Positions 1 through 64,000 of a stretch of DNA of 64,000 bases are shown here, piece after piece. The stretch is from Coleofasciculus sp. FACHB-1120 (GTDB taxonomy: Bacteria > Cyanobacteriota > Cyanobacteriia > Cyanobacteriales > FACHB-T130). Below the pieces are notes generated by a model, which was not told the DNA's origin, ran no database searches, and saw only the letters and a program-made list of their open reading frames with translations. Location of the stretch: contig NZ_JACJTV010000030.1 of the NCBI RefSeq assembly GCF_014698845.1, forward strand, positions 1-64,000, given 5' to 3'. Every line of letters starts with the position of its first letter. The stretch's first letter is position 1. Both the position numbers and the translations under genes were made by a program.

Positions 1-87
1 CTCGCTCACTTCACTCTTGTTGAGTCCATCTAACTCGATTGCTTGGATGACCTTCCGGCGTAAGTCATAACTGTAAGCTTTTGCCAT
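1..87 (-). CDS. IS630-family transposase, N-terminal part (runs off the window)
   Basis: The minus strand reads 29 codons from an ATG at 87 to the window edge, beginning MAKAYSYDLRRKVIQAIE. This opening, a basic helix followed by the start of a helix-turn-helix, is typical of cyanobacterial IS630 transposases, which cut and paste at TA dinucleotides. The element's outer end is probably near 150, where the inward-reading sequence starts CTATAGC. Only the N-terminus is visible, so whether the gene is intact cannot be judged. The family call rests on recognition of a short stretch. Confidence 0.65.
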   Translation of the reverse strand, partial: MAKAYSYDLRRKVIQAIELDGLNKSEVSE

Positions 88-180
88 CACAGAGTTTCCA
101 GTCACTTCTATCACCACTCTACGTCCTAACTGAACTGGCGACAGCTATAGTTTTCACAAGCGCGATCGCTTCTATAAAAT

Positions 181-212
181 AAAACCCCGTGGGTATCAAC
201 CTACGGGGTTTT
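181..212 (-). terminator. Rho-independent terminator of the RND operon
   Basis: A near-perfect hairpin with AAAACCCCGT and ACGGGGTTTT arms lies 21 bases beyond the RND stop codon. Read on the minus strand it is followed by a T-rich tail (TTTTATTTTAT). It closes the efflux operon and separates it from the IS630 remnant. Confidence 0.8.
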
Positions 213-232
213 AGTAGTGAAACGCGCTCTAA

Positions 233-3200
233 CTACTTCTTACCGATTGGAAATTTATCTTGTTCTGGGTTGGGAGTGGGGGGAAGCGATCTCTTTCCCT
301 GTGAATTCGTCCGACGCACCCCGCCATTTTTGTGCCCCCGTTTTCTGCCAAATCCGCGCTTCGGCAGTTGCACAAGCCAGCGCTGCAAGTTGTCCACGTA
401 GGTGAATAGCACCGGCACCACCACCAGCGTGAGCAGCGTGGAAGTCGTGAAGCCGCCCATCAGCGCAATTCCCATCGGAGCGCGGACTTCAGCCCCGGCA
501 CCAATTCCCAAGGCGAGGGGAATGGTTCCCGCAATCGTAGCTAGAGATGTCATCAAAATCGGTCGCAGACGATCCATCCCAGCGGCGATTAGCGCCTGAT
601 ATTGCGACTTGCCTTCCTCCTGGTTAATCAAGGTATAGTCCACCAGCAGGATGGAGTTTTTCGTCACAATCCCCATCAGCAAGACAATCCCAATTAGCGC
701 ATATAACCCCAACGCTTCTTGGGCAATCATTAAGCCCAACAGTGCGCCGCCTAAAGACAAAGGCAACGCCACCATGATTGTCAGGGGATGGAGGAAATTG
801 TTGTACAGCAGCACCAGGATGGCATAGATACACATAATTGCCAGTCCGATAGCCGAACCAAAGCGACCGAAAATCTCCTGCATAATCTCGGCATCCCCAG
901 CCGATTCCTGCGTGACTCCGGCGGGAAGATTTCTGAGAGCAGGTAGCTGCTGCACCGCTTGCACCGCATCTCCCAGAGCAACGCCCTGCAAGTTCGCTTG
1001 CACCGACACCTGACGAGCGCGATTAAACCGATCGATTTGTGCCGGACCGCTGCCAAAGCGGATATCTGCCACCGACACTAACGGAACAAGATTCCCATTT
1101 TGACTGGGCACCTGAAGATTTTTGAGCGTGTCGATATCCTGCCGAGCATCAGGATCGATCTGCACTCGAATCGGAATTTGCCGATCGGGGAGGTTAAACT
1201 TAGCCAGATTTGCTTCATTGTCGCCGATAGTGGCAAGGGATGCGGTACGCGCGATCGCTTGCACCGTCACTCCCAAATCCGCCGCTCGTGCCGCATCGGG
1301 AATAATCAGAATTTCTGGTTTCACCAAACTGGCAGTAGAGGTTGCTTCCACTAAACCGGGCACGCTTCTCATCTGCTTTTCCAGAGCATCCGCTGCCAAG
1401 TTCAAAGCTTCCGGATTTTCACTTTTGAGGACAATTGATAAATCCTTGCCCGCTCCTCCAGCTCCCTGGCTTTGGAAACTAATCCGCGCCCCCGGCACTT
1501 GAGGGAACTCTTGGCGCATTTGATTCTCAAATTTCTTCTGAGGGATATCCTCTCGTTGTTCCTTCGGTTTCAAATTGACAAAAAGATTGGCAGTATTGAC
1601 TTCTGTCGTTGCCAAGACACTCTCAACGGCGGGGCTTTGCTGAATTAACCGAGTTGTCTGCTGTACAACTTTTTTAGTATCTTCCAGCGTCGAACCGGGA
1701 GGGAGTTGCACGGCAACTTCCGAGAACCCAATGTCACCGTTATCAAATAATCCCTTGGGAATAAACGGGACTAGCGCCAAACTGCCTAGGAAAAATGCCA
1801 GAGCGATCGCCATCGTGGTCAGGCGATGCCTTAAAGCCCATTTCAGCACAAAGCGATAGGGTTGAAATCGATTTTTTTTCCGGCTGTTAGCGCCGTTCCC
1901 GTTTCCATTTCCGGATGCGTGATTGGCGGGTGAAGTCTTCTTCGGTTTGAGCAAATAAGCACCCATCATCGGCGTAACCGTCCGCGCCACCAGAGTAGAG
2001 AAGATAGTCGAGACCGCAACCGTCACCCCAAACGGCTGGAAAAACTGCCCCGGAATTCCACCCATAAACGCAACTGGCAAAAACACCGCGATAATCGTCG
2101 CCGCGCTCGCCAGCACTGCCAAACCCACCTCCGCAGAAGAATCTAAAGCCGCTTGGAAGGGCGTTTTGCCCATATCCATGTGGCGATCCATATTCTCAAT
2201 TTCTACAACGGCATCATCCACCAAGTTCCCCACCGCGAGCGCCAATGCCAGCAAAGTCATGTTGTTGAGGGTGTAACCCAGTAAATATTGCACGGCAAAG
2301 GTGGGCAGCATGGACAACGGCAGTGCCACGGCAGTAATCAACGTGGCACGCCAGTTCCGCAAAAAGATCATAATCGTCAGCACTGCCAGCCCGGAGGCTT
2401 GGATCAAGTCATCAATCGTGCCTTCATAGGATTCGCGGATAAAGTCAGCGCGAGTAAAGATGAGTTTTAGCTGGACATCCGTCCCTAGGGTTTTTTGCAG
2501 TTCTTCTACTTTCTGGCGTACCCCTTCTTCCACCGTCACCAGCGTGCTACCAGTGCTACGCAAGACAGAAAAAGACACGACGGGTTGATTATTCAGTAGT
2601 GCCGCCTGCCGGGGGTCGGCAGAAGCATCGCGGATCTCTCCCAGACTAGACAAGGGCACCGAACCCCCGTTGGGAAGGATAATCTCATAGTTTTGCAATG
2701 CCTGGACATTTGGCGCACTGCCTAAGGTGCGAATGCTTTGTTCGCTCCCGCCTAACTCCGCTCGTCCGCCGGGTAAGTTGACGTTGAGGGCGCGGATTTG
2801 GTCGTTGACTTGAGTGGCTGTAATTCCCAGAGCTTGCAGACGATCGGGATCGAGATTGACGCGAATCTCGCGGTCAACACCGCCAACCCGCTTGATTTGA
2901 GCGACTCCCTCTACCGACAACAGGGCGCGACTAATCGTTTCGTCAACTAGATTACTTAATTCCTCTACCGATTTTTGCTTAGAAATGACGGCGTAGTTCA
3001 TAATCGGCCCCCCGGAGAACTCCAGCCGTTGCACGATCGGTTCGTTGATGTCTGCGGGTAAACTTTGGCGAATTTGGGCGACGGCATTGCGGACATCATT
3101 CGTCGCGCGATCGCTATCTGTCCCCAATACAAAATTAACGACGGTGGTAGAGACGCCGTCGTTAACTGTTGAATTTAATTGGTCTATATTTCCCAGACCC

Positions 3201-3415
3201 GCCACAGCATCTTCAATCGGTTTCGTCACCTGAGATTCCAGTTCCGCTGGTCCCGCCCCCGCCTGGGTGACGGTAATCGAAACCGTTGGTAGATCGATAT
3301 TTGGGTTGATATCAATGCCCAAACCTGTAAAAGAAAACCAACCTACCACGGTCAAAATCAAAAATAAGACCAGGGTGGGAACGGGTTTGCGAATTGACCA
3401 GCCGGAAATGTTCAT
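233..3415 (-). CDS. RND efflux pump inner-membrane transporter (AcrB/HAE1-like)
   Basis: This 1,060-residue protein is full length for an HAE1-type RND pump, a proton-driven trimer that exports drugs, dyes or other amphiphiles from the inner membrane and periplasm. The N-terminus has the usual first helix (SIRKPVPTLVLFLILTVVGW) leading into the porter domain. Helix 4, around residue 400, carries the proton-relay aspartates in GNLVDDAVVEIENMD, and helix 10 has the partner lysine in GIVTKNSILLVDY. The central cytosolic loop near residue 500 has an unusual Gly/Asn-rich stretch (SGNGNGNGANSRKKN). The adaptor gene lies 78 bases upstream on the same strand, so the two form an operon. No outer-membrane factor gene is adjacent. 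The substrate cannot be told from sequence. Confidence 0.93.
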   Translation of the reverse strand: MNISGWSIRKPVPTLVLFLILTVVGWFSFTGLGIDINPNIDLPTVSITVTQAGAGPAELESQVTKPIEDAVAGLGNIDQLNSTVNDGVSTTVVNFVLGTDSDRATNDVRNAVAQIRQSLPADINEPIVQRLEFSGGPIMNYAVISKQKSVEELSNLVDETISRALLSVEGVAQIKRVGGVDREIRVNLDPDRLQALGITATQVNDQIRALNVNLPGGRAELGGSEQSIRTLGSAPNVQALQNYEIILPNGGSVPLSSLGEIRDASADPRQAALLNNQPVVSFSVLRSTGSTLVTVEEGVRQKVEELQKTLGTDVQLKLIFTRADFIRESYEGTIDDLIQASGLAVLTIMIFLRNWRATLITAVALPLSMLPTFAVQYLLGYTLNNMTLLALALAVGNLVDDAVVEIENMDRHMDMGKTPFQAALDSSAEVGLAVLASAATIIAVFLPVAFMGGIPGQFFQPFGVTVAVSTIFSTLVARTVTPMMGAYLLKPKKTSPANHASGNGNGNGANSRKKNRFQPYRFVLKWALRHRLTTMAIALAFFLGSLALVPFIPKGLFDNGDIGFSEVAVQLPPGSTLEDTKKVVQQTTRLIQQSPAVESVLATTEVNTANLFVNLKPKEQREDIPQKKFENQMRQEFPQVPGARISFQSQGAGGAGKDLSIVLKSENPEALNLAADALEKQMRSVPGLVEATSTASLVKPEILIIPDAARAADLGVTVQAIARTASLATIGDNEANLAKFNLPDRQIPIRVQIDPDARQDIDTLKNLQVPSQNGNLVPLVSVADIRFGSGPAQIDRFNRARQVSVQANLQGVALGDAVQAVQQLPALRNLPAGVTQESAGDAEIMQEIFGRFGSAIGLAIMCIYAILVLLYNNFLHPLTIMVALPLSLGGALLGLMIAQEALGLYALIGIVLLMGIVTKNSILLVDYTLINQEEGKSQYQALIAAGMDRLRPILMTSLATIAGTIPLALGIGAGAEVRAPMGIALMGGFTTSTLLTLVVVPVLFTYVDNLQRWLVQLPKRGFGRKRGHKNGGVRRTNSQGKRSLPPTPNPEQDKFPIGKK

Positions 3416-3493
3416 AAAAGGCGAATTAAAAGATTAAAAGATTGCTGATTGCTCGTGGCTAATCGCTGATTATCTTTCGCGATTAGCCATTGG

Positions 3494-4843
3494 CTATTGA
3501 CTATCGACAACTCGAACTTTGTCGCCTTCTTTGAGATACCCGGCACCGGCAACGACGACGCGATCGCCTGGTTTTAACCCGCTCTTAATCTCCCTTGTGT
3601 CCCCGCTCGCCACTTCTCCTAGTTCTACCTTCCGAGCTTGAACCGTGTCTTCACCCGATAGCAGGAATACAATTGCACTACCATCCGGCTGAGGGAGTAT
3701 CGCCTTGGCAGGCACCGTTACCCCAGTTGTCGTAGTAGTCGTAATTGCGGCACGGGCAAACATCCCCGGTCGTAAAGACAAGCTTTCCCCGCGCGAAGGC
3801 TGGGGCAGGTCAATCGTGACGGTTGCTTCCCGCCTTTGTGCGTTCACGAGGGGCGCGATTTCTCTGACTCGCCCCTGCAAGCGAATGCGGCTATCGTTAT
3901 CCGAGGTGATCGTGGCGGGTGCCCCAATTTTTACTTGCGGCAGTTGGATAGCAGGAAGTTGTGCCTCCAGTTCCAGTTGTCCGTTGCGGATGATCGAAAA
4001 GAGCGGTTTACTGCCAGAAGTGACATCCCCAATCCGGGCTATTTGCTGAATTTCATCATCTACTTTTGGTCTGGTAACAATGCCGCTAGCCGGAGCGCGA
4101 ACCTGCGTTTGCCCTAGCTGAGTTTGCAGTTGTTGCAGATTTGCCGCACTGCTCCTGACCTCGGCTTCGGCACTATTGATATTCGCTTGGGCAAGGCGAA
4201 CCTCTTCTCTCGCGGTTGCGGCAGTGGTGGCGCGAGCATCTAGCTCTTGACGACTAATCGCCCCAGCCTGAGCTAGTTGCTGATAACGCTGGAGATTCCG
4301 TTGGGCTTCTGCAAGGGTGGCGCGGCTTTGCGCTAAGGCAGCTTGTCTTTGCCGGACAGCGGCTTGGCTTGATTCTAGCTGTGCCTTCCCCCGATCGAGT
4401 TGCGCTTGTAGGACGGAATTATCCAGAACTGCCATTACCTGTCCGGCTTCCACCGTTTGTCCCTCGTCCACCAAAACTCTCTGGATTTGTAAGCCGGTTG
4501 TCTGGGACAAAACGGGGATAAGTTCGCGGGCTTCTACTGTGCCGCTGGTTGTCAGCGTGCGGGCGACCACGGCGGATTGGGCGACAGTTGCGGTGACACT
4601 TTGGCTGGGTGGTGCTGCCTGTTGCGTGGCATCTGGCTTCTTCGCAGTCTTAGGCTGTGAAAGCAGTTTCATTCCGCCTGCGGTGAGGGCGATGCCTATC
4701 CCTACGCCAAGCGCCACACCCTTCCAACCAGACAGACCTCTTTTTTTGCGGCTCCGCTTCCAGCCGTCGTCAGAGGATTCTTCGTCACCGTCCCAGTCAT
4801 CTAATTCATCAACTTCTATCTTTTTTGGGGCTTCGTCCATCAC
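3494..4843 (-). CDS. RND periplasmic adaptor (membrane fusion protein, HlyD/AcrA family)
   Basis: This 449-residue adaptor links the RND pump encoded just downstream to an outer-membrane channel. An acidic, charged N-terminal tail of about 35 residues precedes a single membrane anchor (residues 41-61). The anchor is followed by a barrel-sandwich half (VLVDEGQTVEAGQVMAVLD), a long Gln/Ala-rich coiled-coil hairpin, the second sandwich half (VRAPASGIVTRP), and beta-barrel and membrane-proximal domains ending GDRVVVAGAGYLKEGDKVRVV. It is anchored by a helix, not a lipid, as no lipobox is present. It is divergent from the oxidoreductase at 5027, and the 183-base gap probably holds both promoters. 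Confidence 0.92.
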   Translation of the reverse strand: MMDEAPKKIEVDELDDWDGDEESSDDGWKRSRKKRGLSGWKGVALGVGIGIALTAGGMKLLSQPKTAKKPDATQQAAPPSQSVTATVAQSAVVARTLTTSGTVEARELIPVLSQTTGLQIQRVLVDEGQTVEAGQVMAVLDNSVLQAQLDRGKAQLESSQAAVRQRQAALAQSRATLAEAQRNLQRYQQLAQAGAISRQELDARATTAATAREEVRLAQANINSAEAEVRSSAANLQQLQTQLGQTQVRAPASGIVTRPKVDDEIQQIARIGDVTSGSKPLFSIIRNGQLELEAQLPAIQLPQVKIGAPATITSDNDSRIRLQGRVREIAPLVNAQRREATVTIDLPQPSRGESLSLRPGMFARAAITTTTTTGVTVPAKAILPQPDGSAIVFLLSGEDTVQARKVELGEVASGDTREIKSGLKPGDRVVVAGAGYLKEGDKVRVVDSQ

Positions 4844-5026
4844 CGCGCTCCCTCCACGCTTTCACCTTACTGGCGGCAACCTTTTGCAAAGAAATGTTGC
4901 AAGGGCTACTTTTACTATGATGCAAAATTTCCGGAAAAAGATGCGATCGCTATGTGACGCTAAAAACCCATACTTGCGGTAGAGTTCTGAATAAAAGACC
5001 CTTGGCTTAGCAACAAGCACGACCTG

Positions 5027-6034
5027 ATGAAAGCAGTTTTGATGACAGCATCTGGCGCACCGGAAGTCTTGCAACTTCAGGAAGTCCCAAACCCGACGAT
5101 TGAACAAGACACAGAAATCCTAGTCCGTCTCCGGGCGGCGGGAATTAACCCAATTGACACTAAATTGCGGCAGCGGGGCACCTTCTATCCAGACCAAATG
5201 CCCGCTATTTTAGGCTGTGATGGCGCGGGGGTCGTGGAAGCAATCGGTTCTGGCGTCCAGCGGTTTAAGGTTGGCAATGAAGTGTATTTCTGTGCAGGTG
5301 GACTGGGGACAAAGCTGGGAAACTATGCTCAAATGGCGGTTGTCGATGAGCGATTTGTCGCCAAGAAACCCGCCTCTATAAGCTTTGCAGAAGCCGCCGC
5401 TGCCCCTCTAGTTCTGATTACTGCTTGGGAAGCCCTATTTGAACGGGGGCGACTGGAACCCAAGGAACGGGTGCTGATTCACGCGGGTGCTGGCGGTGTC
5501 GGTCACGTCGCCATTCAACTGGCGAAGCTGAAAGGTGCGGAAGTTTGTACCACGGTGAGTTCTCAGGACAAGGCTGATTTTGTCCGCGAATTGGGTGCCG
5601 ATGAGGTAATTTTTTATCAGCAAACTGACTTTGTACAGGCGGTTCTAGATTGGACGGGAGGAGAGGGAGTAGACTTAGCCTTTGATACGGTAGGCGGGGA
5701 AACCTTCTATAAAACGTTCCCCGCCGTGCGGGTTTATAGCGATCTGGTGACGATTTTGGAGCCAGACCCCGCTTACTCTAATTGGAAGATTGCGCGATCG
5801 CGCAATCTCCGGATTAGCTTTGAATTGATGCTAACGCCTGCATTGCAAGGACTCCTGGAAGCTCAACAGCATCACGCAGAAATTTTAGAACAGTGTGCAA
5901 CCTGGATTGATGAAGGTTCGCTGAAAATTCACCTGGCTAAAACTTTTCCCTTAGAAGCCGCCGCCGCTGCCCACCAACTGTTGGAAGCCGGATCGATTAC
6001 AGGTAAAATCGCCTTGGTAATCGAGGGTGAATAA
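5027..6034 (+). CDS. NADPH:quinone oxidoreductase / zinc-free MDR alcohol dehydrogenase family
   Basis: A 335-residue medium-chain dehydrogenase/reductase of the quinone-oxidoreductase branch. The N-terminal GroES-like catalytic domain (AAGINPIDTKLRQRG, ILGCDGAGVVEAIGSG) is followed by a Rossmann fold with the dinucleotide-binding motif HAGAGGVGHVAIQLAK near residue 155. The cysteine cluster of the structural zinc site of alcohol dehydrogenases is missing, as expected for this branch. The C-terminus KTFPLEAAAAAHQLLEAGS is the family's usual closing helix. The substrate is unknown; such enzymes reduce quinones or enones with NADPH. The stop codon is 14 bases from that of the convergent gene at 6048. 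A broken relative of this C-terminus occurs near 13900. Confidence 0.9.
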   Translation: MKAVLMTASGAPEVLQLQEVPNPTIEQDTEILVRLRAAGINPIDTKLRQRGTFYPDQMPAILGCDGAGVVEAIGSGVQRFKVGNEVYFCAGGLGTKLGNYAQMAVVDERFVAKKPASISFAEAAAAPLVLITAWEALFERGRLEPKERVLIHAGAGGVGHVAIQLAKLKGAEVCTTVSSQDKADFVRELGADEVIFYQQTDFVQAVLDWTGGEGVDLAFDTVGGETFYKTFPAVRVYSDLVTILEPDPAYSNWKIARSRNLRISFELMLTPALQGLLEAQQHHAEILEQCATWIDEGSLKIHLAKTFPLEAAAAAHQLLEAGSITGKIALVIEGE

Positions 6035-6047
6035 AACTAACCAGCGA

Positions 6048-6659
6048 TCAACCCTCGTTGCGTGGCTTCATTAGCTGCAAAAGTGCTGTCAAAGCCTTGT
6101 CTTCCGAGGCATTGACCCGGCGATCGAGCAAGGCAATGCTGACCGCTTTGGGAAGCGCGATCGCTGCAATGTCTGGATCGAGTCCTTCCAGCAATTGCTC
6201 AAGCGACTGAGGCACTTTCAATGCCGATCTGACACCAAGCAGCATGGGTTCTTCTAAACCGAGTGCCTGAAGCTGACGAGACCAAACCTCCCAGCTAATC
6301 CTGACTTCCGGTTCCGCCGCCTGAATCAAATAAGCCAGCAACCGCTGTAGCTTACTTTGTTGCTGGGGTGTTAGCTGAGGCTGGGAATGTTCTTCTGGGT
6401 TGGTATCAACAGTTTCTTGGTTAAGGTTGCTGACAATTTGCTGCCAGTCTTGTTTGTCGCACCCTTCGGGTTGGTCTACCGTCAGCGAAATGCTAATTTT
6501 TTGGTCTGAACCGGCGTTGAGCTGAGTGACTTGGGCACGTACACCGAGAAAGCCCAGCCACTGGGCAATCGTCCCAATCAGTGTGGAACGAGTTGCCTGA
6601 CAGCTAGCGAGTAACCGGATTTGAGTGCGAACCATTGGGCGCACGATTTGCGAAAGCAT
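6048..6659 (-). CDS. Conserved hypothetical protein
   Basis: An unrecognised 203-residue protein. It has no signal peptide or membrane segment. The first half contains a predicted alpha/beta stretch with a Cys (LLASCQATRSTLIGTIAQWLGFLGV). A polar linker rich in Gln, Asn and Glu follows (around residues 88-103), and the C-terminal half is helical and Leu-rich (LLAYLIQAAEPEVRISWEVW, LLEGLDPDIAAIALPKAVSIALLDRR). Codon use and the GCGATCGC palindrome inside the gene match its neighbours, so it looks native. It is convergent with the oxidoreductase and 156 bases upstream of cobM's stop on the same strand. Confidence 0.75.
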   Translation of the reverse strand: MLSQIVRPMVRTQIRLLASCQATRSTLIGTIAQWLGFLGVRAQVTQLNAGSDQKISISLTVDQPEGCDKQDWQQIVSNLNQETVDTNPEEHSQPQLTPQQQSKLQRLLAYLIQAAEPEVRISWEVWSRQLQALGLEEPMLLGVRSALKVPQSLEQLLEGLDPDIAAIALPKAVSIALLDRRVNASEDKALTALLQLMKPRNEG

Positions 6660-6814
6660 AGTTTACAAAATTGCCTCGATTGTTATCTGCTTATTAACGC
6701 TTCATCTGCATTGGGTGCTGTTACCAATAAGACTTTTTGCACCCGGAAACTTCTCCCCCACAGGTATAGGTTTTTGACGATTTCGGAGCGTTAGATATTC
6801 AAAACCTACCCTTG

Positions 6815-7675
6815 TCAAGCGGGATCGGGGGAGAGGTTTGTTGATTTCTGGCGAAACAGATGAGTATGTTCAGGATCGTACAGACGCGAACGACGTTTCG
6901 CTGTCCCCAATGACTCTGGCGTATTTTCCACAGTCCCCAGCGCGGGGCTAATCACATAAAGCGTCGTCCGAATCAAATTTTCCTGCTGCGTCACAGTTGC
7001 CATTTGATCCAAAGGAACCAAGAAGATTTTCTCATCAGGCCAACCGACTCGAAAGCAAATCGCCACGGGTGTATCGGCGGGGTAGTGCTGCATCAGTTTC
7101 GCTTGCGCGTCTTCGACGTGACGCGCCGCCAGGTAAAGGCATAAACTTGCCTGATGCGCTGCTAGGGAGGCTAATTCTTCCCGTTCCGGCACCGCTGAGG
7201 CGCGTCCGCTAATCCGGGTGAGGATAATCGTCTGCACCAGTCCTGGCACCGTTAGCTCAACTTTGAGCTTGGCGGCGGCTGCCTGGAAGGCACTGATACC
7301 GGGGACAATTTCAAAAGGAATCTCAGCCTCTGCCAAGGCTTGCATTTGCTCAAAGACAGCACCGTAGAGACTGGGGTCGCCAGAGTGGAGGCGGATCACA
7401 GATTTATGCGATCGCACTCGTTCAATCATCACTGGCAGAATTTCTTCGAGGGTTTTATTCCCGGTGCGAATAATCTCTGCATCCGCACGCACCCCCTGCA
7501 AAATTTGCACTGGCACCAGAGAATCGGCAAATAAGATTACATCCGCAACCGCGAGTAGTTTCTGTGCCTTAACCGTCAATAAATCTGGATCTCCCGGCCC
7601 AGCACCGACAATATAAACGGCGGGTGCCAAAGGAGACAATGATTCGTCAGTAAATTTAGTCGCCAATTCAGACAA
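6815..7675 (-). CDS. cobM: Precorrin-4 C11-methyltransferase
   Basis: A 286-residue SAM-dependent tetrapyrrole methylase that methylates precorrin-4 at C11 in cobalamin (pseudocobalamin in cyanobacteria) synthesis. The family's N-terminal glycine-rich SAM loop VYIVGAGPGDPDLLTVKAQ is at residues 20-38. It is followed by VILFADSLVP, IRLHSGDPSLYGAVFEQM and EIVPGISAFQAAAAKL, all diagnostic for the CobM/CbiF group. The C-terminal 25 residues are basic and variable. Lgt lies upstream on the same strand, 378 bases away. The gap holds a terminator facing the other way, so cobM probably has its own promoter. Confidence 0.93.
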   Translation of the reverse strand: MSELATKFTDESLSPLAPAVYIVGAGPGDPDLLTVKAQKLLAVADVILFADSLVPVQILQGVRADAEIIRTGNKTLEEILPVMIERVRSHKSVIRLHSGDPSLYGAVFEQMQALAEAEIPFEIVPGISAFQAAAAKLKVELTVPGLVQTIILTRISGRASAVPEREELASLAAHQASLCLYLAARHVEDAQAKLMQHYPADTPVAICFRVGWPDEKIFLVPLDQMATVTQQENLIRTTLYVISPALGTVENTPESLGTAKRRSRLYDPEHTHLFRQKSTNLSPDPA

Positions 7676-7727
7676 ACCTCTTCTAGAGTGTGTAACTTAT
7701 CAGTCATCTGTTGCTCATTCTGCAATT

Positions 7728-7859
7728 TTGCCAGGATTGCAGATTGCTTCTGGTTCCCGTACAGCGGTGGCTATCTATGCCTACCGAGTCAAAAAAATTA
7801 AATTGATTACGGACACTTTCCGGATTCGTTCCACTTCCCCGGTAATTAAGGAATGGTAG
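7728..7859 (+). CDS. Possible small ORF ahead of a strong terminator
   Basis: In the gap between cobM and lgt an open plus-strand frame ends at TAG 7857-7859, only 15 bases before a strong plus-strand terminator. From the TTG at 7728 it would encode 43 residues, ending TDTFRIRSTSPVIKEW. There is no ATG and no clear ribosome site, and the frame stays open further upstream, so the start is a guess. I do not recognise the peptide. It may be the tail of a decayed gene, a small protein, or part of a non-coding transcript. Confidence 0.25.
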   Translation: MPGLQIASGSRTAVAIYAYRVKKIKLITDTFRIRSTSPVIKEW

Positions 7860-7873
7860 ATGCACCCTGGTTT

Positions 7874-7907
7874 TGCTCTAGAGTTTGACTCTAGAGCATT
7901 TTTTTTT
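7874..7907 (+). terminator. Strong Rho-independent terminator (plus strand)
   Basis: A perfect 10-bp stem, TGCTCTAGAG pairing with CTCTAGAGCA around a 5-base loop, is followed by nine T residues. The T-run faces plus-strand transcription, yet both flanking genes (cobM, lgt) are on the minus strand. It therefore marks a plus-strand transcript that is otherwise unannotated. Confidence 0.85.
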
Positions 7908-8053
7908 GGGATTTTTTTGGGAATAATTTCTCCTGAAACCTGGCTTTTTCTACCAATTCACTTGATTAACGCGACACTTCAATTCTCAAAGCCTGATTAG
8001 AAAGACGGTTGAGGAATCTGAGGTGTAATCTCGCCCCCGTGAAATGGGAGGAT

Positions 8054-8941
8054 TCATCGTTGGGTCTTCTCGCTGGTAGCATTGTCATTACTAGAAGCTG
8101 ACACGACATCTGGCAGAGAACGACGCAACAAATAAACCCAAGCCAGACCCGCCAATCCCAGCGCCATTCCGACCAAACTGATCGCTTGTGCCATTCGCAA
8201 TGAACCCAGCATCAAGCTATCAGTGCGTAATCCCTCAATCCAAACGCGACCAGCGCTATAAGCCACCAGGTAAACCAGAAACAGCGTGCCTGCCTTGAGG
8301 CGTGGCTTTTCCTTCAAATCCCGAAAAAACAAGGTCATTAGCAACCCAAACACCATTAAATCCCAAAGAGATTCATAGAGAAAGGTGGGATGGAAGTAGG
8401 CAAAATTCTGATAATCGGGCGGACGGTTCTCGAAAGGAATAAACAGTTTCCAAGGCAAGTTCGTGGGTGCCCCGAAAGCTTCAGAATTGAAGAAATTGCC
8501 CCAACGTCCGATGGCTTGACCCAAAATTAAAGAAGGTGCGACTAAGTCAGCCAGTTGCCAGAAAGAGATTTTTTGGATTCGGGCAAAAATCAAAGCTGCC
8601 AAAGTGCCACCGATGATCGCCCCATGAATCGCAATGCCTCCTTTCCAGATGGCAATGATGTCACCCGGTCTTTGGGCGTATTCTTGCCACTCAAATAAAA
8701 CATAGTAGAGTCGGGCACTGGGAATCGCTGCCACAACTAGCCAGAGAGCCAAGTCGCTCGGTATATCTGGGTTGATGTGACGCCGGGAAGCCAGATATCG
8801 GGAAAGGCTGACGCCAATTAATACGGCTGAGGCAATTAACAGACCGTACCAGCGAATGGTAAACGGTCCCAGCTCAATGAGGATTGGGCCTGGAGAGGTA
8901 AATTCAAATGCCAAAGGCAGAGTGGGAATATCAAGAAGCAT
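8054..8941 (-). CDS. lgt: Phosphatidylglycerol-prolipoprotein diacylglyceryl transferase
   Basis: A 295-residue inner-membrane enzyme that transfers diacylglycerol from phosphatidylglycerol to the lipobox cysteine of prolipoproteins. The Lgt signature appears as [17 protein letters not shown], with the HGAIIGG motif upstream and the catalytic histidine region [19 protein letters not shown]. About seven hydrophobic segments are visible, as in the family. The ATG at 8941 begins [19 protein letters not shown], typical of cyanobacterial Lgt. The short C-terminal tail is polar. A likely lipoprotein client is encoded at 52386. Confidence 0.95.
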
Positions 8942-9157
8942 CGGCTTTGATTGAGTTCCAGCGTAGCCCGGACAAGACTCGCTGCTAGCACTTCATAGTT
9001 TATCGAATGCTTGATTCAAGTCTTGCATAGCAGCAGCTAAATCGCGATCGCTCACACGCCTCTAGCCAATTCTCAGTCTCCTTAAAACTTGAAAAATCAG
9101 AAACCCCTTTCAAGGAGCAATCAAGATTAAGTTCAAGCGCAACTGTTTGTCCTGTTG

Positions 9158-9344
9158 TTTACGACAAAACCAGTCGCTCATAGCACGGACTGGGGTTATC
9201 GATTAACTATCAAATTGTTGTAGATAAGCATGGCGGACAGATGAAGTGTCTATTGCAAGCTGGGGAACTCAAGTTGTGGAAGGCGCATTTCAAGTTGATA
9301 TTCCGATTGGGAAAACCTATAAAGTGAACTCCGGCGTCGATTGA
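9158..9344 (+). pseudogene. Histidine kinase ATPase-domain remnant (frameshifted)
   Basis: The plus strand preserves the end of a HATPase_c domain across three frames. FTTKPVAHST (from 9158) should continue into the G2 box, but one base is missing. The next frame, from 9187, reads GLGLSINYQIVVDKHGGQMK. A second shift near 9270 gives GTQVVEGAFQVDIPIG, ending at TGA 9342-9344. In intact cyanobacterial kinases these pieces form a continuous FTTKPVGKGTGLGLSI..KHGG..GTEF..IPI block. No H-box or receiver sequence is visible upstream, so only the 3' end survives. A 6-bp hairpin (9351-9368) lies between it and rlmN. Confidence 0.75.
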
Positions 9345-9387
9345 GAGGTTCTAGGATAGAGATCCTAGCGAAAACTTTTGATTATTT

Positions 9388-10518
9388 ATGTCTGCTACGC
9401 CCGTCTCTAAGGTTCAGTCTTCTAAAGGAAGTCAGCATCAAAATCAGTCTGATGAAACTGCTCCCGTTGCTCAAGAGCAGCGGGTAACGAATAAAAACCC
9501 AGCCAGAACGATTCCTCCCCTTTTAGGGGCAAATTTAGCTGAATTAACCCAATGGGTGCTTTCTCAAGGACAACCGGCTTACCGAGGACAGCAACTGCAT
9601 CAGTGGATTTATGAAAAAGGAGCGCGATCGCTTTCTGACATTACTGTATTTTCTAAGCAGTGGCGCGACCAAGTAGCAGATGTCCCGATTGGACGCTCTA
9701 CGATACATCATCGTTCTGTCGCTCCAGATGACACGGTGAAGTATCTGCTGCGGTTGGCAGATGGTCAAATTATCGAAACAGTCGGCATTCCCACAGAAAA
9801 GCGCCTCACGGTGTGCGTTTCTTCCCAGGTGGGTTGTCCGATGGCTTGCGACTTCTGCGCTACGGGGAAGGGCGGTTTTACCCGCAATCTCGCACGCCAT
9901 GAAATCGTCGATCAGGTGTTAACGGTTCAGGAAGACTTCAAGCGACGAGTCAGCCATATTGTATTTATGGGGATGGGCGAACCTTTACTGAATACGGTAA
10001 ATGTTCTGGGAGCGCTAGAGATACTAAATAAAGATGTAGGAATTGGACAGCGTTCGATGACTCTCTCCACTGTGGGAGTACGCGATCGCATCCTCGATTT
10101 AGCGAAACATCACTTGCAAATCACCCTCGCAGTTAGCCTCCACGCACCCAATCAGGCACTTCGGGAAAAACTTATCCCCACGGCTCAGCGATATTCTCTA
10201 GAAGATTTGTTAGCAGAATGTCGCGAATATGTTCAATTAACAGGTCGCAGATTGACGTTTGAATACGTTCTGCTTGCGGGTGTGAACGATCTCCCTCAAC
10301 ACGCTAATGAACTTGCATCTCGCCTGCGGGGATTCCAAACTCACGTCAATTTAATTCCCTACAATCCTATCCACGATGCTGACTATCAGCGTCCGGATTC
10401 TACTCGGATTCAAGCTTTTGTGGCAGCTCTGAAAAAACAGCATATTGCTGTTAGTGTTCGCTACTCTCGTGGTTTAGAAGCCAATGCTGCCTGCGGACAA
10501 CTTCGAGCTTCTAAATAA
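9388..10518 (+). CDS. rlmN: 23S rRNA (adenine2503-C2)-methyltransferase
   Basis: A 376-residue radical-SAM enzyme that methylates C2 of A2503 in 23S rRNA (and A37 of some tRNAs). The cluster-binding motif is [11 protein letters not shown] (CxxxCxxC), followed by [19 protein letters not shown] and the closing [15 protein letters not shown] with the second catalytic cysteine. The first 40 residues are a Ser/Gln/Asn-rich extension before the conserved domain starts at [14 protein letters not shown]. The start could be internal, but no better ribosome site is visible. The gene stands alone between a decayed kinase and a convergent zinc-ribbon gene. Confidence 0.95.
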
Positions 10519-10521
10519 TCT

Positions 10522-10552
10522 GTAAAAGCAATTCTTTGAGGATTGCTTTTAC
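10522..10552. terminator. Hairpin between convergent rlmN and zinc-ribbon gene
   Basis: An 11-bp stem (GTAAAAGCAAT with ATTGCTTTTAC) around a 9-base loop lies directly after the rlmN stop and 9 bases from the stop of the convergent gene. A partial repeat of the right arm follows. It could end transcription from both sides, though the U-tracts are interrupted. Confidence 0.55.
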
Positions 10553-10560
10553 AATTGCTT

Positions 10561-10758
10561 TTACAGACGACTTGCATCCAGACCGGGTGCGTATGCTTCG
10601 ATTACTCTCCCGGTTCGAGAACAAGTCACCATTAAGTAGTCACAAGTGCGGCATTGTGTCCGCGTTAGCTGACTGCTAGAAATGTAATGCCGTTCACCTA
10701 GGCTGCCACAGTTAGGGCACCGAATTGCTTGGACGAGCTGCATTGTTAAAGTTTTCAT
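10561..10758 (-). CDS. Small zinc-ribbon protein
   Basis: A 65-residue protein with two CxxC knuckles, CPNC and CRTC, 20 residues apart, the pattern of a rubredoxin-like or TFIIS-like zinc ribbon. A third cysteine follows (VTCSRTGRVIEAY). Short proteins of this kind are common in cyanobacteria, often annotated loosely after the zinc-binding part of PriA, but no helicase domain is present here. The start could be the second methionine (MQLVQAIRCPNCGS). The partner, nucleic acid or protein, is unknown. Confidence 0.75.
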   Translation of the reverse strand: MKTLTMQLVQAIRCPNCGSLGERHYISSSQLTRTQCRTCDYLMVTCSRTGRVIEAYAPGLDASRL

Positions 10759-11438
10759 GTCAATCAGTTTTTTAAAACAAGAGAATTGCTAGATTTGACA
10801 CCGATACTATCCGGTGAAAGTGTAGCTAAAGTAACAATTTAGCTTAACGCAATCAGGAAAAAATCAATTTACCTTTCTAGACTATTATGGCAACCTTTTT
10901 GATAATTATCCATAATCAATTGGATGATTATAATGAATCATTCTTTGGGAATATGGGGCTATCTAGCTTTGATCCCCATTGTGAACTTATGCAAATCAGG
11001 GATGTTCGCACAGGGGCTTAACATCATTTGGATATTTCTGATATGCTGATTGTGTAAAGTTTGGTAGCTCTATAACAAAGGTTTATAGAAGTTATCAACA
11101 CCTGCCCAAATCAAATTTACAGCTAAAATAAAATTCTCTAAGCAAATTTTATTTGGTCTTAATGTTTAACAATTTTTTTGGCATCGGTCTTTAGATATAT
11201 TTCATTTTTCGCAAGATGGCTTGAGCGAGAAGCTGGGATCTGCGATCGCTCTGAGGGAAAGTAAAGAATGCCAAAAGAAGCGATTTGCCCTCAAGCGCAA
11301 ATCACTGACCATTAAGGATTGAAATTAAACCTGGTTAATCACGCCTTCCATTAGAAGCACCTCACCCCGCCTCCGGCTCCCCTCTCCGTGAACGGAGAGG
11401 GGCTGGGGGTGAGGTTCTATCAAACGCAGGAACTAGGC
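10759..11438. other. 680-base gap, mostly AT-rich, ending in a GC-rich palindrome
   Basis: No convincing gene. A 38-codon plus-strand frame (10933-11049, ATG to TGA) would encode a hydrophobic peptide starting MNHSLGIWGYLALIP, but it has no clear ribosome site and I do not recognise it. The right end holds the palindromic repeat at 11359-11415. Nothing else stands out. Confidence 0.5.
11359..11415. repeat. GC-rich palindromic repeat (CCCTCTCCG/CGGAGAGGG family)
   Basis: An extended imperfect inverted repeat: ACCTCACCCC and CCCCTCTCCG on the left mirror CGGAGAGGGG and GGGGGTGAGGT on the right around a short loop. A related copy is at 21442-21526 and a weaker relative at 16378-16454. It begins 24 bases after the glucosidase stop, so it may also work as its terminator. 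Such elements are dispersed in many cyanobacterial genomes. Confidence 0.75.
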
Positions 11439-13775
11439 TTAAAAAGTCAGTTGACGCGCCGTACTATCGTCAACGAAACGCTGTTCGCCAACACCCACTA
11501 GCTGCACAATGGTTTCGCGGTTGGGTGGCGTCCAATTGCCTTCACGGGCGGCAATTTCAACCCTCGTTTGTTGTCCTTGGGAATAAACGCGGTAGGTCGT
11601 GGTGGCAAAAGCACCCGTTTGATATTCAAATGTATGCCCATCATCTTCATAGAGCCTACACTCACCATGTCCAGGCCAGATGCGGAGGGTAAGTTCGTCA
11701 AGGGGACGCTCATCCGTGTATTGCATCACCGGCTGCATGGGGATAATCGCTCCCGCACGCACATATAGCGGCATTCGCTCTAACGGTGCATGAGCTAAGA
11801 TATGCGTCGCGCCTTCGTAACGTTCTCCTGTCCACCAGTCGTACCAAGTGCCTTCCGGAAGATACAGTGCCCGATACTCTACTCCTGGTCGATAGATGGG
11901 TGCTGCCATGAGGGAAGAACCGAGCAATACTTGGTCGTAGAGTTTATAGGTTTTCGGGTCGTTGGAGAAATGATAGAGTAAGGGACGTAAAATCGGTGCG
12001 CCAGTGGTTGCCGCTTCCCAGAAAAGTGTGTAGATATAGGGCAATAGCTGGTAGCGGAGATTAATATATTCGCGGCAGATAGCTTCAACGCGATCGCCAA
12101 AAACCCAAGGTTCGTGTCTTGCCGTACTCATTGCCGAGTGACCGCGCATCAATGGGTAAAGCATTCCCACTTGCATCCACCGGGCAAATAACTCAGCCGT
12201 GGCATTGCCAGCAAAACCGCCAATATCTGAACCGACAAACGCCACACCCGATAGTCCCATATTGCAGAGCATCGGCAGCGACATCTCCAGATACTCCCAC
12301 AGCGATTGATTATCGCCCATCCACACCGACGACCAACGCTGAATTCCGGCAAAACCGGAGCGGGTCAGTACAAACGAGCGCTCTGTAGGACGCAGTCGCT
12401 TCAGCCCTTCGCAAGCCGATTGAGCCATTGATTGCCCGTACAGGTTGTGAGTTTCGGTATGGGTGGTGCGTTCTTCTGGCGAACCTTGAGGCGCATCTAG
12501 GGGGAAGGATATTTTATTGCCCGGATCTCCAAACGGGCGATCGTCTATCGCCGGTTCGTTCATGTCGTTCCAGATACCCGCAACGCCGACTTCCGTCAGG
12601 CTTTTGTGCAAGTCGCCCCACCACTGGCGCACTTCCGGACGCAGGAAATCGGGAAATACCGCTTTATCGGGCCAAACGTAGCCGTGGAATAGTTCACCCT
12701 CTGCCTTACGGATAAAATAGTCATTTTCTATCCCTTGGTCGAAGACGTGGTAATCGGCTTCCGGCTCGTACTTGACGCCTGGATCGATAATTGTCACTGT
12801 CTTAAAGCCATCCTGCGCCAAGTCATTGACCAATTGGGCAGGGTCGGGGAACCGTTTGGGACTCCAGGTAAACACCCGATAGCCGTTCATGTAGTCGATA
12901 TCGAGATGAATCACATCGCAAGGAATGCGACGGTTGCGGAATTCCTGGGCAAGTTCTCGCACCACCTCTTCAGATTCGTAACTCCAACGGCATTGGTGAT
13001 AACCAAGCGACCATTTCGGCGGAAGTTGCATTCGACCTGTTAGCTGGGTGTAGGTGCTAAGAATTTGCGCCGGTTCGGGGCCGTAAATGATGTAATAATC
13101 CAGTTCATCGCCCCGCGTTTCCATCCGATAGACGCCCGGTTGTTCCGCACCGATGTCGAACTGGCTCCAAAAAGTGGTGTTGAAGAAGATACCGTAGGCG
13201 AGTTCTGGACGCAGCGCGATAAAAAATGGAATCGCCTGGTACATTTCATCGGTAAAGGAGCTGTAATCGAGGGCGTCAACTGTCCAGTTTGTTTGGACTT
13301 CGCTGAGTTTGTCGAGTAGCTTGGTGCGTTCGCCAAAACCGTAGAAATGTTCATCGGCTTCGATGCGCTTCCAGGCAGCGATCGCGCCCATGCGTCCAGC
13401 CATCCCCATCCCGGTATCTTGCGCGAAAGGTCGCCCAGTTTTATCAAAACACTCGATCCGGCACCCTTGGCGGTGGATGTACACCCGCATCTGCTCGGTT
13501 TCGATTTCTACCCCTGCGTCAGTTTCCCAAAGTTGGAAGGGTACGATTGACCATTCTGGATCGTCCAATGTGACTGCCCACGAACGACGCGGCATCAATT
13601 CACCATTAGGTGCCCAGCGGACTCGGACTAAGTTTGGTGCCAGGATGCTAATTGCAAGGCGCGAATTTTCACAATCGCCGTAGATTCCTCGATCGTGGCG
13701 TTCTATCGTTTTTAGCGTTCCAATTGTTGACCAAGATGTCCCTGTCGTGGGCAGTTTTCCAAAATATTGCGGCAT
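11439..13775 (-). CDS. Alpha-glucosidase, glycoside hydrolase family 31
   Basis: A 778-residue GH31 enzyme hydrolysing terminal alpha-glucosidic links. The catalytic nucleophile motif is GIWNDMNEPA. The acid/base region is GVAFVGSDIGGFAGNA, and HLDIDYMNGYRVFTW and WWGDLHKSLTEVGV are further family blocks. A C-terminal beta-sandwich (LPEGTWYDWWTGERYEG) completes the fold. The frame is open 113 codons further upstream, but I start at the ATG at 13775. It has GGGAGGGG just before it and begins MPQYFGKLPTTGTSWSTIG, the start of the conserved part. The extra upstream codons contain a decayed oxidoreductase tail (13869-13985). There is no signal peptide, so it is probably cytosolic and acts on glycogen fragments or malto-oligosaccharides. 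Confidence 0.9.
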   Translation of the reverse strand: MPQYFGKLPTTGTSWSTIGTLKTIERHDRGIYGDCENSRLAISILAPNLVRVRWAPNGELMPRRSWAVTLDDPEWSIVPFQLWETDAGVEIETEQMRVYIHRQGCRIECFDKTGRPFAQDTGMGMAGRMGAIAAWKRIEADEHFYGFGERTKLLDKLSEVQTNWTVDALDYSSFTDEMYQAIPFFIALRPELAYGIFFNTTFWSQFDIGAEQPGVYRMETRGDELDYYIIYGPEPAQILSTYTQLTGRMQLPPKWSLGYHQCRWSYESEEVVRELAQEFRNRRIPCDVIHLDIDYMNGYRVFTWSPKRFPDPAQLVNDLAQDGFKTVTIIDPGVKYEPEADYHVFDQGIENDYFIRKAEGELFHGYVWPDKAVFPDFLRPEVRQWWGDLHKSLTEVGVAGIWNDMNEPAIDDRPFGDPGNKISFPLDAPQGSPEERTTHTETHNLYGQSMAQSACEGLKRLRPTERSFVLTRSGFAGIQRWSSVWMGDNQSLWEYLEMSLPMLCNMGLSGVAFVGSDIGGFAGNATAELFARWMQVGMLYPLMRGHSAMSTARHEPWVFGDRVEAICREYINLRYQLLPYIYTLFWEAATTGAPILRPLLYHFSNDPKTYKLYDQVLLGSSLMAAPIYRPGVEYRALYLPEGTWYDWWTGERYEGATHILAHAPLERMPLYVRAGAIIPMQPVMQYTDERPLDELTLRIWPGHGECRLYEDDGHTFEYQTGAFATTTYRVYSQGQQTRVEIAAREGNWTPPNRETIVQLVGVGEQRFVDDSTARQLTF

Positions 13776-13868
13776 CACCCCTCCCGGTAAACTGTGAATT
13801 TGAGTAGAAGCGATTGATAAATTGCTCCTACAGCGAGCGATCGCTAATGAGCAAAATGCTTTTACTCG

Positions 13869-13985
13869 CCTCGATCCAGCTTGTAACAGTTGATCGACTG
13901 CGGCTTCTTCCAGGGGGAAGGTTTTGCTTCGGTGAAGCTGGGGTGCGAGAAGTCCGTATAACCGGGGTGTCAGCATCCATTTAAG
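13869..13985 (-). pseudogene. Quinone-oxidoreductase C-terminal remnant
   Basis: Codons in frame with, but upstream of, the GH31 start read LLKWMLTPRLYGLLAPQLHR, then SKTFPLEEAAVDQLLQAGSRR. This matches the C-terminus of the intact oxidoreductase at 5027 (FELMLTPALQGLLEAQQHH and KTFPLEAAAAAHQLLEAGS) with about 27 residues deleted between the two blocks. It is the tail of a second, degraded paralogue. Its frame happens to run into the glucosidase, which would mislead automatic start calling. Confidence 0.75.
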
Positions 13986-14141
13986 GAGGATGACTCTTTG
14001 GGAGATAGCAAGTGGATTCCCCACGATGACAGCGGATTTTATCTGAACTTTGTTAGCGTGGTTTCGGTGTTTAGCCATCAGTAGGGAGTGGTTATTCGCG
14101 CCCAACTGATGCACAATCTAGATTTTTGGAGAAAACTGCTG

Positions 14142-14975
14142 ATGAAATTCACGCGCCGCGAATTTATCATGGCCTCTACGCTGGCGGCAGGGTTTGCCCT
14201 AGCAGTTCGCCCCATTTCTGCCCAAGTCATTACGACCGATAAGAAAGGCTTGGTGGCGGGTGAAGTGAAGATACCCGTAGAAGATGGAGCCATCCCCGCT
14301 TATCGAGCAATGCCTGCCAGGGGTAAGAATTTCCCCGTCGTGCTAGTGGTGCAGGAAATCTTTGGCGTTCACGAACATTTGCAAGATATCTGTCGCCGCT
14401 TTGCAAAACTGGGCTATTTAGCGATCGCGCCAGAACTCTATGCGCGTCAAGGCGATGTTTCCCAAATGAGCGATGTTCAAGAAATTATCACCAAAGTAGT
14501 TTCTAAAGTCCCCGATGCCCAAGTTATGTCAGATTTGGATGCAACGGTTGCTTGGGCAGCTAAGTCCAGTCGGGGAAACACCGATAAACTGGGAATTACA
14601 GGCTTTTGCTGGGGTGGGCGAATCGTTTGGCTGTATGCGGCGCACAATCCCACGCTCAATGCTGGAGTTGCTTGGTACGGACGCTTAGTCAGCGAGTCTT
14701 CGCCGCTTACTCCAAAACATCCTATTGACTTGGTTGATCAGCTGAAAGCGCCCGTACTGGGACTCTACGGCGGCAACGATACCGGCATTCCGAACGAAAC
14801 CGTCGAGAAGATGCAAGAAGCGCTGAAAGCAGCAGACAAGCCTTCGGAAATTATCCTTTATCCGGACACGCCCCACGGTTTTTTTGCCGACTATCGCCCC
14901 AGCTACCGCGAAGAGGAAGCAGAAGACGGCTGGAAACGTCTACAAGCTTGGTTTAAGAAGTACGGGGTTGCTTAA
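14142..14975 (+). CDS. Dienelactone hydrolase family protein, Tat-exported
   Basis: A 277-residue alpha/beta hydrolase of the dienelactone hydrolase family. From the ATG at 14142 (GGAG 12 bases upstream) the protein opens [20 protein letters not shown]. This is a twin-arginine signal with RR at residues 5-6 and probable cleavage after ISA, so it should be exported folded to periplasm or lumen. The nucleophile is the cysteine in GFCWGG. The acid lies near [10 protein letters not shown], and the histidine in DTPHGFF near the C-terminus completes the Cys-Asp-His triad. A longer frame exists upstream (14088) but overlaps the divergent remnant region. The substrate is unknown; many cyanobacterial members are uncharacterised. 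Confidence 0.9.
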
Positions 14976-15027
14976 GAAGCGATCGCTCATTCTGCGATTC
15001 GGTTGCTTTTAAGTCTACTTAAGCCCT

Positions 15028-15140
15028 GGCGATTGGAAATCGCGGCTATACAAACGAAGTCCGCCTTCGCGGACTAAGGAAAAATCATTCTTTAACCTGC
15101 GAAGGCAGGTTTTGTCTGTATAGCTGCGGTTTCAACCGCC
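15028..15140. repeat. 113-bp MITE-like element with imperfect terminal inverted repeats
   Basis: The left 37 bases (15028-15064, with GCGGCTATACAAACGAAGTC) and the reverse complement of the right 37 bases (15104-15140, GCAGCTATACAGACAAAACC) agree at most positions. The core carries two small hairpins, CCGC..GCGG and CCTGC..GCAGG. It has no coding capacity. A partial, diverged copy of the left half is at 16291-16332. Elements of this type are widespread between genes in filamentous cyanobacteria. Confidence 0.75.
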
Positions 15141-15306
15141 GAGCCAATCTTCAGTTGGTACTGATGGGTAATATATTCCACCCATCCAAGAACCGCTAGA
15201 AAGCAAACCTACTTGTTTTCTGTGTCTGTGAACTATCTCCAGATTGATGTTTCTTTCCAAGACATTGATAAACTAAGCGATGTATCAGTAGCTGTTAGGT
15301 GAAACT

Positions 15307-15789
15307 TTGCTAGACGAACAAGCCAAAAAAACTATTCTGCGTAAGATTCCTCATGGACTCTACATCTGCGGTGTCAAAGATGGCGAAGAAGTTAACGGCT
15401 TCACAGCCAGCTGGGTGATGCAGGGATCGTTTCAGCCACCGCTGGTTGTGAATTGCGTTAAGCAGGATTCTAAATCCCACGCCATGATCAAAGCCAGTGG
15501 CGTTTTTGCGCTTAGTTTCCTGGATGAGGGACAGCAAGATTTGGCGCAAAAATTCTTCAAGCCGCAGCGCCGCGTCGGTAATAAATTTGAAGATGTGGAA
15601 TTTTATCTAGGACAAGAAACCGGCTGTCCTATCATCTCCGACTCCCTCGGTTATGTGGAGTGTAAGGTTGTCGGTGCTGTAGAACACGGCGATCATACGG
15701 TTTATGTCGGGGAAGCGATCGCTGCTGGTGTCCACCGCGAGGGTAAACCGCTTTTACTCGAAAATACCCCTTGGCAATATGGTGGGTAA
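15307..15789 (+). CDS. Flavin reductase-like FMN-binding protein
   Basis: A 160-residue protein with a flavin reductase (split-barrel, FMN-binding) domain over nearly its whole length: NGFTASWVMQGSFQPPLVVNCV, then SHAMIKASGVFALSFLDEGQ. It resembles the C-terminal flavin reductase module of cyanobacterial flavodiiron proteins but stands alone. The start is the TTG at 15307, as no in-frame ATG precedes the conserved part. It probably uses NAD(P)H to reduce flavin or transfers electrons to a partner. It is codirectional with the MIF-like gene 116 bases downstream. Confidence 0.82.
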   Translation: MLDEQAKKTILRKIPHGLYICGVKDGEEVNGFTASWVMQGSFQPPLVVNCVKQDSKSHAMIKASGVFALSFLDEGQQDLAQKFFKPQRRVGNKFEDVEFYLGQETGCPIISDSLGYVECKVVGAVEHGDHTVYVGEAIAAGVHREGKPLLLENTPWQYGG

Positions 15790-15821
15790 TTGGTAATTGG
15801 TAATCGGTAATTGGTAATTGG
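15787..15821 (+). repeat. Heptanucleotide short tandem repeat (TAATTGG x5)
   Basis: Five head-to-tail copies of TAATTGG, the third with one change (TAATCGG). The first unit supplies the TAA stop of the flavin reductase gene. Heptameric short tandem repeats are common between cyanobacterial genes and vary in copy number. Confidence 0.85.
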
Positions 15822-15905
15822 TTAGTAGCAAAGGACTAATAACGAATGACTAATAACGATTACCCATTATTGAATGCCTTTTGAAAGGAATTAGAGTAAA
15901 AGATT

Positions 15906-16259
15906 ATGCCGCTGATCAAAGTTCAAACTTCTGTTGATTCTCCCGATCGGGGTGCTGTCGAGGGATTGCTGAAAAGTCTTTCTGCTAAATTAGCGAAGCA
16001 TACAGGCAAACCGGAATCTTATGTGATGACGGCTTTTGAGCCGAGTGTGGCGATGACATTTGGCGGAACTCTCGATCCCGTCTGCTACGTCGAAATTAAA
16101 AGTGTCGGTAGCATGAGTCCGTCGCAAACTAAGGCGATGAGCCAAGATTTTTGCCAGCAAATTAATGAGAAACTTGGTGTATCTACAAACCGGATTTACA
16201 TTGAGTTTGCTGATGCGAAAGGTTCAATGTGGGGTTGGGATGGGTCAACATTTGGTTGA
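15906..16259 (+). CDS. MIF-like phenylpyruvate tautomerase
   Basis: A 117-residue member of the macrophage migration inhibitory factor family. The catalytic proline is residue 2, exposed as the N-terminus after methionine removal (MPLIKVQTSV). GKPESYVMTAFEPSVAMTFGG and NRIYIEFADAKGSMWGWDGSTF match the family's trimer strands. It probably tautomerises keto-enol forms of phenylpyruvate-like compounds. Length is normal. A run of AT-rich near-repeats separates it from the flavin reductase gene. Confidence 0.92.
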   Translation: MPLIKVQTSVDSPDRGAVEGLLKSLSAKLAKHTGKPESYVMTAFEPSVAMTFGGTLDPVCYVEIKSVGSMSPSQTKAMSQDFCQQINEKLGVSTNRIYIEFADAKGSMWGWDGSTFG

Positions 16260-16290
16260 TTAAATCCTACTTGATAACGCCCGCACCTAG

Positions 16291-16332
16291 AAGGCTGGGG
16301 CTACACAAATAAAGTCCGCTTGCGTGGGCTAA
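16291..16332. repeat. Partial copy of the 113-bp MITE-like element
   Basis: GGGGCTACACAAATAAAGTC with GGGCTAAG following lines up with the left half of the element at 15028-15140 (GCGGCTATACAAACGAAGTC..GGACTAAG). The right half is missing. A separate degenerate palindrome lies at 16378-16454 (ACCTCTCCCTAACC on the left, GGTAGGAGGTTAGGT on the right). Confidence 0.6.
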
Positions 16333-16481
16333 GAAATTGGAAATATTGGGGTTTGTAATTAGGTGCAGTACATTATGACCTCTCCCTAACCTTTCTTCTA
16401 CAAGGAAAGGGGCTTTTCTGCCTGCCTTTTAGGGAAGGGGGTAGGAGGTTAGGTTTTGTATTTGATTCAAATGACAAGCTT

Positions 16482-16652
16482 TATAGAACCCATTGGAGAT
16501 CTATTCCTGAAACTAAAAGCCTTGCAGCTAGCTGGTTTTATCCCGGTTCTTGCAAAAAACAGTCGAGTTTAAGCAGGCTCTATCATTGATCGCAAAGTAA
16601 CAGCTTACTTCTTGCGCCTTGCACCCCAGAAAAAGATGTCAAATGGGTTCTA
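16482..16652 (+). repeat. MITE-like element A, copy 1 (about 171 bp)
   Basis: This copy starts TATAGAACCCATT and ends AAATGGGTTCTA, so its ends are inverted repeats. It is nearly identical over its full length to 17546-17718 in the opposite orientation. The interior has no ORF and includes GCAGCTAGCTGG and CCTTGCACCCCAG. The left TIR carries a small difference (CATTGGAGAT against CATTTGAGAT). The gap to 17153 is repeat debris, including several degenerate CCTCTTGTA motifs (16673-16790), and no supportable gene. Confidence 0.85.
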
Positions 16653-17153
16653 AGCCTCTCTATCCCTGCATTATCCTCTTGTGTATGCATGGTCAGCTTA
16701 TCCCTGCCTTGTCCTCTTGTACATAAATACTTTAGACCCTCTTGTATAGGCATGGCAAAGCTTATCTCTGTACTACCCTCTTGTGCTGGGATGCTGTTTA
16801 GGCGATCGCTTCCTGACCCCTTGAAAATGACCTACAAGCATTTGACCTTGGTGTTCCTGCCTACCCCTTCCCGTGGCTCTCGTAGGTTGCTAGAACAGAA
16901 TCCGGAAACTTCAAGAGCGTCTCCCCTCTATCAGGTTTCTGCGATGCGATCTCTTATAGCAGCAACGCTTCGCGATCGCTTTGAGCCTCTACTCATCCCT
17001 ACTCAATCTTCCAAATAGGCGTTAAACCCGAAGTAACTTGGCTATATATTTGCAAGACCGATGCAGAAATACGTCCTGAGAGTTTTGCGATCGCCCATAG
17101 CGCTCTTGTAAAATCATTTTCAATTGTTGAGAATTCGCAAGAGAAAAAAGTTT

Positions 17154-17498
17154 ATGGCAGATATGTCCGGTCAAGACCCCTCGGAAATCATCATGGCAAC
17201 GGTTGATGAAGAACGAAAAGGCGTAACTTTCAGCGGTCAGGTCATCCTTGGTATACATCCTGAGGGTGGGCAAGTCGTTTTATTTAGCGACTTTTTAATT
17301 GAAGATTATAAAGGCGAACTTACCGCTTATCTGGCAACAGATGGCGATATAAAGAAAAGCATTGATTTAGGCGAACTCGATCATAAAAACCCCAGTTTTT
17401 GGCTGCCAATTCCGCCGGAAACGGATACCTCACCCTACAATACAGTCGTGTTGAGCGACAAAAAAAGCAAGAAAAAAATCCTGACGATCGATCTATAA
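17154..17498 (+). CDS. Small protein resembling a DM13 domain
   Basis: The frame opens at 17124, but the ATG at 17154, after an AAGAGAAAAAAG stretch, is the likelier start, giving 114 residues. There is no signal peptide. The pattern of a beta-rich core with LFSDFLIEDYKGELTAYLAT, then IDLGELDHKNPSFWLPIP and TSPYNTVVLSD, recalls DM13 domains, thought to be redox-related. The conserved cysteine after the VV(I/L) strand is absent, replaced by SDKKSKKK. I treat the family call as tentative. The gene sits between two inverted copies of element A. Confidence 0.5.
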   Translation: MADMSGQDPSEIIMATVDEERKGVTFSGQVILGIHPEGGQVVLFSDFLIEDYKGELTAYLATDGDIKKSIDLGELDHKNPSFWLPIPPETDTSPYNTVVLSDKKSKKKILTIDL

Positions 17499-17545
17499 AA
17501 TTTGTAACTTAGCTCGTAGTTCAGCTAAATTCGATTGCCCTCTTG

Positions 17546-17718
17546 TATAGAACCCATTTGACATCTTTTGCTGGGGTGCAAGGCGCAAGAAGTAAGCCGT
17601 TACGTTGCGATCAATGATAGAGCCTGCTTAAACTCGACTGTTTTTTGCAAGAACCGGGATAAAACCAGCTAGCTGCAAGGCTTTTAGTTTCAGGAATATA
17701 TCTCAAATGGGTTCTATA
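17546..17718 (-). repeat. MITE-like element A, copy 2 (inverted, about 173 bp)
   Basis: This copy is bounded by perfect TATAGAACCCATTTGA inverted ends. On the minus strand it aligns almost base for base with 16482-16652. Its right end overlaps the last codons of the pentapeptide gene: the TAG stop at 17714-17716 is part of the element's terminal repeat. Terminal TATAG and short length suggest a non-autonomous relative of a TA-targeting (IS630/mariner-like) element; that parentage is inference. Confidence 0.88.
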
Positions 17719-18934
17719 TTGGGGCGATCGCATTCGTCTCTCCCCCAGCTTGCGTCCAATGTGCAGGTCTTTCCACATCGTCCGGCAAGACAGTTGCGCT
17801 ATCTCCAAATGCTGTTTCAATTTGCTTGAGTTCTAGATTTTCGGCTTCGCTAAGGTTTGCGCCTTGTAGGTTAGCTCTAAAGAGGTTTGCCCCTTGCAGG
17901 TTAGCTCCAAAGAGGTTTGCCCCTTGCAGGTTAGCTCCAAAGAGATTTGCCCCTTGCAGGTTAGCTCTACAGAGGAATACCCCTTGCAGATTAGCTTCAA
18001 AGAGGTTTGCCCCTTGCAGATTAGCTTCAAAGAGGTTTGCCCCTTGCAGGTTAGCGTCTATGAGGTTTGCCTCTTGTAGGTTAGCTTGGCTGAGGTCTGC
18101 CTCTTGTAGGTTAGCTTGGCTGAGGTCTGGTCCTTGTAGGTTAGCTTGGCTGAGGTCTGCCTCTTGTAGGTTAGCTTCACTGAGGTATGCCCCTTGCAGG
18201 TTAGCGTCTCTGAGGTTTGCCCCTTGCAGGTTAGCGTCTCTGAGGTCTGCTCCATCAAGGTTGGTATATTGTAAATTTAGCCCTTGATATTCTGGGTCTT
18301 TATCTACGTCGCGCTGTCCGATAACTGTAAGTGCTGCTTGAATATCCGTAGGAATTTTTGGTAATTTTTCCTGCTGTATCTCTTCTTCCTTCAAAGGAGC
18401 ATTCTCTCGAACAAAAGCAGTTAGCACTTCCATAATTGTCCAATGGTCTTTTTTGGAATCCTTCGCGATTCGTTCTAGAGCGTAAATTCCACCGAGACGG
18501 ATAGAAATATTAGCAGAACCAAGAAGTTCAATAGCTTTAGTAAAGCGTTCTGTGATTTGCTTGTCTTGTGCTGCTTCTGCGTTTTTTAGGGCAGCCTTAG
18601 CGTTATCTAGAGCTGCATCAGCGCTTTTATTGGCAGCGATCGCACTATCATCCATCGCTTTAGCTCGCTTCGCTGCATAGAAAACGTTAAAGAGGATTGC
18701 GGCTCCTCCAAAAGTTGTTGCAACAATTTTTAAAGCTTCAACAACAGAGCTGATGCCCTGCCTTTTAAGCTCAATAAACTCCTTTGTAGTCAGGATTTTA
18801 GAAGAATTATTGAAGTGTTCAACGGGAACTACATCAAGTTGCCATAAACCCAGGAAAACTATCACTCCTATGGCAATAAATGTAAGGGACAGAATTATAA
18901 GCCAGTTTTTTAATCCCTCTGTTTCATCACGCAT
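17714..18934 (-). CDS. Membrane-anchored pentapeptide-repeat protein
   Basis: A 406-residue protein with two N-terminal membrane helices (about 10-30 and 63-85), a charged Ala-rich coiled segment (about 88-120), and a short helical region (RLGGIYALERIAKDSKKDHW) common ahead of such repeats. From about residue 220 there is a long run of A(D/N)LxxANLQ pentapeptides forming a right-handed quadrilateral helix. The repeats are also near-identical at DNA level in 30-base blocks (17850-18260), a sign of recent internal duplication. The stop codon TAG lies inside MITE-like element A copy 2, so the original C-terminus may have been replaced. It begins 4 bases after the T2SF-like gene ends. Function unknown. 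Confidence 0.85.
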   Translation of the reverse strand: MRDETEGLKNWLIILSLTFIAIGVIVFLGLWQLDVVPVEHFNNSSKILTTKEFIELKRQGISSVVEALKIVATTFGGAAILFNVFYAAKRAKAMDDSAIAANKSADAALDNAKAALKNAEAAQDKQITERFTKAIELLGSANISIRLGGIYALERIAKDSKKDHWTIMEVLTAFVRENAPLKEEEIQQEKLPKIPTDIQAALTVIGQRDVDKDPEYQGLNLQYTNLDGADLRDANLQGANLRDANLQGAYLSEANLQEADLSQANLQGPDLSQANLQEADLSQANLQEANLIDANLQGANLFEANLQGANLFEANLQGVFLCRANLQGANLFGANLQGANLFGANLQGANLFRANLQGANLSEAENLELKQIETAFGDSATVLPDDVERPAHWTQAGGETNAIAPI

Positions 18935-18938
18935 AAAC

Positions 18939-19895
18939 TTATCCTGGCAGAGAGTTAATCAGCGAATTAATTGCTCGAATTGCGACTAAAAGCACTAAAC
19001 CTCCAATTGCTAATAGACTCAAAGGACGCAAGATTCCCTCCAAGTGCCTCAAACGTTTCTCTAAGTCGCTTTCGTAATATTGCTCCAATTTTCGCAGCGC
19101 CGCATCTAGATTGCCGGTTTCTTCACCAGTGCGAATATATTGGATTGCAAGTGGCGGTAACTTGGTTTGCAGACTCTCGGTGAGGCTTCTACCGAGACGA
19201 ATTTGCCGAGCAGCTTTTGCTACGTGGGTTGCCATCTGAGGATCGGGGATGCGATCGCGCAACAATTCCAGCGCGGCGAGAATTGGCACCCCACAACTTA
19301 AAGGCAAAGACAACTCGGTAAAGTAAAGGAGCGATCGCGCTTGCATGACTTTATCCAAACCGGGAAGTTGCGCCGCCAACCGCTGTAAACCGCGTCCGGG
19401 AAAGCGAGAATTCAGGATAGCTACCCCAACCAAAAGCACTGCTAATCCAAAACTGCACAGCCAGAAACCAGGATGGGTAAGCTTTTGAGGATTTCGCTTG
19501 AAAAGTGCGGCGGCAAGTACCAGCAGACTCCAAATCAGCGCGATCGCGGCGATTCCCACTGAACGATAGAGGCGTTCCCGTTTGACTTTCGCTTCCGCCG
19601 CCGTTGCCAATCTCTCAAAAGTCTCTGCTAGCGAGCCGCTGTATTCTGCTAACCGAATGAGGCTAATCGTCCAGCCATCAAAATATCGAGCGTCTAGTGT
19701 CAAAGCAGACGCCAAATCTTGCCCAGAATCCACCGCTGCACTGACTGTTTGCAGATAGCGCCCGAAGGGAGAATTGCGATCGCGCTCAACCAAATTTAAG
19801 CTTTGCTGTACTGAAATGCCAGAATTCAGCAAAGTGGCGAACTGCTGGAAAAATTGAGCCTTTTCCTGGGTTTTCAACTTAATGTGTAGATTCAC
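18939..19895 (-). CDS. Type II secretion / type IV pilus F-family inner-membrane protein
   Basis: A 318-residue protein of the GspF/PilC family, platform proteins of type II secretion and type IV pili. It has two T2SF domains, one near residues 8-110 (FATLLNSGISVQQSLNLVE) and one near 185-305 (LYFTELSLPLSCGVPILAAL, YIRTGEETGNLDAALRKLEQ). Each is followed by membrane helices (about 113-160 and 287-308). It is shorter than PilC (about 400) and no pilB or pseudopilin lies nearby. It is likely co-transcribed with the pentapeptide gene downstream. Its machinery is unknown. Confidence 0.85.
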   Translation of the reverse strand: MNLHIKLKTQEKAQFFQQFATLLNSGISVQQSLNLVERDRNSPFGRYLQTVSAAVDSGQDLASALTLDARYFDGWTISLIRLAEYSGSLAETFERLATAAEAKVKRERLYRSVGIAAIALIWSLLVLAAALFKRNPQKLTHPGFWLCSFGLAVLLVGVAILNSRFPGRGLQRLAAQLPGLDKVMQARSLLYFTELSLPLSCGVPILAALELLRDRIPDPQMATHVAKAARQIRLGRSLTESLQTKLPPLAIQYIRTGEETGNLDAALRKLEQYYESDLEKRLRHLEGILRPLSLLAIGGLVLLVAIRAINSLINSLPG

Positions 19896-20180
19896 TAATC
19901 GGATTTTAGCTTTTGCTGATTTTTAGAGAGAACCTCCTGAAAGTTAAGGAGTGGCTCTGGTTGGATTAATCTAGAGACTCTCTGCGATCGCAGCAGAGGG
20001 CGATTGCTGGCTCGTGTATGCCGCGAGAAGAGGCTGCTGACGCGATGAATCCTCTTTGGTTGCGATCGCTCTCGTGTAGTGGTCGGTGCTTCTCGCCAAA
20101 ACCGGAGACATTTAACAATTCGTAGTTTTAGGGGTACTGTATGAGTACAATTTCCTTAAGCTAGCTCACACACCTCTTCC

Positions 20181-20732
20181 GTGATTGCAATCTATCCTGG
20201 CAGCTTCGATCCAATTACTCTGGGGCACCTCGACATCATTAAGCGCGGTTGTCGGCTTTTTGATGACGTGATTGTTGCGGTGCTGCGGAACCCCAACAAA
20301 ACGCCTCTGTTTACAGTACAGGAGCGCATCGAGCAGATTCGTCTATCCACGCGATCGCTGCCGAATGTAGAAGTTGACAGCTTTGACGGTTTGACGGTCA
20401 ACTATGCCAGAATCCGAGGAGCGGGCGTGCTGCTACGCGGTTTGCGGGTGCTTTCTGACTTTGAACATGAGCTACAGATGGCTCATACGAATAAAACTCT
20501 CGACGATCGGATTGAGACGGTTTTTCTAGCAACCTCTAACGAGTACAGTTTCTTAAGTAGTAGCTTAGTGAAAGAGATTGCCAGATTTGGCGGCTCTGTC
20601 GATCATCTTGTTCCCCAGCACGTCGCCTTAGATATCTACCGATGTTACGCCAAGAATCTTCCCGCCTCGAACCCGATAGTAATGGACGCTTCCCCGAAGG
20701 TGAATTACCCGACAGTGGATCGGGAAGTGTAG
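20181..20732 (+). CDS. coaD: Phosphopantetheine adenylyltransferase
   Basis: The enzyme converts 4'-phosphopantetheine and ATP to dephospho-CoA, the fourth step of coenzyme A synthesis. The GTG start gives [20 protein letters not shown] with the nucleotidyltransferase TxGH motif. [36 protein letters not shown] and [13 protein letters not shown] are diagnostic. At 183 residues it is about 20 longer than usual. The extra tail (from [12 protein letters not shown]) is encoded where the next gene overlaps it by 91 bases. Confidence 0.95.
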
Positions 20733-21352
20733 ATATTCAGCGGGAACTCGACCGCATCGAAGAAATGATTATCGATAGTACGCGGATTCCCTTGACTAGC
20801 CTGCGCTTAGTCGATGAGAATCCGGTACTCGATCAGCTGGATTTGGTGCGGATCAATCTGCCACCGGCTTTTCAGGAAGCCGAAGAAATTGTTCGCCAGA
20901 AAGAAGAGATTCTCCTGCAAGCGGAGGATTATGCACAGCAGATTATTGAGACAGCAGAACGCCGAGCCGATCAGATATTGGATGAAATGGGCTTGATTCG
21001 GCAAGCCGAACGGGAAGCTCAAGCGATTCGGCAGGCGGTGCAGCAAGAGTGCGACGCTATCCAAGAACAAACAATCGCAGAACTGGAACGGATGCGCCTA
21101 CAAGCACAACAAGAGCTAGAGCAGATGCGATCGCTTGCTCTCCAAGAATGCGAGGATATTCAAAACGGAGCGGATGACTACGCCGACCAAGTTCTCACGA
21201 ATATTGAGCAGCAGCTCAACGATATGCTCAAGGTCATCCGCAACGGTCGGCAACAGTTACAAAATGACGCTCCGCCTCCACCGCCGTCGCGAACCCCTAC
21301 AGTTAGAGAAGTAGAGGGAGAAAGAGGTAGAGGCGCAGATAAGAAGAAGTAG
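20642..21352 (+). CDS. DivIVA-like coiled-coil protein overlapping coaD
   Basis: A 236-residue soluble protein whose ATG lies 91 bases inside coaD in another frame. After a disordered start ([20 protein letters not shown]) and a hydrophobic patch ([19 protein letters not shown]), residues 85-205 form a long Glu/Gln/Ala coiled coil ([40 protein letters not shown]). The C-terminus has a run of six prolines. Such cyanobacterial proteins are often annotated as DivIVA-like or, less aptly, ATP synthase b-like. Role unknown; cell shape or division is a guess from the fold. Confidence 0.8.
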
Positions 21353-21441
21353 GTGTTGGGTGGGTGGTGCCCATCCACGATACTTTTGTGCTTTAGCTCT
21401 CAAACCTTCCTATTAGATTTGTGTAATTATCCATAATAAAA

Positions 21442-21526
21442 GAACCCCGCCCCCAGCCCCTCCCCGCAAGCGGAGAGGGGAGCCGGAGCCGGAGCCGGAG
21501 CCGCAGGTGAGGGCGGGGAGGGGTTC
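21442..21526. repeat. GC-rich palindromic repeat with internal GGAGCC tandem
   Basis: GAACCCCGCCC at the left mirrors GGGCGGGGAGGGGTTC at the right. A CGCAAGCG turn sits inside CCCC..GGGG arms. Between them GGAGCC or GAGCCG is repeated four times (about 21479-21503), suggesting replication slippage. It is the same family as 11359-11415. Confidence 0.75.
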
Positions 21527-21549
21527 CGCTTAATTGCGGTTTATCCTTA

Positions 21550-22083
21550 CTAGAGGTAGCCCAGTTCTTCCAGCTTTCTCAAAACTTTTTCTGTGCTTTC
21601 CTCTATCGTTTCTTGGTCTGTGTGGCATTCAATTTGAGGATGGAGGGGCGACTCATAAGGGTCATCAATCCCAGTGAAGTTTTTGATTTCCCCAGACCGC
21701 GCTTTCTTATACAATCCCTTCACATCCCGCTGTTCGCAAACCGCTAACGGTGCATTCACATAAACCTCGACAAAATCTCCAATACGCGATCGCACTTCTT
21801 CTCGAATTTCCCGGTAAGGCGAAATTGCCGAAATGAGTACGACGACCCCGTTGCGAGTCAGGAGATGAGCGACAAAACCAATGCGCCGGATATTCTCATC
21901 GCGGTCGTCTTTACTAAACCCCAAACCTTTGGTCAGATTTTGGCGCACCACGTCTCCGTCAAGGATTTCCACCTTGTGTCCGCGTTTGTGCAATACTTGC
22001 GCCACTTCCTTGCTAATGGTGGTCTTTCCCGCACCGCTTAAACCTGTAAACCACACGGTGACGCCACGATGCTCTCGATCCAT
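21550..22083 (-). CDS. cysC: Adenylyl-sulfate (APS) kinase
   Basis: A 177-residue kinase that phosphorylates adenosine 5'-phosphosulfate to PAPS for sulfate assimilation or sulfation. The P-loop GLSGAGKTT is at residues 14-22, followed by [20 protein letters not shown] and [13 protein letters not shown], all family hallmarks, then [20 protein letters not shown]. It is the stand-alone form with no fused ATP sulfurylase. The start ATG at 22083 is shared by all alignable features. It is divergent from gor, with 121 bases between them. Confidence 0.95.
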
Positions 22084-22204
22084 TGTTCTTCGCTAAAACT
22101 TACGGTATTCTCATCCGACTTTAAGCGATCTGCGGAAAATGGGAAAGCAGTAGCATCATCGTTACATCTTTTAAACTAAATGAAGAAAGAGAGGACTTCC
22201 AGTC

Positions 22205-23605
22205 ATGGAATTTGATTACGATTTGTTTGTCATTGGTGCGGGTTCGGGAGGATTGGCGGCTTCCAAACGTGCGGCTAGCTATGGTGCGAAAGTAGCGATC
22301 GCAGAAGGCGATTTAGTGGGTGGTACCTGCGTCATTCGTGGCTGTATTCCCAAAAAATTGATGGTTTACGCCTCCAAATTTTCCCATTTGTTTGAGGATG
22401 CCGCAGGCTATGGCTGGACCGTGGGCGAGAGAAGCCTAAACTGGCAGCATCTGATTACGACTGTCGATAAGGAAGTCCATCGCCTCAGCCACTTGCATAT
22501 TGGATTTCTGGAAAAAGCTGGGGTGGAGTTAATCAAGAGCCGCGCCACTTTATTAGATCCGCATACGGTGGAAGTGGATGGGCGCAAAGTCACGGCTGAC
22601 AAGATTTTAATCGCCGTGGGTGGGGAAGCCATCAAGCCGAATTTACCAGGGATGGAACACACCATCACTTCTCGCGAGATATTTCTCCTCAAGGAACAGC
22701 CGAAGCACATTGTCATTATTGGCGCTGGCTATATTGCCGTGGAATTCGCCTGTATTATGCACGGACTCGGATCGAAAGTCAGTTTGTTGCTTCGCGGCGA
22801 TCGCATTCTCAAAGGTTTTGATGACGATATTCGCGTTGGCATTCAAGATGCCATGTCCCATCACGGCATCAACATTATCACTAATGTTACCGGGAAAGGC
22901 ATTGAGCAAACCCCAGAGGGTCTAAAGGTCGCCTTCACCGAAAAAGGCAAAGACGCAGATACAACCCTCACCGCAGACCAAGTTCTAGTCGCCATCGGTC
23001 GCGCACCTTTGTTAGGAAAACTTGGTTTAGAGAATGCGGGCGTTAAGGTTGTTAATTGTGAGGACGAAGATTTACCCAGGTTGCACGGGTACAGCGTCAA
23101 CTGTGCCATCGAAGTCGATGAGTACAGCCGCACCAACCAGCCGAATATTTTCGCTGTAGGCGATTGCACCAATCGGATCAATTTAACGCCTGTCGCCATT
23201 GGCGAAGGTCGCGCTTTTGCCGATACTGAGTTTGGCAATAACCGCCGGGTATTCAATCACGAAAATGTTGCCTCCGCCGTGTTCACTCAGCCAGAAGCCG
23301 CTACGGTGGGAATCAGCGAAGCCGATGCGCGGAAAAAGTTGGGCGATGACAACGTGCAAATTTATCGCGCCCGATTCCGTCCTCTGTTCCACAGTCTCAC
23401 CGGCGCGGATGAGAAAGTCATGGTCAAGTTGGTCATTGACAAAAACACCGACCGCGTGCTGGGCGCTCACATGGTGGGCGAGTATTCAGCCGAGGTGATT
23501 CAAGGAATCGCGATCGCAGTCAATATGGGAGCTACCAAAAAAGACTTCGACGCCACCGTTGGCATTCATCCTTCCACCGCCGAAGAGTTTGTCACTCTGC
23601 GATAA
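22205..23605 (+). CDS. gor: Glutathione reductase (NAD(P)H)
   Basis: A 466-residue pyridine nucleotide-disulfide oxidoreductase that regenerates reduced glutathione. FAD binding is at IGAGSGGLAASKRAASYG near the N-terminus. The redox-active pair is Cys42 and Cys47 in GGTCVIRGCIPKKL, whose CVIRGC form is typical of cyanobacterial enzymes. The NAD(P) Rossmann motif is VIIGAGYIAVEFACIMHGLG, and the C-terminal dimer motif ends GIHPSTAEEFVTLR with the catalytic histidine. Cofactor preference (NADPH or NADH) is not obvious. Length and residues are complete. Confidence 0.95.
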   Translation: MEFDYDLFVIGAGSGGLAASKRAASYGAKVAIAEGDLVGGTCVIRGCIPKKLMVYASKFSHLFEDAAGYGWTVGERSLNWQHLITTVDKEVHRLSHLHIGFLEKAGVELIKSRATLLDPHTVEVDGRKVTADKILIAVGGEAIKPNLPGMEHTITSREIFLLKEQPKHIVIIGAGYIAVEFACIMHGLGSKVSLLLRGDRILKGFDDDIRVGIQDAMSHHGINIITNVTGKGIEQTPEGLKVAFTEKGKDADTTLTADQVLVAIGRAPLLGKLGLENAGVKVVNCEDEDLPRLHGYSVNCAIEVDEYSRTNQPNIFAVGDCTNRINLTPVAIGEGRAFADTEFGNNRRVFNHENVASAVFTQPEAATVGISEADARKKLGDDNVQIYRARFRPLFHSLTGADEKVMVKLVIDKNTDRVLGAHMVGEYSAEVIQGIAIAVNMGATKKDFDATVGIHPSTAEEFVTLR

Positions 23606-23788
23606 ATTACGGCTAGGGGCAATATTATCAATTGCCCCTACAAATGTCTGCATTTGACTTGTTGAGATGAGCGATATTTTCTCTCATTTAACCTACCGTC
23701 TCAATCACACTGCCAAATCTTGATAGTTTTGTCATTAGTAAGGTCATTACTTAAGTTAAGTGGATGCACATTGAGGACTGGTATAAAT

Positions 23789-24481
23789 ATGCGCTACTTG
23801 CCTTTGAACCTTTTCCCCAAATGCCCAGTCTATAGCATTAGAAATCCAACAGTGGTAAGAGAGAGGCAATCGGTGCCAGCTGTATCAATCAATGCGCTAA
23901 TGGGCGATCAACCCAAAGAAAAACCCGATCTTGACACCGATGCTTACCTGGTAAAACGGTGTCAAGAAGGCAACAAGCAGAGCTTTCGGCAACTCTACCA
24001 GCGCCATCAGCAGCGCGTCAGATCAACTCTTTACCAACTCTGCGGTACCTCATGCTTAGATGATTTGGTACAAGAAGTATTCTTACGCGCTTGGAAGGGA
24101 TTACCAAAATTGCGGGAAACCGCCCATTTTTCGACTTGGCTTTATCGCATTAGCTGGAATGTTGCTTCCGATCGGCGGCGGCAATTTGCTGTAGAAACCC
24201 GAAATTTCGCGTTTTTACAGCAAAACGCTACCAATGCCTTGCCAAGTCAACAAGAATCTCCCACTCTGATGCACTTACATTATGAAGACTTAGTGCAGCG
24301 CGGACTGCAACAGCTAAGTTTCGAGCATCGCGCCGTACTGGTTCTGCACGACTTAGAAGACGTTCCACAAAAAGAGATCGCAACTATCTTGTCAATTCCA
24401 GTTGGCACAGTAAAATCTCGCCTCTTTCATGCTAGAACCTCCATGAGGCAATTTCTCCAGCAACAAGGAGTCCAAATATGA
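23789..24481 (+). CDS. ECF (group 4) RNA polymerase sigma factor
   Basis: A sigma-70-like factor of about 230 residues from the ATG at 23789; an ATG at 23900 (MGDQPKEKPD) is the alternative. Region 2 is seen as FRQLYQRHQQRVRSTLYQLC, DDLVQEVFLRAWKGL and FSTWLYRISWNVASDRRR. Region 4 ends with the helix-turn-helix VPQKEIATILSIPVGTVKSR. Regions 1 and 3 are lacking, as in extracytoplasmic-function factors. Its stop overlaps the start of the next gene (ATGA at 24478-24481), a membrane protein in the usual anti-sigma position. A periplasmic LTxxQ protein follows, so it probably responds to envelope or metal stress. Confidence 0.92.
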   Translation: MRYLPLNLFPKCPVYSIRNPTVVRERQSVPAVSINALMGDQPKEKPDLDTDAYLVKRCQEGNKQSFRQLYQRHQQRVRSTLYQLCGTSCLDDLVQEVFLRAWKGLPKLRETAHFSTWLYRISWNVASDRRRQFAVETRNFAFLQQNATNALPSQQESPTLMHLHYEDLVQRGLQQLSFEHRAVLVLHDLEDVPQKEIATILSIPVGTVKSRLFHARTSMRQFLQQQGVQI

Positions 24482-24831
24482 CTCAGTTTCCCGATGATGA
24501 CAAACCCCTGATAGAGTTTCTGCGTCAACACCGGGGTCATGTTCCCCCATCTGCACCCGATTTAGAGAGCCACATTATGCAAGCAGTGGCATCTGCGCCT
24601 CCGCAGGGGCGGAGAAAGATGTGGCTCTTGCCTTCTGCCATTGTTGCTAGTCTGCTAGTTACCTGGGCAGGATACCGCGTGCTGGTGCCGAACACTGCAT
24701 CGACTGCATCCACAAACACCGCCGAACTGGAAGCGTTTCTGGCAACCAATTGGGATAGCGTCGTGGGTGAAACGCCCCCATCGTCGAACAGCCAAGAGGC
24801 AGAAACTGATTGGTTGCTCTCAGAAAATTAG
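24478..24831 (+). CDS. Probable anti-sigma factor, single-pass membrane protein
   Basis: A 117-residue protein with a cytosolic N-terminal region (about 1-46) containing ESHIMQAVAS, one membrane helix (48-70), and a short Ser/Thr/Asn-rich external tail. Topology, size and 4-base overlap with the sigma gene match a membrane anti-sigma factor that holds the sigma until a signal arrives. The cytosolic part is short and no zinc-binding HxxxCxxC motif is seen, so it is not a ZAS-type factor. The assignment rests on context. Confidence 0.6.
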   Translation: MTQFPDDDKPLIEFLRQHRGHVPPSAPDLESHIMQAVASAPPQGRRKMWLLPSAIVASLLVTWAGYRVLVPNTASTASTNTAELEAFLATNWDSVVGETPPSSNSQEAETDWLLSEN

Positions 24832-24975
24832 TTTTTTTAGAGAATGGGTAATAGGGTAATAATCAACTGTTCTGAACGAGCTTATTGCTACTTCTTAATG
24901 ACCTATGAAGAATGACTCATCGCCTTCTAACTAATTACTAACTACTAATTACTACTAACCAAGGAGATTGTTTCC

Positions 24976-25449
24976 GTGTCCTTACATCGTATTTCTCTGT
25001 TAGCGGTTCTCATACTATCTGTAGGTAGTGCTGTTGCTCTTGCAGATCCGAATCCCCAATCTGCCCAAATTGCCCAAAATTCGCCGGGTGCCCGTCCTCA
25101 AAGGCGCAACAAGGATGGGCTACTTCAGCAACTCAATCTTACCCAACAGCAAATGCAGCAAATGCAGGCAATTCGGCAGAAATATAGAAGCCAAATAGCG
25201 CCGCGTCAGCAAGCTCTACGTCAAGCTCGGCAAGAGCTAGCTACACTGATGAACAGTACAGCTTCCGCCAGTCAAATTCGCTCTAAAAATCAGCAAGTTG
25301 AAGAGTTGCAGCAGCAGCTACAAAAGTTGCGGTTTGAAAGTATGTTAGAAATGCGAGAAGTGATGACTCCAGAGCAACGCGCCAAGTTTGTCCAACTCAT
25401 GCAACAGCGACGGCAACAAAAGGGAGAACGGGCAGGGAAAAATTTTTAG
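24976..25449 (+). CDS. Spy/CpxP-like periplasmic protein
   Basis: A 157-residue exported protein with a signal peptide (residues 1-23, cleavage after ALA). The mature part is a Gln-rich helical hairpin with LTQQQMQQMQAIRQKYR and, near the end, MTPEQRAKFVQLMQQRR, the two LTxxQ-type motifs of Spy/CpxP chaperone-sensors. The GTG start at 24976 has AAGGAG 10 bases upstream. Being third in a sigma / membrane partner / periplasmic helical protein set, it may sense misfolding or metals, or be the output chaperone. The 144-base gap before it is AT-rich with TAACTACTAATTAC-like near-repeats. Confidence 0.8.
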   Translation: MSLHRISLLAVLILSVGSAVALADPNPQSAQIAQNSPGARPQRRNKDGLLQQLNLTQQQMQQMQAIRQKYRSQIAPRQQALRQARQELATLMNSTASASQIRSKNQQVEELQQQLQKLRFESMLEMREVMTPEQRAKFVQLMQQRRQQKGERAGKNF

Positions 25450-25482
25450 CGGCTGCTCCCCCCGAAACTACGGCTGAATTGG

Positions 25483-26115
25483 ATGCTTGATTATATTTAT
25501 CTGCATGGATTTGCCTCTAGCCCCCAGTCAGCAAAGGCGATCTATCTGCGCGATCGCTTATCTTCCCGGCAAATTTCCCTGAGAATCCTCGATCTCAACC
25601 AAGGCGACTTTTCCCATCTGACAATCACGCGGCAAATAATCCAAATCGCCGCTGAATTTCCCCCAAACCCGATGCCTGTCACTGTCCTTGGCTCCAGTTT
25701 GGGGGGTTTAACCGCGGCTTGGGTGGGAGAAAAGTACCCCCAGGTTCAGCGGTTAGTGTTGCTAGCTCCGGCGTTTGATTTTCTGACTCACTGGTTGCTC
25801 CGACTGGGGGAAGAACAACTGCAACGATGGCAGACAGAGCAGTATTTGCCGGTATATCACTATGGCGAGAAGCGATCGCTTCCTCTGCATTACCAGTTCA
25901 TCACCGACGCCGCCCAATATCAAGACAAACAGTTACAGCGTCCCATTCCTACTCTGCTCCTGCATGGGCGTCACGATGAAGTGATTCCAATCGCAGCTAG
26001 CCGCGACTACGCCGCCTCACGTCCTTGGGTTGAATTCATTGAACTAGAGGACGATCACAGCTTAGGAAACGTCCTCCCTGAAATTTGGGAATTAATCGAA
26101 GCTTTTTGCGACTAA
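25483..26115 (+). CDS. YqiA-like esterase (alpha/beta hydrolase)
   Basis: A 210-residue alpha/beta hydrolase of the YqiA/UPF0227 type. It opens MLDYIYLHGFASSPQSAKA with the HGF oxyanion segment. The serine nucleophile is in VLGSSLGGLTAAWVG, the acid in LLLHGRHDEVIPI, and the histidine in LEDDHSLGNVLPEI. It probably cleaves short acyl esters; the natural substrate is unknown. It starts 33 bases after the Spy-like gene and could be co-transcribed with it. A hairpin follows at 26168. Confidence 0.85.
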   Translation: MLDYIYLHGFASSPQSAKAIYLRDRLSSRQISLRILDLNQGDFSHLTITRQIIQIAAEFPPNPMPVTVLGSSLGGLTAAWVGEKYPQVQRLVLLAPAFDFLTHWLLRLGEEQLQRWQTEQYLPVYHYGEKRSLPLHYQFITDAAQYQDKQLQRPIPTLLLHGRHDEVIPIAASRDYAASRPWVEFIELEDDHSLGNVLPEIWELIEAFCD

Positions 26116-26167
26116 TACCCTTTTGTTTCGCCGAACCTTTAGGCGTTCCGCTTCCATATAAAAAACT

Positions 26168-26196
26168 AAAACCCGCCTAAGGTACCGGCGGGTTTA
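26168..26196 (+). terminator. Terminator after the esterase gene
   Basis: AAACCCGCC pairs with GGCGGGTTT around a 9-base loop, 53 bases past the esterase stop. The U-tract is short (TTTATG), but the stem is stable. The remaining 450 bases to the next terminator hold no gene I can support. Confidence 0.65.
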
Positions 26197-26647
26197 TGAA
26201 CGAGCTATAAATGGTCAGGTTACTCAAACGAAAGAGGAAAATTTTTAGAAAAGTTGACGAAACCAAAAACTAACTCAACTAGGGTGGACTTATACTCGCA
26301 ACAACCCTTTCCTAACTATCTGCATTCTCTACGCCGATTCAGGCAATGATCTAGATCCGCCACCAACAGTTCAAAGCGAAAAGAAGCGAATGAACTTCAG
26401 CGCGATCGCTACATTTCTTAGAGAAATACAACCGAGATCCGGTGTTGCGTTGGATAAGAGCGGGAGACACAGGCTCGAATCCGAAACTTGGTGTCGAAGG
26501 TTCTTACTTCGTTGTGTCTATATTTAAATTAGCACTTGATTCTCTCTCCCCAACTCGTTAGTTAAATTAATTCATATCCCTTTATGTTTTGAAATGCTTT
26601 AAAAAAGCTTGTTCATAAACGAAAGATTTGCGATATTCCTATAACAA

Positions 26648-26674
26648 AGCCCCCTCCAATATTAGGAGGGAGCT
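26648..26674 (-). terminator. Terminator of the TPGAGS-repeat gene
   Basis: AGCTCCCTCC and GGAGGGGGCT form a stem on the minus strand, followed by TTTGTTATAGG. It lies 22 bases beyond the stop of the gene at 26696. A second small hairpin (AACTACTAAAACAGGTAGTT) sits between them. Confidence 0.6.
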
Positions 26675-26695
26675 AAAAACTACCTGTTTTAGTAG

Positions 26696-27691
26696 TTATT
26701 GACCCGTACTGCTTGATCCACCAGTAGTAGAACCAGCCCCCGGTGTAGTGCCGGTGGTTCCGTTAGTAGTAGAACCAGCCCCCGGTGTAGTGCCGGTGGT
26801 TCCGTTAATTCCGTTAGTAGTAGAACCAGCCCCCGGTGTAGTGCCGGTGGTTCCGTTAGTAGTAGAACCAGCCCCCGGTGTAGTGCCGGTGGTTCCGTTA
26901 ATTCCGTTAGTGGTAGAGCCAGCCCCTGGTGTGGTGCCAGTTGGATTTAGCGTGCCTGGGGTGCTACCAGAAGTATTCGTTCGATTTGGGTTCTGACGTA
27001 CCGAAGGTGCGGTTTGAGTTGTACTAGGACTCGATTGACTGGTGCCAGAAGTATTCGTTCGATTTGATGACGGTTGAGAAGGCGTTACGTTAATGTTCGT
27101 CTGATTTCGAGTCGGTTGTTGCCCGGAACTCGGAGGAACTGTAATGTTAACATCCGGCGCTTTTTGAGCAGGCGCTGAGTTTTGTGGCTGAGGAACCTGA
27201 ATCACCGTAGGAGCCTTTTCAATTGTGGTTCTTTCGATGATTCTCTCTTGGGTGGGCGGTTGAGAAGCGCCCGACGAAGAGGTATCGGGTGCGGTTGAGT
27301 TTGGTTCCAGAGAAGGCGAAGGTGAAGCTGAAGGTACGGGAACCACCACAGGCGCAGGCGCAGTGTAGTCATCTACCTGCTGATTTCGCTGGTTGAGGAA
27401 GTAGAGGGCACCGAGAGCCAACCCTAGCAGAGAAGTGAGGGCAATCCCTATCAACAAGCCTCTGGCAGCATTATTATTATCACGGATTTCTTGTCCGTCC
27501 TCGTTGACCCGGCGCTCAGAAACGCGACCATGTACATAACCGTCTCGATAGGAGCTTACTTTACCTGGGTCTACGGTGCCATTTCCGTGAACCGTATTCG
27601 TTGAGCTAGCCGGATTAGGGGGCTGAACCGGATGATTTGGGTTCTGGGGAACTTCACGGTTATCGTTGTTGCGATTTGGTAAGTTAGACAT
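26696..27691 (-). CDS. Membrane-anchored protein with TPGAGSTTNG repeats
   Basis: A frame opens at 27781, but the ATG at 27691 (CAGGAG upstream) gives the sensible start MSNLPNRNND, 331 residues. A polar N-terminal segment contains YRDGYVHGRVSERRVNE (49-65), then one membrane helix (about 78-99). An external Pro/Ser/Thr-rich region follows and ends in about five TTPGAGSTTNG-type repeats. The part from 48 to 103 is homologous to residues 27-87 of the next gene (27814), including the GRxSER motif, the D-N-N/A-N-A stretch and the QRN after the helix. Function is unknown; the extended low-complexity tail suggests a surface or cell-wall location. Confidence 0.75.
   Translation of the reverse strand: MSNLPNRNNDNREVPQNPNHPVQPPNPASSTNTVHGNGTVDPGKVSSYRDGYVHGRVSERRVNEDGQEIRDNNNAARGLLIGIALTSLLGLALGALYFLNQRNQQVDDYTAPAPVVVPVPSASPSPSLEPNSTAPDTSSSGASQPPTQERIIERTTIEKAPTVIQVPQPQNSAPAQKAPDVNITVPPSSGQQPTRNQTNINVTPSQPSSNRTNTSGTSQSSPSTTQTAPSVRQNPNRTNTSGSTPGTLNPTGTTPGAGSTTNGINGTTGTTPGAGSTTNGTTGTTPGAGSTTNGINGTTGTTPGAGSTTNGTTGTTPGAGSTTGGSSSTGQ
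26724..26940 (-). repeat. In-frame 42/51-bp tandem repeats
   Basis: Alternating units of 42 and 51 bases, the longer one adding nine bases (ATTCCGTTA), give a 93-base higher-order period, with neighbouring copies almost identical. They encode the TTPGAGSTTNG(ING)TTG array of the host gene. All unit lengths are multiples of three, so copy number can change without a frameshift. Confidence 0.85.
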
Positions 27692-27813
27692 GAGTATTAC
27701 TACAACTCCTGAATGGTATAAAAGCAGAAAAGGATGTTTAAAACTGTTTATGGTCAGTAGATTTGAGCAATGCTCTCTCAACCGAATTTAGCTAGGAAAT
27801 GTAGCTAGGAACG

Positions 27814-28257
27814 TCAGGAGTCTACCTCACGCAGAGCGAGAAACATTGATTTCAATGTCCCTTTTCCTGCTTGTTTTTGAGGCGTTGGAACGAGTTCCTG
27901 AAGGTTGTCTACAGTTCTGTCAAAGATGGTTGTCTTTTTCTCGGCGCTTTGAGCGGGACTGCCATTGGGAACAGGCACAGAGGGTAGAGAGGATTCATTT
28001 CGCTGAGCGACGAAGAAGAGAGTCCCAACGAGGAAACTTACAATCGACGTGAAAGCAAGATTCATCAGCACATTAGTCAAAGCATTGGCATTCTCATCAA
28101 CAATATAGTTCTGTTTCTGAAACTGTTCCTGAAAAAGACGTTCAGAATTTCGACCTTTAAGGTACTGATTCTGGTAGGAAACCTGCTCAGAATTGCCTCT
28201 ACCCTCATTGACCGATTTAGGCATTAAATTCTTATCGGTTTTAGGGTGCTTGTACAT
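27814..28257 (-). CDS. Small single-pass membrane protein, paralogue of the upstream-listed repeat protein
   Basis: About 147 residues from the ATG at 28257; a TTG at 28284 is less likely. Residues 27-40 (VSYQNQYLKGRNSE) and the following D-E-N-A-N-A stretch lead into a membrane helix (62-84) ending FFVAQRNE. This arrangement matches the protein at 26696 (YRDGYVHGRVSER, then helix, then LNQRNQ). The external tail is short and ends in basic and Gln-rich sequence. The two genes are in tandem, 122 bases apart, and probably arose by duplication. Function unknown. Confidence 0.65.
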   Translation of the reverse strand: MYKHPKTDKNLMPKSVNEGRGNSEQVSYQNQYLKGRNSERLFQEQFQKQNYIVDENANALTNVLMNLAFTSIVSFLVGTLFFVAQRNESSLPSVPVPNGSPAQSAEKKTTIFDRTVDNLQELVPTPQKQAGKGTLKSMFLALREVDS

Positions 28258-28595
28258 GAGTGTTGATCGAACTCTTTGTGTCAATCAGGATACCGAGAAA
28301 ACCCTGATTTTTTTTTAATAAATCGGCAATTACAAGCTAAGGAATTTTTTTTAACTTAGCTGTCTTGTCCTGTAAGAAATACGATATCCGTTAACCTTGC
28401 CTGAATCTATCTATCTGGGAATGGATTCTCTCCTCCATCCCAGGATTGAGATCGGAAAACCGAAAGGAAGAAGTCGGTGAAAATCGTCACCAGCTCACAA
28501 CTGTTAGAAAAAACCTATGTTAAAAAAACGCAAAAAAACCCGTTTTCTGGATGAAAACGGGTTGATGTTATTTGATTTTCTGGAAATCCCGATAA
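28258..28595. other. Gap between membrane paralogue and peptidoglycan-binding gene
   Basis: 338 bases with no gene. It holds the terminator at 28537-28563 and, nearer 28280, probably the promoter of the gene at 27814. I see no further structure. Confidence 0.5.
28537..28563 (-). terminator. Terminator of the peptidoglycan-binding gene
   Basis: AACCCGTTTT pairs with AAAACGGGTT. On the minus strand a run of seven T and then GCGTTTTTTT follows. It lies 33 bases after the stop at 28596. Confidence 0.85.
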
Positions 28596-29393
28596 TTAAC
28601 GCAGCAAAACGTTCCAAGTCGCTGGACCAACTACACCATCAGCGTCTAGCTTAAATCTCTGCTGAGCGGCTTGTACAGCCGTTTGAGTCCTTGCATCAAA
28701 GACTCCATTCACCGTTCCTTTGAAAAAGCCAAGGGTTCGCAGGCGCTGTTGCAACCTAGTAACGGCTGGACCTTGCGTTCCCAGCCTCAGAACTGGAAAA
28801 TCGAGCTGTCTGGGCTGCTGTGGGTTCGCCCGTGTCTGAGAGCGAGAGCTAGCAGAAGAGGTTGTACGACGGTTCGTGGAGGTTCTAGCAGCCGCGGCTG
28901 GGCGGTTGGGGGCTGGAACATTCACGCTGGGACGGGGAGTTACTGCTGGTCTAGGATTGGCAGCGGTGTTTGTCGTAGTTGGGACGGGAAAAGATGCTGC
29001 TCCGGTGGTAGAAATTGCTGAAGCAGAAGCCGCGGGGATAACTAGCGGCGTCACGGCTGCGGTTGATTCCGATGGTGGAGCAACTGGAAATAGACGCCTC
29101 CAGGTTTCCGCACCCACAATTCCATCAGGCGCTAAACCAGCGGCTTGCTGAAAACGGGAAACTGCGATCGCGGTATTTTCACCATACACGCCATTGACGT
29201 CGCCATTATAGTAACCCAATAGTTTCAGGGCTGCCTGAAGTTCGGATACCTCAGCCCCTTGGCTACCAGGTCGTAACGTTTGCCGGGTGACGGTTGCGGA
29301 AGGAAATGTCTGGGCGATTTCTTGGGCATCGCCGGGAATCGCCATCAAAGGCAAAAGTAAAAAGGCAAAAGGTAAAAGAATGATGTTTTTCAT
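28596..29393 (-). CDS. Exported protein with two peptidoglycan-binding domains
   Basis: About 265 residues from ATG 29393 (a GTG two codons earlier is possible). A signal peptide covers residues 1-23 or so. Two PG_binding_1 domains flank a Pro/Ala/Ser/Thr/Arg linker. The first (LRPGSQGAEVSELQAALKLL .. GIVGAETWRRLF) is near residues 40-105, and the second (LRLGTQGPAVTRLQQRLRTL .. GVVGPATWNVLL) ends the protein. No catalytic domain is attached, so it probably binds the cell wall and may target or regulate a hydrolase. It has its own terminator. Confidence 0.88.
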   Translation of the reverse strand: MKNIILLPFAFLLLPLMAIPGDAQEIAQTFPSATVTRQTLRPGSQGAEVSELQAALKLLGYYNGDVNGVYGENTAIAVSRFQQAAGLAPDGIVGAETWRRLFPVAPPSESTAAVTPLVIPAASASAISTTGAASFPVPTTTNTAANPRPAVTPRPSVNVPAPNRPAAAARTSTNRRTTSSASSRSQTRANPQQPRQLDFPVLRLGTQGPAVTRLQQRLRTLGFFKGTVNGVFDARTQTAVQAAQQRFKLDADGVVGPATWNVLLR

Positions 29394-29495
29394 TTTCACT
29401 TTTTCCTCTTGAGTTTACAAACGCGACCAGAAAAAGTGAAGAAGTTAAAGAAAAAATATTTCATTTTCACTTTTTCTTTTTACTTTTTGCCTTTT

Positions 29496-30776
29496 TTAAT
29501 TTTTAATGTCTAATTTTTCCGCTGGTCCAACCAGAGAGACATAAGGTTCGGTGAAATACCGGCAAGCCACTTTTTGGATCAACTCTGGGGTGAGATGGGT
29601 AACTTTTTCCTGAAACTCGGTATCAAACTCAATTCCCAGCCCTAAAATTTCGTACCAGCCGAAAACTTGAGCAAGCTGAGCATTGGTTTGTTTGCCGAGA
29701 GCGTATTGACCAAGCAACTTGTTTTTGGACGCTTGCAGCTCCTGCTCGGTCAGTTGAGTCGTGCAAAGGCGTTCTACTTCAGTTCGCAAACCTTCATAGG
29801 CGATCGCGGTGTTTTCTGGTGCCGTGCCCATATATACCACAAACTGAGAGGTTTCTAGCCGAGTCGGATAAAAAGCTGAGACATCGTAAGCCAATCCCCG
29901 CTTCTCGCGCAATTCCACAAACAAGCGGCTAGAAAGACCGTTGCCCAAGTAAGTATTGAGCAGTTTCAGGCAGGCGTAGTCGGTTTCTTGCACAGATGGC
30001 GCGACGTAGCCCAGCATCACGATAGATTGCTGCGTATCTTGTGGGGTAGCGCTAGCAGTAGGTTCAGGGGTAATTTGGGGCAGGCTCAGGGTAGGGAGAG
30101 GGGTGGTTCCACTCTGCCAATCTCCAAACACTTGATTAACTAAATCAGTGGCGTCTTGAGGAGTCAGGCGACCGGCAATACTGATCACCAGGTTATCGGG
30201 ACGGAAATAAGTCTGATGGTAGTCCTGGAGATCGGCGCGGCTTAAGCCAGAGACGGTGGCTTCGGTTCCCAGGCTGGAGAATCCGTAGGGATGATTCGGG
30301 TACATGGCTTGCCGCAGCTGGTCGAAGGCGATCGTGAATGGCTGTTCCTGCTGGGAGCGAATATCCTGCAAGGCGAGACGCCGTTCCAGTTCCACTTCCG
30401 CTTCTGGAAAGCTAGGCGATCGCAATAAGTCCCCTGCCAGTTGCAACATCTCTGGAAAATCTGCGGATACTGTTTTGAGACTCAGCAAAAAATAATCCGC
30501 AGCCGCATCTGCACCGAGACTCGCTCCCACTGACTCCACTTGCTCGGCAATTTCCAGGGAAGAAAGGCGATCGGTTCCTTTGGTGAGTACCGTGGATAGC
30601 AGGTGAGAAAGTCCCGCTTTTTCTTGGGGTTCCCACCGACCTCCAACCCGTGCAAAAATTCGACCAGCAATAATATCAGCCGCTGGATTTTCCACCGTAA
30701 TTAATACGATGCCGTTGTCCAAAACACTGCGGTGGATAGTTGGGTTGGCGAGCGATCGCGTCACACTTTGAGTCAT
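29496..30776 (-). CDS. M16-family peptidase subunit lacking the zinc motif
   Basis: A 426-residue pitrilysin-like protein with the two M16 halves, N-terminal VLDNGIVLITVENPAADIIA and C-terminal ELREKRGLAYDVSAFYPT with the family's R..Y pair. Where active members have HxxEH this protein has HLLST (in GLSHLLSTVLTKGTDRL), so the zinc ligands and catalytic glutamate are missing. The next gene, 111 bases upstream on the same strand, encodes an active M16 protein. The two should form a heterodimer like mitochondrial processing peptidase alpha/beta, with this as the substrate-guiding subunit. Confidence 0.9.
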   Translation of the reverse strand: MTQSVTRSLANPTIHRSVLDNGIVLITVENPAADIIAGRIFARVGGRWEPQEKAGLSHLLSTVLTKGTDRLSSLEIAEQVESVGASLGADAAADYFLLSLKTVSADFPEMLQLAGDLLRSPSFPEAEVELERRLALQDIRSQQEQPFTIAFDQLRQAMYPNHPYGFSSLGTEATVSGLSRADLQDYHQTYFRPDNLVISIAGRLTPQDATDLVNQVFGDWQSGTTPLPTLSLPQITPEPTASATPQDTQQSIVMLGYVAPSVQETDYACLKLLNTYLGNGLSSRLFVELREKRGLAYDVSAFYPTRLETSQFVVYMGTAPENTAIAYEGLRTEVERLCTTQLTEQELQASKNKLLGQYALGKQTNAQLAQVFGWYEILGLGIEFDTEFQEKVTHLTPELIQKVACRYFTEPYVSLVGPAEKLDIKN

Positions 30777-30887
30777 TCGTTGTTGAGTCCTTAGTCATTG
30801 GTCATCGGCGATCAGTCATCGATCGTGAGTGGTAGGAACAACTTACTACTCACTAATGACGAATGACTCATCACTCCTCTCATCAAG

Positions 30888-32156
30888 CTAACAAGGTTTG
30901 AGGATTGTGACCGCATAGCGGTACGGGGAGAGATACTGCTGCGCCAGTTGCTGAAGTTCTGTGTTCTGAAAAGACTGTATTTTTTCGGGGTAAGTCGTGG
31001 CGACTTCAGCCGCCGCAATCGTGTTGTAATACCCATACAATCCCGCTAGCTGGCTGGGTGCTTCTGTGGAAAAAGCATAGTCATTGGACAGTAAGCGTTT
31101 ACAGCGAGAAAGTTCTCCCTCTGAAACGGGTGTGTTTTGCAACTCGGAGATCGCATCGCCAATGAGTGCCTCTACTCGATCGAGATTCTCTGGCGCGAGG
31201 CAGGCATTAATCGTAAACAAACTAGAATCCCGTTGGAGGGAGAAACTACTACTAATGTTCTGGACTAATTGCTGCTGTTCTCGCAAGTTTCTGATCAGTC
31301 GGGAAGACCGCCCTTCTGCCAACAGTACCGAGATCAAGTCTAAGCCGTAGGCATTTCGCAACTGCTCTACCCCCGGTCCCACCCATGCCATCATCAAACG
31401 AGCTTGTCCTAGCCTGGGTAAGTGGATTTCCTGACGCCGAATTTCTATCATCGGAGGTTCGGCTTCAGCTTCAGCCAGAGGACACTCCAACGGCGGGGCG
31501 AAGTGCTGGAATGAGCGATTCACCAGTTCTAGTGCGGGTTCTTTCTCAACTCCCCCAACAATCACGACGGTCATGTTTTCCGGTTGGTAATGGGAGCGAT
31601 GGAAGCGACGCATCTCTTGGGGCGATCGCTCCATCAAATGGGCTTCTGTTCCTAGGATGGGACGTCCGTAAGGATGGCGCTGGTAAATGCTTTCTGTCAG
31701 CGCTTGGAATCCAATAAAGTCGGGATCGTCGTAACTCTGGCGGATTTCCTCTAAAACTACATCGCGTTCCCGGATAAATTCTTCTTCGGGGATCGCCGCG
31801 TTTAAGAGAATGTCTGCCAGGGCAGGCAAGGTATTTTCTAAATACTGAGCGGCTGTAACAATAAAGAAATGGGCGTAGTCGTGGCTGGTTGCCGCGTTCG
31901 TCATGCCGCCAGTATTTTCAATCACTTGATCAAATACACCGGGCGGTAGTCGGTCGGTGCCTTTGAAAATCATGTGTTCCAGAAAGTGAGCCATGCCCGA
32001 CCACTCTTCTGTCTCAGCGATCGCTCCCGCCCTCACCCAAACGTCCACCACAACCACTGGTGTCGCTGGGATGTGTTGATAAATCACTGTTAAGCCGTTG
32101 TCCAGCTTGAATACCTCAGCTGGAAATTTTGAAGTAGTATTTAAGAGTTGCAACAA
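30888..32156 (-). CDS. M16-family zinc metallopeptidase, active subunit
   Basis: A 422-residue M16B peptidase. The inverted zinc motif HxxEH is intact as HFLEH in GMAHFLEHMIFKGTDRLPPG near residue 57, with the distal glutamate ligand region about 75 residues on (EEEFIRERDVVLEEIRQ). The C-terminal domain has NLREQQQLVQNISSSFSLQ. A TTG at 32156 is the only start before the conserved N-terminus. With no signal peptide visible, it probably degrades peptides in the cytosol, such as cleaved transit or signal peptides. It is transcribed ahead of its inactive partner. Confidence 0.9.
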   Translation of the reverse strand: MLQLLNTTSKFPAEVFKLDNGLTVIYQHIPATPVVVVDVWVRAGAIAETEEWSGMAHFLEHMIFKGTDRLPPGVFDQVIENTGGMTNAATSHDYAHFFIVTAAQYLENTLPALADILLNAAIPEEEFIRERDVVLEEIRQSYDDPDFIGFQALTESIYQRHPYGRPILGTEAHLMERSPQEMRRFHRSHYQPENMTVVIVGGVEKEPALELVNRSFQHFAPPLECPLAEAEAEPPMIEIRRQEIHLPRLGQARLMMAWVGPGVEQLRNAYGLDLISVLLAEGRSSRLIRNLREQQQLVQNISSSFSLQRDSSLFTINACLAPENLDRVEALIGDAISELQNTPVSEGELSRCKRLLSNDYAFSTEAPSQLAGLYGYYNTIAAAEVATTYPEKIQSFQNTELQQLAQQYLSPYRYAVTILKPC

Positions 32157-32308
32157 ACTTTTTATTTTCTAACTCTAGTTAGATGCGATTCAATTATCCT
32201 AGCGCCTAACGCTAAAAAATTATCATTTGTCGATCCAAAGTTGGCAGCTTTGCATCCATTATTTAAGAAATACAATCAAATTTTTAAACTTTCAGCTACA
32301 TAATATAC

Positions 32309-32342
32309 AAAAATCCCCTTCTCTCTTGGACAAGGGGATTTT
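32309..32342 (-). terminator. Terminator of the 6S RNA gene
   Basis: AAAATCCCCTT and AAGGGGATTTTT form an 11-bp stem read on the minus strand, followed by a T-rich tail. It starts 8 bases after the 3' end of the 6S RNA. The reverse orientation would also work, shielding the M16 operon. Confidence 0.8.
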
Positions 32343-32349
32343 AATTCTA

Positions 32350-32537
32350 TTAGGTTCACCGCAACGCCGTTTTACCTCAGTTTATGACCTGGATAAACCA
32401 GGTGGGCACCGAATGTCTGACTTAAAGTTTCCGGGTACTTGCCCGGTCTACTGCTGTCAGAGCTTTATGGTTCCCGTTAGAACAAGGCAAGATCAAAAAA
32501 CGTTATTGGCAGTCACCAACGCCGCAGCTTAACCTAA
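32350..32537 (-). ncRNA. ssaA: 6S RNA (ssaA)
   Basis: A structured RNA of about 185 nt on the minus strand downstream of purK, the classic cyanobacterial 6S RNA neighbourhood. The outermost bases pair perfectly (TTAGGTT with AACCTAA). Next inside, CTGCGGCGTTG pairs with CGGCGTTGCGG through Watson-Crick and G-U pairs that exist only in minus-strand RNA, fixing the strand. Internal hairpins include CCGGGCAAGTACCCGG closed by CTGAC/GTCAG, and ACCTGGTTTATCCAGGT. This long bulged rod mimics an open promoter and binds RNA polymerase holoenzyme. A TATAAT box lies just upstream and a terminator just downstream. The fold was derived by hand; the family name rests on size, shape and synteny. Confidence 0.78.
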
Positions 32538-32542
32538 AAATT

Positions 32543-32548
32543 ATTATA
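32543..32548 (-). promoter_or_regulatory. -10 box of the 6S RNA promoter
   Basis: A perfect TATAAT on the minus strand, preceded by TTTGC, ends 7-8 bases before the predicted 5' end of the 6S RNA (about 32535). No good -35 box is seen at the usual spacing. The RNA could also arise by processing of a purK read-through transcript. Confidence 0.65.
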
Positions 32549-32636
32549 GCAAAGGAGCTAGGCTGTCGGGGAGTGGAAGAATCTCATTCAATTAGTTACT
32601 CCTAACCCCTACCTTTCAACCTCTCAGTCCTAATCC

Positions 32637-33839
32637 TCAGTCCTCTGAATACCAGATAGATTCAATCGTTTGGGCGATCGCTTCTGCCTCAGCACGGTTG
32701 GCTGTTTCTAGCAAAACGGTGACGTGACCGAGTTTTCGACCGGGACGAGATTCGGTTTTGCCGTACCAGTGGACGTGAGTGTGAGACAACTGAGCTAGCT
32801 GTTGCCGTTTGGCAAGATAATCGCTCTGGGAATGCTCGTAACCGAGTAAATTCACCATGACAGCGCCCCCACTTTTGAGATCGGGATTGCCTAAAGGGAG
32901 ACCGCTGACGGCTCTAAGTTGCTGTTCAAATTGGGACGTTTCGCAGGCATCAAGGGTAAAGTGTCCGGAGTTGTGAGTGCGGGGAGCAATTTCATTCACC
33001 AACACTTTCCCCGATGCGGTTAAAAATAGCTCAATGCCGAAGACGCCAACCGCTTGCAGGCTATCGAGAAGCTTATGTGCGATCGCTTTCACCTCTTGTT
33101 CCACCGTTGGCGTAATTGCCGCTGGCACCAAGACGCGCCGACACACTTGATCTACCTGCTGAGTTTCTACGACAGGGTAAGTCACCACCTCACCAGCAGC
33201 AGAACGAGCCGCAATAATCGCTAATTCTCGCTCAAAAGGCACAAATTCTTCTAACAACACTGGCGCATATTTGAGTCGCTGCCAAGTTGACTCTAGGGCG
33301 TGACTATCTTGAATGATGAAGGTGCCTTGACCATCGTAGCCGCCGCGTCGGGCTTTTAGAACGACGGGAAAATCCAGGTTTTGGAGGTTCAGGGGGTGAG
33401 TAAATGATTTTGGAAGATTGACTTCCTGATTCCCGGCTTCCCCCTCCAGCGTCGTAAAACTGGGAGTTGGCAAGCCGATATCTTCTAAATAGCAACGCTG
33501 ATCGTATTTATCTAGCAGCGGCGCTAATACTTCCAGTCCAGGGCGAAAGCAGACGCCTTGCTGGACAAGGGAATCTAAAGCTTCCAGGTTAATAAATTCG
33601 TTTTCAAAAGTAATAACATCGCAGCGAGACGCTAACTCGGCTGTAGCGGCAGCATCATCAATAGGGGCAAAAATGATGGAAGATGCGATTGCGCTTCCCG
33701 CACGCTTCGCTAACGCAACCGCTGGATCGCGATCGCTAGGCGTCTGTACAACCAATTCAATCCCCAACACCTCTGCTGCACCTGCCATCATCCAGGCTAG
33801 CTGTCCGCCCCCAATTACTCCTACACGCTTCATCGACAC
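32637..33839 (-). CDS. purK: N5-carboxyaminoimidazole ribonucleotide synthase
   Basis: A 400-residue ATP-grasp enzyme that carboxylates AIR with bicarbonate and ATP in purine synthesis. It opens MSMKRVGVIGGGQLAWMMA with the PurK N-terminal Rossmann loop. DKYDQRCYLEDIGLPTP, FPVVLKARRGGYDGQGTFII and VFGIELFLTASGKVLVNEIA are the ATP-grasp core and metal ligands (E and N in VNEIAPRTHNSGHFT). Its start overlaps the end of the pentapeptide gene by 10 bases, so they are co-transcribed. The 6S RNA gene follows. Confidence 0.95.
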   Translation of the reverse strand: MSMKRVGVIGGGQLAWMMAGAAEVLGIELVVQTPSDRDPAVALAKRAGSAIASSIIFAPIDDAAATAELASRCDVITFENEFINLEALDSLVQQGVCFRPGLEVLAPLLDKYDQRCYLEDIGLPTPSFTTLEGEAGNQEVNLPKSFTHPLNLQNLDFPVVLKARRGGYDGQGTFIIQDSHALESTWQRLKYAPVLLEEFVPFERELAIIAARSAAGEVVTYPVVETQQVDQVCRRVLVPAAITPTVEQEVKAIAHKLLDSLQAVGVFGIELFLTASGKVLVNEIAPRTHNSGHFTLDACETSQFEQQLRAVSGLPLGNPDLKSGGAVMVNLLGYEHSQSDYLAKRQQLAQLSHTHVHWYGKTESRPGRKLGHVTVLLETANRAEAEAIAQTIESIWYSED

Positions 33840-34321
33840 CCCAAAGACTCACGAGTTGCGATACCAGTTTTAGAATTTACACCAGATGCTTTAATACAGA
33901 GTTCATTTATTTGCGCCCCATCTAAAATTGCATCAGTGAAGTCGGCACCAGCGATATTTACACCGTCAAATATAGTACGCAACAGGATACTTTCTACCAA
34001 AACGGCATCGCTTAAATCCGCGCCGTTGAGTTTTACCTGATCGACCATTGCATTGGTTAAATCTGCCCCGTGTAAATTGGCATTCGTCATCACCGATGCA
34101 CTTAAAATCGCCCCTTTTAAGTCCGCACCTTCAAAGTTAGCGAGTTCCATGTTGGCGTTGGAAAACTCAGCCACCTGCAAAATTTGACCGGAGAAATCCT
34201 TGGCTTTCAGTTCGGCATTGCTATATGACAAGGGAGGCGGGTAGTATCCTGCTTGTGCTGGGAATGCCCAGATAAAGAGAACGACGGTTAGTAGGAACGC
34301 AGCTAGTTTCCGAAAGGTCAT
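33830..34321 (-). CDS. Thylakoid-lumen type pentapeptide-repeat protein
   Basis: A 163-residue exported protein with a signal peptide (1-24, cleavage after AQA). About a dozen pentapeptides of A(N/D)LxxA type follow from NANMELANFEGADLKGA to GADFTDAILDGAQ. The C-terminal cap has two cysteines (ELCIKASGVNSKTGIATRE, then LGC). This layout matches the small lumenal pentapeptide proteins (TL15/TL17-like) of plants and cyanobacteria. The cysteine pair is probably a disulfide. Role unknown. It is translationally linked to purK by overlap. Confidence 0.85.
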   Translation of the reverse strand: MTFRKLAAFLLTVVLFIWAFPAQAGYYPPPLSYSNAELKAKDFSGQILQVAEFSNANMELANFEGADLKGAILSASVMTNANLHGADLTNAMVDQVKLNGADLSDAVLVESILLRTIFDGVNIAGADFTDAILDGAQINELCIKASGVNSKTGIATRESLGCR

Positions 34322-34439
34322 AAAAAAGCGTTTTAAAACGCGCTATAGAGTTGGCTATCTTTCAGGTTAGTGTATTGTGGAATCCTTCAGGATGCGAACC
34401 AGACTCTTAAAATTTTGTGAGACCACAAAGATTCTGGAA

Positions 34440-34721
34440 TTAGGGGCAATTAGCCCGACTTGAGAGAACAGCCGGTTCCAAAATATCAACTGTCCAGATC
34501 CGGGCGAAGGGTAAGCCAGCTTTCCGAAAGGACTTCCGCACAGTTTCAGCATCAGGTGCTTCAAATTCGCAAACGACCTGAGTGCGATCGCGTGCCATCA
34601 TCGAGCGAATCCAATGAACATTGTGTGCCCGATGACAGGGTATCCCGATCTCAAGATCGTGGTTCCACTTCTCGTCGGTGATCGGTGGCTCAAATATCTT
34701 TTGTACGAGGACGCGCACCAT
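34440..34721 (-). CDS. DUF4242-like small protein
   Basis: A 93-residue protein that looks like the DUF4242 ferredoxin-fold family, some members of which bind nickel. It has an N-terminal strand (MVRVLVQKIFEPPI), HNVHWIRSMMARDRTQVVCE with potential metal-binding His and Cys, and EAPDAETVRKSFRKAGLPFARIW. The ribosome site AGGAGAAAAAT precedes the ATG. It is soluble. Identification is by overall pattern and is moderate. Confidence 0.65.
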   Translation of the reverse strand: MVRVLVQKIFEPPITDEKWNHDLEIGIPCHRAHNVHWIRSMMARDRTQVVCEFEAPDAETVRKSFRKAGLPFARIWTVDILEPAVLSSRANCP

Positions 34722-34765
34722 ATTTTTCTCCTGATTGATTGAGCAATTTAGGTTTTTAAATACAG

Positions 34766-34880
34766 GACTTACGCACTGAACATTTGAAGCCTAGATACCC
34801 CCTAACCCCCCGATAAATTGGCAGGAATTGGAAAAATCCTCCTTTTTAAGGGGGATGCAAGGGGGATTTCTGCATAAGTC
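34766..34880. repeat. MITE-like element B (GACTTACGCA ends, 115 bp)
   Basis: GACTTACGCA at the left and TGCATAAGTC at the right are inverted repeats with one mismatch. Between them are C-rich and G-rich runs (CCCCCTAACCCCCC, AAGGGGGATGCAAGGGGGAT), typical of a common cyanobacterial intergenic element. It overlaps the last 12 codons of the giant gene at 34846, providing its stop. Confidence 0.75.
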
Positions 34881-37800
34881 TAAGATCCTGCGGTAAGCGA
34901 TTGATGGCGGTTTGGGCACGAACGCTCAATACGCGAGGGTCAATTTGCTGCTGTAAGCTTTCAAATAGCTCTGCGGCACGCTGATGTTCTCCCAAAGTCA
35001 GTTTCCCCCGAATTAATGCAGCCCCAGCTAGGGCAATTTCACTGGGATGATCCACAATTTGCGCGGCATGAAGTGCTTCTTGAGCGCGGGCGATCGCTAA
35101 TTCAACGCGACCCCTTTCCAGATCCCTCCCTGCTGCAAAGCTCAGGGTATAAGCTAGCATTCGGTTCGCATCGATCTGGCGCAGGGTGGATAATGCTGGC
35201 TCAAGTGCTTCTTCAGCACCGATTTCTCCGATAACATAACGGGCGAGCGAACTCAGGGCAACGGCGAATGGCCCTTCGCTGCCTTCACCACTAATTTTTG
35301 TGGCAACTGCTGCCAATTCCTCACAATAAGCGATCGCATCTCTCGGATTGCCCGCTTCCAACTCGGTCATTGCCAAATAAGTCAAACAAGCAGACTCTCG
35401 CCAGCGATCCTGTTCGGCTTGCGCCATTCGCCATGCTTGTTCCAAAAGAGAACGCGCTGCGGGGAAATCAGCCGCATGACGGCGCACGCATCCCAATCCA
35501 CAAGGAATATCGATAATTTCTAGCCCAACTCTCGCTGCAAGCGGCTGTGCTTCTAGCAACAGCGCCTCGGCACGGGGCATCTCGCGTTCGGTTTCGGCAA
35601 GGCACCAACCGCTGTGAGCCAGCATTCGGGCGGTAGTCGCCGGACTTGCCAATCGTCCTCGTTCCACGGCTTGGAGCGAGTGTTCGCGGACGCCCATGAG
35701 GTTTCCGCGATCGTAGTTCAGCACGATTAAGGCTTCTAGAGCGATCGCTTCTTCATCCTTCAAACCAAGGGCGCTAGCTTCGGCAATCAGTTGATGCAGG
35801 TTGTTTTCAAGTTGGGAAATTTGATTTCTGCTCACTCCTGCCAGAACATAAACTTTTAGCAGTCCGATGTGAAGCCGAACCCGTAAAGTCTTCTCAAGGT
35901 TCTGGCAATGCTGGATTCCCCGTTGAGCCAGTTCTGATGCTTCTGAGTAAGCGAACTGGCGCAAGCAACGTTCGGCGGCTGCTTGGAAAGCTGAGGCTGC
36001 TAAGGAATCATGACCCCCCAATGACGCATGATGCGCGACTTCGCTGGCTTTGGCGTTATCAGGGACCGAGAGACGATTCAAAGCCTGGGCAATTTGCAAA
36101 TGCACCAGGCGGCGACGGGGTTCTGACAACTGGTGATAAGCGACTTTCCGCACAACATCATGAGCAAAGTCATAGCCAGTTTCGTTATTTAATAAAGTTC
36201 CTGGATGGATAATCCCCTGCCGCTCCAGTTCTTCCACGGCTAAAAGTAATTTAGAGAGCGGATAGTCGGCAACCCGTGCCACGATTGTCGGATTGAAACT
36301 TCGTCCCAATGCAGCTGCCCAAGGTAAAAGTTCTCGCGCCGGTTCGTCGAGTTGCCGCAATCGGTCTTGAATCAAGGCTTCCAGATTGTCGGAGTAAGCC
36401 GTGTCATGCTGGGCTAGGGCACGAGCCACTTCTAGAGCGAATAGGGGATTCCCGCCACTATCCACAAAGACGCGGTTGCCATCAACATCGATATTCACCG
36501 AGCGAGTCAGCTGAACCACTTGCGCTTGATTTAATAGTGGCAGTGAGATGGTTTGCACCCGCTCCTCCCGCCGTAGCGCTTGCACCAGCTTACACACAGG
36601 CACATTATTTGATAACTCGCGTTGACGAGCAGAGAGGGCAAACCGAACGGAGGAATGACCCAGCAGGCGGATTGCATAATGCAGGAGTGCCGTAGATGCC
36701 TCGTCCAGCCACTGAATGTCATCCAGGATGATGATGGTTTGTTTGCCATTGCTCGAAAGTTGGGAGAGTAGGTTGACTACCGCATCGAATAGCTGAGAGC
36801 GATCGCCCGGATCTCTTCTTCCCTCCATTTCCGGAAATAGGGAACTCAGTTCTGCTGGCAATTGCGATCCTGAATCACGAGCGATCGCCCGCAGTGCATC
36901 AATCCAGACTCCATACGGTCGCAGCATTTCCGCCTCAAACCCGCGTCCCCAAACGACGCAACCGTTACTCGTGACAACGGAAGCCAGTTCTTCCAGCAGG
37001 CGCGTCTTCCCAATTCCCGATTCGCCAACCAGTAAGAGGATTTCTGAAACGACCATCCGGGTATCGGATGCCATCCAATTACAGATTGTCGCCCATTCCC
37101 GCTCTCGCCCGATTAGGGGAGCCAAGAATCGGGGCTGATTCTCTCCCCGGCTCCCAGTTTCCACTGCCCCCAGCGCCTTCAATGCAGCCTTTTGGGCGTC
37201 TGTTAATCCGGTGACTCCGGTGATATTCATTCCCTCATAGGGTCGATCTGCCCTTAAGGTTTTTACACACTCACCCGTCTGCACATCCCAAAGCTTAATG
37301 GTTTCATCCTGGCTGCCACTCGCGACCCTGCGGCTATCAAGGCTGAAGATTACTGACCAGACTAAATTGGTGTGTCCCTGCAAGGTATGAAGACAAGAAC
37401 CGTTTTGGACATCCCAAAGCTTTACTGTCTGGTCGCTACTCGCACTGGCAAGGATTTGACCATCTGGACTAAAGGCAACTGACCAAACTCGGCTGGTGTG
37501 TCCTGCCAAGGTGCGTCGGCACTCTCCTGTCCGCACGTCCCATAACTTAATACTGTGGTCGCCACTTCCACTCGCCAAGGTTTGACCATCTGGGCTAAAG
37601 ACAACTGACCAAACCCAATTGGTATGTCCCTGGAATGTCTGAGCGCATTGTCCCGTCTGGACATCCCAAAGTTTCACTGTTTGGTCGTAACTGCCACTCG
37701 CCAGAGTATGACCATCCGGGCTAAAAGCGATCGCGCAAACCCAACTGGCGTGTCCCTGCAAGGTGCGTTGGCAAAGCCCTGTGTCAATATTCCAAAGCTT

Positions 37801-40800
37801 CACCGTCTGATCATCACTACCACTGGCAAGGGTTCGACCATCGGGGCTGAAGGCAACTGACCAAATCCCGCAAGTATGCTCTTGCAAGGTTTGGCGGCAA
37901 CGTCCGGTGTCAAGATCCCAAAGCTTCACCATTTGGTCGCCACTCCCACTGGCGAGAGTCTGACCGTCTGGGCTAAAGGCAACAGCAGAAACTGAGCTGA
38001 TGTGACCTTGCAAGGTTTGAACGCATTTCCCCGTACCGAGATCCCACAATTTAACGGTGCGATCGTCGTTCCCACTTGCCAAGATGCGACCATCTGGACT
38101 CAACGCCAGCGATCGCACTCGGTTCGCATAACCCTGTAAGGTTCTGCGACATTGACCCGTGGGAGCGTGCCACAGCTTCACAGTATGGTCGCCACTACCG
38201 CTTGCCAGGATTTCTCCATCCGGGCTGAATGCCACCGACCGCACCCAATTTTGGTGCCCCCATAATGTTTGGTAGCATTCCCCAGTCCGAACTCGCCACA
38301 GCTTCACGCTGCGGTCTTCGCTGCCACTCGCTACCGTTTGACCATCCGGGCTGAAAGAAAGCGATCGCACCCAATTTCCATGCCCTTTGAGGGTTCGGCG
38401 GCATTCACCCGTCTTAAAATTCCAAAGTTTAATTGTATGGTCGCTACTACTGCTGGCTAAGGTTTGACCATCCGGGCTAAAGGCGACTGACCAGACTCGC
38501 TCAGCGTGTCCTTGTAGTGTTTGATAACATTGACTGGTTTTAAGATCCCACAGCTTGATGATTCGATCGTCGCTGCCAGTCGCCAGGGTTTTTCCGTCGG
38601 GGCTAAACGCTACCGACCGTACCCAATTTTCGTGACCCTGAAGCGTTTGGCAGCACTGTCCTGACTGGACATCCCACAACTTGACCGTTCGATCCTCACT
38701 CCCGCTGGCTAGGGTTTGACCATCCGGACTAAAAGCGACTGACCAGACTTGGTGGGCGTGTTCTTGCAAAGTCTGGAGGCATTGTCCTGTCTTGAGATCC
38801 CACAGTTTAATCGTTTTATCATCGCTACCACTCGCCAGGATATTACCTTGAGGACAAAAAGCGACCGACCAAACCCAATTGGTATGTCCCTGGCAGGTCA
38901 GTAAATTTTTCCCATCTGCTACTCTCCACACCCGCACCTCGCGGTTCGTATCGCCGGTTGCCAGAAGTTCTCCGTCTGGACTAAAAGCAACGGCGAGGGC
39001 GAAGCTCAAGGGTTCGGTAAACACCGTTTTGGACAGGTCGGCATGAGCAAGATTGACCTGATGTAAATTCACTTCTCGTAAATCAGCCTGCCAGAGGGTG
39101 AGATGAGAGAAGTCATAACCTGTTAAGTCTTTTTGCAATTGAACCAGCAGATTGAGGATATTGCCACCTGCATATCCGGGTTGTCGCGACCATTCATTTC
39201 GCAGTTTTGAAAGCAGTTGAGTCAGCTGTTGCTCAACGTTGTATTGCCCGTACAGTCGGGTAATTAAAGTGTTTAAAACGGGTTTAACAATTTGTTGAAT
39301 CTGAATTTCTCGGATATAGTCTTTGCCTTGAGGCTTGAGCAATGCGTGGCTGTGCAGGATGGGAATTGGAAGGGATGTCTGGTTTTCTGCTCCCAATTCT
39401 TGAATTTTTTCACAAACTTGGGCAATCAATCGCTCAGTGATGTACTCCATCACGACAGGTTGCTGAGTATAGCTGCCCGACTGCTTTTCAATTAGCGATC
39501 GCCAACTGAGAGAACCCAATGCTTCTACTAGGTCTGCACGAGCAACGCTGGGAACGATATCATCTGCCAATTCCGAGAAAGTTGTCCATTCTCGATTAAT
39601 GGCAAGCCAAAACATAATTGTTTTTTCTAAGGGAGAGCAACGCTGACACTGCTGGTCTAGCAGTCTGTGAATCCCATTAAAAATCGTGGTGTTTTGAGCG
39701 AGAAAATCTTGAATCTTGCCATCGAAAACATCTTGAATGGAAGTGGCAACAATCTTTAACGCCAAAGGATTACAGCCGTAGAACTCACACAAATGCTGTT
39801 GCTGTGCTTCAGTTCCAATCAATCCTTTTGCTTGAATTAATGCTTGAGCTGCCTCTGGTGAACCGCTTAGTTGCAAGGTTCGCACAGGTAACGGTGAATT
39901 CCTATCAACTACGCCTTCTAAGATGCCCACCTCAGTAGGCTTCTCCCGACTGGTCAGCACCAGGCAACTTTGATGGGCAGTTTCTGCGATCGCGCGTAGC
40001 AGTTCCTCGTACCCTTCATAGCCATGACGATATTGCCCCGGACAACTCACCTGAAAAAGGGTTTCTGCATTGTCCAAAATTATCAGGCAACGAGAACTCC
40101 GCAGCCAATATATCAGTCGTTCAATTCCACCTCCTGTCTCCTGTTGCTCTGATAGAAAAGAGATTAAGTCGTGAAAAAGAGTCTCTAACGTGGGAGCATT
40201 CCGTAGCGATCGCCAAATTACACACTCAAACTCTCCTTGGATTTCCTGCGCTAGTTTTGCAGACAAGGCAGTTTTCCCAATTCCACCCATGCCTAATAAG
40301 ACAACTAGCCGACAGCGATTCTGTAAAATGCACTGCTTGAGCGTGTTTAGCTCCTCTGTCCTTCCGTAAAACAGGGTAACATCGTTGATTTCGCCCCAGT
40401 CGCAACGAGGTTGCGGGTCATTTTGAGTGGGTGTATTTAATTCAGAATTTATCTCCAGTAACTCAGAACTCTTGTCTGGACTTCTAATCCCTTCAGCATC
40501 TTCATTGATTAAGCGATCGTAGAGATCGCGGGTAATCGGGCTGGGATCGATTCCTAACTCTTCCCGTAAAAGCGTCATGCAGCGGTGGTAGATTCGCAAG
40601 GCACTCGCGCGATCGCCATTCAGTGCGTGCAGTTGCATCAAGTCCCCATAAGTTGCTTCGTTGAGCGCGTCAACTTCTAACAACTGCTGGGCATAGCGCA
40701 TCGCCGTCCGGATATCTCGTTGCTCCTTTAACAGGCGAACCAACCACTCCAATCCTTGGATAAAAATTTGTCGCAGTCGTTCCTGTTCCGGAAAAATCCA

Positions 40801-41247
40801 TTCGTCGTAACAGTTGGGCAGTAAATCCCCCTGATAGAGGGCTACCGCCTGCTCTAACAACGTTCGGACGGTTTTCTGGTCAGCCGCTCGTTCTGCCTCC
40901 TCCGCTTGAGCAACCACCCGCTCAAACTCTGCAACATCCAACGTAAAAGGTGCATCTGAGCGCCACTGTAGCGTTTTTGTATCCACTTCAATGAATCGAT
41001 CCGCGTCCGGCAAAACCCGCCGTAAGTGGTGCAGTTCTCTTCTCAGGTTCGTTCGGGCTTGCTCGTCCGTGGAGTCAGCCCAAAACAGGGAAGCTAGACG
41101 CTGACGAGGCTGAGGCGTGCCGCTGTGCAGCACCAGATATGCCAGCAACGATTGCGATCGCTCCCCGCTCACGTCTGTCAGCGGCCTTTCGCCATAAGTT
41201 AGGCGAAAGCCACCCAGCAACAATATCTGTAAAGTAGGCAGCATCAT
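34846..41247 (-). CDS. Giant BTAD / NB-ARC / WD40 x14 / ATPase / TPR-like regulator
   Basis: 2,133 residues. Residues 1-250 are a winged helix plus BTAD helical domain as in SARP/AfsR regulators ([40 protein letters not shown]). Residues 290-640 are an NB-ARC STAND ATPase with P-loop GMGGIGKTA (319-327) and [12 protein letters not shown] short pentapeptide bridge (about 713-745) leads to 14 WD40 repeats (about 748-1335), enough for two seven-blade propellers. The WD40 part closes with [15 protein letters not shown], a tail usual in cyanobacterial NB-ARC-WD40 proteins. Then [11 protein letters not shown], a second P-loop GESGIGKTR (about 1,410) and [15 protein letters not shown] mark an AAA_16-type ATPase, followed by some 600 residues of TPR-like helices. 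The last dozen residues come from repeat element B. Probably a signal-sensing transcription regulator; the ligand is unknown. Confidence 0.85.
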
Positions 41248-41670
41248 ATTTTACTCTGCCCGTAGAGGGTAGCCAGTCTATAACCTTTAGCGATTTACTG
41301 ACAGATGCTAGCGATCGCGGTTAATACTCATCAACTTATAACTGCTATCTGTCACTATTGTTAGAAATAAATTATTAAATTCTAATAACAAGCCATGTGG
41401 GGCAGTGTATTGTTAGCCTCCAACTTTTCTGAAACGAAAGGTTCTATAGCAATTCTATTTTAGTCGTGAAGTGCCAGAAATTCAGGCTCCCGGCTTCTTA
41501 AAGAAAGGGAGATTCCCGCCTTCTCTAATCATTTAGGGATGCTATAGAGTAAGTCTATGATTCCATCACAGCTCAGAAATTTCCCTGCCAAAATAATAGA
41601 GTTTAAGATTAAATAAACATATAAAATACCTAAAAATAGGTCTGTTTTTACCACGGATTGAGTTTTTATT
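41248..41670. other. Gap upstream of the giant gene
   Basis: 423 bases without a gene. It should contain the giant gene's promoter (41248-41400) and holds the possible MITE at 41444-41547. The right part (41560-41660) is AT-rich. Confidence 0.5.
41444..41547. repeat. Possible MITE with CTATAGCA ends
   Basis: CTATAGCAA at the left and, reverse-complemented, CTATAGCAT at the right bound 104 bases. A degenerate inverted repeat continues inward (TTCTATTTTAG against CCCTAAATGATTAG), and an internal hairpin is built on CTCCCGGCTTC and GAAAGGGAG. The CTATAGC ends equal those at the outer end of the IS630 remnant near 150, so an IS630 origin is plausible. Confidence 0.5.
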
Positions 41671-42522
41671 TTATCCTACTGACTGATTGATAATTTTAGT
41701 AATCTCACTGACCAACTCAGAGGCTTCGTCTATTAAAGATTGCTCAACATCAACGCTGTAGTTTGGATGATTGATAATTGCCTTTATGACTTCTCCCAAA
41801 TCAGCATTTCCTTTCCTTGCCCCCAGCCCATTAATCGAGCATTCAATTTGCCTGACACCCCAACTAAGAGCTGCGATTGAGTTCTCCACTGCTAATCCCA
41901 AATCATCATGACAGTGGACAGAAATCGTAGCCCGATCGATATTTGACACCCGATTAAAGAGCATATTCAGCAACCCTGAGAATTCTATTGGCGACGATAA
42001 ACCAAGGCTGTCAGGGATACTGATTGTTTTTGCACCGCTTTTGATGGCTGTTTCAACGGCTTTGCAAAGAAAATCCGGCTGGCTTCGAGGAGCATCAAAA
42101 GCACTCCACTCCACATCCCCACAGTAGTTTCTGGCAAGTCCAATAGAATCGTGGATCGCTTCTAAGGTGTGTTCTTCAGCCCACTTTGATTGATGCTTCA
42201 AATTAACTTGGGTATAAATGTGAATTCTGCCTTGTAACGCTGGTTTAATTGCTAAAGCAACGTCCATCACTTCATTCAGCTTAGAATTGGCTAATCCGCA
42301 AATGGTTGATTGTTTAATTTCCTTGGAGACTAGAAAAATTTCATCAAAGTCTTTCTTAATAGCCCCTGGATATCCCACTTCAATGACATCAACCCGCATC
42401 TCCTCTAGAAGCTTGGCAAGCCGGACTTTTTGATGAATATCCATTTTGACACCGGGCGTAAGTTCTCCATCTCGCATGGTGGTGTCGAAGATGATAATTT
42501 TTGGTAAAGATGGTTGTGCCAT
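41671..42522 (-). CDS. HMGL/isopropylmalate-synthase-like aldolase, catalytic domain only
   Basis: A 283-residue DRE-TIM barrel enzyme. The metal-binding start IIFDTTMRDGELTPGVKM (residues 10-27), VDVIEVGYPGA, SIPDSLGLSSP, SVHCHDDLGLAVENS and INGLGARKGNADLGEVI match 2-isopropylmalate, homocitrate and citramalate synthases. The C-terminal leucine-regulatory domain and most of the linker are absent, and motifs are altered (RDGELTPGV for RDGEQ, GARKGNAD for GERAGNA). It probably condenses an acyl-CoA with a 2-oxo acid, but not as the housekeeping LeuA. It lies 33 bases downstream of the methyltransferase-acetyltransferase gene, likely one operon. The substrate is unknown. Confidence 0.82.
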   Translation of the reverse strand: MAQPSLPKIIIFDTTMRDGELTPGVKMDIHQKVRLAKLLEEMRVDVIEVGYPGAIKKDFDEIFLVSKEIKQSTICGLANSKLNEVMDVALAIKPALQGRIHIYTQVNLKHQSKWAEEHTLEAIHDSIGLARNYCGDVEWSAFDAPRSQPDFLCKAVETAIKSGAKTISIPDSLGLSSPIEFSGLLNMLFNRVSNIDRATISVHCHDDLGLAVENSIAALSWGVRQIECSINGLGARKGNADLGEVIKAIINHPNYSVDVEQSLIDEASELVSEITKIINQSVG

Positions 42523-42555
42523 AGTAGGTTTTTCTCTGCATTTTTAGGTAAGCAG

Positions 42556-43806
42556 TTAGTAATTTTGACCAATCCTTTGCTGCCAATCACTTTTCAATAT
42601 GCCGTATTGTTCGATGTCTTCAAAGGTTTCTCCTTTCCGTAAATGTTGGCGGAGACATCCCTCATACTGCATCCCCAGTTTTTGCATGACTCGTCCCGAA
42701 GCTGGATTGCGCGAAAAGTGAGCCGCATGAATGCGGTGCAATTTAAGCACCTCGAAGCCGTATTGCAGTAGAGCTTTTGCTGCTTCAGTACAGTAGCCTT
42801 GTCCCCAGTAGGGCTTTCCAATCCAGTAACTGATCTCCGCATTGTTCTGTTTGGCATTAATCATCAGATTAACCGTCCCACAGAGTTCTCCAGTTTCCTG
42901 GAGTGCGATCGCAAAGTAAACTGCTTTGTTTTCCTTAAATGCTGCCGAATGAGCCTTAATCCACGCTTGAGCTATCCCATCTTCGTAAGGATGAGGAATT
43001 AGTGTTGTATCAGCAATTTCGCGCTCGCTGGCTAGGCGTTGCACATTCGGAGCATCTGCCAAGGTGAAAGGACGGAGCGTTAACCGTTGTGTTTGCAGCG
43101 TGGGTGGTTGTAGCTCTGACTCCGACTCAGCAGAACGAGATCCACCAAACACGGCAAAGCTGTAATGCTTATACCAGCAGTCTACGTTCTGAAAACCGGC
43201 TGCTTCCAGCCATTGCAGTTGAGCGTCGAGAGGTGCTAGACGATCGTAGGTCATCCGATGTTGAGCGGCTCGCAGATGCTCGTCTGAGATCCCGCAATCG
43301 CGCACGGTATTGAGCCATTGTTGTTGATAAAATTGCTCCAGTTGGGGTGTTCTGCCTAAAACTTGATCGGCGTTGACAAACATCCCTCCAGGTTTGAGCG
43401 CATCGTAAATCCGTTGATAAAGATGCTGCTTCTCTGAATCAGACAGATGATGAATCGATAAGCCGGAGATAATCCGGTCATAGGAATCGCTCAAATCTGT
43501 CTTAACGTAGTCTCCAATCCATATTTTGGGAGATTTGCCCATCTGCTGGAATCGAGCCTTTGCTTGCTCTAACATCTCAGTCGCGAGATCCAGTAGGGTA
43601 AATTCAGCATACGGAAACATTGCCTGAACCATGCCTGAGTAAAGTCCCGTCCCTGCACCTAAATCGAGAACGTTTAGGGATGCTGTGCGGTCAAATGGGA
43701 TAACCTGAATGGCTGTTTGGTAAAAGTCATCAAAACAGGGAATTAGGGTACGTCGGAGCTTGTCGTACTCAGTTGCTGCTGTGTTAAATGCCTGTTGAAT
43801 ACTCAT
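42556..43806 (-). CDS. Fused SAM methyltransferase and GNAT acetyltransferase
   Basis: A 416-residue two-domain protein. Residues 1-215 are a class I methyltransferase with the SAM loop LNVLDLGAGTGLYSG (near 45-58), then YAEFTLLDLATEML and DRIISGLSIHHLSDSEK. After a short linker, residues 232-416 are a RimJ/RimL-type GNAT acetyltransferase (LQTQRLTLRPFTLADAPNVQ, ISYWIGKPYWGQGYCTEAAK, NPASGRVMQKLGMQYEG). Both active regions look complete. RimJ/RimL GNATs acetylate protein N-termini or small amines. The fusion suggests one substrate is both methylated and acetylated, or a coupled toxin/antibiotic-type modification; this is inference. It is followed by the synthase gene. Confidence 0.85.
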   Translation of the reverse strand: MSIQQAFNTAATEYDKLRRTLIPCFDDFYQTAIQVIPFDRTASLNVLDLGAGTGLYSGMVQAMFPYAEFTLLDLATEMLEQAKARFQQMGKSPKIWIGDYVKTDLSDSYDRIISGLSIHHLSDSEKQHLYQRIYDALKPGGMFVNADQVLGRTPQLEQFYQQQWLNTVRDCGISDEHLRAAQHRMTYDRLAPLDAQLQWLEAAGFQNVDCWYKHYSFAVFGGSRSAESESELQPPTLQTQRLTLRPFTLADAPNVQRLASEREIADTTLIPHPYEDGIAQAWIKAHSAAFKENKAVYFAIALQETGELCGTVNLMINAKQNNAEISYWIGKPYWGQGYCTEAAKALLQYGFEVLKLHRIHAAHFSRNPASGRVMQKLGMQYEGCLRQHLRKGETFEDIEQYGILKSDWQQRIGQNY

Positions 43807-43955
43807 ATCCTTGACGTTTCCTTGGTTGTTACTGATACCATTTCACTTGATATCTGCAATAGATCCGTCTGTTGCCCGCCTCAAAAGCCAGTCCTAGCCA
43901 AGGATACAAGCCAATGAGCCAAGCACAATGGTAGCCAGCCGATTAAGCTAATTTT

Positions 43956-45551
43956 ATGGGTCTTAAAACATTTGCAATTTTGATTGTGGCAACGCTGGGG
44001 ATCTGGGAACCAAAAGGAGCGATCGCATCCTCCCAACCCACTGCCCAGAGGACTTCGGGCGATATGGCGACATCGGCACCCATTGAGGATGCTGCGACTC
44101 CATCTGTAACCCAGGTAACGCCAGGATTGGCTCAGACAGCAAATCCCATTCCTGTTGTTGAATATGATGCCAAATACGGTAATTATCTGCCACCGACGAT
44201 ACCGCCAGCGTCCGGAGGGGAGGGCATTCAAACTGCTGCTGAGGTTGCCTCCAGAATTGTCAAAGATGTGCAGATCCGCTTTGTCAATAATAAAGGTGAG
44301 TCAGTCGATGACCAGAATCGACCGATACCCAGTCGCACGAAAAAAGATTTTATTATTGGTGAACTGAAACTCAAGCCGGGTGAGGTATTTCGTGAGGATT
44401 TGCTTCAGGAAGACTTGCAGCGATTGAGGCGATTAGAGTCTTTTGATGATGTCAATGTTTCTGTGGAGGAAGCCGCCGACGGGGTTAACATCATCTACGA
44501 CATCCAGGAGAATCGCTTTCCTTCTATCACATTAGGGGGTGGCAATAGCGGCGACATCGGGCTTTATGGTTCGGTAAGCTATCGAGATGCCAATATTAAC
44601 GGTGTCAACGATCGCTTAGCTGCCAAACTTCAAGTGAGCGGCAAGGATGTCCAGTTTAATACCGAGTTTACCAGCCCTTATCGGGCTGACGAGCCAAACC
44701 GCTTGGGGTATAGCGTTAGAGCGTTTCGCAATCGGGATTATTCGCGCACCTTCACCGATGAAATCGAGTTGCCTAATGGGGACAGTACGCGAGAGGGACG
44801 ATTTGGCGGTGGTGTTGCGGTGTTGCGGTCTTCTAATGGTTGGGATGGATCGTTGGGTTTGAACTACACCCGGATTAGTACCCGCGATGCTGATTTCAAT
44901 ATTGCACGGGTGGATGAATTAGGGAATCCGCTATCTGTCAGCAAAACTGGCATTGATGACTTGGTGACGGTGTCGTTCGGCGTGGCGAGAGATCGACGCG
45001 ATCGCCGTTCCAATCCGACTCAGGGTTCGCTACTCACCCTCACCACAGAACAATCGATTCCGATTGGATTGGGCAGTATTTTGAGTAACCGAGTGCGAGC
45101 AAATTACATCCAATATGTCCCCGTCAGCTGGATAGGTAAGGGTAAGGAAACCGAAAATCCAGAAATGGTGGCTTTAAATTTGCAAACTGGGACGATACTT
45201 GGCGAATTTCCTCCGACTGAGGCGTTTAATCTTGGCGGATTCAATTCTGTGCGCGGTTATGGATCTGGTAAAGTCGCTAGCGGTCGCAGTTATGCCTTGG
45301 CTTCAATAGAATATCGCTTCCCAATTTTGCAGTGGCTGGGAGGGGTTGTCTTTGCTGACTACGGCTCAGATTTGGGGTCTGGTGACACGGTGCTTGGGCA
45401 ACCAGCTTTGCGGCGCGGTAAACCGGGGAGTGGTTTTGGTTACGGGTTAGGATTGCGGGTCAAGTCCCCGATTGGTTTAATTCGCAGCGATTTAGGCATT
45501 AGCGATCAGGGAGAAGTCCGACTTGAAGTAACCACGGGTCAGCGTTTTTGA
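43956..45551 (+). CDS. Omp85-family outer-membrane protein with a single POTRA-like domain
   Basis: A 531-residue exported protein with a signal peptide (1-24 or so). A low-complexity stretch is followed by one POTRA-like domain (about 98-180, VKDVQIRFVNNKGESVDD, FIIGELKLKPGEVFREDLL) and a C-terminal 16-strand barrel. The barrel carries the Omp85 motif GGFNSVRGYGSG and ends VRLEVTTGQRF with the terminal phenylalanine used by the barrel-assembly machinery. Canonical cyanobacterial Omp85 has three POTRA domains, so this is a reduced form closer to TamA/FhaC-like or surface-antigen proteins. It may move proteins or lipids across the outer membrane; cargo unknown. Confidence 0.88.
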   Translation: MGLKTFAILIVATLGIWEPKGAIASSQPTAQRTSGDMATSAPIEDAATPSVTQVTPGLAQTANPIPVVEYDAKYGNYLPPTIPPASGGEGIQTAAEVASRIVKDVQIRFVNNKGESVDDQNRPIPSRTKKDFIIGELKLKPGEVFREDLLQEDLQRLRRLESFDDVNVSVEEAADGVNIIYDIQENRFPSITLGGGNSGDIGLYGSVSYRDANINGVNDRLAAKLQVSGKDVQFNTEFTSPYRADEPNRLGYSVRAFRNRDYSRTFTDEIELPNGDSTREGRFGGGVAVLRSSNGWDGSLGLNYTRISTRDADFNIARVDELGNPLSVSKTGIDDLVTVSFGVARDRRDRRSNPTQGSLLTLTTEQSIPIGLGSILSNRVRANYIQYVPVSWIGKGKETENPEMVALNLQTGTILGEFPPTEAFNLGGFNSVRGYGSGKVASGRSYALASIEYRFPILQWLGGVVFADYGSDLGSGDTVLGQPALRRGKPGSGFGYGLGLRVKSPIGLIRSDLGISDQGEVRLEVTTGQRF

Positions 45552-45635
45552 TGGAAAGGGGATATTTGAGCGATCGCGTTTAATTCACCCTAAAAGAGCG
45601 ATCGCTTTGTATACTTCTACCAAATACTTGCATCG

Positions 45636-45807
45636 TCATTCAGAGGATTTTGCCAAGGGTTTCCTAGCGACAAACAAATAGTTTTGACAGACTACAGAGA
45701 AAGGATATGCCAAAATGTCGTCTAGAAAATCCCAACTCCATGCCAGCGGTGGGAAATTTGCGATCGCTTTTGGAAATGCGCCCCAGATATTTCTAGGTAG
45801 AAAACCA
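45636..45807 (-). pseudogene. C-terminal fragment of the IS1-split methyltransferase
   Basis: Read on the minus strand from the IS1 boundary, the frame continues the interrupted methyltransferase: LPRNIWGAFPKAIANFPP, then PFSVVCQNYLFVARKP, ending at TGA 45636-45638. Joining 47219-46589 to 45799-45636, that is removing IS1 and one 8-bp duplication, gives an uninterrupted frame of 264 codons plus stop. The strand ending in QNYLFVARKP is the usual last beta-strand of this methyltransferase fold. Confidence 0.88.
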
Positions 45808-45858
45808 GGTAGTCCTAAAGATGTAAGGATAAGAAGGTAGAGTTACTGCTGTTGTTCG

Positions 45859-46170
45859 ATGTCCAATCCCCATCCTACTTGTCCTGCTTGTGAGTCTACT
45901 CATACCGTGAAAAATGGGAAAATTCACAACGGCAAACAGAACTTCAAGTGCCGTGAGTGTGGCAGACAATTTGTGCAAGACCCGCAGAACAAGATCATTG
46001 ACCAAACTACTAAAACCCTGATTGACAAACTGCTGTTGGAGAAGATTCCGTTAGCTGGAATTGCTAGAGTGACGGGTGTTTCAGAACCCTGGCTCCAGAG
46101 CTATGTCAATGGGAAATACGAAGCGATTCCCCGACAAGTCGAGGTATCGGCTAAAAAAAGGGGCGCTTGA
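45859..46170 (+). CDS. insA: IS1 InsA-like protein
   Basis: A 103-residue N-terminal half of IS1 transposase. The zinc finger is visible as CPACESTHTVKNGK, then KCRECGRQF, followed by a helix-turn-helix region (KIPLAGIARVTGVSEPWLQSY). A run of seven A residues (46153-46159) shortly before its stop is the expected site for -1 ribosomal frameshifting into insB, which would make the InsAB transposase. The stop overlaps the insB frame. Confidence 0.88.
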   Translation: MSNPHPTCPACESTHTVKNGKIHNGKQNFKCRECGRQFVQDPQNKIIDQTTKTLIDKLLLEKIPLAGIARVTGVSEPWLQSYVNGKYEAIPRQVEVSAKKRGA

Positions 46171-46581
46171 CGATTCAATGCGACGAGATGTGGTCATTTG
46201 TGGCTAATAAGGGCAACAAGCAATGGATTTGGTTAGCATTAGATGTCAATACCCGAGAAATTGTCGGCGTGTACGTCGGTGATCGCTCTCGTGAGGGTGC
46301 CCAAGGATTATGGGACAGCTTGCCAGGGGTGTATCGACAGTGTGCCGTCTCCTATACCGATTTCTGGTCTGCCTACAATGAGGTTTTCCCCAGCCAACGA
46401 CATTGCTAGTGTGGGCAAGGACAGTGGTCAAACAAGCTTAATTGAGCGCTTCAATTGCACCTTACGGCAGCGAGTATCCCGGTTAGTGAGAAAGACGTTG
46501 TCGTTTTCCAAGAAGTTAGAGAATCATGTTGGTGCAGTGTGGCACTTTGTCCACTACTACAATGCATCCTTACATCTTTAG
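46167..46581 (+). pseudogene. insB: IS1 InsB catalytic half, broken by a frameshift
   Basis: The first part (TIQCDEMWSFVANKGNKQW, then DRSREGAQGLWDSLPG and YTDFWSAYNEVFPSQRH) holds the first catalytic acids of the DDE domain, and stops at TAG 46407-46409. One base shifted, the frame continues ASVGKDSGQTSLIERFNCT, then LRQRVSRLVRKTLSFSKKLE, to the right inverted repeat. A single-base gain near 46404 separates them, so this copy cannot make full transposase unless a second slippage occurs. It could still be moved in trans. Confidence 0.85.
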
Positions 46582-46583
46582 GA

Positions 46584-47219
46584 CTACCGAAAACCATAAC
46601 GCTGGACTTCTAGAACCTCAAATCCGGTTTCTTGGCAAAGCGTTTTGATTGACTGGCGAGTATAACGATATTGATGATGGTATTTGTGGGGCAAGCGGGA
46701 AGCGATCGCTTCAATCAGACTAAACTGATTCGGGAAATGGTAACAGATAAAAACGCCACCTGGTTGGAGCAAGCGGAATATTTCCCGTAAGCTGGTAATT
46801 TCATTTCCTCCAGTCTCTCTGACATGCTCTAAAACCCCTACAGAGACAATTGCCTTGAATTTATTATCTGGATAGGGAATGGCTGTTGGATCTTCAGCAC
46901 TCCCTTTTCTAAATTCATAAGTTGAGCTGTTAAGAGTTTCCCGAACACAAAAGTCCTCAAAGGCAAATCCAAAGGTTTTATAGCCAGCCTTTACTAAAAA
47001 GTAAGAAAAATGACCGTTCCCACAACCCCAATCTAATACTTCATTTCCGGTTGGAACATATTTAAAAAAAATTCTATATAGCCGAAGATATTGATTAGCG
47101 CTAACTAAGCTTCTAAATTGCCACAAACTACAATTGCTATTTTGCTCTTGAATCTTTATTAGCTGATGGGTGACGTTATTAATGTTTAAGTTACTCACAG
47201 TTGCTATTTTATTAGACAT
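46584..47219 (-). pseudogene. SAM-dependent methyltransferase interrupted by IS1 (N-terminal part)
   Basis: 211 residues remain of a class I methyltransferase. The SAM loop is EVLDWGCGNGHFSYFLVKAG near residues 60-79, then VSVGVLEHVRETGGNEI and EIFRLLQPGGVFICYHFPNQ. The frame ends at a TAG formed where IS1 begins, removing about 54 C-terminal residues now lying at 45636-45799. The core fold is nearly complete, so residual activity is possible, but the last strands are lost. The original substrate is unknown; cyanobacterial relatives often sit with sugar or lipid modification genes. Confidence 0.9.
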
Positions 47220-47281
47220 TTTATATAAAATACTTTGCTATTTTAAGCTACATTTTCCTTGGGAATTTTAGACAATCTTAT

Positions 47282-47314
47282 AAAAAAATCCCCTACCCGA
47301 AGGCAGGGGATTTT
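47282..47314 (-). terminator. Terminator of the psaA-psaB operon
   Basis: AAAATCCCCT and AGGGGATTTT form a stem with an extra inner CCT/AGG pairing. On the minus strand seven T residues follow. It lies 45 bases past the psaB stop. Confidence 0.85.
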
Positions 47315-47358
47315 ATTTTAATTACCTAAAATGCATCGATTCAGCGAACTACAGGAGA

Positions 47359-49572
47359 TCAACCAAATTTACCAGCAGTGGAGGCAATCAGGAAGGCAGC
47401 GTAGGTCAAGACATAGCCGACTGCAAAGTGAGCTAGACCAACCACACGACCTTGGACGATGGACATAGCAACCGGCTTGTCCTTCCAGCGAACGAGGTTC
47501 GCCAGAGGAGTGCGCTCGTGTGCCCAGACAAGGGTTTCGATCAACTCTTGCCAGTAACCACGCCAAGAGATCAGGAACATGAAGCCAGTCGCCCAAACTA
47601 GGTGTCCGAACAGGAACATCCAGTCCCAAACCGCCAGGTTATTCATGCCGTAGGGGTTATACCCATTGATCAGCTGAGCGGAGTACAGCCAGAGGTAGTC
47701 GCGCAGCCAGCCCATGAGGTAAGTAGAAGACTCATTGAACTGAGCCACGTTGCCTTGCCAAATCCCCAGATGCTTCCAGTGCCAGTAGAAGGTTACCCAA
47801 CCAATGGTATTCAGCATCCAGAACGCAGCGAGGTAGAAGGAATCCCAAGCAGAGAGTTCGCAAGTACCGCCACGACCGGGGCCGTCGCAAGGGAAGGCGT
47901 AGCCGAAGTCCTTTTTATCGGGCATCAGCTTGGAGCCACGAGCATCCAACGCACCCTTGACCAAAACCAGGGTGGTGGTGTGGATGGCGAGGGCGAATGC
48001 ATGGTGAACCAAGAAATCGCCAGGGCCAATTGTCAAGAACAGAGAGTTGGTGGTGTTGTTGATAGCATCGAGCCAACCGGGAAGCCAAGGCCCACCAGCC
48101 ATCGAGGCAACGCTATCAGGATTAGACAGGAGAGTATCTAAGCCGTATAGGACTTTTCCGTGAGAAGCCTGAATGAACTGGGCAAATACTGGCTCAATCA
48201 GAATCTGCTTTTCGGGAGTCCCGAAGGCAACCACAACATCGTTGTGGACGTACAGACCTAGGGTGTGGAAGCCCAGGAATAGGGAAACCCAGCTCAGGTG
48301 CGAGATGATCGCTTCTTTGTGCTGGAGTACCCGATCGAGGACGTTACCTCTGTTCTGTTCTGGGTCGTAGTCCCGCACCCAGAAGATACCTGCGTGGGCA
48401 AATGCTCCCAGCATCAGGAAACCAGCAATGTACTGGTGGTGTGTGTAGAGCGCTGCTTGAGTTGTGAAGTCCTTCCCGATGAAAGCATAGGGAGGCATCG
48501 CATACATGTGCTGCGCTACCAGGGAAGTAGCAGTTCCCAGCGCTGCCAGGTGTATAGACAACTGGAAGTGTAGAGAATTGTTATAGGTGTCGTACAACCC
48601 TTGGTGAGGCAGGTTGAATTGCCCTTCAGTCTTGGTGCCAAAGAAGTTTTTGGCGTTCAGCATATCTCTGATGCTGTGACCAATCCCAAAGTTAGTCCGG
48701 TACATGTGACCGGCGATGATGAAGATGACTGCGATCGCCAAGTGGTGATGAGCCATATCCGTCAGCCACAGCGATTGTGTCTGGGGATGGAAGCCACCCA
48801 AGAACGTTAGAATCGCTGTTCCAGCACCTTGAGAGGTACCGAATACATGATTAGCAGCCTCTGGGTTCTCAGCGTAGACACCCCAGTTGCCGGTGAAGAA
48901 CGGTCCCAAGCCTGCGGGGTGAGGCAGCGTTGTTAGGAAGTTATCCCAACCTACGTGCTGACCGCGAGATTCGGGAATCGCAACGTGAATCAAGTGACCT
49001 GCCCAAGCCAAGGAGCTAACGCCAAACAGACCTGCCAGGTGGTGGTTCAGCCGAGGCTCGGCACTCTTGAACCAAGAAAGGCTAGGACTGAACTTGGGCT
49101 GTAGGTGCAGCCAGCCTGCAAACAAGAAGATTGCAGACAGGACAATCAGGAACACTGCACCTTGATACAGGTCATTGTTTGACCGCATACCGATGGTGTA
49201 CCACCAGTGGTAGACACCTGAGTAGGCAATATTCACTGGAAAGGTCGCACCACCTTGGGTAAAGGCATCTACTGCCGGTTGACCAAAGTGGGGGTCCCAA
49301 ATCGCATGCGCGATGGGACGGACATTCAACGGATCTTTAATCCACTGTTCAAAATTACCTTGCCAGGCGACGTGGAACAGGAGGCTAGAGGCCCACAAGA
49401 AGATAATTGCCACATGACCGAAGTGAGTAGCGAAAATCTTTTGATAAAGATTTTCTTCTGTCATCCCATCATGGCTTTCAAAGTCGTGAGCCGTTGCAAT
49501 CCCGTACCAGATCCGACGTGTAGTCGGGTCCTGAGCGAGGTCTTGGCTAAATTTGGGGAATTTTGTCGCCAT
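47359..49572 (-). CDS. psaB: Photosystem I P700 chlorophyll a apoprotein A2
   Basis: A 737-residue reaction-centre subunit forming with PsaA the heterodimer that binds P700, the electron chain to the F_X cluster and most antenna chlorophylls. It opens [20 protein letters not shown]. The F_X loop [20 protein letters not shown] supplies two of the four cluster cysteines. Eleven membrane spans and many chlorophyll-ligating histidines ([20 protein letters not shown]) are present. It is co-transcribed with psaA, 81 bases upstream, and ends at a terminator. Confidence 0.98.
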
Positions 49573-49653
49573 AGTCTCCTCAATTATCAGTGCTGAGTGC
49601 TGAGGAGTGAGAGCATCTTACTCTTTACTCAGCACTCGTTACTCAGGCTTAAA

Positions 49654-51912
49654 TCATCCTATTGAAAGGATTCGCGCCTCGAAGAACGCCCATATCGTGA
49701 CGATCGCTCCCAGGAGGAAGTGAGCAACCCCAACAGCCCGACCCTGAATGATGCTCAGAGCGCGAGGCTGAATAGAAGGGGCAACTTTTAACTTATTGTG
49801 AGCCCAAACAATCGACTCAATCAACTCCTGCCAGTAGCCACGACCGCTGAATAGGAACATCAGGCTGAATGCCCACACAAAGTGAGCGCCCAGGAACAGC
49901 AGACCGTAGGCTGAGAGGGCTGTACCGTATGACTGAATCACTTGAGCAGCTTGTGCCCATTGAAAATCACGCAACCAGCCATTGATAGTGATGGCACTCA
50001 TCGCAAAGTTACCTGCGGTGATATGGTCCACCGTGCCATCAGCGTTGACTGTGCCCCACACATCGGATTGCATTTTCCAGCTGAAGTGGTAAACCGCGAT
50101 CGCAATAGTGTTGAACATCCAGAACAGACCCAAGAACACGTGGTCCCAACCAGAAACTTGGCAGGTACCGCCACGACCGGGGCCGTCACAAGGGAAGCGG
50201 AAGCCCAAATTCATCTTGTCTGGAATCAGACGAGAGCTACGGGCAAACAGGAAGCCTTTCAGCAGAATCAGAACAGTGACGTGAATTTGGAAAGCGTGAA
50301 TATGGTGGATCATGAAGTCCGCCGTACCCAGCGCGATTGGCATCATCGCTACTTTGCCGCCTACAGCAACGATACCGCCGCCGAAGGCATAACTTACTGG
50401 TTCTAGCTGGTTAGGTGCTGTGCCGCCAGGAGCCAGAGTGTGCAGGTTTTGCACCCACTGAGCAAACACCGGCTGCAACTGAATCGCCGTATCCGAGAAC
50501 ATATCTTGGGGGCGACCCAAAGCACTCATCGTGTCGTTGTGGATGTACAAGCCAAAGCTGTGGAAGCCTAGGAAGATACAAACCCAGTTGAGGTGGGAAA
50601 TAATTGCATCCCGGTGACGAATCACTCTATCCAGGACGTTGTTCTGGTTCACCACTGGATCGTAATCCCGCACCATGAAAATGGTAGCGTGAGCTGCTCC
50701 GCCAACGATCAAGAATGCCCCAATCCACATGTGGTGAGTGAATATGGACAACTGAGTAGCGTAGTCAGTGGCAAGGTACGGATACGGAGGCATCGCGTAC
50801 ATATGGTGAGCCACGATGATGGTCACAGAACCCAGCATGGCAAGGTTGGTTCCCAACTGCGCGTGCCAGGATGTGGTCATGTTTTCATAGAGACCCTTAT
50901 GACCGTCACCTGTAAAGGGACCTTTGTGGTTCTCTAGAATTTCCCTAATGCTGTGACCAATCCCCCAGTTCGTCCGATACATATGACCGGCGATCAGGAA
51001 GAGTACTGCCAAAGCTAGGTGATGGTGTGCCGTATCTGACAGCCACAATCCACCCGTCTGGGGATTTAAACCGCCTTTGAATGTTAGGAAGTCAGCATAC
51101 TGACCCCAATTCAAAGTCCAGAATGGTGTCAACCCTTGGTTGAAGCTGGGATACAGTTGGGCCATCAAGTCACGGTTCAAGATGAACTCGTGAGGGAGCG
51201 GAATATCTTTGATGGCGACTCCCGCATCCAGGAGCTTGTTGGTGGGCAATGCCACGTGGATTTGGTGAGCAGCCCAAGACAAGCACCCCAGACCCAGCAA
51301 TCCAGCTAGGTGGTGGTTTAGCATTGACTCCACATTCTGGAACCATTCCAGTTTAGGAGCCCGCTTGTGATAGTGGAACCAGCCAGCAAACAGCATCAGA
51401 GCTGCTGCTACCAAGCCACCGATGGCAGTGCAGTACAGCTGGAATGTGTTTGTGAAGCCAGCTGCCCGCCAAACCTGGAACAAGCCGGAGGTGATTTGAA
51501 TCCCGTGGAAGCCACCGCCCACATCGGCATTCAAAATATCTTGACCAACGATAGGCCAAACGACTTGAGCGCTAGGCTTGACGCCTAAAGGATTAGCTAG
51601 CCAAGCTTCGTAGTTTGAAAACTTAGCGCCATGAAAATACATACCGCTTAGCCAGATGAAGATCACGGCTAAGTGACCAAAGTGCGCGGCAAAAATTTTC
51701 CGAGATACGTCTTCTAAGTCACTGGTATGACTATCGAAATCATGCGAGAGGGCGTGAAGGTTCCAAATCCAGGTGGTGGTTTTTGGTCCTTTAGCAAGGG
51801 AGCGGTCGAAATGACCCGGCTGAGACCACTTCTCAAATGAAGTGGGTACTGGATCTTTATCGACAACAACCCTTACTTTTTTCTCCTCTCGCTCCGGAGG
51901 ACTGATTGTCAT
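49654..51912 (-). CDS. psaA: Photosystem I P700 chlorophyll a apoprotein A1
   Basis: A 752-residue partner of PsaB. The frame opens at 51936, but I start at the ATG at 51912, which has AGAGAGGAGAG upstream and begins [20 protein letters not shown], the standard cyanobacterial PsaA N-terminus. The F_X loop is [21 protein letters not shown]700 and antenna histidines are conserved ([39 protein letters not shown]). The long leader (51913-52140) is typical of light-regulated psaAB transcription, though no specific element was identified. Confidence 0.98.
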
Positions 51913-52385
51913 GAGGACTCTCCTCTCTCTAGACAAGGAACGAGTTCTGTCCCATTGAAAATTGATTTTAATGGGTAGGAACGCAGGCTGGGAAGAACTG
52001 CTTTCCCCAATTTATGGAATACCCGTTTTAAAGGGTTCTCTGAGAGGAAGGGTTGAAAAACCACACCCTCTATCTTTGTAGATAATAGGACTAGGTTTAC
52101 TGAGTATTTCGAGCCACTTAACAATAATTCAAATTTGGTCAAGTTATTGATGCAACTTAGCTTGCACCTCCATATTTAGTGTTAAAAAGTCAAGAGGGAT
52201 TAAATTTAGTTAACAAAACGCAACTATCAGCTCATTTAAACTCCGTGTCTTCTGGGTTGTCAAAGGCTGAAATTCACGGCATTTCGAGCGGGGTAGTTGA
52301 TGCTTTTGGGCTATAGTTCCCTATGGACAGGTCTCGATATTTTGTTTGATGTTGGTCGCGGAAGGAGTAGGAGTGCGTGTTGGGC
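51913..52385. other. Divergent promoter region, psaA leader and lipoprotein gene upstream
   Basis: 473 bases between psaA (minus) and the lipoprotein gene (plus). The psaA-proximal 150 bases contain GGGTTCTCTGAGAGGAAGGG and similar purine runs, and an AT-rich stretch (52085-52220) suits promoters in both directions. No coding frame or clear operator was seen. Confidence 0.5.
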
Positions 52386-54182
52386 ATGAATCGCCGGTGG
52401 AACCCTGTGAGAACGCTAGTTTCGTTGCTGGTGGCAACTGTTTTGGTGGGGAGTTTAGTCGGTTGTGGCGATCGCGCCCTGACGACCCCATCAGGCACCT
52501 CCAAGCCCTCATCTTCCCTAGGTGGGCAAATCTCAGAGGTCTCTCCTCCTGAGGTCATTCAACAGCTGCGCCCAGATTTGGAGAGTTTTCAGCCTCAAGT
52601 CACCATCCTGAGTCCCCAAACGGATGAAGTTCTTCAAGACACAACAGTAGCAGTGCGACTCCAAGTTCGGGATCTACCCATCTTCAAAGATCCCCAACTC
52701 GGTCTCGGCCCCCATTTACACGTCATCCTGGACAACCAGCCTTACAAAGCTGTTTATGACTTAGAACAGCCCCTCGTCTTTGAAGATTTAGCGCCCGGAA
52801 CCCACACCCTACGGGTTTTTGCCTCCCGTCCCTGGCACGAAAGCTTCAAAAATGAAGGCGCTTACGCTCAAACAACCTTTCACCTTTTCACTAAGACAAC
52901 GGACAACAACCCCAATCCAGGGCAGCCTCTGTTGACCTATAGCCGCCCCACAGGCAGTTATGGAGCTGAGCCAATTATGCTGGACTTCTACCTGACTAAC
53001 GCCCCCCTGCATTTAGTCGCCCAGTCCAATCCCGACGATGAAATTGCTGACTGGCGAGTTCGCGTCACCGTAAATGGTCAAAGCTTTGTCATGGACAGAT
53101 GGCAACCCCTTTACCTCAAAGGGTTTAACTCAGGGAAGAACTGGGTAAAACTGGAATTTCTAGATGAACAAGGAAATCCAGTTACAAACGTCTTCAACAA
53201 CACCGCGCGGGTAATTACCTACGAACCGAAAGGCAAAGATACCCTTTCTAAATTGGTACGTGGGGAACTGTCAGCGGCTGCTGTTCGCGGGATTGTAAAC
53301 CCCAACTACACTGGGAAGACGCCAGTGCCGACGGCAGCCCCTGCACCATCGATTACGCCGACCCCCGAACCATTAGAACTTCCTGCCGTTGAAGAAACAC
53401 CAGCACCGGAGCTGGGTAAAGAAGAACCGACGCCCTCTGAAGTTGAGCCAGCAGCGCCAGCCGAGGCACCCCCAGCGGCAAAACAGTTAGAAAAGCCTCA
53501 AGGTGGATTCTTTAATCGCTTCCGGCGTTCCAAGACCCCTGTTAGCCCAGCGCCTGCACTGCCAGTGCCTGAGGCAATTGAGGAGCCTTCTGTGTTACCC
53601 ACACCAGACAATATTCCTCAACCAGGGACTTTACCAGAGGTAATCGCAAGTCCAGAAGCAAGTCCAGAAGCAATCCCAGAAGTAGAAACGGCTCCATCTA
53701 CGCCCCCAGTACCTCCAGCAGCAAAACAGTTAGAAAAACCCAAAGGGGGATTCTTCAATCGCTTCCGGCGTCCAGATGCAGGTGTTGGCAATCCGGCACC
53801 CAATTTACCGCCCACCCTACCGGAGATAGTCCCATCTCCAATGCCAGAAGAGCCACTTCAGGAAGCACCTCCTCAACCAGAGAGTTCAATACAACCACTG
53901 CCCTCGCCTCAGCCGACAACTTCGGTGCTTCCTGAAGTTGTAAAGCAGAAGACTGAACAGACAACCCAATCGGCTCAAGCAAAACCAAAAGTTGATTTCA
54001 AGGACGTATTGACGCCTAAATCTGCTGCGGCTCCACCGTTACGGATTATCCAAGCTCCCGCTGAGCCAGATATCCCTAGTCGTTTCTTCCAAAAATCACA
54101 ACCGGCAACACCGGAACTAGAAGCCCCAACAGAGGAAAATAATGCAGAGAATGCTCAGCTAGGGGAAGCCGTTACGCCTTAA
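52386..54182 (+). CDS. Pro-rich lipoprotein with two FFNRFRR repeats
   Basis: About 598 residues from the ATG at 52386; a GTG three codons earlier is possible. The signal peptide ends in the lipobox LVGC, with the lipidated cysteine at residue 27. Residues 60-290 are a conserved beta-rich domain (HLHVILDNQPYKAVYDLEQP, APGTHTLRVFASRPWHESFK). The rest is Pro/Ala/Glu-rich with two copies of AAKQLEKP(Q/K)GGFFNRFRR about 85 residues apart. The repeats may be short binding motifs for the cell wall or a partner. I do not recognise a function; the domain resembles cyanobacterial proteins of unknown role. Confidence 0.8.
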   Translation: MNRRWNPVRTLVSLLVATVLVGSLVGCGDRALTTPSGTSKPSSSLGGQISEVSPPEVIQQLRPDLESFQPQVTILSPQTDEVLQDTTVAVRLQVRDLPIFKDPQLGLGPHLHVILDNQPYKAVYDLEQPLVFEDLAPGTHTLRVFASRPWHESFKNEGAYAQTTFHLFTKTTDNNPNPGQPLLTYSRPTGSYGAEPIMLDFYLTNAPLHLVAQSNPDDEIADWRVRVTVNGQSFVMDRWQPLYLKGFNSGKNWVKLEFLDEQGNPVTNVFNNTARVITYEPKGKDTLSKLVRGELSAAAVRGIVNPNYTGKTPVPTAAPAPSITPTPEPLELPAVEETPAPELGKEEPTPSEVEPAAPAEAPPAAKQLEKPQGGFFNRFRRSKTPVSPAPALPVPEAIEEPSVLPTPDNIPQPGTLPEVIASPEASPEAIPEVETAPSTPPVPPAAKQLEKPKGGFFNRFRRPDAGVGNPAPNLPPTLPEIVPSPMPEEPLQEAPPQPESSIQPLPSPQPTTSVLPEVVKQKTEQTTQSAQAKPKVDFKDVLTPKSAAAPPLRIIQAPAEPDIPSRFFQKSQPATPELEAPTEENNAENAQLGEAVTP

Positions 54183-54425
54183 AGACTTCCTAGGAATCAA
54201 TAAATCGGTCTTAACAATAGATGTAAGGGGCACGGGCTTTGTCCTTGCCCCTAGGAGGGTGGATGAATCTTTTTTCTGAAAGTCCCTTACATAACTTGCC
54301 GTTTCACGAATGCGTCTCGATATACCGGCAATTCCCACCGATAACCTTTAACCGAACAGGATTAGCTTTACAACATACTTCGTGAGGAGCGGCTTTGTTC
54401 CTGTTGCGGTCAGTAAAAAGGAGAC

Positions 54426-55952
54426 ATGATGACGCCCCGTGTTAGAGCGCCAGAATTCCCCCAGAAACAAACCTGGTTAAATACAGACCGTCCCCTTTCC
54501 CTGCGGGAATTAAAAGGACGAGTGGTAATTCTTGACTTTTGGACGTATTGCTGTATCAACTGCCTGCACGTACTGCCAAAGTTGAAGTACCTGGAGCAAA
54601 AATACAAAGATAGCCTTACGGTGATTGGCGTCCACTCTGCCAAATTTGACAACGAAAAAGAGGTGGAAAACATCCGTCAGGCAGTTCTGCGTTACGACAT
54701 TGAGCATCCAGTCGTTGTTGATAGCAATTTTGCTATTTGGAGCGAGTATGCCGTCCGTGCCTGGCCCACCTTGATGATGATTGACCCAGAAGGTTACGTC
54801 ATTGGCTGTGTATCTGGGGAAGGGGATCGGGATGTTGTAGAGGAACTGGTTTTGCAACTGATTCAACAACACCAAGAGCGAGGAACGATTAATTTTCAAG
54901 AAATCAGCCTTATTTTAGAAAAACAGCGGCAACCGCTGGTAACGCCGTTGGCTTTTCCCGGTAAAGTGTTAGCGGATGAAGCAAGCGATCGCCTGTTCAT
55001 CTCTGACTCCGGACATCACCGGATTGCGATCGCTACCCTTTCCGGGAAAGTGATACATATCGTTGGCACTGGCAAACAAGGCTTAACCGATGGCTCCTTT
55101 ACCGACGCTCAGTTTTTCGCTCCCCAAGGCATGGCACTCGACGCAGAAAATGACATTCTCTATGTTGCCGATACCGAAAATCATGCCCTGCGACAGATTG
55201 ACCTGAAGAATCAAAAGGTGGAAACAATTGCCGGGACTGGCGAACAAAGCTATCACCTTCGCCCCTACAGGGGTACGGCACGAGAAACACCGCTCAATTC
55301 TCCTTGGGATTTAGAAAAAGTAGGAAATCGCTTGTTTATTGCGATGGCGGGACTCCACCAAATCTGGGAAATGCAGATGGAAACCGGCATCATTGGTACC
55401 TACGCAGGGATTGGTGCAGAATCATGCGTCGATGGAAATCTTGACGAATCTGCCTTTTCCCAACCCAGCGGCATTACCACCGACGGACAAGAGTTGTACG
55501 TTGCCGACAGCGAAATTAGCTCAATCCGTGGCGTCGGATTGGGTGAAAAGGCTCAGGTACGAACAATCTGCGGCAGTGGTGAACTATTTGGGTTTGGGGA
55601 TATCGATGGTGAAGGCTTTGAGGTTCGGCTCCAGCATTGTTTAGGCATTGAATACGCCCATAATTGCCTCTGGGTTGCTGATAGCTACAACCACAAAATT
55701 AAGCGAGTTGACCCAAAGACTGGCATTTGCATCACAGTTTTGGGGGATAGGACGGCAGGGAACCAAGATGGTCAAGGCACCAGCACCCGATTTTATGAGC
55801 CATCAGGAGTGAGTGGGATTAGCTCTCATTTATACATTGCCGACACCAATAACCATGCTATCCGTCGTGTCGATGTTGCTACTCTGGAAGTGACAACCTT
55901 GAAATTTCCGGGGTTGTGCGCGCCAGACGCCTGTATTCCTACCAGTGATTAA
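54426..55952 (+). CDS. Thioredoxin-like / NHL-repeat protein (NHLRC2-like)
   Basis: A 508-residue two-domain protein. Residues 1-150 are a TlpA-like thioredoxin fold with VVILDFWTYCCINCLHVLP, so the redox pair is Cys43 and Cys46 (CINC), and the cis-proline in VRAWPTLMMID. From about 175 to the end there are five or six NHL repeats (RLFISDSGHHRIAIATLSGK, ILYVADTENHALRQIDL, LYIADTNNHAIRRVDV) forming a beta-propeller. The layout matches NHLRC2-type proteins from bacteria to animals. No signal peptide is seen. AAAAAGGAG lies just before the start. Its redox partner is unknown. Confidence 0.92.
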   Translation: MMTPRVRAPEFPQKQTWLNTDRPLSLRELKGRVVILDFWTYCCINCLHVLPKLKYLEQKYKDSLTVIGVHSAKFDNEKEVENIRQAVLRYDIEHPVVVDSNFAIWSEYAVRAWPTLMMIDPEGYVIGCVSGEGDRDVVEELVLQLIQQHQERGTINFQEISLILEKQRQPLVTPLAFPGKVLADEASDRLFISDSGHHRIAIATLSGKVIHIVGTGKQGLTDGSFTDAQFFAPQGMALDAENDILYVADTENHALRQIDLKNQKVETIAGTGEQSYHLRPYRGTARETPLNSPWDLEKVGNRLFIAMAGLHQIWEMQMETGIIGTYAGIGAESCVDGNLDESAFSQPSGITTDGQELYVADSEISSIRGVGLGEKAQVRTICGSGELFGFGDIDGEGFEVRLQHCLGIEYAHNCLWVADSYNHKIKRVDPKTGICITVLGDRTAGNQDGQGTSTRFYEPSGVSGISSHLYIADTNNHAIRRVDVATLEVTTLKFPGLCAPDACIPTSD

Positions 55953-56096
55953 AATAAGAGACAAGACATAAGGATTTTAGATTTTGGATTGTAGAAGACT
56001 TATCGCGATCGCGTCTTATCAGTAGCCACTTCCAGCAATTTATTTATGGCGACCTTCAAGTGAAATACTCTTACACGACACTCGCGTGCCTCTACT

Positions 56097-56831
56097 TCAA
56101 TAATCTACAGACCCAAGAACCTGTAAGACTCTCTCAATATTGTCCAAATCCCCCACAATCCGCCGCACAGGTTCGGGCCAAACTCTAACAAGGGTGGGTG
56201 TAGCAGATATCTGATTTGACTCCGCCTGCTCTGGATGTTTGAAGATGTCAATCACTTTCAAAGTATAAGGATGACCGAGAGACTGCTCCAACAACTGATG
56301 CAGACTTTGGAGAGTGTGTTCGGTGGCTCCATTATGACCGGAAACAAACAGGCGCAAGACGTATCCAGGAGTCGAAACTGGGCGGAATGAAGGCTGGAAA
56401 CCTGTGCGTTCCAAGCGCACAATTAAATCGTGGTTTTCCCAAAGTTGGGGAAATTGGTGACGATAAGTTTCTAATACGATCGGATCGCCTAATTCTGGGG
56501 GCCAAGGAGCAACTTGCCAATTGTGCAAGTTGATATTCTGGAAAATCCCATTCAGCAACGCCTGATGCCGTCGCACCGGCAAATAAACCTCAGCCGCAAT
56601 CCGTAACTCCTGGGTGTAAGGATCGAGCCACCGATCGATCGTCGCAGTATAGGCTGGCACTAAAAAATGGGGAGGTTCTGGTAATCCCAGCATTTCTTGA
56701 AATCCAGCACACAGATGCAGGTGCCAGTGGCTCTGCTTATTCGGATCGATGCAATAAATTAAATCTCCCCCTGGCGTAAACAGGGCAATACCTTTAAAGA
56801 GCTGGGGAATAGAGAGTGGATTTTGAGTCAA
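56097..56831 (-). CDS. KaiB-domain protein with an N-terminal extension
   Basis: A 244-residue protein. Residues 157-240 form a KaiB domain: YVLRLFVSGHNGATEHTLQS, HPYTLKVIDIFKHPEQAESN, ISATPTLVRVWPEPVRRIVG and DLDNIERVL, keeping the ATPTL and PPVR-(I)-GDL features of the clock protein KaiB. Residues 1-150 are a separate domain with FKGIALFTPGGDLIYCIDP and many His/Trp/Pro, unrecognised but apparently conserved in form (circadian-linked cyanobacterial proteins sometimes have it). No kaiA or kaiC lies nearby. It is likely a clock-related or redox-responsive KaiB homologue, not the core KaiB (about 100 residues). Confidence 0.82.
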   Translation of the reverse strand: MTQNPLSIPQLFKGIALFTPGGDLIYCIDPNKQSHWHLHLCAGFQEMLGLPEPPHFLVPAYTATIDRWLDPYTQELRIAAEVYLPVRRHQALLNGIFQNINLHNWQVAPWPPELGDPIVLETYRHQFPQLWENHDLIVRLERTGFQPSFRPVSTPGYVLRLFVSGHNGATEHTLQSLHQLLEQSLGHPYTLKVIDIFKHPEQAESNQISATPTLVRVWPEPVRRIVGDLDNIERVLQVLGSVDY

Positions 56832-56850
56832 GAAAATATGCCAAAAGAAT

Positions 56851-56882
56851 AAAAAAAAGAAAGAGGAAATTCCTCTTTCTTG
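56851..56882 (-). terminator. Terminator of the pilT gene
   Basis: AAGAAAGAGGAA pairs with TTCCTCTTTCTT in a near-perfect palindrome. Read on the minus strand it is followed by a run of T residues. It lies 28 bases past the pilT stop and just before the KaiB-domain gene. Confidence 0.85.
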
Positions 56883-56909
56883 CTTAATTAAAAATTAAAT
56901 ATGTAATTT

Positions 56910-58289
56910 TTACACTCGACCTCGGAGGAACTGAGCCATCTCGTTCGGAGTGGGCGACATTTCCAGAGCAATTTCTTCGGTGATTCGACCCTCATGGTAA
57001 AGCTCAAGGAGGGCTTTGTTCATCGTCATCATGCCGTCAAAACCGGAGCCTAGCATGATTCCGGTAATGTCTTCGTACTTACCTTCCTTAATGTAGTCCT
57101 TGATTGCTTCAGTATTGATCAGGATGTCATGGAAAGCGGCACGCTTGCCATCGGTCGTTTTGCACAATCCTTGGGAAATGATCGCCACTAGAGATTCAGC
57201 GATCGCTATTTTCATCGAATGCTGCTCCTCTGCCGAGTAGAGGTTGAGAACCCGCTCGATCGTTTTCACAGCGCTATTGGTGTGCAGCGTTCCCATTACC
57301 AAGTGACCCGTTTGCGCCGCTTTGAGGGCAGTGTTGACGGTTTCTTTATCCCGCATTTCCCCAACTAGAATCAAATCGGGATCTTCCCGCAACGCCGCTT
57401 TCAGCGCGTTGTCAAACTTTAACGTGTTCAACCCTACTTCCCGGTGCTTAATCAGCGACTTGCGGCTGGTATGAACAAACTCAATCGGGTCTTCAATCGT
57501 GATGATGTGCTTCGCCATCTCCTTATTGATGTAGTCAATCATGGCAGCCATCGTGGTGGATTTACCCGAACCCGTGGGGCCTGTGACCAAAATCAATCCT
57601 TTATGGTAATGGCAAATATCCTTGAACACCTCTGGCAACCGCAGCTGCTCCAAAGTCAGGATATCGTTCGGGATCAATCGCATCACCATCGCTGGGCCGC
57701 GCATTGAGCCAAACACGTTGATCCGGGCACGAGAGAATTCATACTGCGTAACGCCGTCAAAGTCTAAGCGCTCTTCAAATTCCCGAATCTGAGCGTCAGT
57801 CATCACCTCTCGCAACCAGCTCATGAATGTCGCTTCATCCGTCATCGGATAATCGGTCATCTCCATGTCGCCCCGCTTGCGGTAGCGAGGAATTTCACCG
57901 ACACCCGCATGGATGTCGGAAATTCCGTTTTCATGAGCTTTGACAACAATTTCTTTTAACGTCGGCTGTCCGGGACTCGGGCCAGCTCCTCTTGCAGGCG
58001 TTCGAGCCACCACTGTTGTTGCGGTTGCTAACGCTGCCGAGGCAGCTGTGGCAGAGGATCGAACTCCTGTCCCAGCGGCTGGGGGAGGCGCTTTCGGTGG
58101 AGGAGGCACAGAAGCTGCCCCTGCATGAGGGGGAGGAGGTGCAGTCATCTGCATTGTTTGCATGGGCTGCTGCTGAGTGGAAACGGTGGCAGCTGCATCC
58201 CTAGCCGGAGGTCGCATTCCTGGCGGGGGTGGAGGGGGGACGCGGGGTGGAGGCGGTGGTGACATGGGCGGACGCTGCGGTTCTGTCAT
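56910..58289 (-). CDS. pilT: PilT-family type IV pilus retraction ATPase
   Basis: A 459-residue hexameric ATPase that disassembles type IV pili and powers twitching and phototaxis. A Pro/Ala-rich N-terminal extension of about 105 residues (with runs of five and six prolines) precedes the PilT core. Walker A is TGPTGSGKST (236-245), the Asp box is IITIEDPIEFVH, Walker B is LREDPDLILVGEMRD, the His box is GHLVMGTLHTNSA, and the AIRNLIRE-type motif is degenerate near the C-terminus. It stands alone, away from pilB/pilC, so it is likelier a second PilT (PilT2/PilU-like) than the main one. A terminator follows at 56851. Confidence 0.9.
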   Translation of the reverse strand: MTEPQRPPMSPPPPPRVPPPPPPGMRPPARDAAATVSTQQQPMQTMQMTAPPPPHAGAASVPPPPKAPPPAAGTGVRSSATAASAALATATTVVARTPARGAGPSPGQPTLKEIVVKAHENGISDIHAGVGEIPRYRKRGDMEMTDYPMTDEATFMSWLREVMTDAQIREFEERLDFDGVTQYEFSRARINVFGSMRGPAMVMRLIPNDILTLEQLRLPEVFKDICHYHKGLILVTGPTGSGKSTTMAAMIDYINKEMAKHIITIEDPIEFVHTSRKSLIKHREVGLNTLKFDNALKAALREDPDLILVGEMRDKETVNTALKAAQTGHLVMGTLHTNSAVKTIERVLNLYSAEEQHSMKIAIAESLVAIISQGLCKTTDGKRAAFHDILINTEAIKDYIKEGKYEDITGIMLGSGFDGMMTMNKALLELYHEGRITEEIALEMSPTPNEMAQFLRGRV

Positions 58290-58923
58290 CTTTCAACTAC
58301 CACTGATTGAAAATTTGTAGGAATCGGTACAGAAAAAGCTAAGGATAGACCGCGAATACGTTCTTTTAAGGCACGAAGCGATTCGGTGGAATACTCTACA
58401 GCTTTTGTTTGGGGAGCTTTAAAAACTCCTATTCCTAGTTTTCCCAAAACTTTCGGCTCACTAACATTTCACGCCAAAATTCTCTTATCAGCTCAAAACA
58501 GCAGCAGCAGCAACCCAGCGGTCGGTTCGCGGTTTGCCTGTAAAAGCTAGATGAGTTGAATTATGAGAATACCTGTCAAAAGTTATAAGATATGTTAAGG
58601 ATACTGAAAGCGGCTTTGGTTGTTTTCTCGTACCACTGGTTGGGCTACAAAATTGCTCGATTGGTGGAAAAGGCTGAAACCTAAAACCTCTTCAAATCTC
58701 TATCTTTTGGATGATGGTCGTTTTCTATGGCAGTCTAATATAGAACATCAAGAAAAAATTCGCATCCATAAATGTTCGGGATTGACTGTAAATTTTGATT
58801 AAGAACGGCTCATCTAAAGAAAAGGATTAACTATACTGATTTTCACATTAGTCGATGCCAAGGGATCGATTAAAAGTCATTTTCCACATATAAATTTGTC
58901 TTTGACTATCAGGAGAAAGGATC
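58290..58923. other. 634-base gap upstream of pilT
   Basis: It should carry the pilT promoter at the left. A TTG-started 60-codon plus-strand frame (58620-58802, ending HKCSGLTVNFD) has no ribosome site and no recognisable family, so I do not call it a gene. The right end has the AGGAGAAAGG ribosome site of the next gene. Confidence 0.5.
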
Positions 58924-59298
58924 ATGCAATTAAGTCAGAATCAAGGTTTGTCAAAAGTTTATTCATTGTCTATGGTCAAGAGCTTTTTGATCTGGACTTT
59001 TACGCTAGGGGTTTGCTTGCTGGTGGTGGGTTTCCCCTTAGTTGTTTTGATGGTTACAATTGGTGCTTTATTAGCGATCGCTTTACAATCTGTGCTGCCA
59101 GTTAGCGCGGTTTTGTTGGTTGCTGGAGCCTTAATTGGCGGAAATATTTTGGCAGTTGTCGCTGGTGCGGCATTGCTAACCCTAAAGGGTGTAAATCCGC
59201 AAGAAGTCCGTTGGTTGCACTGGCTGCATGGTGAAGCCAATCCTCTCCACACCTCTATCTATGCAGCTTGCCCACTAACCTGCGATCTAGATTCTTAA
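58924..59298 (+). CDS. Small integral membrane protein
   Basis: A 124-residue protein of unknown function. A polar start (MQLSQNQGLSKVYSLSMVKS) leads to about three tightly packed hydrophobic stretches between residues 20 and 85 (FLIWTFTLGVCLLVVGFPLV, AVLLVAGALIGGNILAVVAG). A short soluble tail contains Trp, His and two cysteines (VRWLHWLHGEANPLH, AACPLTCDLDS). The ribosome site AGGAGAAAGG sits 4-13 bases before the ATG, so translation is credible. A strong terminator follows at 59351, so it is a single-gene unit. Confidence 0.7.
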   Translation: MQLSQNQGLSKVYSLSMVKSFLIWTFTLGVCLLVVGFPLVVLMVTIGALLAIALQSVLPVSAVLLVAGALIGGNILAVVAGAALLTLKGVNPQEVRWLHWLHGEANPLHTSIYAACPLTCDLDS

Positions 59299-59350
59299 AT
59301 GACCTGTGAACGCTTTTATTAAGTTAGTCTGTTATCTGCAAGAGTTCTGC

Positions 59351-59374
59351 GACCCGGCACCTGCCGGGTCTTTT
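59351..59374 (+). terminator. Terminator after the small membrane protein gene
   Basis: GACCCGGCA pairs with TGCCGGGTC around a 2-base centre, with TTTT immediately after. It lies 53 bases past the stop codon. Confidence 0.85.
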
Positions 59375-59480
59375 CGTAGGAAAATGGCAAGCGTAGGATG
59401 GGAATAATTGGAGATCGCAATGTTATAGGCACGACGCGATCGCCAACGATTCCCATGATTCCCAATTCAGCTAAATTTTC

Positions 59481-60599
59481 ATGCCACCATCTCCTATCAA
59501 AGTTTGTATCACACTGGGAACTCGTCCAGAAGCCATTAAGCTAGCAGCTGTTATCCAACAGTTTCAGCGATCGCTAACTTTTCAAACTCACGTAATATTG
59601 ACGGGTCAGCATCGAGAGATGGTCGAGCAAGTCATGCAGCTATTTGGGCTGAATGCCGACCAAGATTTAGAAATTATGCAACATCAACAAACTCTGACAG
59701 ATATTACTTGTCGTAGTTTGCGAGGACTAGAAACTGTATTTAAGCAGTTACAGCCTCATTTGGTAATAGTTCAAGGAGATACAACCACAGCCTTTGCAGC
59801 AGCTTTGGCAGCGTTTTATCAAAAAATTCCCGTCGGTCATGTAGAAGCAGGATTACGCACCGATGAGCTATTTAATCCTTACCCAGAAGAAGCCAATCGC
59901 CGATTAATTTCTCAGCTGACTCAGCTGCATTTTGCCCCCACAACCTTAGCAGTAGAAAATCTGCAACGTTCTGGAGTCACGGGCGAAGTTCACCACACCG
60001 GCAATACAGTCATCGATGCTTTATTAACGGTGGCGAAAAGTCAGCCAGAGTGCCCAATTCCCGGCTTGGATTGGAATGGATATCGCACGCTGCTGGCAAC
60101 AGTCCATCGACGCGAGAACTGGGGGGAACCCCTACGGGAAATTGCGGAAGGGTTTCTCCAAATCTTAGATAAATTCCCGGATACAGCCTTACTGTTGCCG
60201 CTCCATCGCAATCCAACTGTGCGAGAACCGCTACAAAAACTTCTCGGTAATCATCCCAGAATTTTCTTAACAGAACCTTTAGATTATGCCGAACTGGTGG
60301 GGGCGATTCAACGCTGTTATTTGGTGTTGACTGATTCTGGAGGATTGCAGGAGGAAGCACCAAGTTTGGGGAAGCCGGTATTGGTATTGCGGGAAACCAC
60401 CGAACGACCAGAGGCGGTAGCAGCGGGAACGGCAAAATTGGTGGGAACGAACCCTAATCAAATTGTGGCGGCGGCAACAGAACTCCTCAGCGATCGCAGC
60501 GCTTATCAAACAATGGCAACGGCAATTAATCCATTTGGCGATGGTCGCTCATCTGAGAGAATATTGCAAATTGTTGAGAAATATTTTCAAAGCTGTTAA
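59481..60599 (+). CDS. wecB: UDP-N-acetylglucosamine 2-epimerase (non-hydrolysing)
   Basis: A 372-residue GT-B-fold enzyme interconverting UDP-GlcNAc and UDP-ManNAc for cell-surface polysaccharides. VCITLGTRPEAIKLAAVIQQ opens the fold. GDTTTAFAAALAAFYQKIPV, HVEAGLRTDELFNPYPEEAN, HHTGNTVIDALL and TDSGGLQEEAPSLGKPVLVL are diagnostic. The gene ends 14 bases from a convergent ABC ATPase gene. No other polysaccharide genes are adjacent. Confidence 0.95.
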   Translation: MPPSPIKVCITLGTRPEAIKLAAVIQQFQRSLTFQTHVILTGQHREMVEQVMQLFGLNADQDLEIMQHQQTLTDITCRSLRGLETVFKQLQPHLVIVQGDTTTAFAAALAAFYQKIPVGHVEAGLRTDELFNPYPEEANRRLISQLTQLHFAPTTLAVENLQRSGVTGEVHHTGNTVIDALLTVAKSQPECPIPGLDWNGYRTLLATVHRRENWGEPLREIAEGFLQILDKFPDTALLLPLHRNPTVREPLQKLLGNHPRIFLTEPLDYAELVGAIQRCYLVLTDSGGLQEEAPSLGKPVLVLRETTERPEAVAAGTAKLVGTNPNQIVAAATELLSDRSAYQTMATAINPFGDGRSSERILQIVEKYFQSC

Positions 60600-60613
60600 C
60601 AAGTCGCGAATTC

Positions 60614-61759
60614 TTAAGGAAACAAAGCATCGCCCGTGGTGGGGTCAAAGACAAATAACTGATTGAGGTCGAGTTGTACAGAAATGCGATCGCCTGAATG
60701 ACCCCGCCAATCTGAAGCAGCCTGAATATTGAGCGGCACCCCAGACGCTGGTAAATTCGCCCGAATCAGCGTCTCTCGTCCCAGGGGTTCTACAAGCTTC
60801 ACCTCAACTATCAAAAGGGAGTGCTGTAGGGGCAAGACTCCATCCCGACAAAATGCTTCTGGTTCCTGTTCATTTTCAGTGTTTAATTTCTCATCTTTAT
60901 TTGTTATATGCTCTGGGCGAATCCCTAACTCCACGCCTTGCCCTTGTCTGAGTTGTAACTTTTCCTGAAGCGCTGGAGGACAAGATAAAGACTGATTCCC
61001 TACCTGAAAAACTTCACCCGTATAAGTCGCGTGGAGAATATTCATCGGTGGATTGCCTAGAAATGTGGCAACCATCAAATTTGCCGGTCGCGCATAAATT
61101 GTTTGCGGGTCGCCAATTTGTTGAATCTGACCGCGATTAAGTACCACAATTTGATCGGCTAGAGTCATCGCCTCTACCTGATCGTGGGTAACGTAGATCG
61201 TAGTAATTCCCACTTGTTGGTGCAATTGCTTGAGTTCTGCCCTAGTATCGTCTCGCAGCTGGGCATCCAGGTTAGAGAGGGGTTCATCTAATAAAAATAC
61301 TTGGGGCTGACGAGCGATCGCTCTCCCCAATGCGACCCGTTGCTGCTGTCCTCCTGATAACTGCTTGGGTTTGCGGTCGAGGAGATGGGCGATATCAAGC
61401 GATCGCGCGACTGTCTCTACTCGTTCCTGCATCGTTTTCGCATCAGTTCCGCGCATCCGCAGACCAAAAGCCAAATTTTTAGCAACCGTCATGTGCGGGT
61501 AGAGGGCGTAGTTTTGGAACACCATCGCCACATCTCTTGCCCTAGCGGGAATCCCATTCATCAAGGTATTCCCAATATAGAGATTGCCGCTACTTTGCGT
61601 GTCCAAACCCGCAATTGTCCGCAAAATCGTGGATTTACCACAACCGGAAGGTCCCACCATCACCCAGAACTGCCCATCCGGCACCTCAAAGGAAATATCC
61701 TCAATCGCAGTGGCATTATTATATTTTCGGGTAATTCCTTCTAAGCGAACATTTGCCAT
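60614..61759 (-). CDS. Sugar-type (CUT1) ABC transporter ATP-binding protein
   Basis: A 381-residue MalK/UgpC/MsmK-type ATPase. It has Walker A GPSGCGKST (36-44), Q-loop MVFQNYALYPHMTV, signature LSGGQQQRVALGRAIARQP, Walker B VFLLDEPLSNLDAQLR and H-loop TIYVTHDQVEAMTLADQ. The C-terminal 140 residues are a TOBE-type regulatory domain with two OB folds (GVELGIRPEHI, LVEPLGRETLIRANLPASG). It likely energises uptake of sugars, polyols or glucosylglycerol. Permease and binding-protein genes are not in the window, and such ATPases often serve several transporters. Confidence 0.92.
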   Translation of the reverse strand: MANVRLEGITRKYNNATAIEDISFEVPDGQFWVMVGPSGCGKSTILRTIAGLDTQSSGNLYIGNTLMNGIPARARDVAMVFQNYALYPHMTVAKNLAFGLRMRGTDAKTMQERVETVARSLDIAHLLDRKPKQLSGGQQQRVALGRAIARQPQVFLLDEPLSNLDAQLRDDTRAELKQLHQQVGITTIYVTHDQVEAMTLADQIVVLNRGQIQQIGDPQTIYARPANLMVATFLGNPPMNILHATYTGEVFQVGNQSLSCPPALQEKLQLRQGQGVELGIRPEHITNKDEKLNTENEQEPEAFCRDGVLPLQHSLLIVEVKLVEPLGRETLIRANLPASGVPLNIQAASDWRGHSGDRISVQLDLNQLFVFDPTTGDALFP

Positions 61760-61931
61760 TGTTGTTAGAGATGAGTCGATTAGCCATTAGTTTATCGCTC
61801 AAGGCCTTAGTTTCTTCTCTCTTTTCTTCCTTGCGGCTCTCTAGCGAAGAGAGCGCATCCCTCTCGCGCATCCGCGCCGTTTCGCGAAAGCTAGTGCATC
61901 TTTGCGGTTCATCTAAAATAACTAAAAACCA

Positions 61932-64000
61932 CTAATTCTCACAAAGTTGGCGATCGCTTTCTCGGACTTTGGGATTGTTTTCTAGATAGTCTTGCACCCA
62001 ACTACAACTGCGTGCCAGGAGATTATCGAGGTCCAGATTCCACAACATCACGGTTTTGTCCTTACTGGCAGAAGCTAGAATCTTCCCATCCGGGCTGAAA
62101 CTCACACTGGTAACGCGATCGCTATGACCTTGGAGCGTTTTAATTAACGTGTCATCCAGTCGCCATAATTGAACCGTATTTTCCCAGGTTGTCGTCGCCA
62201 GAATTTGACCATCCGGGCTAAAACTAACGTGAGCAACGCTATCTGTATGCCCTTTCAAAGTTCGATATAAAGAACCATCGCGCCGCCAAAGTTTAACTGT
62301 ATTGTCATAACTCGCGGATGCGATTAGCTGACTATCCGGACTAAAAGCGACATCCAAAACCCAACCACTATGTCCTGGTAAGGTTTCCAGATATCTTCCC
62401 TCAGCAGTCCAGAGTTTCACCGTATGATCGTCGCTGGCAGTCGCCAGTAATTCGCCATCGGGGCTAAAAGCCACTGCATTGACGCGATCGCGGTGCCCAG
62501 TTAAAGTTTTAATCAAATTGCCCGAAGTATTCCAAAGCTTCACTGTCTTATCGCGAGAAGCCGAAGCAATCATCTTGGCATCGGGACTAAACGCCACATC
62601 CAAAACCCAATCGCTATGCTTATTCGGCTCATTCAGGGGGTTGAGAAGCGTACCCGATCGATTCCAAAGTTTCAGCGTCTTGTCACGAGAAGCAGAAGCA
62701 ATCAACTGAGAGTCTGGGCTAAAACTCACACTATTTATCCGATCTTTATGCCCATTCAACGTAGCAAGCAAAGCACCGCTTTTGTCCCACAGCTTTACCG
62801 AATTATCTTGACTGCTAGAAGCAATCATCTGACCATCGGGACTAAAACTTACATCATAAATATGATCGGTATGTCCCTTTAAGACAGTGCGCGACATATC
62901 ATTCAGTCGCCAAAATTTGACGGTTTTATCGTAACTGCTAGAAGCAATCGTCTGACCATCGGGGCTAAAACTGACACTTGTAACCCCATCGCTATGCCCC
63001 CGAAGGATTTTCAGTAGCTTCCCGTTGCGCTGCCAAAGTCTTACGGTATTGTCATTACTGGCAGAGGCAATCATCTGGCTATTGGGACTAAAACTCACGC
63101 CAAATACCCACTCACTGTGCCCCTGAAGAACCCGAATCATTTGCCCAGTACGATAGTTCCAAAGCCTAACTGTTTTATCATCGCTGGCTGACGCTAACAA
63201 CTGTCCATCTGCACTGAAATCGAGGTTGGTTACTTTGCCAGTGTGTCCCTTGAGAATTTTAAAGGGTTGCTTAAGTGCTGTAGGAGCCATATCCCAGATG
63301 GTGATGATTTTGTCGTCACTCGCTGATGCCAAAAATCGACCATCTGGGCTAAAGTTGGCGCTGGTGACTTTCCCGTTGTGCTTCAACGTTTTCAGCCACT
63401 TGCCGGTGCGATAGTTCCAGAGCTTTACCGTTCTATCATCGCTTGCCGAAGCGAATACTTGACCATTGGGGCTAAAACTGACGTGATTAACCAAACTACT
63501 GTGTGCTTTGTTAATCGTTCTCAGTAAAGTACCGTCTGTTTGCCAGATTTTTATAGTCTTGTCAGAACCCGTCGAAGCTAAGAGGCGACCGTTGGGGCTA
63601 AAACTGACACTGGTGACGCTGTCACGATGGCCCTGAGATCCTGTCAGGGTTGTCAGGATCTTGCCATCGCGCCGCCAAAGTTTGACGGTCTTATCGACGC
63701 TGGCAGAGGCAATTGTCTGACCGTCGGGGCTAAAGCTCACGCTCCAAACGACATCACGATGTCCTTCCAGGCGATTGCGCTCTTGTACCCCATAGATTGC
63801 CTGCTGCATCGCCGTGACGACGCGCATTTGGGTATCGGGTTCTACTCCAACGGAATTATTGAGGCTTTTTCCGGCTCTCAAGGCTTCGATTAAGGCATCA
63901 AATTCTTTGTAGGAGACAAAAAGGGTTTCGGAAGAAGCACTCAGAGCAGTCAGTTGAGCATTTGTTTGCGCGATCGCTGCCAGTTTTCTTTGAGCTTCGG
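61932..64000 (-). CDS. WD40-repeat protein, 14 repeats (5' end outside the window)
   Basis: The minus-strand frame stays open to the window edge, so the visible 690 codons are the C-terminal part. The first visible residues form a helix (AQRKLAAIAQTNAQLTALSA, then FVSYKEFDALIEALRAGKSL). This is the usual linker after a STAND or caspase-like N-terminal domain in cyanobacterial WD40 proteins, and VQERNRLEGHRDVVWSVSFS begins the propeller. There are 14 WD40 repeats (two seven-blade propellers), then a closing CSWVQDYLENNPKVRESDRQ that is family-typical. The N-terminal effector cannot be seen. Neighbouring repeats differ enough that they are not fresh duplications. Confidence 0.88.
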   Translation of the reverse strand, partial: EAQRKLAAIAQTNAQLTALSASSETLFVSYKEFDALIEALRAGKSLNNSVGVEPDTQMRVVTAMQQAIYGVQERNRLEGHRDVVWSVSFSPDGQTIASASVDKTVKLWRRDGKILTTLTGSQGHRDSVTSVSFSPNGRLLASTGSDKTIKIWQTDGTLLRTINKAHSSLVNHVSFSPNGQVFASASDDRTVKLWNYRTGKWLKTLKHNGKVTSANFSPDGRFLASASDDKIITIWDMAPTALKQPFKILKGHTGKVTNLDFSADGQLLASASDDKTVRLWNYRTGQMIRVLQGHSEWVFGVSFSPNSQMIASASNDNTVRLWQRNGKLLKILRGHSDGVTSVSFSPDGQTIASSSYDKTVKFWRLNDMSRTVLKGHTDHIYDVSFSPDGQMIASSSQDNSVKLWDKSGALLATLNGHKDRINSVSFSPDSQLIASASRDKTLKLWNRSGTLLNPLNEPNKHSDWVLDVAFSPDAKMIASASRDKTVKLWNTSGNLIKTLTGHRDRVNAVAFSPDGELLATASDDHTVKLWTAEGRYLETLPGHSGWVLDVAFSPDSQLIASASYDNTVKLWRRDGSLYRTLKGHTDSVAHVSFSPDGQILATTTWENTVQLWRLDDTLIKTLQGHSDRVTSVSFSPDGKILASASKDKTVMLWNLDLDNLLARSCSWVQDYLENNPKVRESDRQLCEN

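Follow-up and report, generated by a model that had tools for sequence, protein, structure and literature searches.

The window, the whole 64-kb stretch of Coleofasciculus sp. FACHB-1120 DNA that was analysed, carries on its minus strand a gene for a SAM-dependent methyltransferase (47219 to 45636) with a 781-bp insertion sequence inside it. The inserted DNA (45808-46588, plus strand) was assigned to the IS1 family by IS1 transposase models and by its inverted ends. Its left terminal inverted repeat (45808-45830, plus strand) and its right one (46566-46588, minus strand) agree with each other at all of their 23 bases, and exact copies of the 8-bp sequence GAAAACCA flank it on the left (45800-45807) and on the right (46589-46596). 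Members of the IS1 family have terminal inverted repeats of about 23 bp and mostly duplicate 8-9 bp of their target. The octamer GAAAACCA occurs three times on the plus strand and twice on the minus strand of the window, and the chance that two given octamers are identical is about 1.5e-5. Removal of the element together with one duplication joins 631 and 164 bases into a single 795-base frame for 264 residues and a stop codon, with RYGFLPRNIW spanning the joint. The first-pass annotation had described an IS1 at this position with perfect 23-bp ends and perfect 8-bp duplications, whose excision restores the reading frame, and each of these points was confirmed.

As it now stands, the methyltransferase gene is cut in two. 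The part with the start codon (46584-47219, minus strand) encodes 211 amino acids, of which 210 are native; the final Arg and the stop codon are supplied by the end of the element, within the right inverted repeat. The 3′ fragment (45636-45799, minus strand), separated from the start, encodes residues 211-264 and the stop when read with the last base of the duplication; residues 208-264 of the joined protein were matched in the genome itself at 98%. The remnant before the element has no stop or frameshift of its own, and the downstream part is also open. Upstream of the gene, on the same minus strand, are psaA and psaB, named from their proteins, and on its other side is a gene for an Omp85 protein identified by PF01103. 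Two further minus-strand genes of the window have unusual domain compositions. The first (34846-41247) encodes a protein of 2133 residues in which PF00400 marks 13 WD40 stretches; its matches extend to 63 Pfam families, the 25 of the 63 that were listed all being of WD40/beta-propeller type, and by eye it has a regulator-like N-terminus and ATPase-like parts flanking the repeats on both sides. In the second (42556-43806), which encodes 416 residues in one frame, a methyltransferase domain (PF13649) is fused with a GNAT acetyltransferase domain (PF13302).

The uninterrupted state of the site was found in nature. In the genome of a sister species of the same genus (G001), the sole sister genome compared, the orthologue is an uninterrupted protein of 264 residues that is 94% identical to the rejoined one and aligns with it gap-free across the joint. 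The DNA of this site aligned with the joined flanks of the window at 94% identity over 1418 columns, with 6 gap letters, of which 5 lie upstream and 1 downstream of the gene; the joint itself is free of gaps, and GAAAACCA occurs at the site as a single copy. The orthologue also stands between psaB and Omp85, as the gene in the window does. An empty site with one octamer and an intact 264-residue gene is what the first-pass annotation had named as support for its reading, and G001 provides it. A genome of the same family (G005) likewise has the whole gene behind psaB, encoding 266 residues at 75% identity, and the empty state is therefore the older one. The G005 locus (L018) and a locus listed for Trichocoleus sp. 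FACHB-40 (L074) are one gene by their contig coordinates. Downstream of the methyltransferase in L018 (2518-3664), at the place that Omp85 occupies in G001 and in the window's own genome (G000), two frames of 174 and 129 aa look by eye like pieces of a transposase, with no Pfam match at E 1e-5.

Because the empty site is established in G001 and the same state is seen in G005, the insertion in the window is, on this comparison, later than the split from G001. The first-pass annotation had called it recent; that holds in the sense of being younger than this split, and no finer date came from any of the data. An attempt at dating by near-identical copies failed. The draft genome of G000 (79 contigs) contains one other full-length match at 70% identity and two fragments of the same subfamily, on contigs C23 (92% over positions 1-296 of the element) and C4 (96% over 599-781), and above about 70% identity it showed no further full-length copy, although repeats may have been collapsed at the ends of contigs. 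None closer than about 80% (in G005 and G242) was detected in 60 relatives, 6 members of the family and 388 genomes of the order, the last of these searched at E 1e-60 and scored for two candidates in each genome. At the C23 and C4 sites the flank match in G001 stops at the element or six bases short of it, which suggests that these copies also arrived after the split from G001, with their far sides unmatched and their empty sites unproven.

Nine near-full-length copies, that of the window included, were checked for flanking duplications. Exact 8-base duplications of mixed sequence were present in five of them (the window copy, L003, L046, L067 and L101), a run of T in one (L049), and no flanking duplication in three (L047, L050 and L118). 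For genome G049, eight full-length IS1 copies were listed, each about 70% identical to that of the window; the four examined (L047, L067, L101 and L118) are split evenly between exact 8-bp duplications and none. On contig C4 of G000 (L004, 1501-1944) two IS1 fragments lie a short distance apart; they belong to different subfamilies and are 96% and 74% identical to the window copy. The first of them begins at the position of the insB break described below, adjoining other DNA.

The coding parts of the element were then assigned. An insA-like frame of 103 aa with a zinc ribbon (45859-46170, plus strand) matched PF03811 with 26.5 bits against a cut-off of 26.1, and the IS1 transposase model NF033558 with E 3.3e-22 and 79.4 bits against a whole-protein cut-off of 100. 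insB is present in two plus-strand pieces that lie in different frames. The 5′ part (46167-46409) ends in a premature stop and covers positions 6-79 of the 131 of the IS1 DDE domain profile PF03400 (E 1.9e-8), and the 3′ part (46411-46581) covers positions 86-126 of the 131 (E 1.5e-8). Both matches are above the Pfam cut-off, and NF033558 matches all three parts of the element, each under its whole-protein cut-off. We take the 5′ part to hold the first two catalytic Asp residues and the IERFN stretch in the 3′ part to hold the catalytic Glu. The list of IS-bearing loci had 70 entries, some of them the window itself or one place covered more than once by overlapping stretches. Of these, 29 were aligned to the copy in the window, and counts are given for 28 because L004 starts at the break. 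A run of seven A followed by G (46153-46160, plus strand) precedes the overlap of insA and insB, which are in −1 phase to each other, and at least six A are found at this place in 26 of the 28 aligned relatives. A −1 frameshift at the A-run that fuses InsA and InsB is probable from this arrangement.

The insB frame is broken at 46397-46419 (plus strand), a stretch of 23 bases in the window copy and of 22 bases in 27 of the 28 aligned relatives. The exception, L048, has 23 bases as well, by other letters and with the frame still open. The loss of the insB frame near 46404, which the first-pass annotation had reported and proposed to check against other IS1 copies, is thus real in the sequence, and its absence from nearly all aligned relatives speaks for a change peculiar to this copy. 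Since the break precedes the IERFN stretch, a fused transposase would lack the putative catalytic glutamate, and we infer that the element is probably dead in cis, the extra insB base cutting the transposase short before this residue. It had further been claimed that IS1 lost insB after its insertion. This order is an assumption that nothing in the present data fixes; the C4 fragment, which starts just at the break, fits a break before landing as well as one after it.

An error of sequencing or assembly in insB, with an element that is in reality intact and active, is unlikely. The difference amounts to a single base, judged from a draft assembly of 79 contigs, which would fit such an error, but the break lies outside any homopolymer, and the relatives differ from this copy at the surrounding bases too. 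Moreover, the nearest kin of the element in the genome are the fragments on C23 and C4, and decay of this subfamily is not unusual there.

We turn to the protein product. Class I SAM-dependent methyltransferases have a SAM-binding motif of the DxGxGxG type, and the gene encodes DWGCGNG. The Pfam models Methyltransf_23 and Methyltransf_11 both matched it above their cut-offs (PF13489, E 2.6e-17), and no NCBIfam model reached its cut-off among the matches listed (25 of 27 for the G001 protein and 25 of 29 for the remnant). The intact orthologue is a member of the class I methyltransferases, and the remnant is a broken member. The 211-residue remnant keeps the SAM-binding core and the entire Methyltransf_23 match (residues 46-204); its sheet is incomplete, the stretch of the last strand being lost after residue 210 and intact in G001.

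The lost C-terminus was surveyed at 22 loci, 3 from a first search for relatives and 19 from a second, with two of the latter (L091 and L092) left out of the alignment and inspected separately. The last 54 residues are in frame at 17 of the 22 (16 of 21 if L018 and L074 are counted once). Sixteen loci reach the final strand in frame, showing LPRN, or a sequence close to it, and then QNY, QNF, TNY or a variant of these, and the seventeenth (L019) has an unbroken alignment as far as residue 260 with no stop. Among the other five, L090 has the C-terminal stretch with a shifted frame, L083 runs into a contig end, and the match of L092 is limited to residues 11-98, near the end of a contig labelled with 0.08-fold coverage. 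L089 has a genuine early stop on a contig labelled with 2.3-fold coverage, and in L091, from a Hormoscilla MAG, only residues 13-77 match (about 5001-5204) and stop codons follow them. L091 looks like a second, independent broken copy of the methyltransferase in cyanobacteria. The concern that homologues might generally lack the last 54 residues is thus not borne out, only L089 and L091 really ending early, and the C-terminal strand that had looked conserved proved to be so in its QNYxFVA stretch. In an alignment of 16 relatives (A2), 28 columns are invariant, including P213 and R214 in the lost C-terminus, and N215 and D238 are almost invariant.

A structure model of the relative L074 (mean pLDDT 89.2, pTM 0.88) ends with a strand at 202-209, helices at 215-219, 222-225 and 228-242, and a last strand at 251-257. 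In L074 numbering the break falls after residue 211, with strand 202-209 before it and the three helices and strand 251-257 after it, and the remnant would therefore be without the last strand. We presume from the usual sheet order of class I enzymes that the lost strand is placed between strands 5 and 6, and its loss should for that reason wreck the fold. A Foldseek search with this model returned 828 solved chains at E ≤0.001, the best with E 1.5e-13; the 50 listed of the 828 are mostly methyltransferases by title, with TM-scores by query length of 0.48-0.63.

The remnant is most likely non-functional, because the lost 54 residues hold the conserved LPRN...QNYxFVA stretch and, in the model of the relative, the last sheet strand. 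Some residual function of the truncated protein may persist, since the SAM-binding core and the Pfam match survive the truncation. The stronger proposal, that the 211-residue protein is still made and active and that the insertion was a nearly neutral trimming of a dispensable tail, is very unlikely; the retained core, the whole Methyltransf_23 match and the lack of any stop or frameshift of its own speak for it, but the part removed contains the conserved LPRN and QNYxFVA stretches and the final strand of the sheet. The changes that separate the two sister genomes also bear on this point. Sorted by side, the methyltransferase has 10 silent and 14 amino-acid-changing differences on the G000 side; for G001 the counts are 8 and 4, and a further 6 are assigned to neither; in the last 1041 bases of psaB, used as a control, the counts are 8 and 2 for G000 and 17 and 1 for G001, with 10 assigned to neither. 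The 14 versus 4 amino-acid changes differ from the pooled silent changes of both genes (18 versus 25) with a Fisher p of 0.013 in a comparison chosen post hoc, and from the methyltransferase's own silent changes with p 0.29, which is not significant. This hints that the gene may have been free to drift for some time, by a test picked post hoc, and relaxed selection on the remnant was for these reasons not adopted as a result.

What the enzyme acted on can be approached through its neighbours in 11 relatives, which gave a mixed picture. In two of them (L076 and L088) the gene lies among apparent sugar-nucleotide and glycosyltransferase genes, judged by eye from the starts of the proteins, and these glycan-like neighbours suggest that it may be a sugar methyltransferase.

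The element might instead act as a reversible switch, its precise excision restoring the gene in part of the population. We reject this as highly improbable, as we do its extension in which occupied and empty forms coexist and the transposase of another IS1, acting in trans, turns a surface-glycan methyltransferase on and off. Excision together with one duplication does give the exact frame, and the downstream part is still open, but the same restoration would follow for every insertion whose duplication is intact, the transposase of the element itself is broken, the draft genome offers no second full-length copy above about 70% (contig-end collapse allowed for), and its assembly has the occupied site only.

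The account that we hold with great confidence is that IS1 entered the methyltransferase gene after the split from G001, leaving a product that is most likely non-functional and an element that is probably dead. On this account an IS1-family element transposed, after that split, into codon 210/211 of the 264-codon gene and created the 8-bp target duplication. The reading frame now terminates one residue inside the element, with the loss of its last 54 residues including the final sheet strand, and one extra base in insB truncates the putative InsA-InsB fusion transposase ahead of the catalytic glutamate. The event is an ordinary one, in which a known element has gained a further copy inside a member of a known gene family, and it raises no new question. 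It is a clean case of a cyanobacterial gene lost to an insertion sequence, and a sister genome in which the site is naturally empty brackets it. For annotation it serves as a warning: the 211-residue methyltransferase is the product of a truncated gene, and the transposase is broken.

Compared with known class I enzymes, the gene matches both Methyltransf_23 and Methyltransf_11, and the model of its relative folds like solved methyltransferases, but it fits no NCBIfam model at cut-off among the matches listed. IS1 of Escherichia coli, in the excerpted account of PMC12428005, has 768 bp, a zinc finger, a DDE domain and a frameshift at A6C. The element of the window resembles it in length class, in the zinc ribbon of insA and in a DDE part of insB placed in −1 phase behind an A-run (PMC12428005, in excerpt), and the retention of this run in the relatives fits the frameshift known at A6C; it differs in belonging to a cyanobacterial subfamily, in having an A-run followed by GG rather than A6C, and in its broken insB. 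A second parallel is ISMae3 of Microcystis aeruginosa PCC 7806, which the excerpted source describes as an IS1-like element that interrupts or silences genes (PMC11448079). Both are IS1-like elements disrupting a cyanobacterial gene, a likeness drawn from the description and not from sequence. ISMae3 is reported in the same excerpts to have identical copies, five or six per genome, and transcription of its transposase (PMC11448079), whereas the genome of the window has one full-length copy of its element, with a broken transposase.
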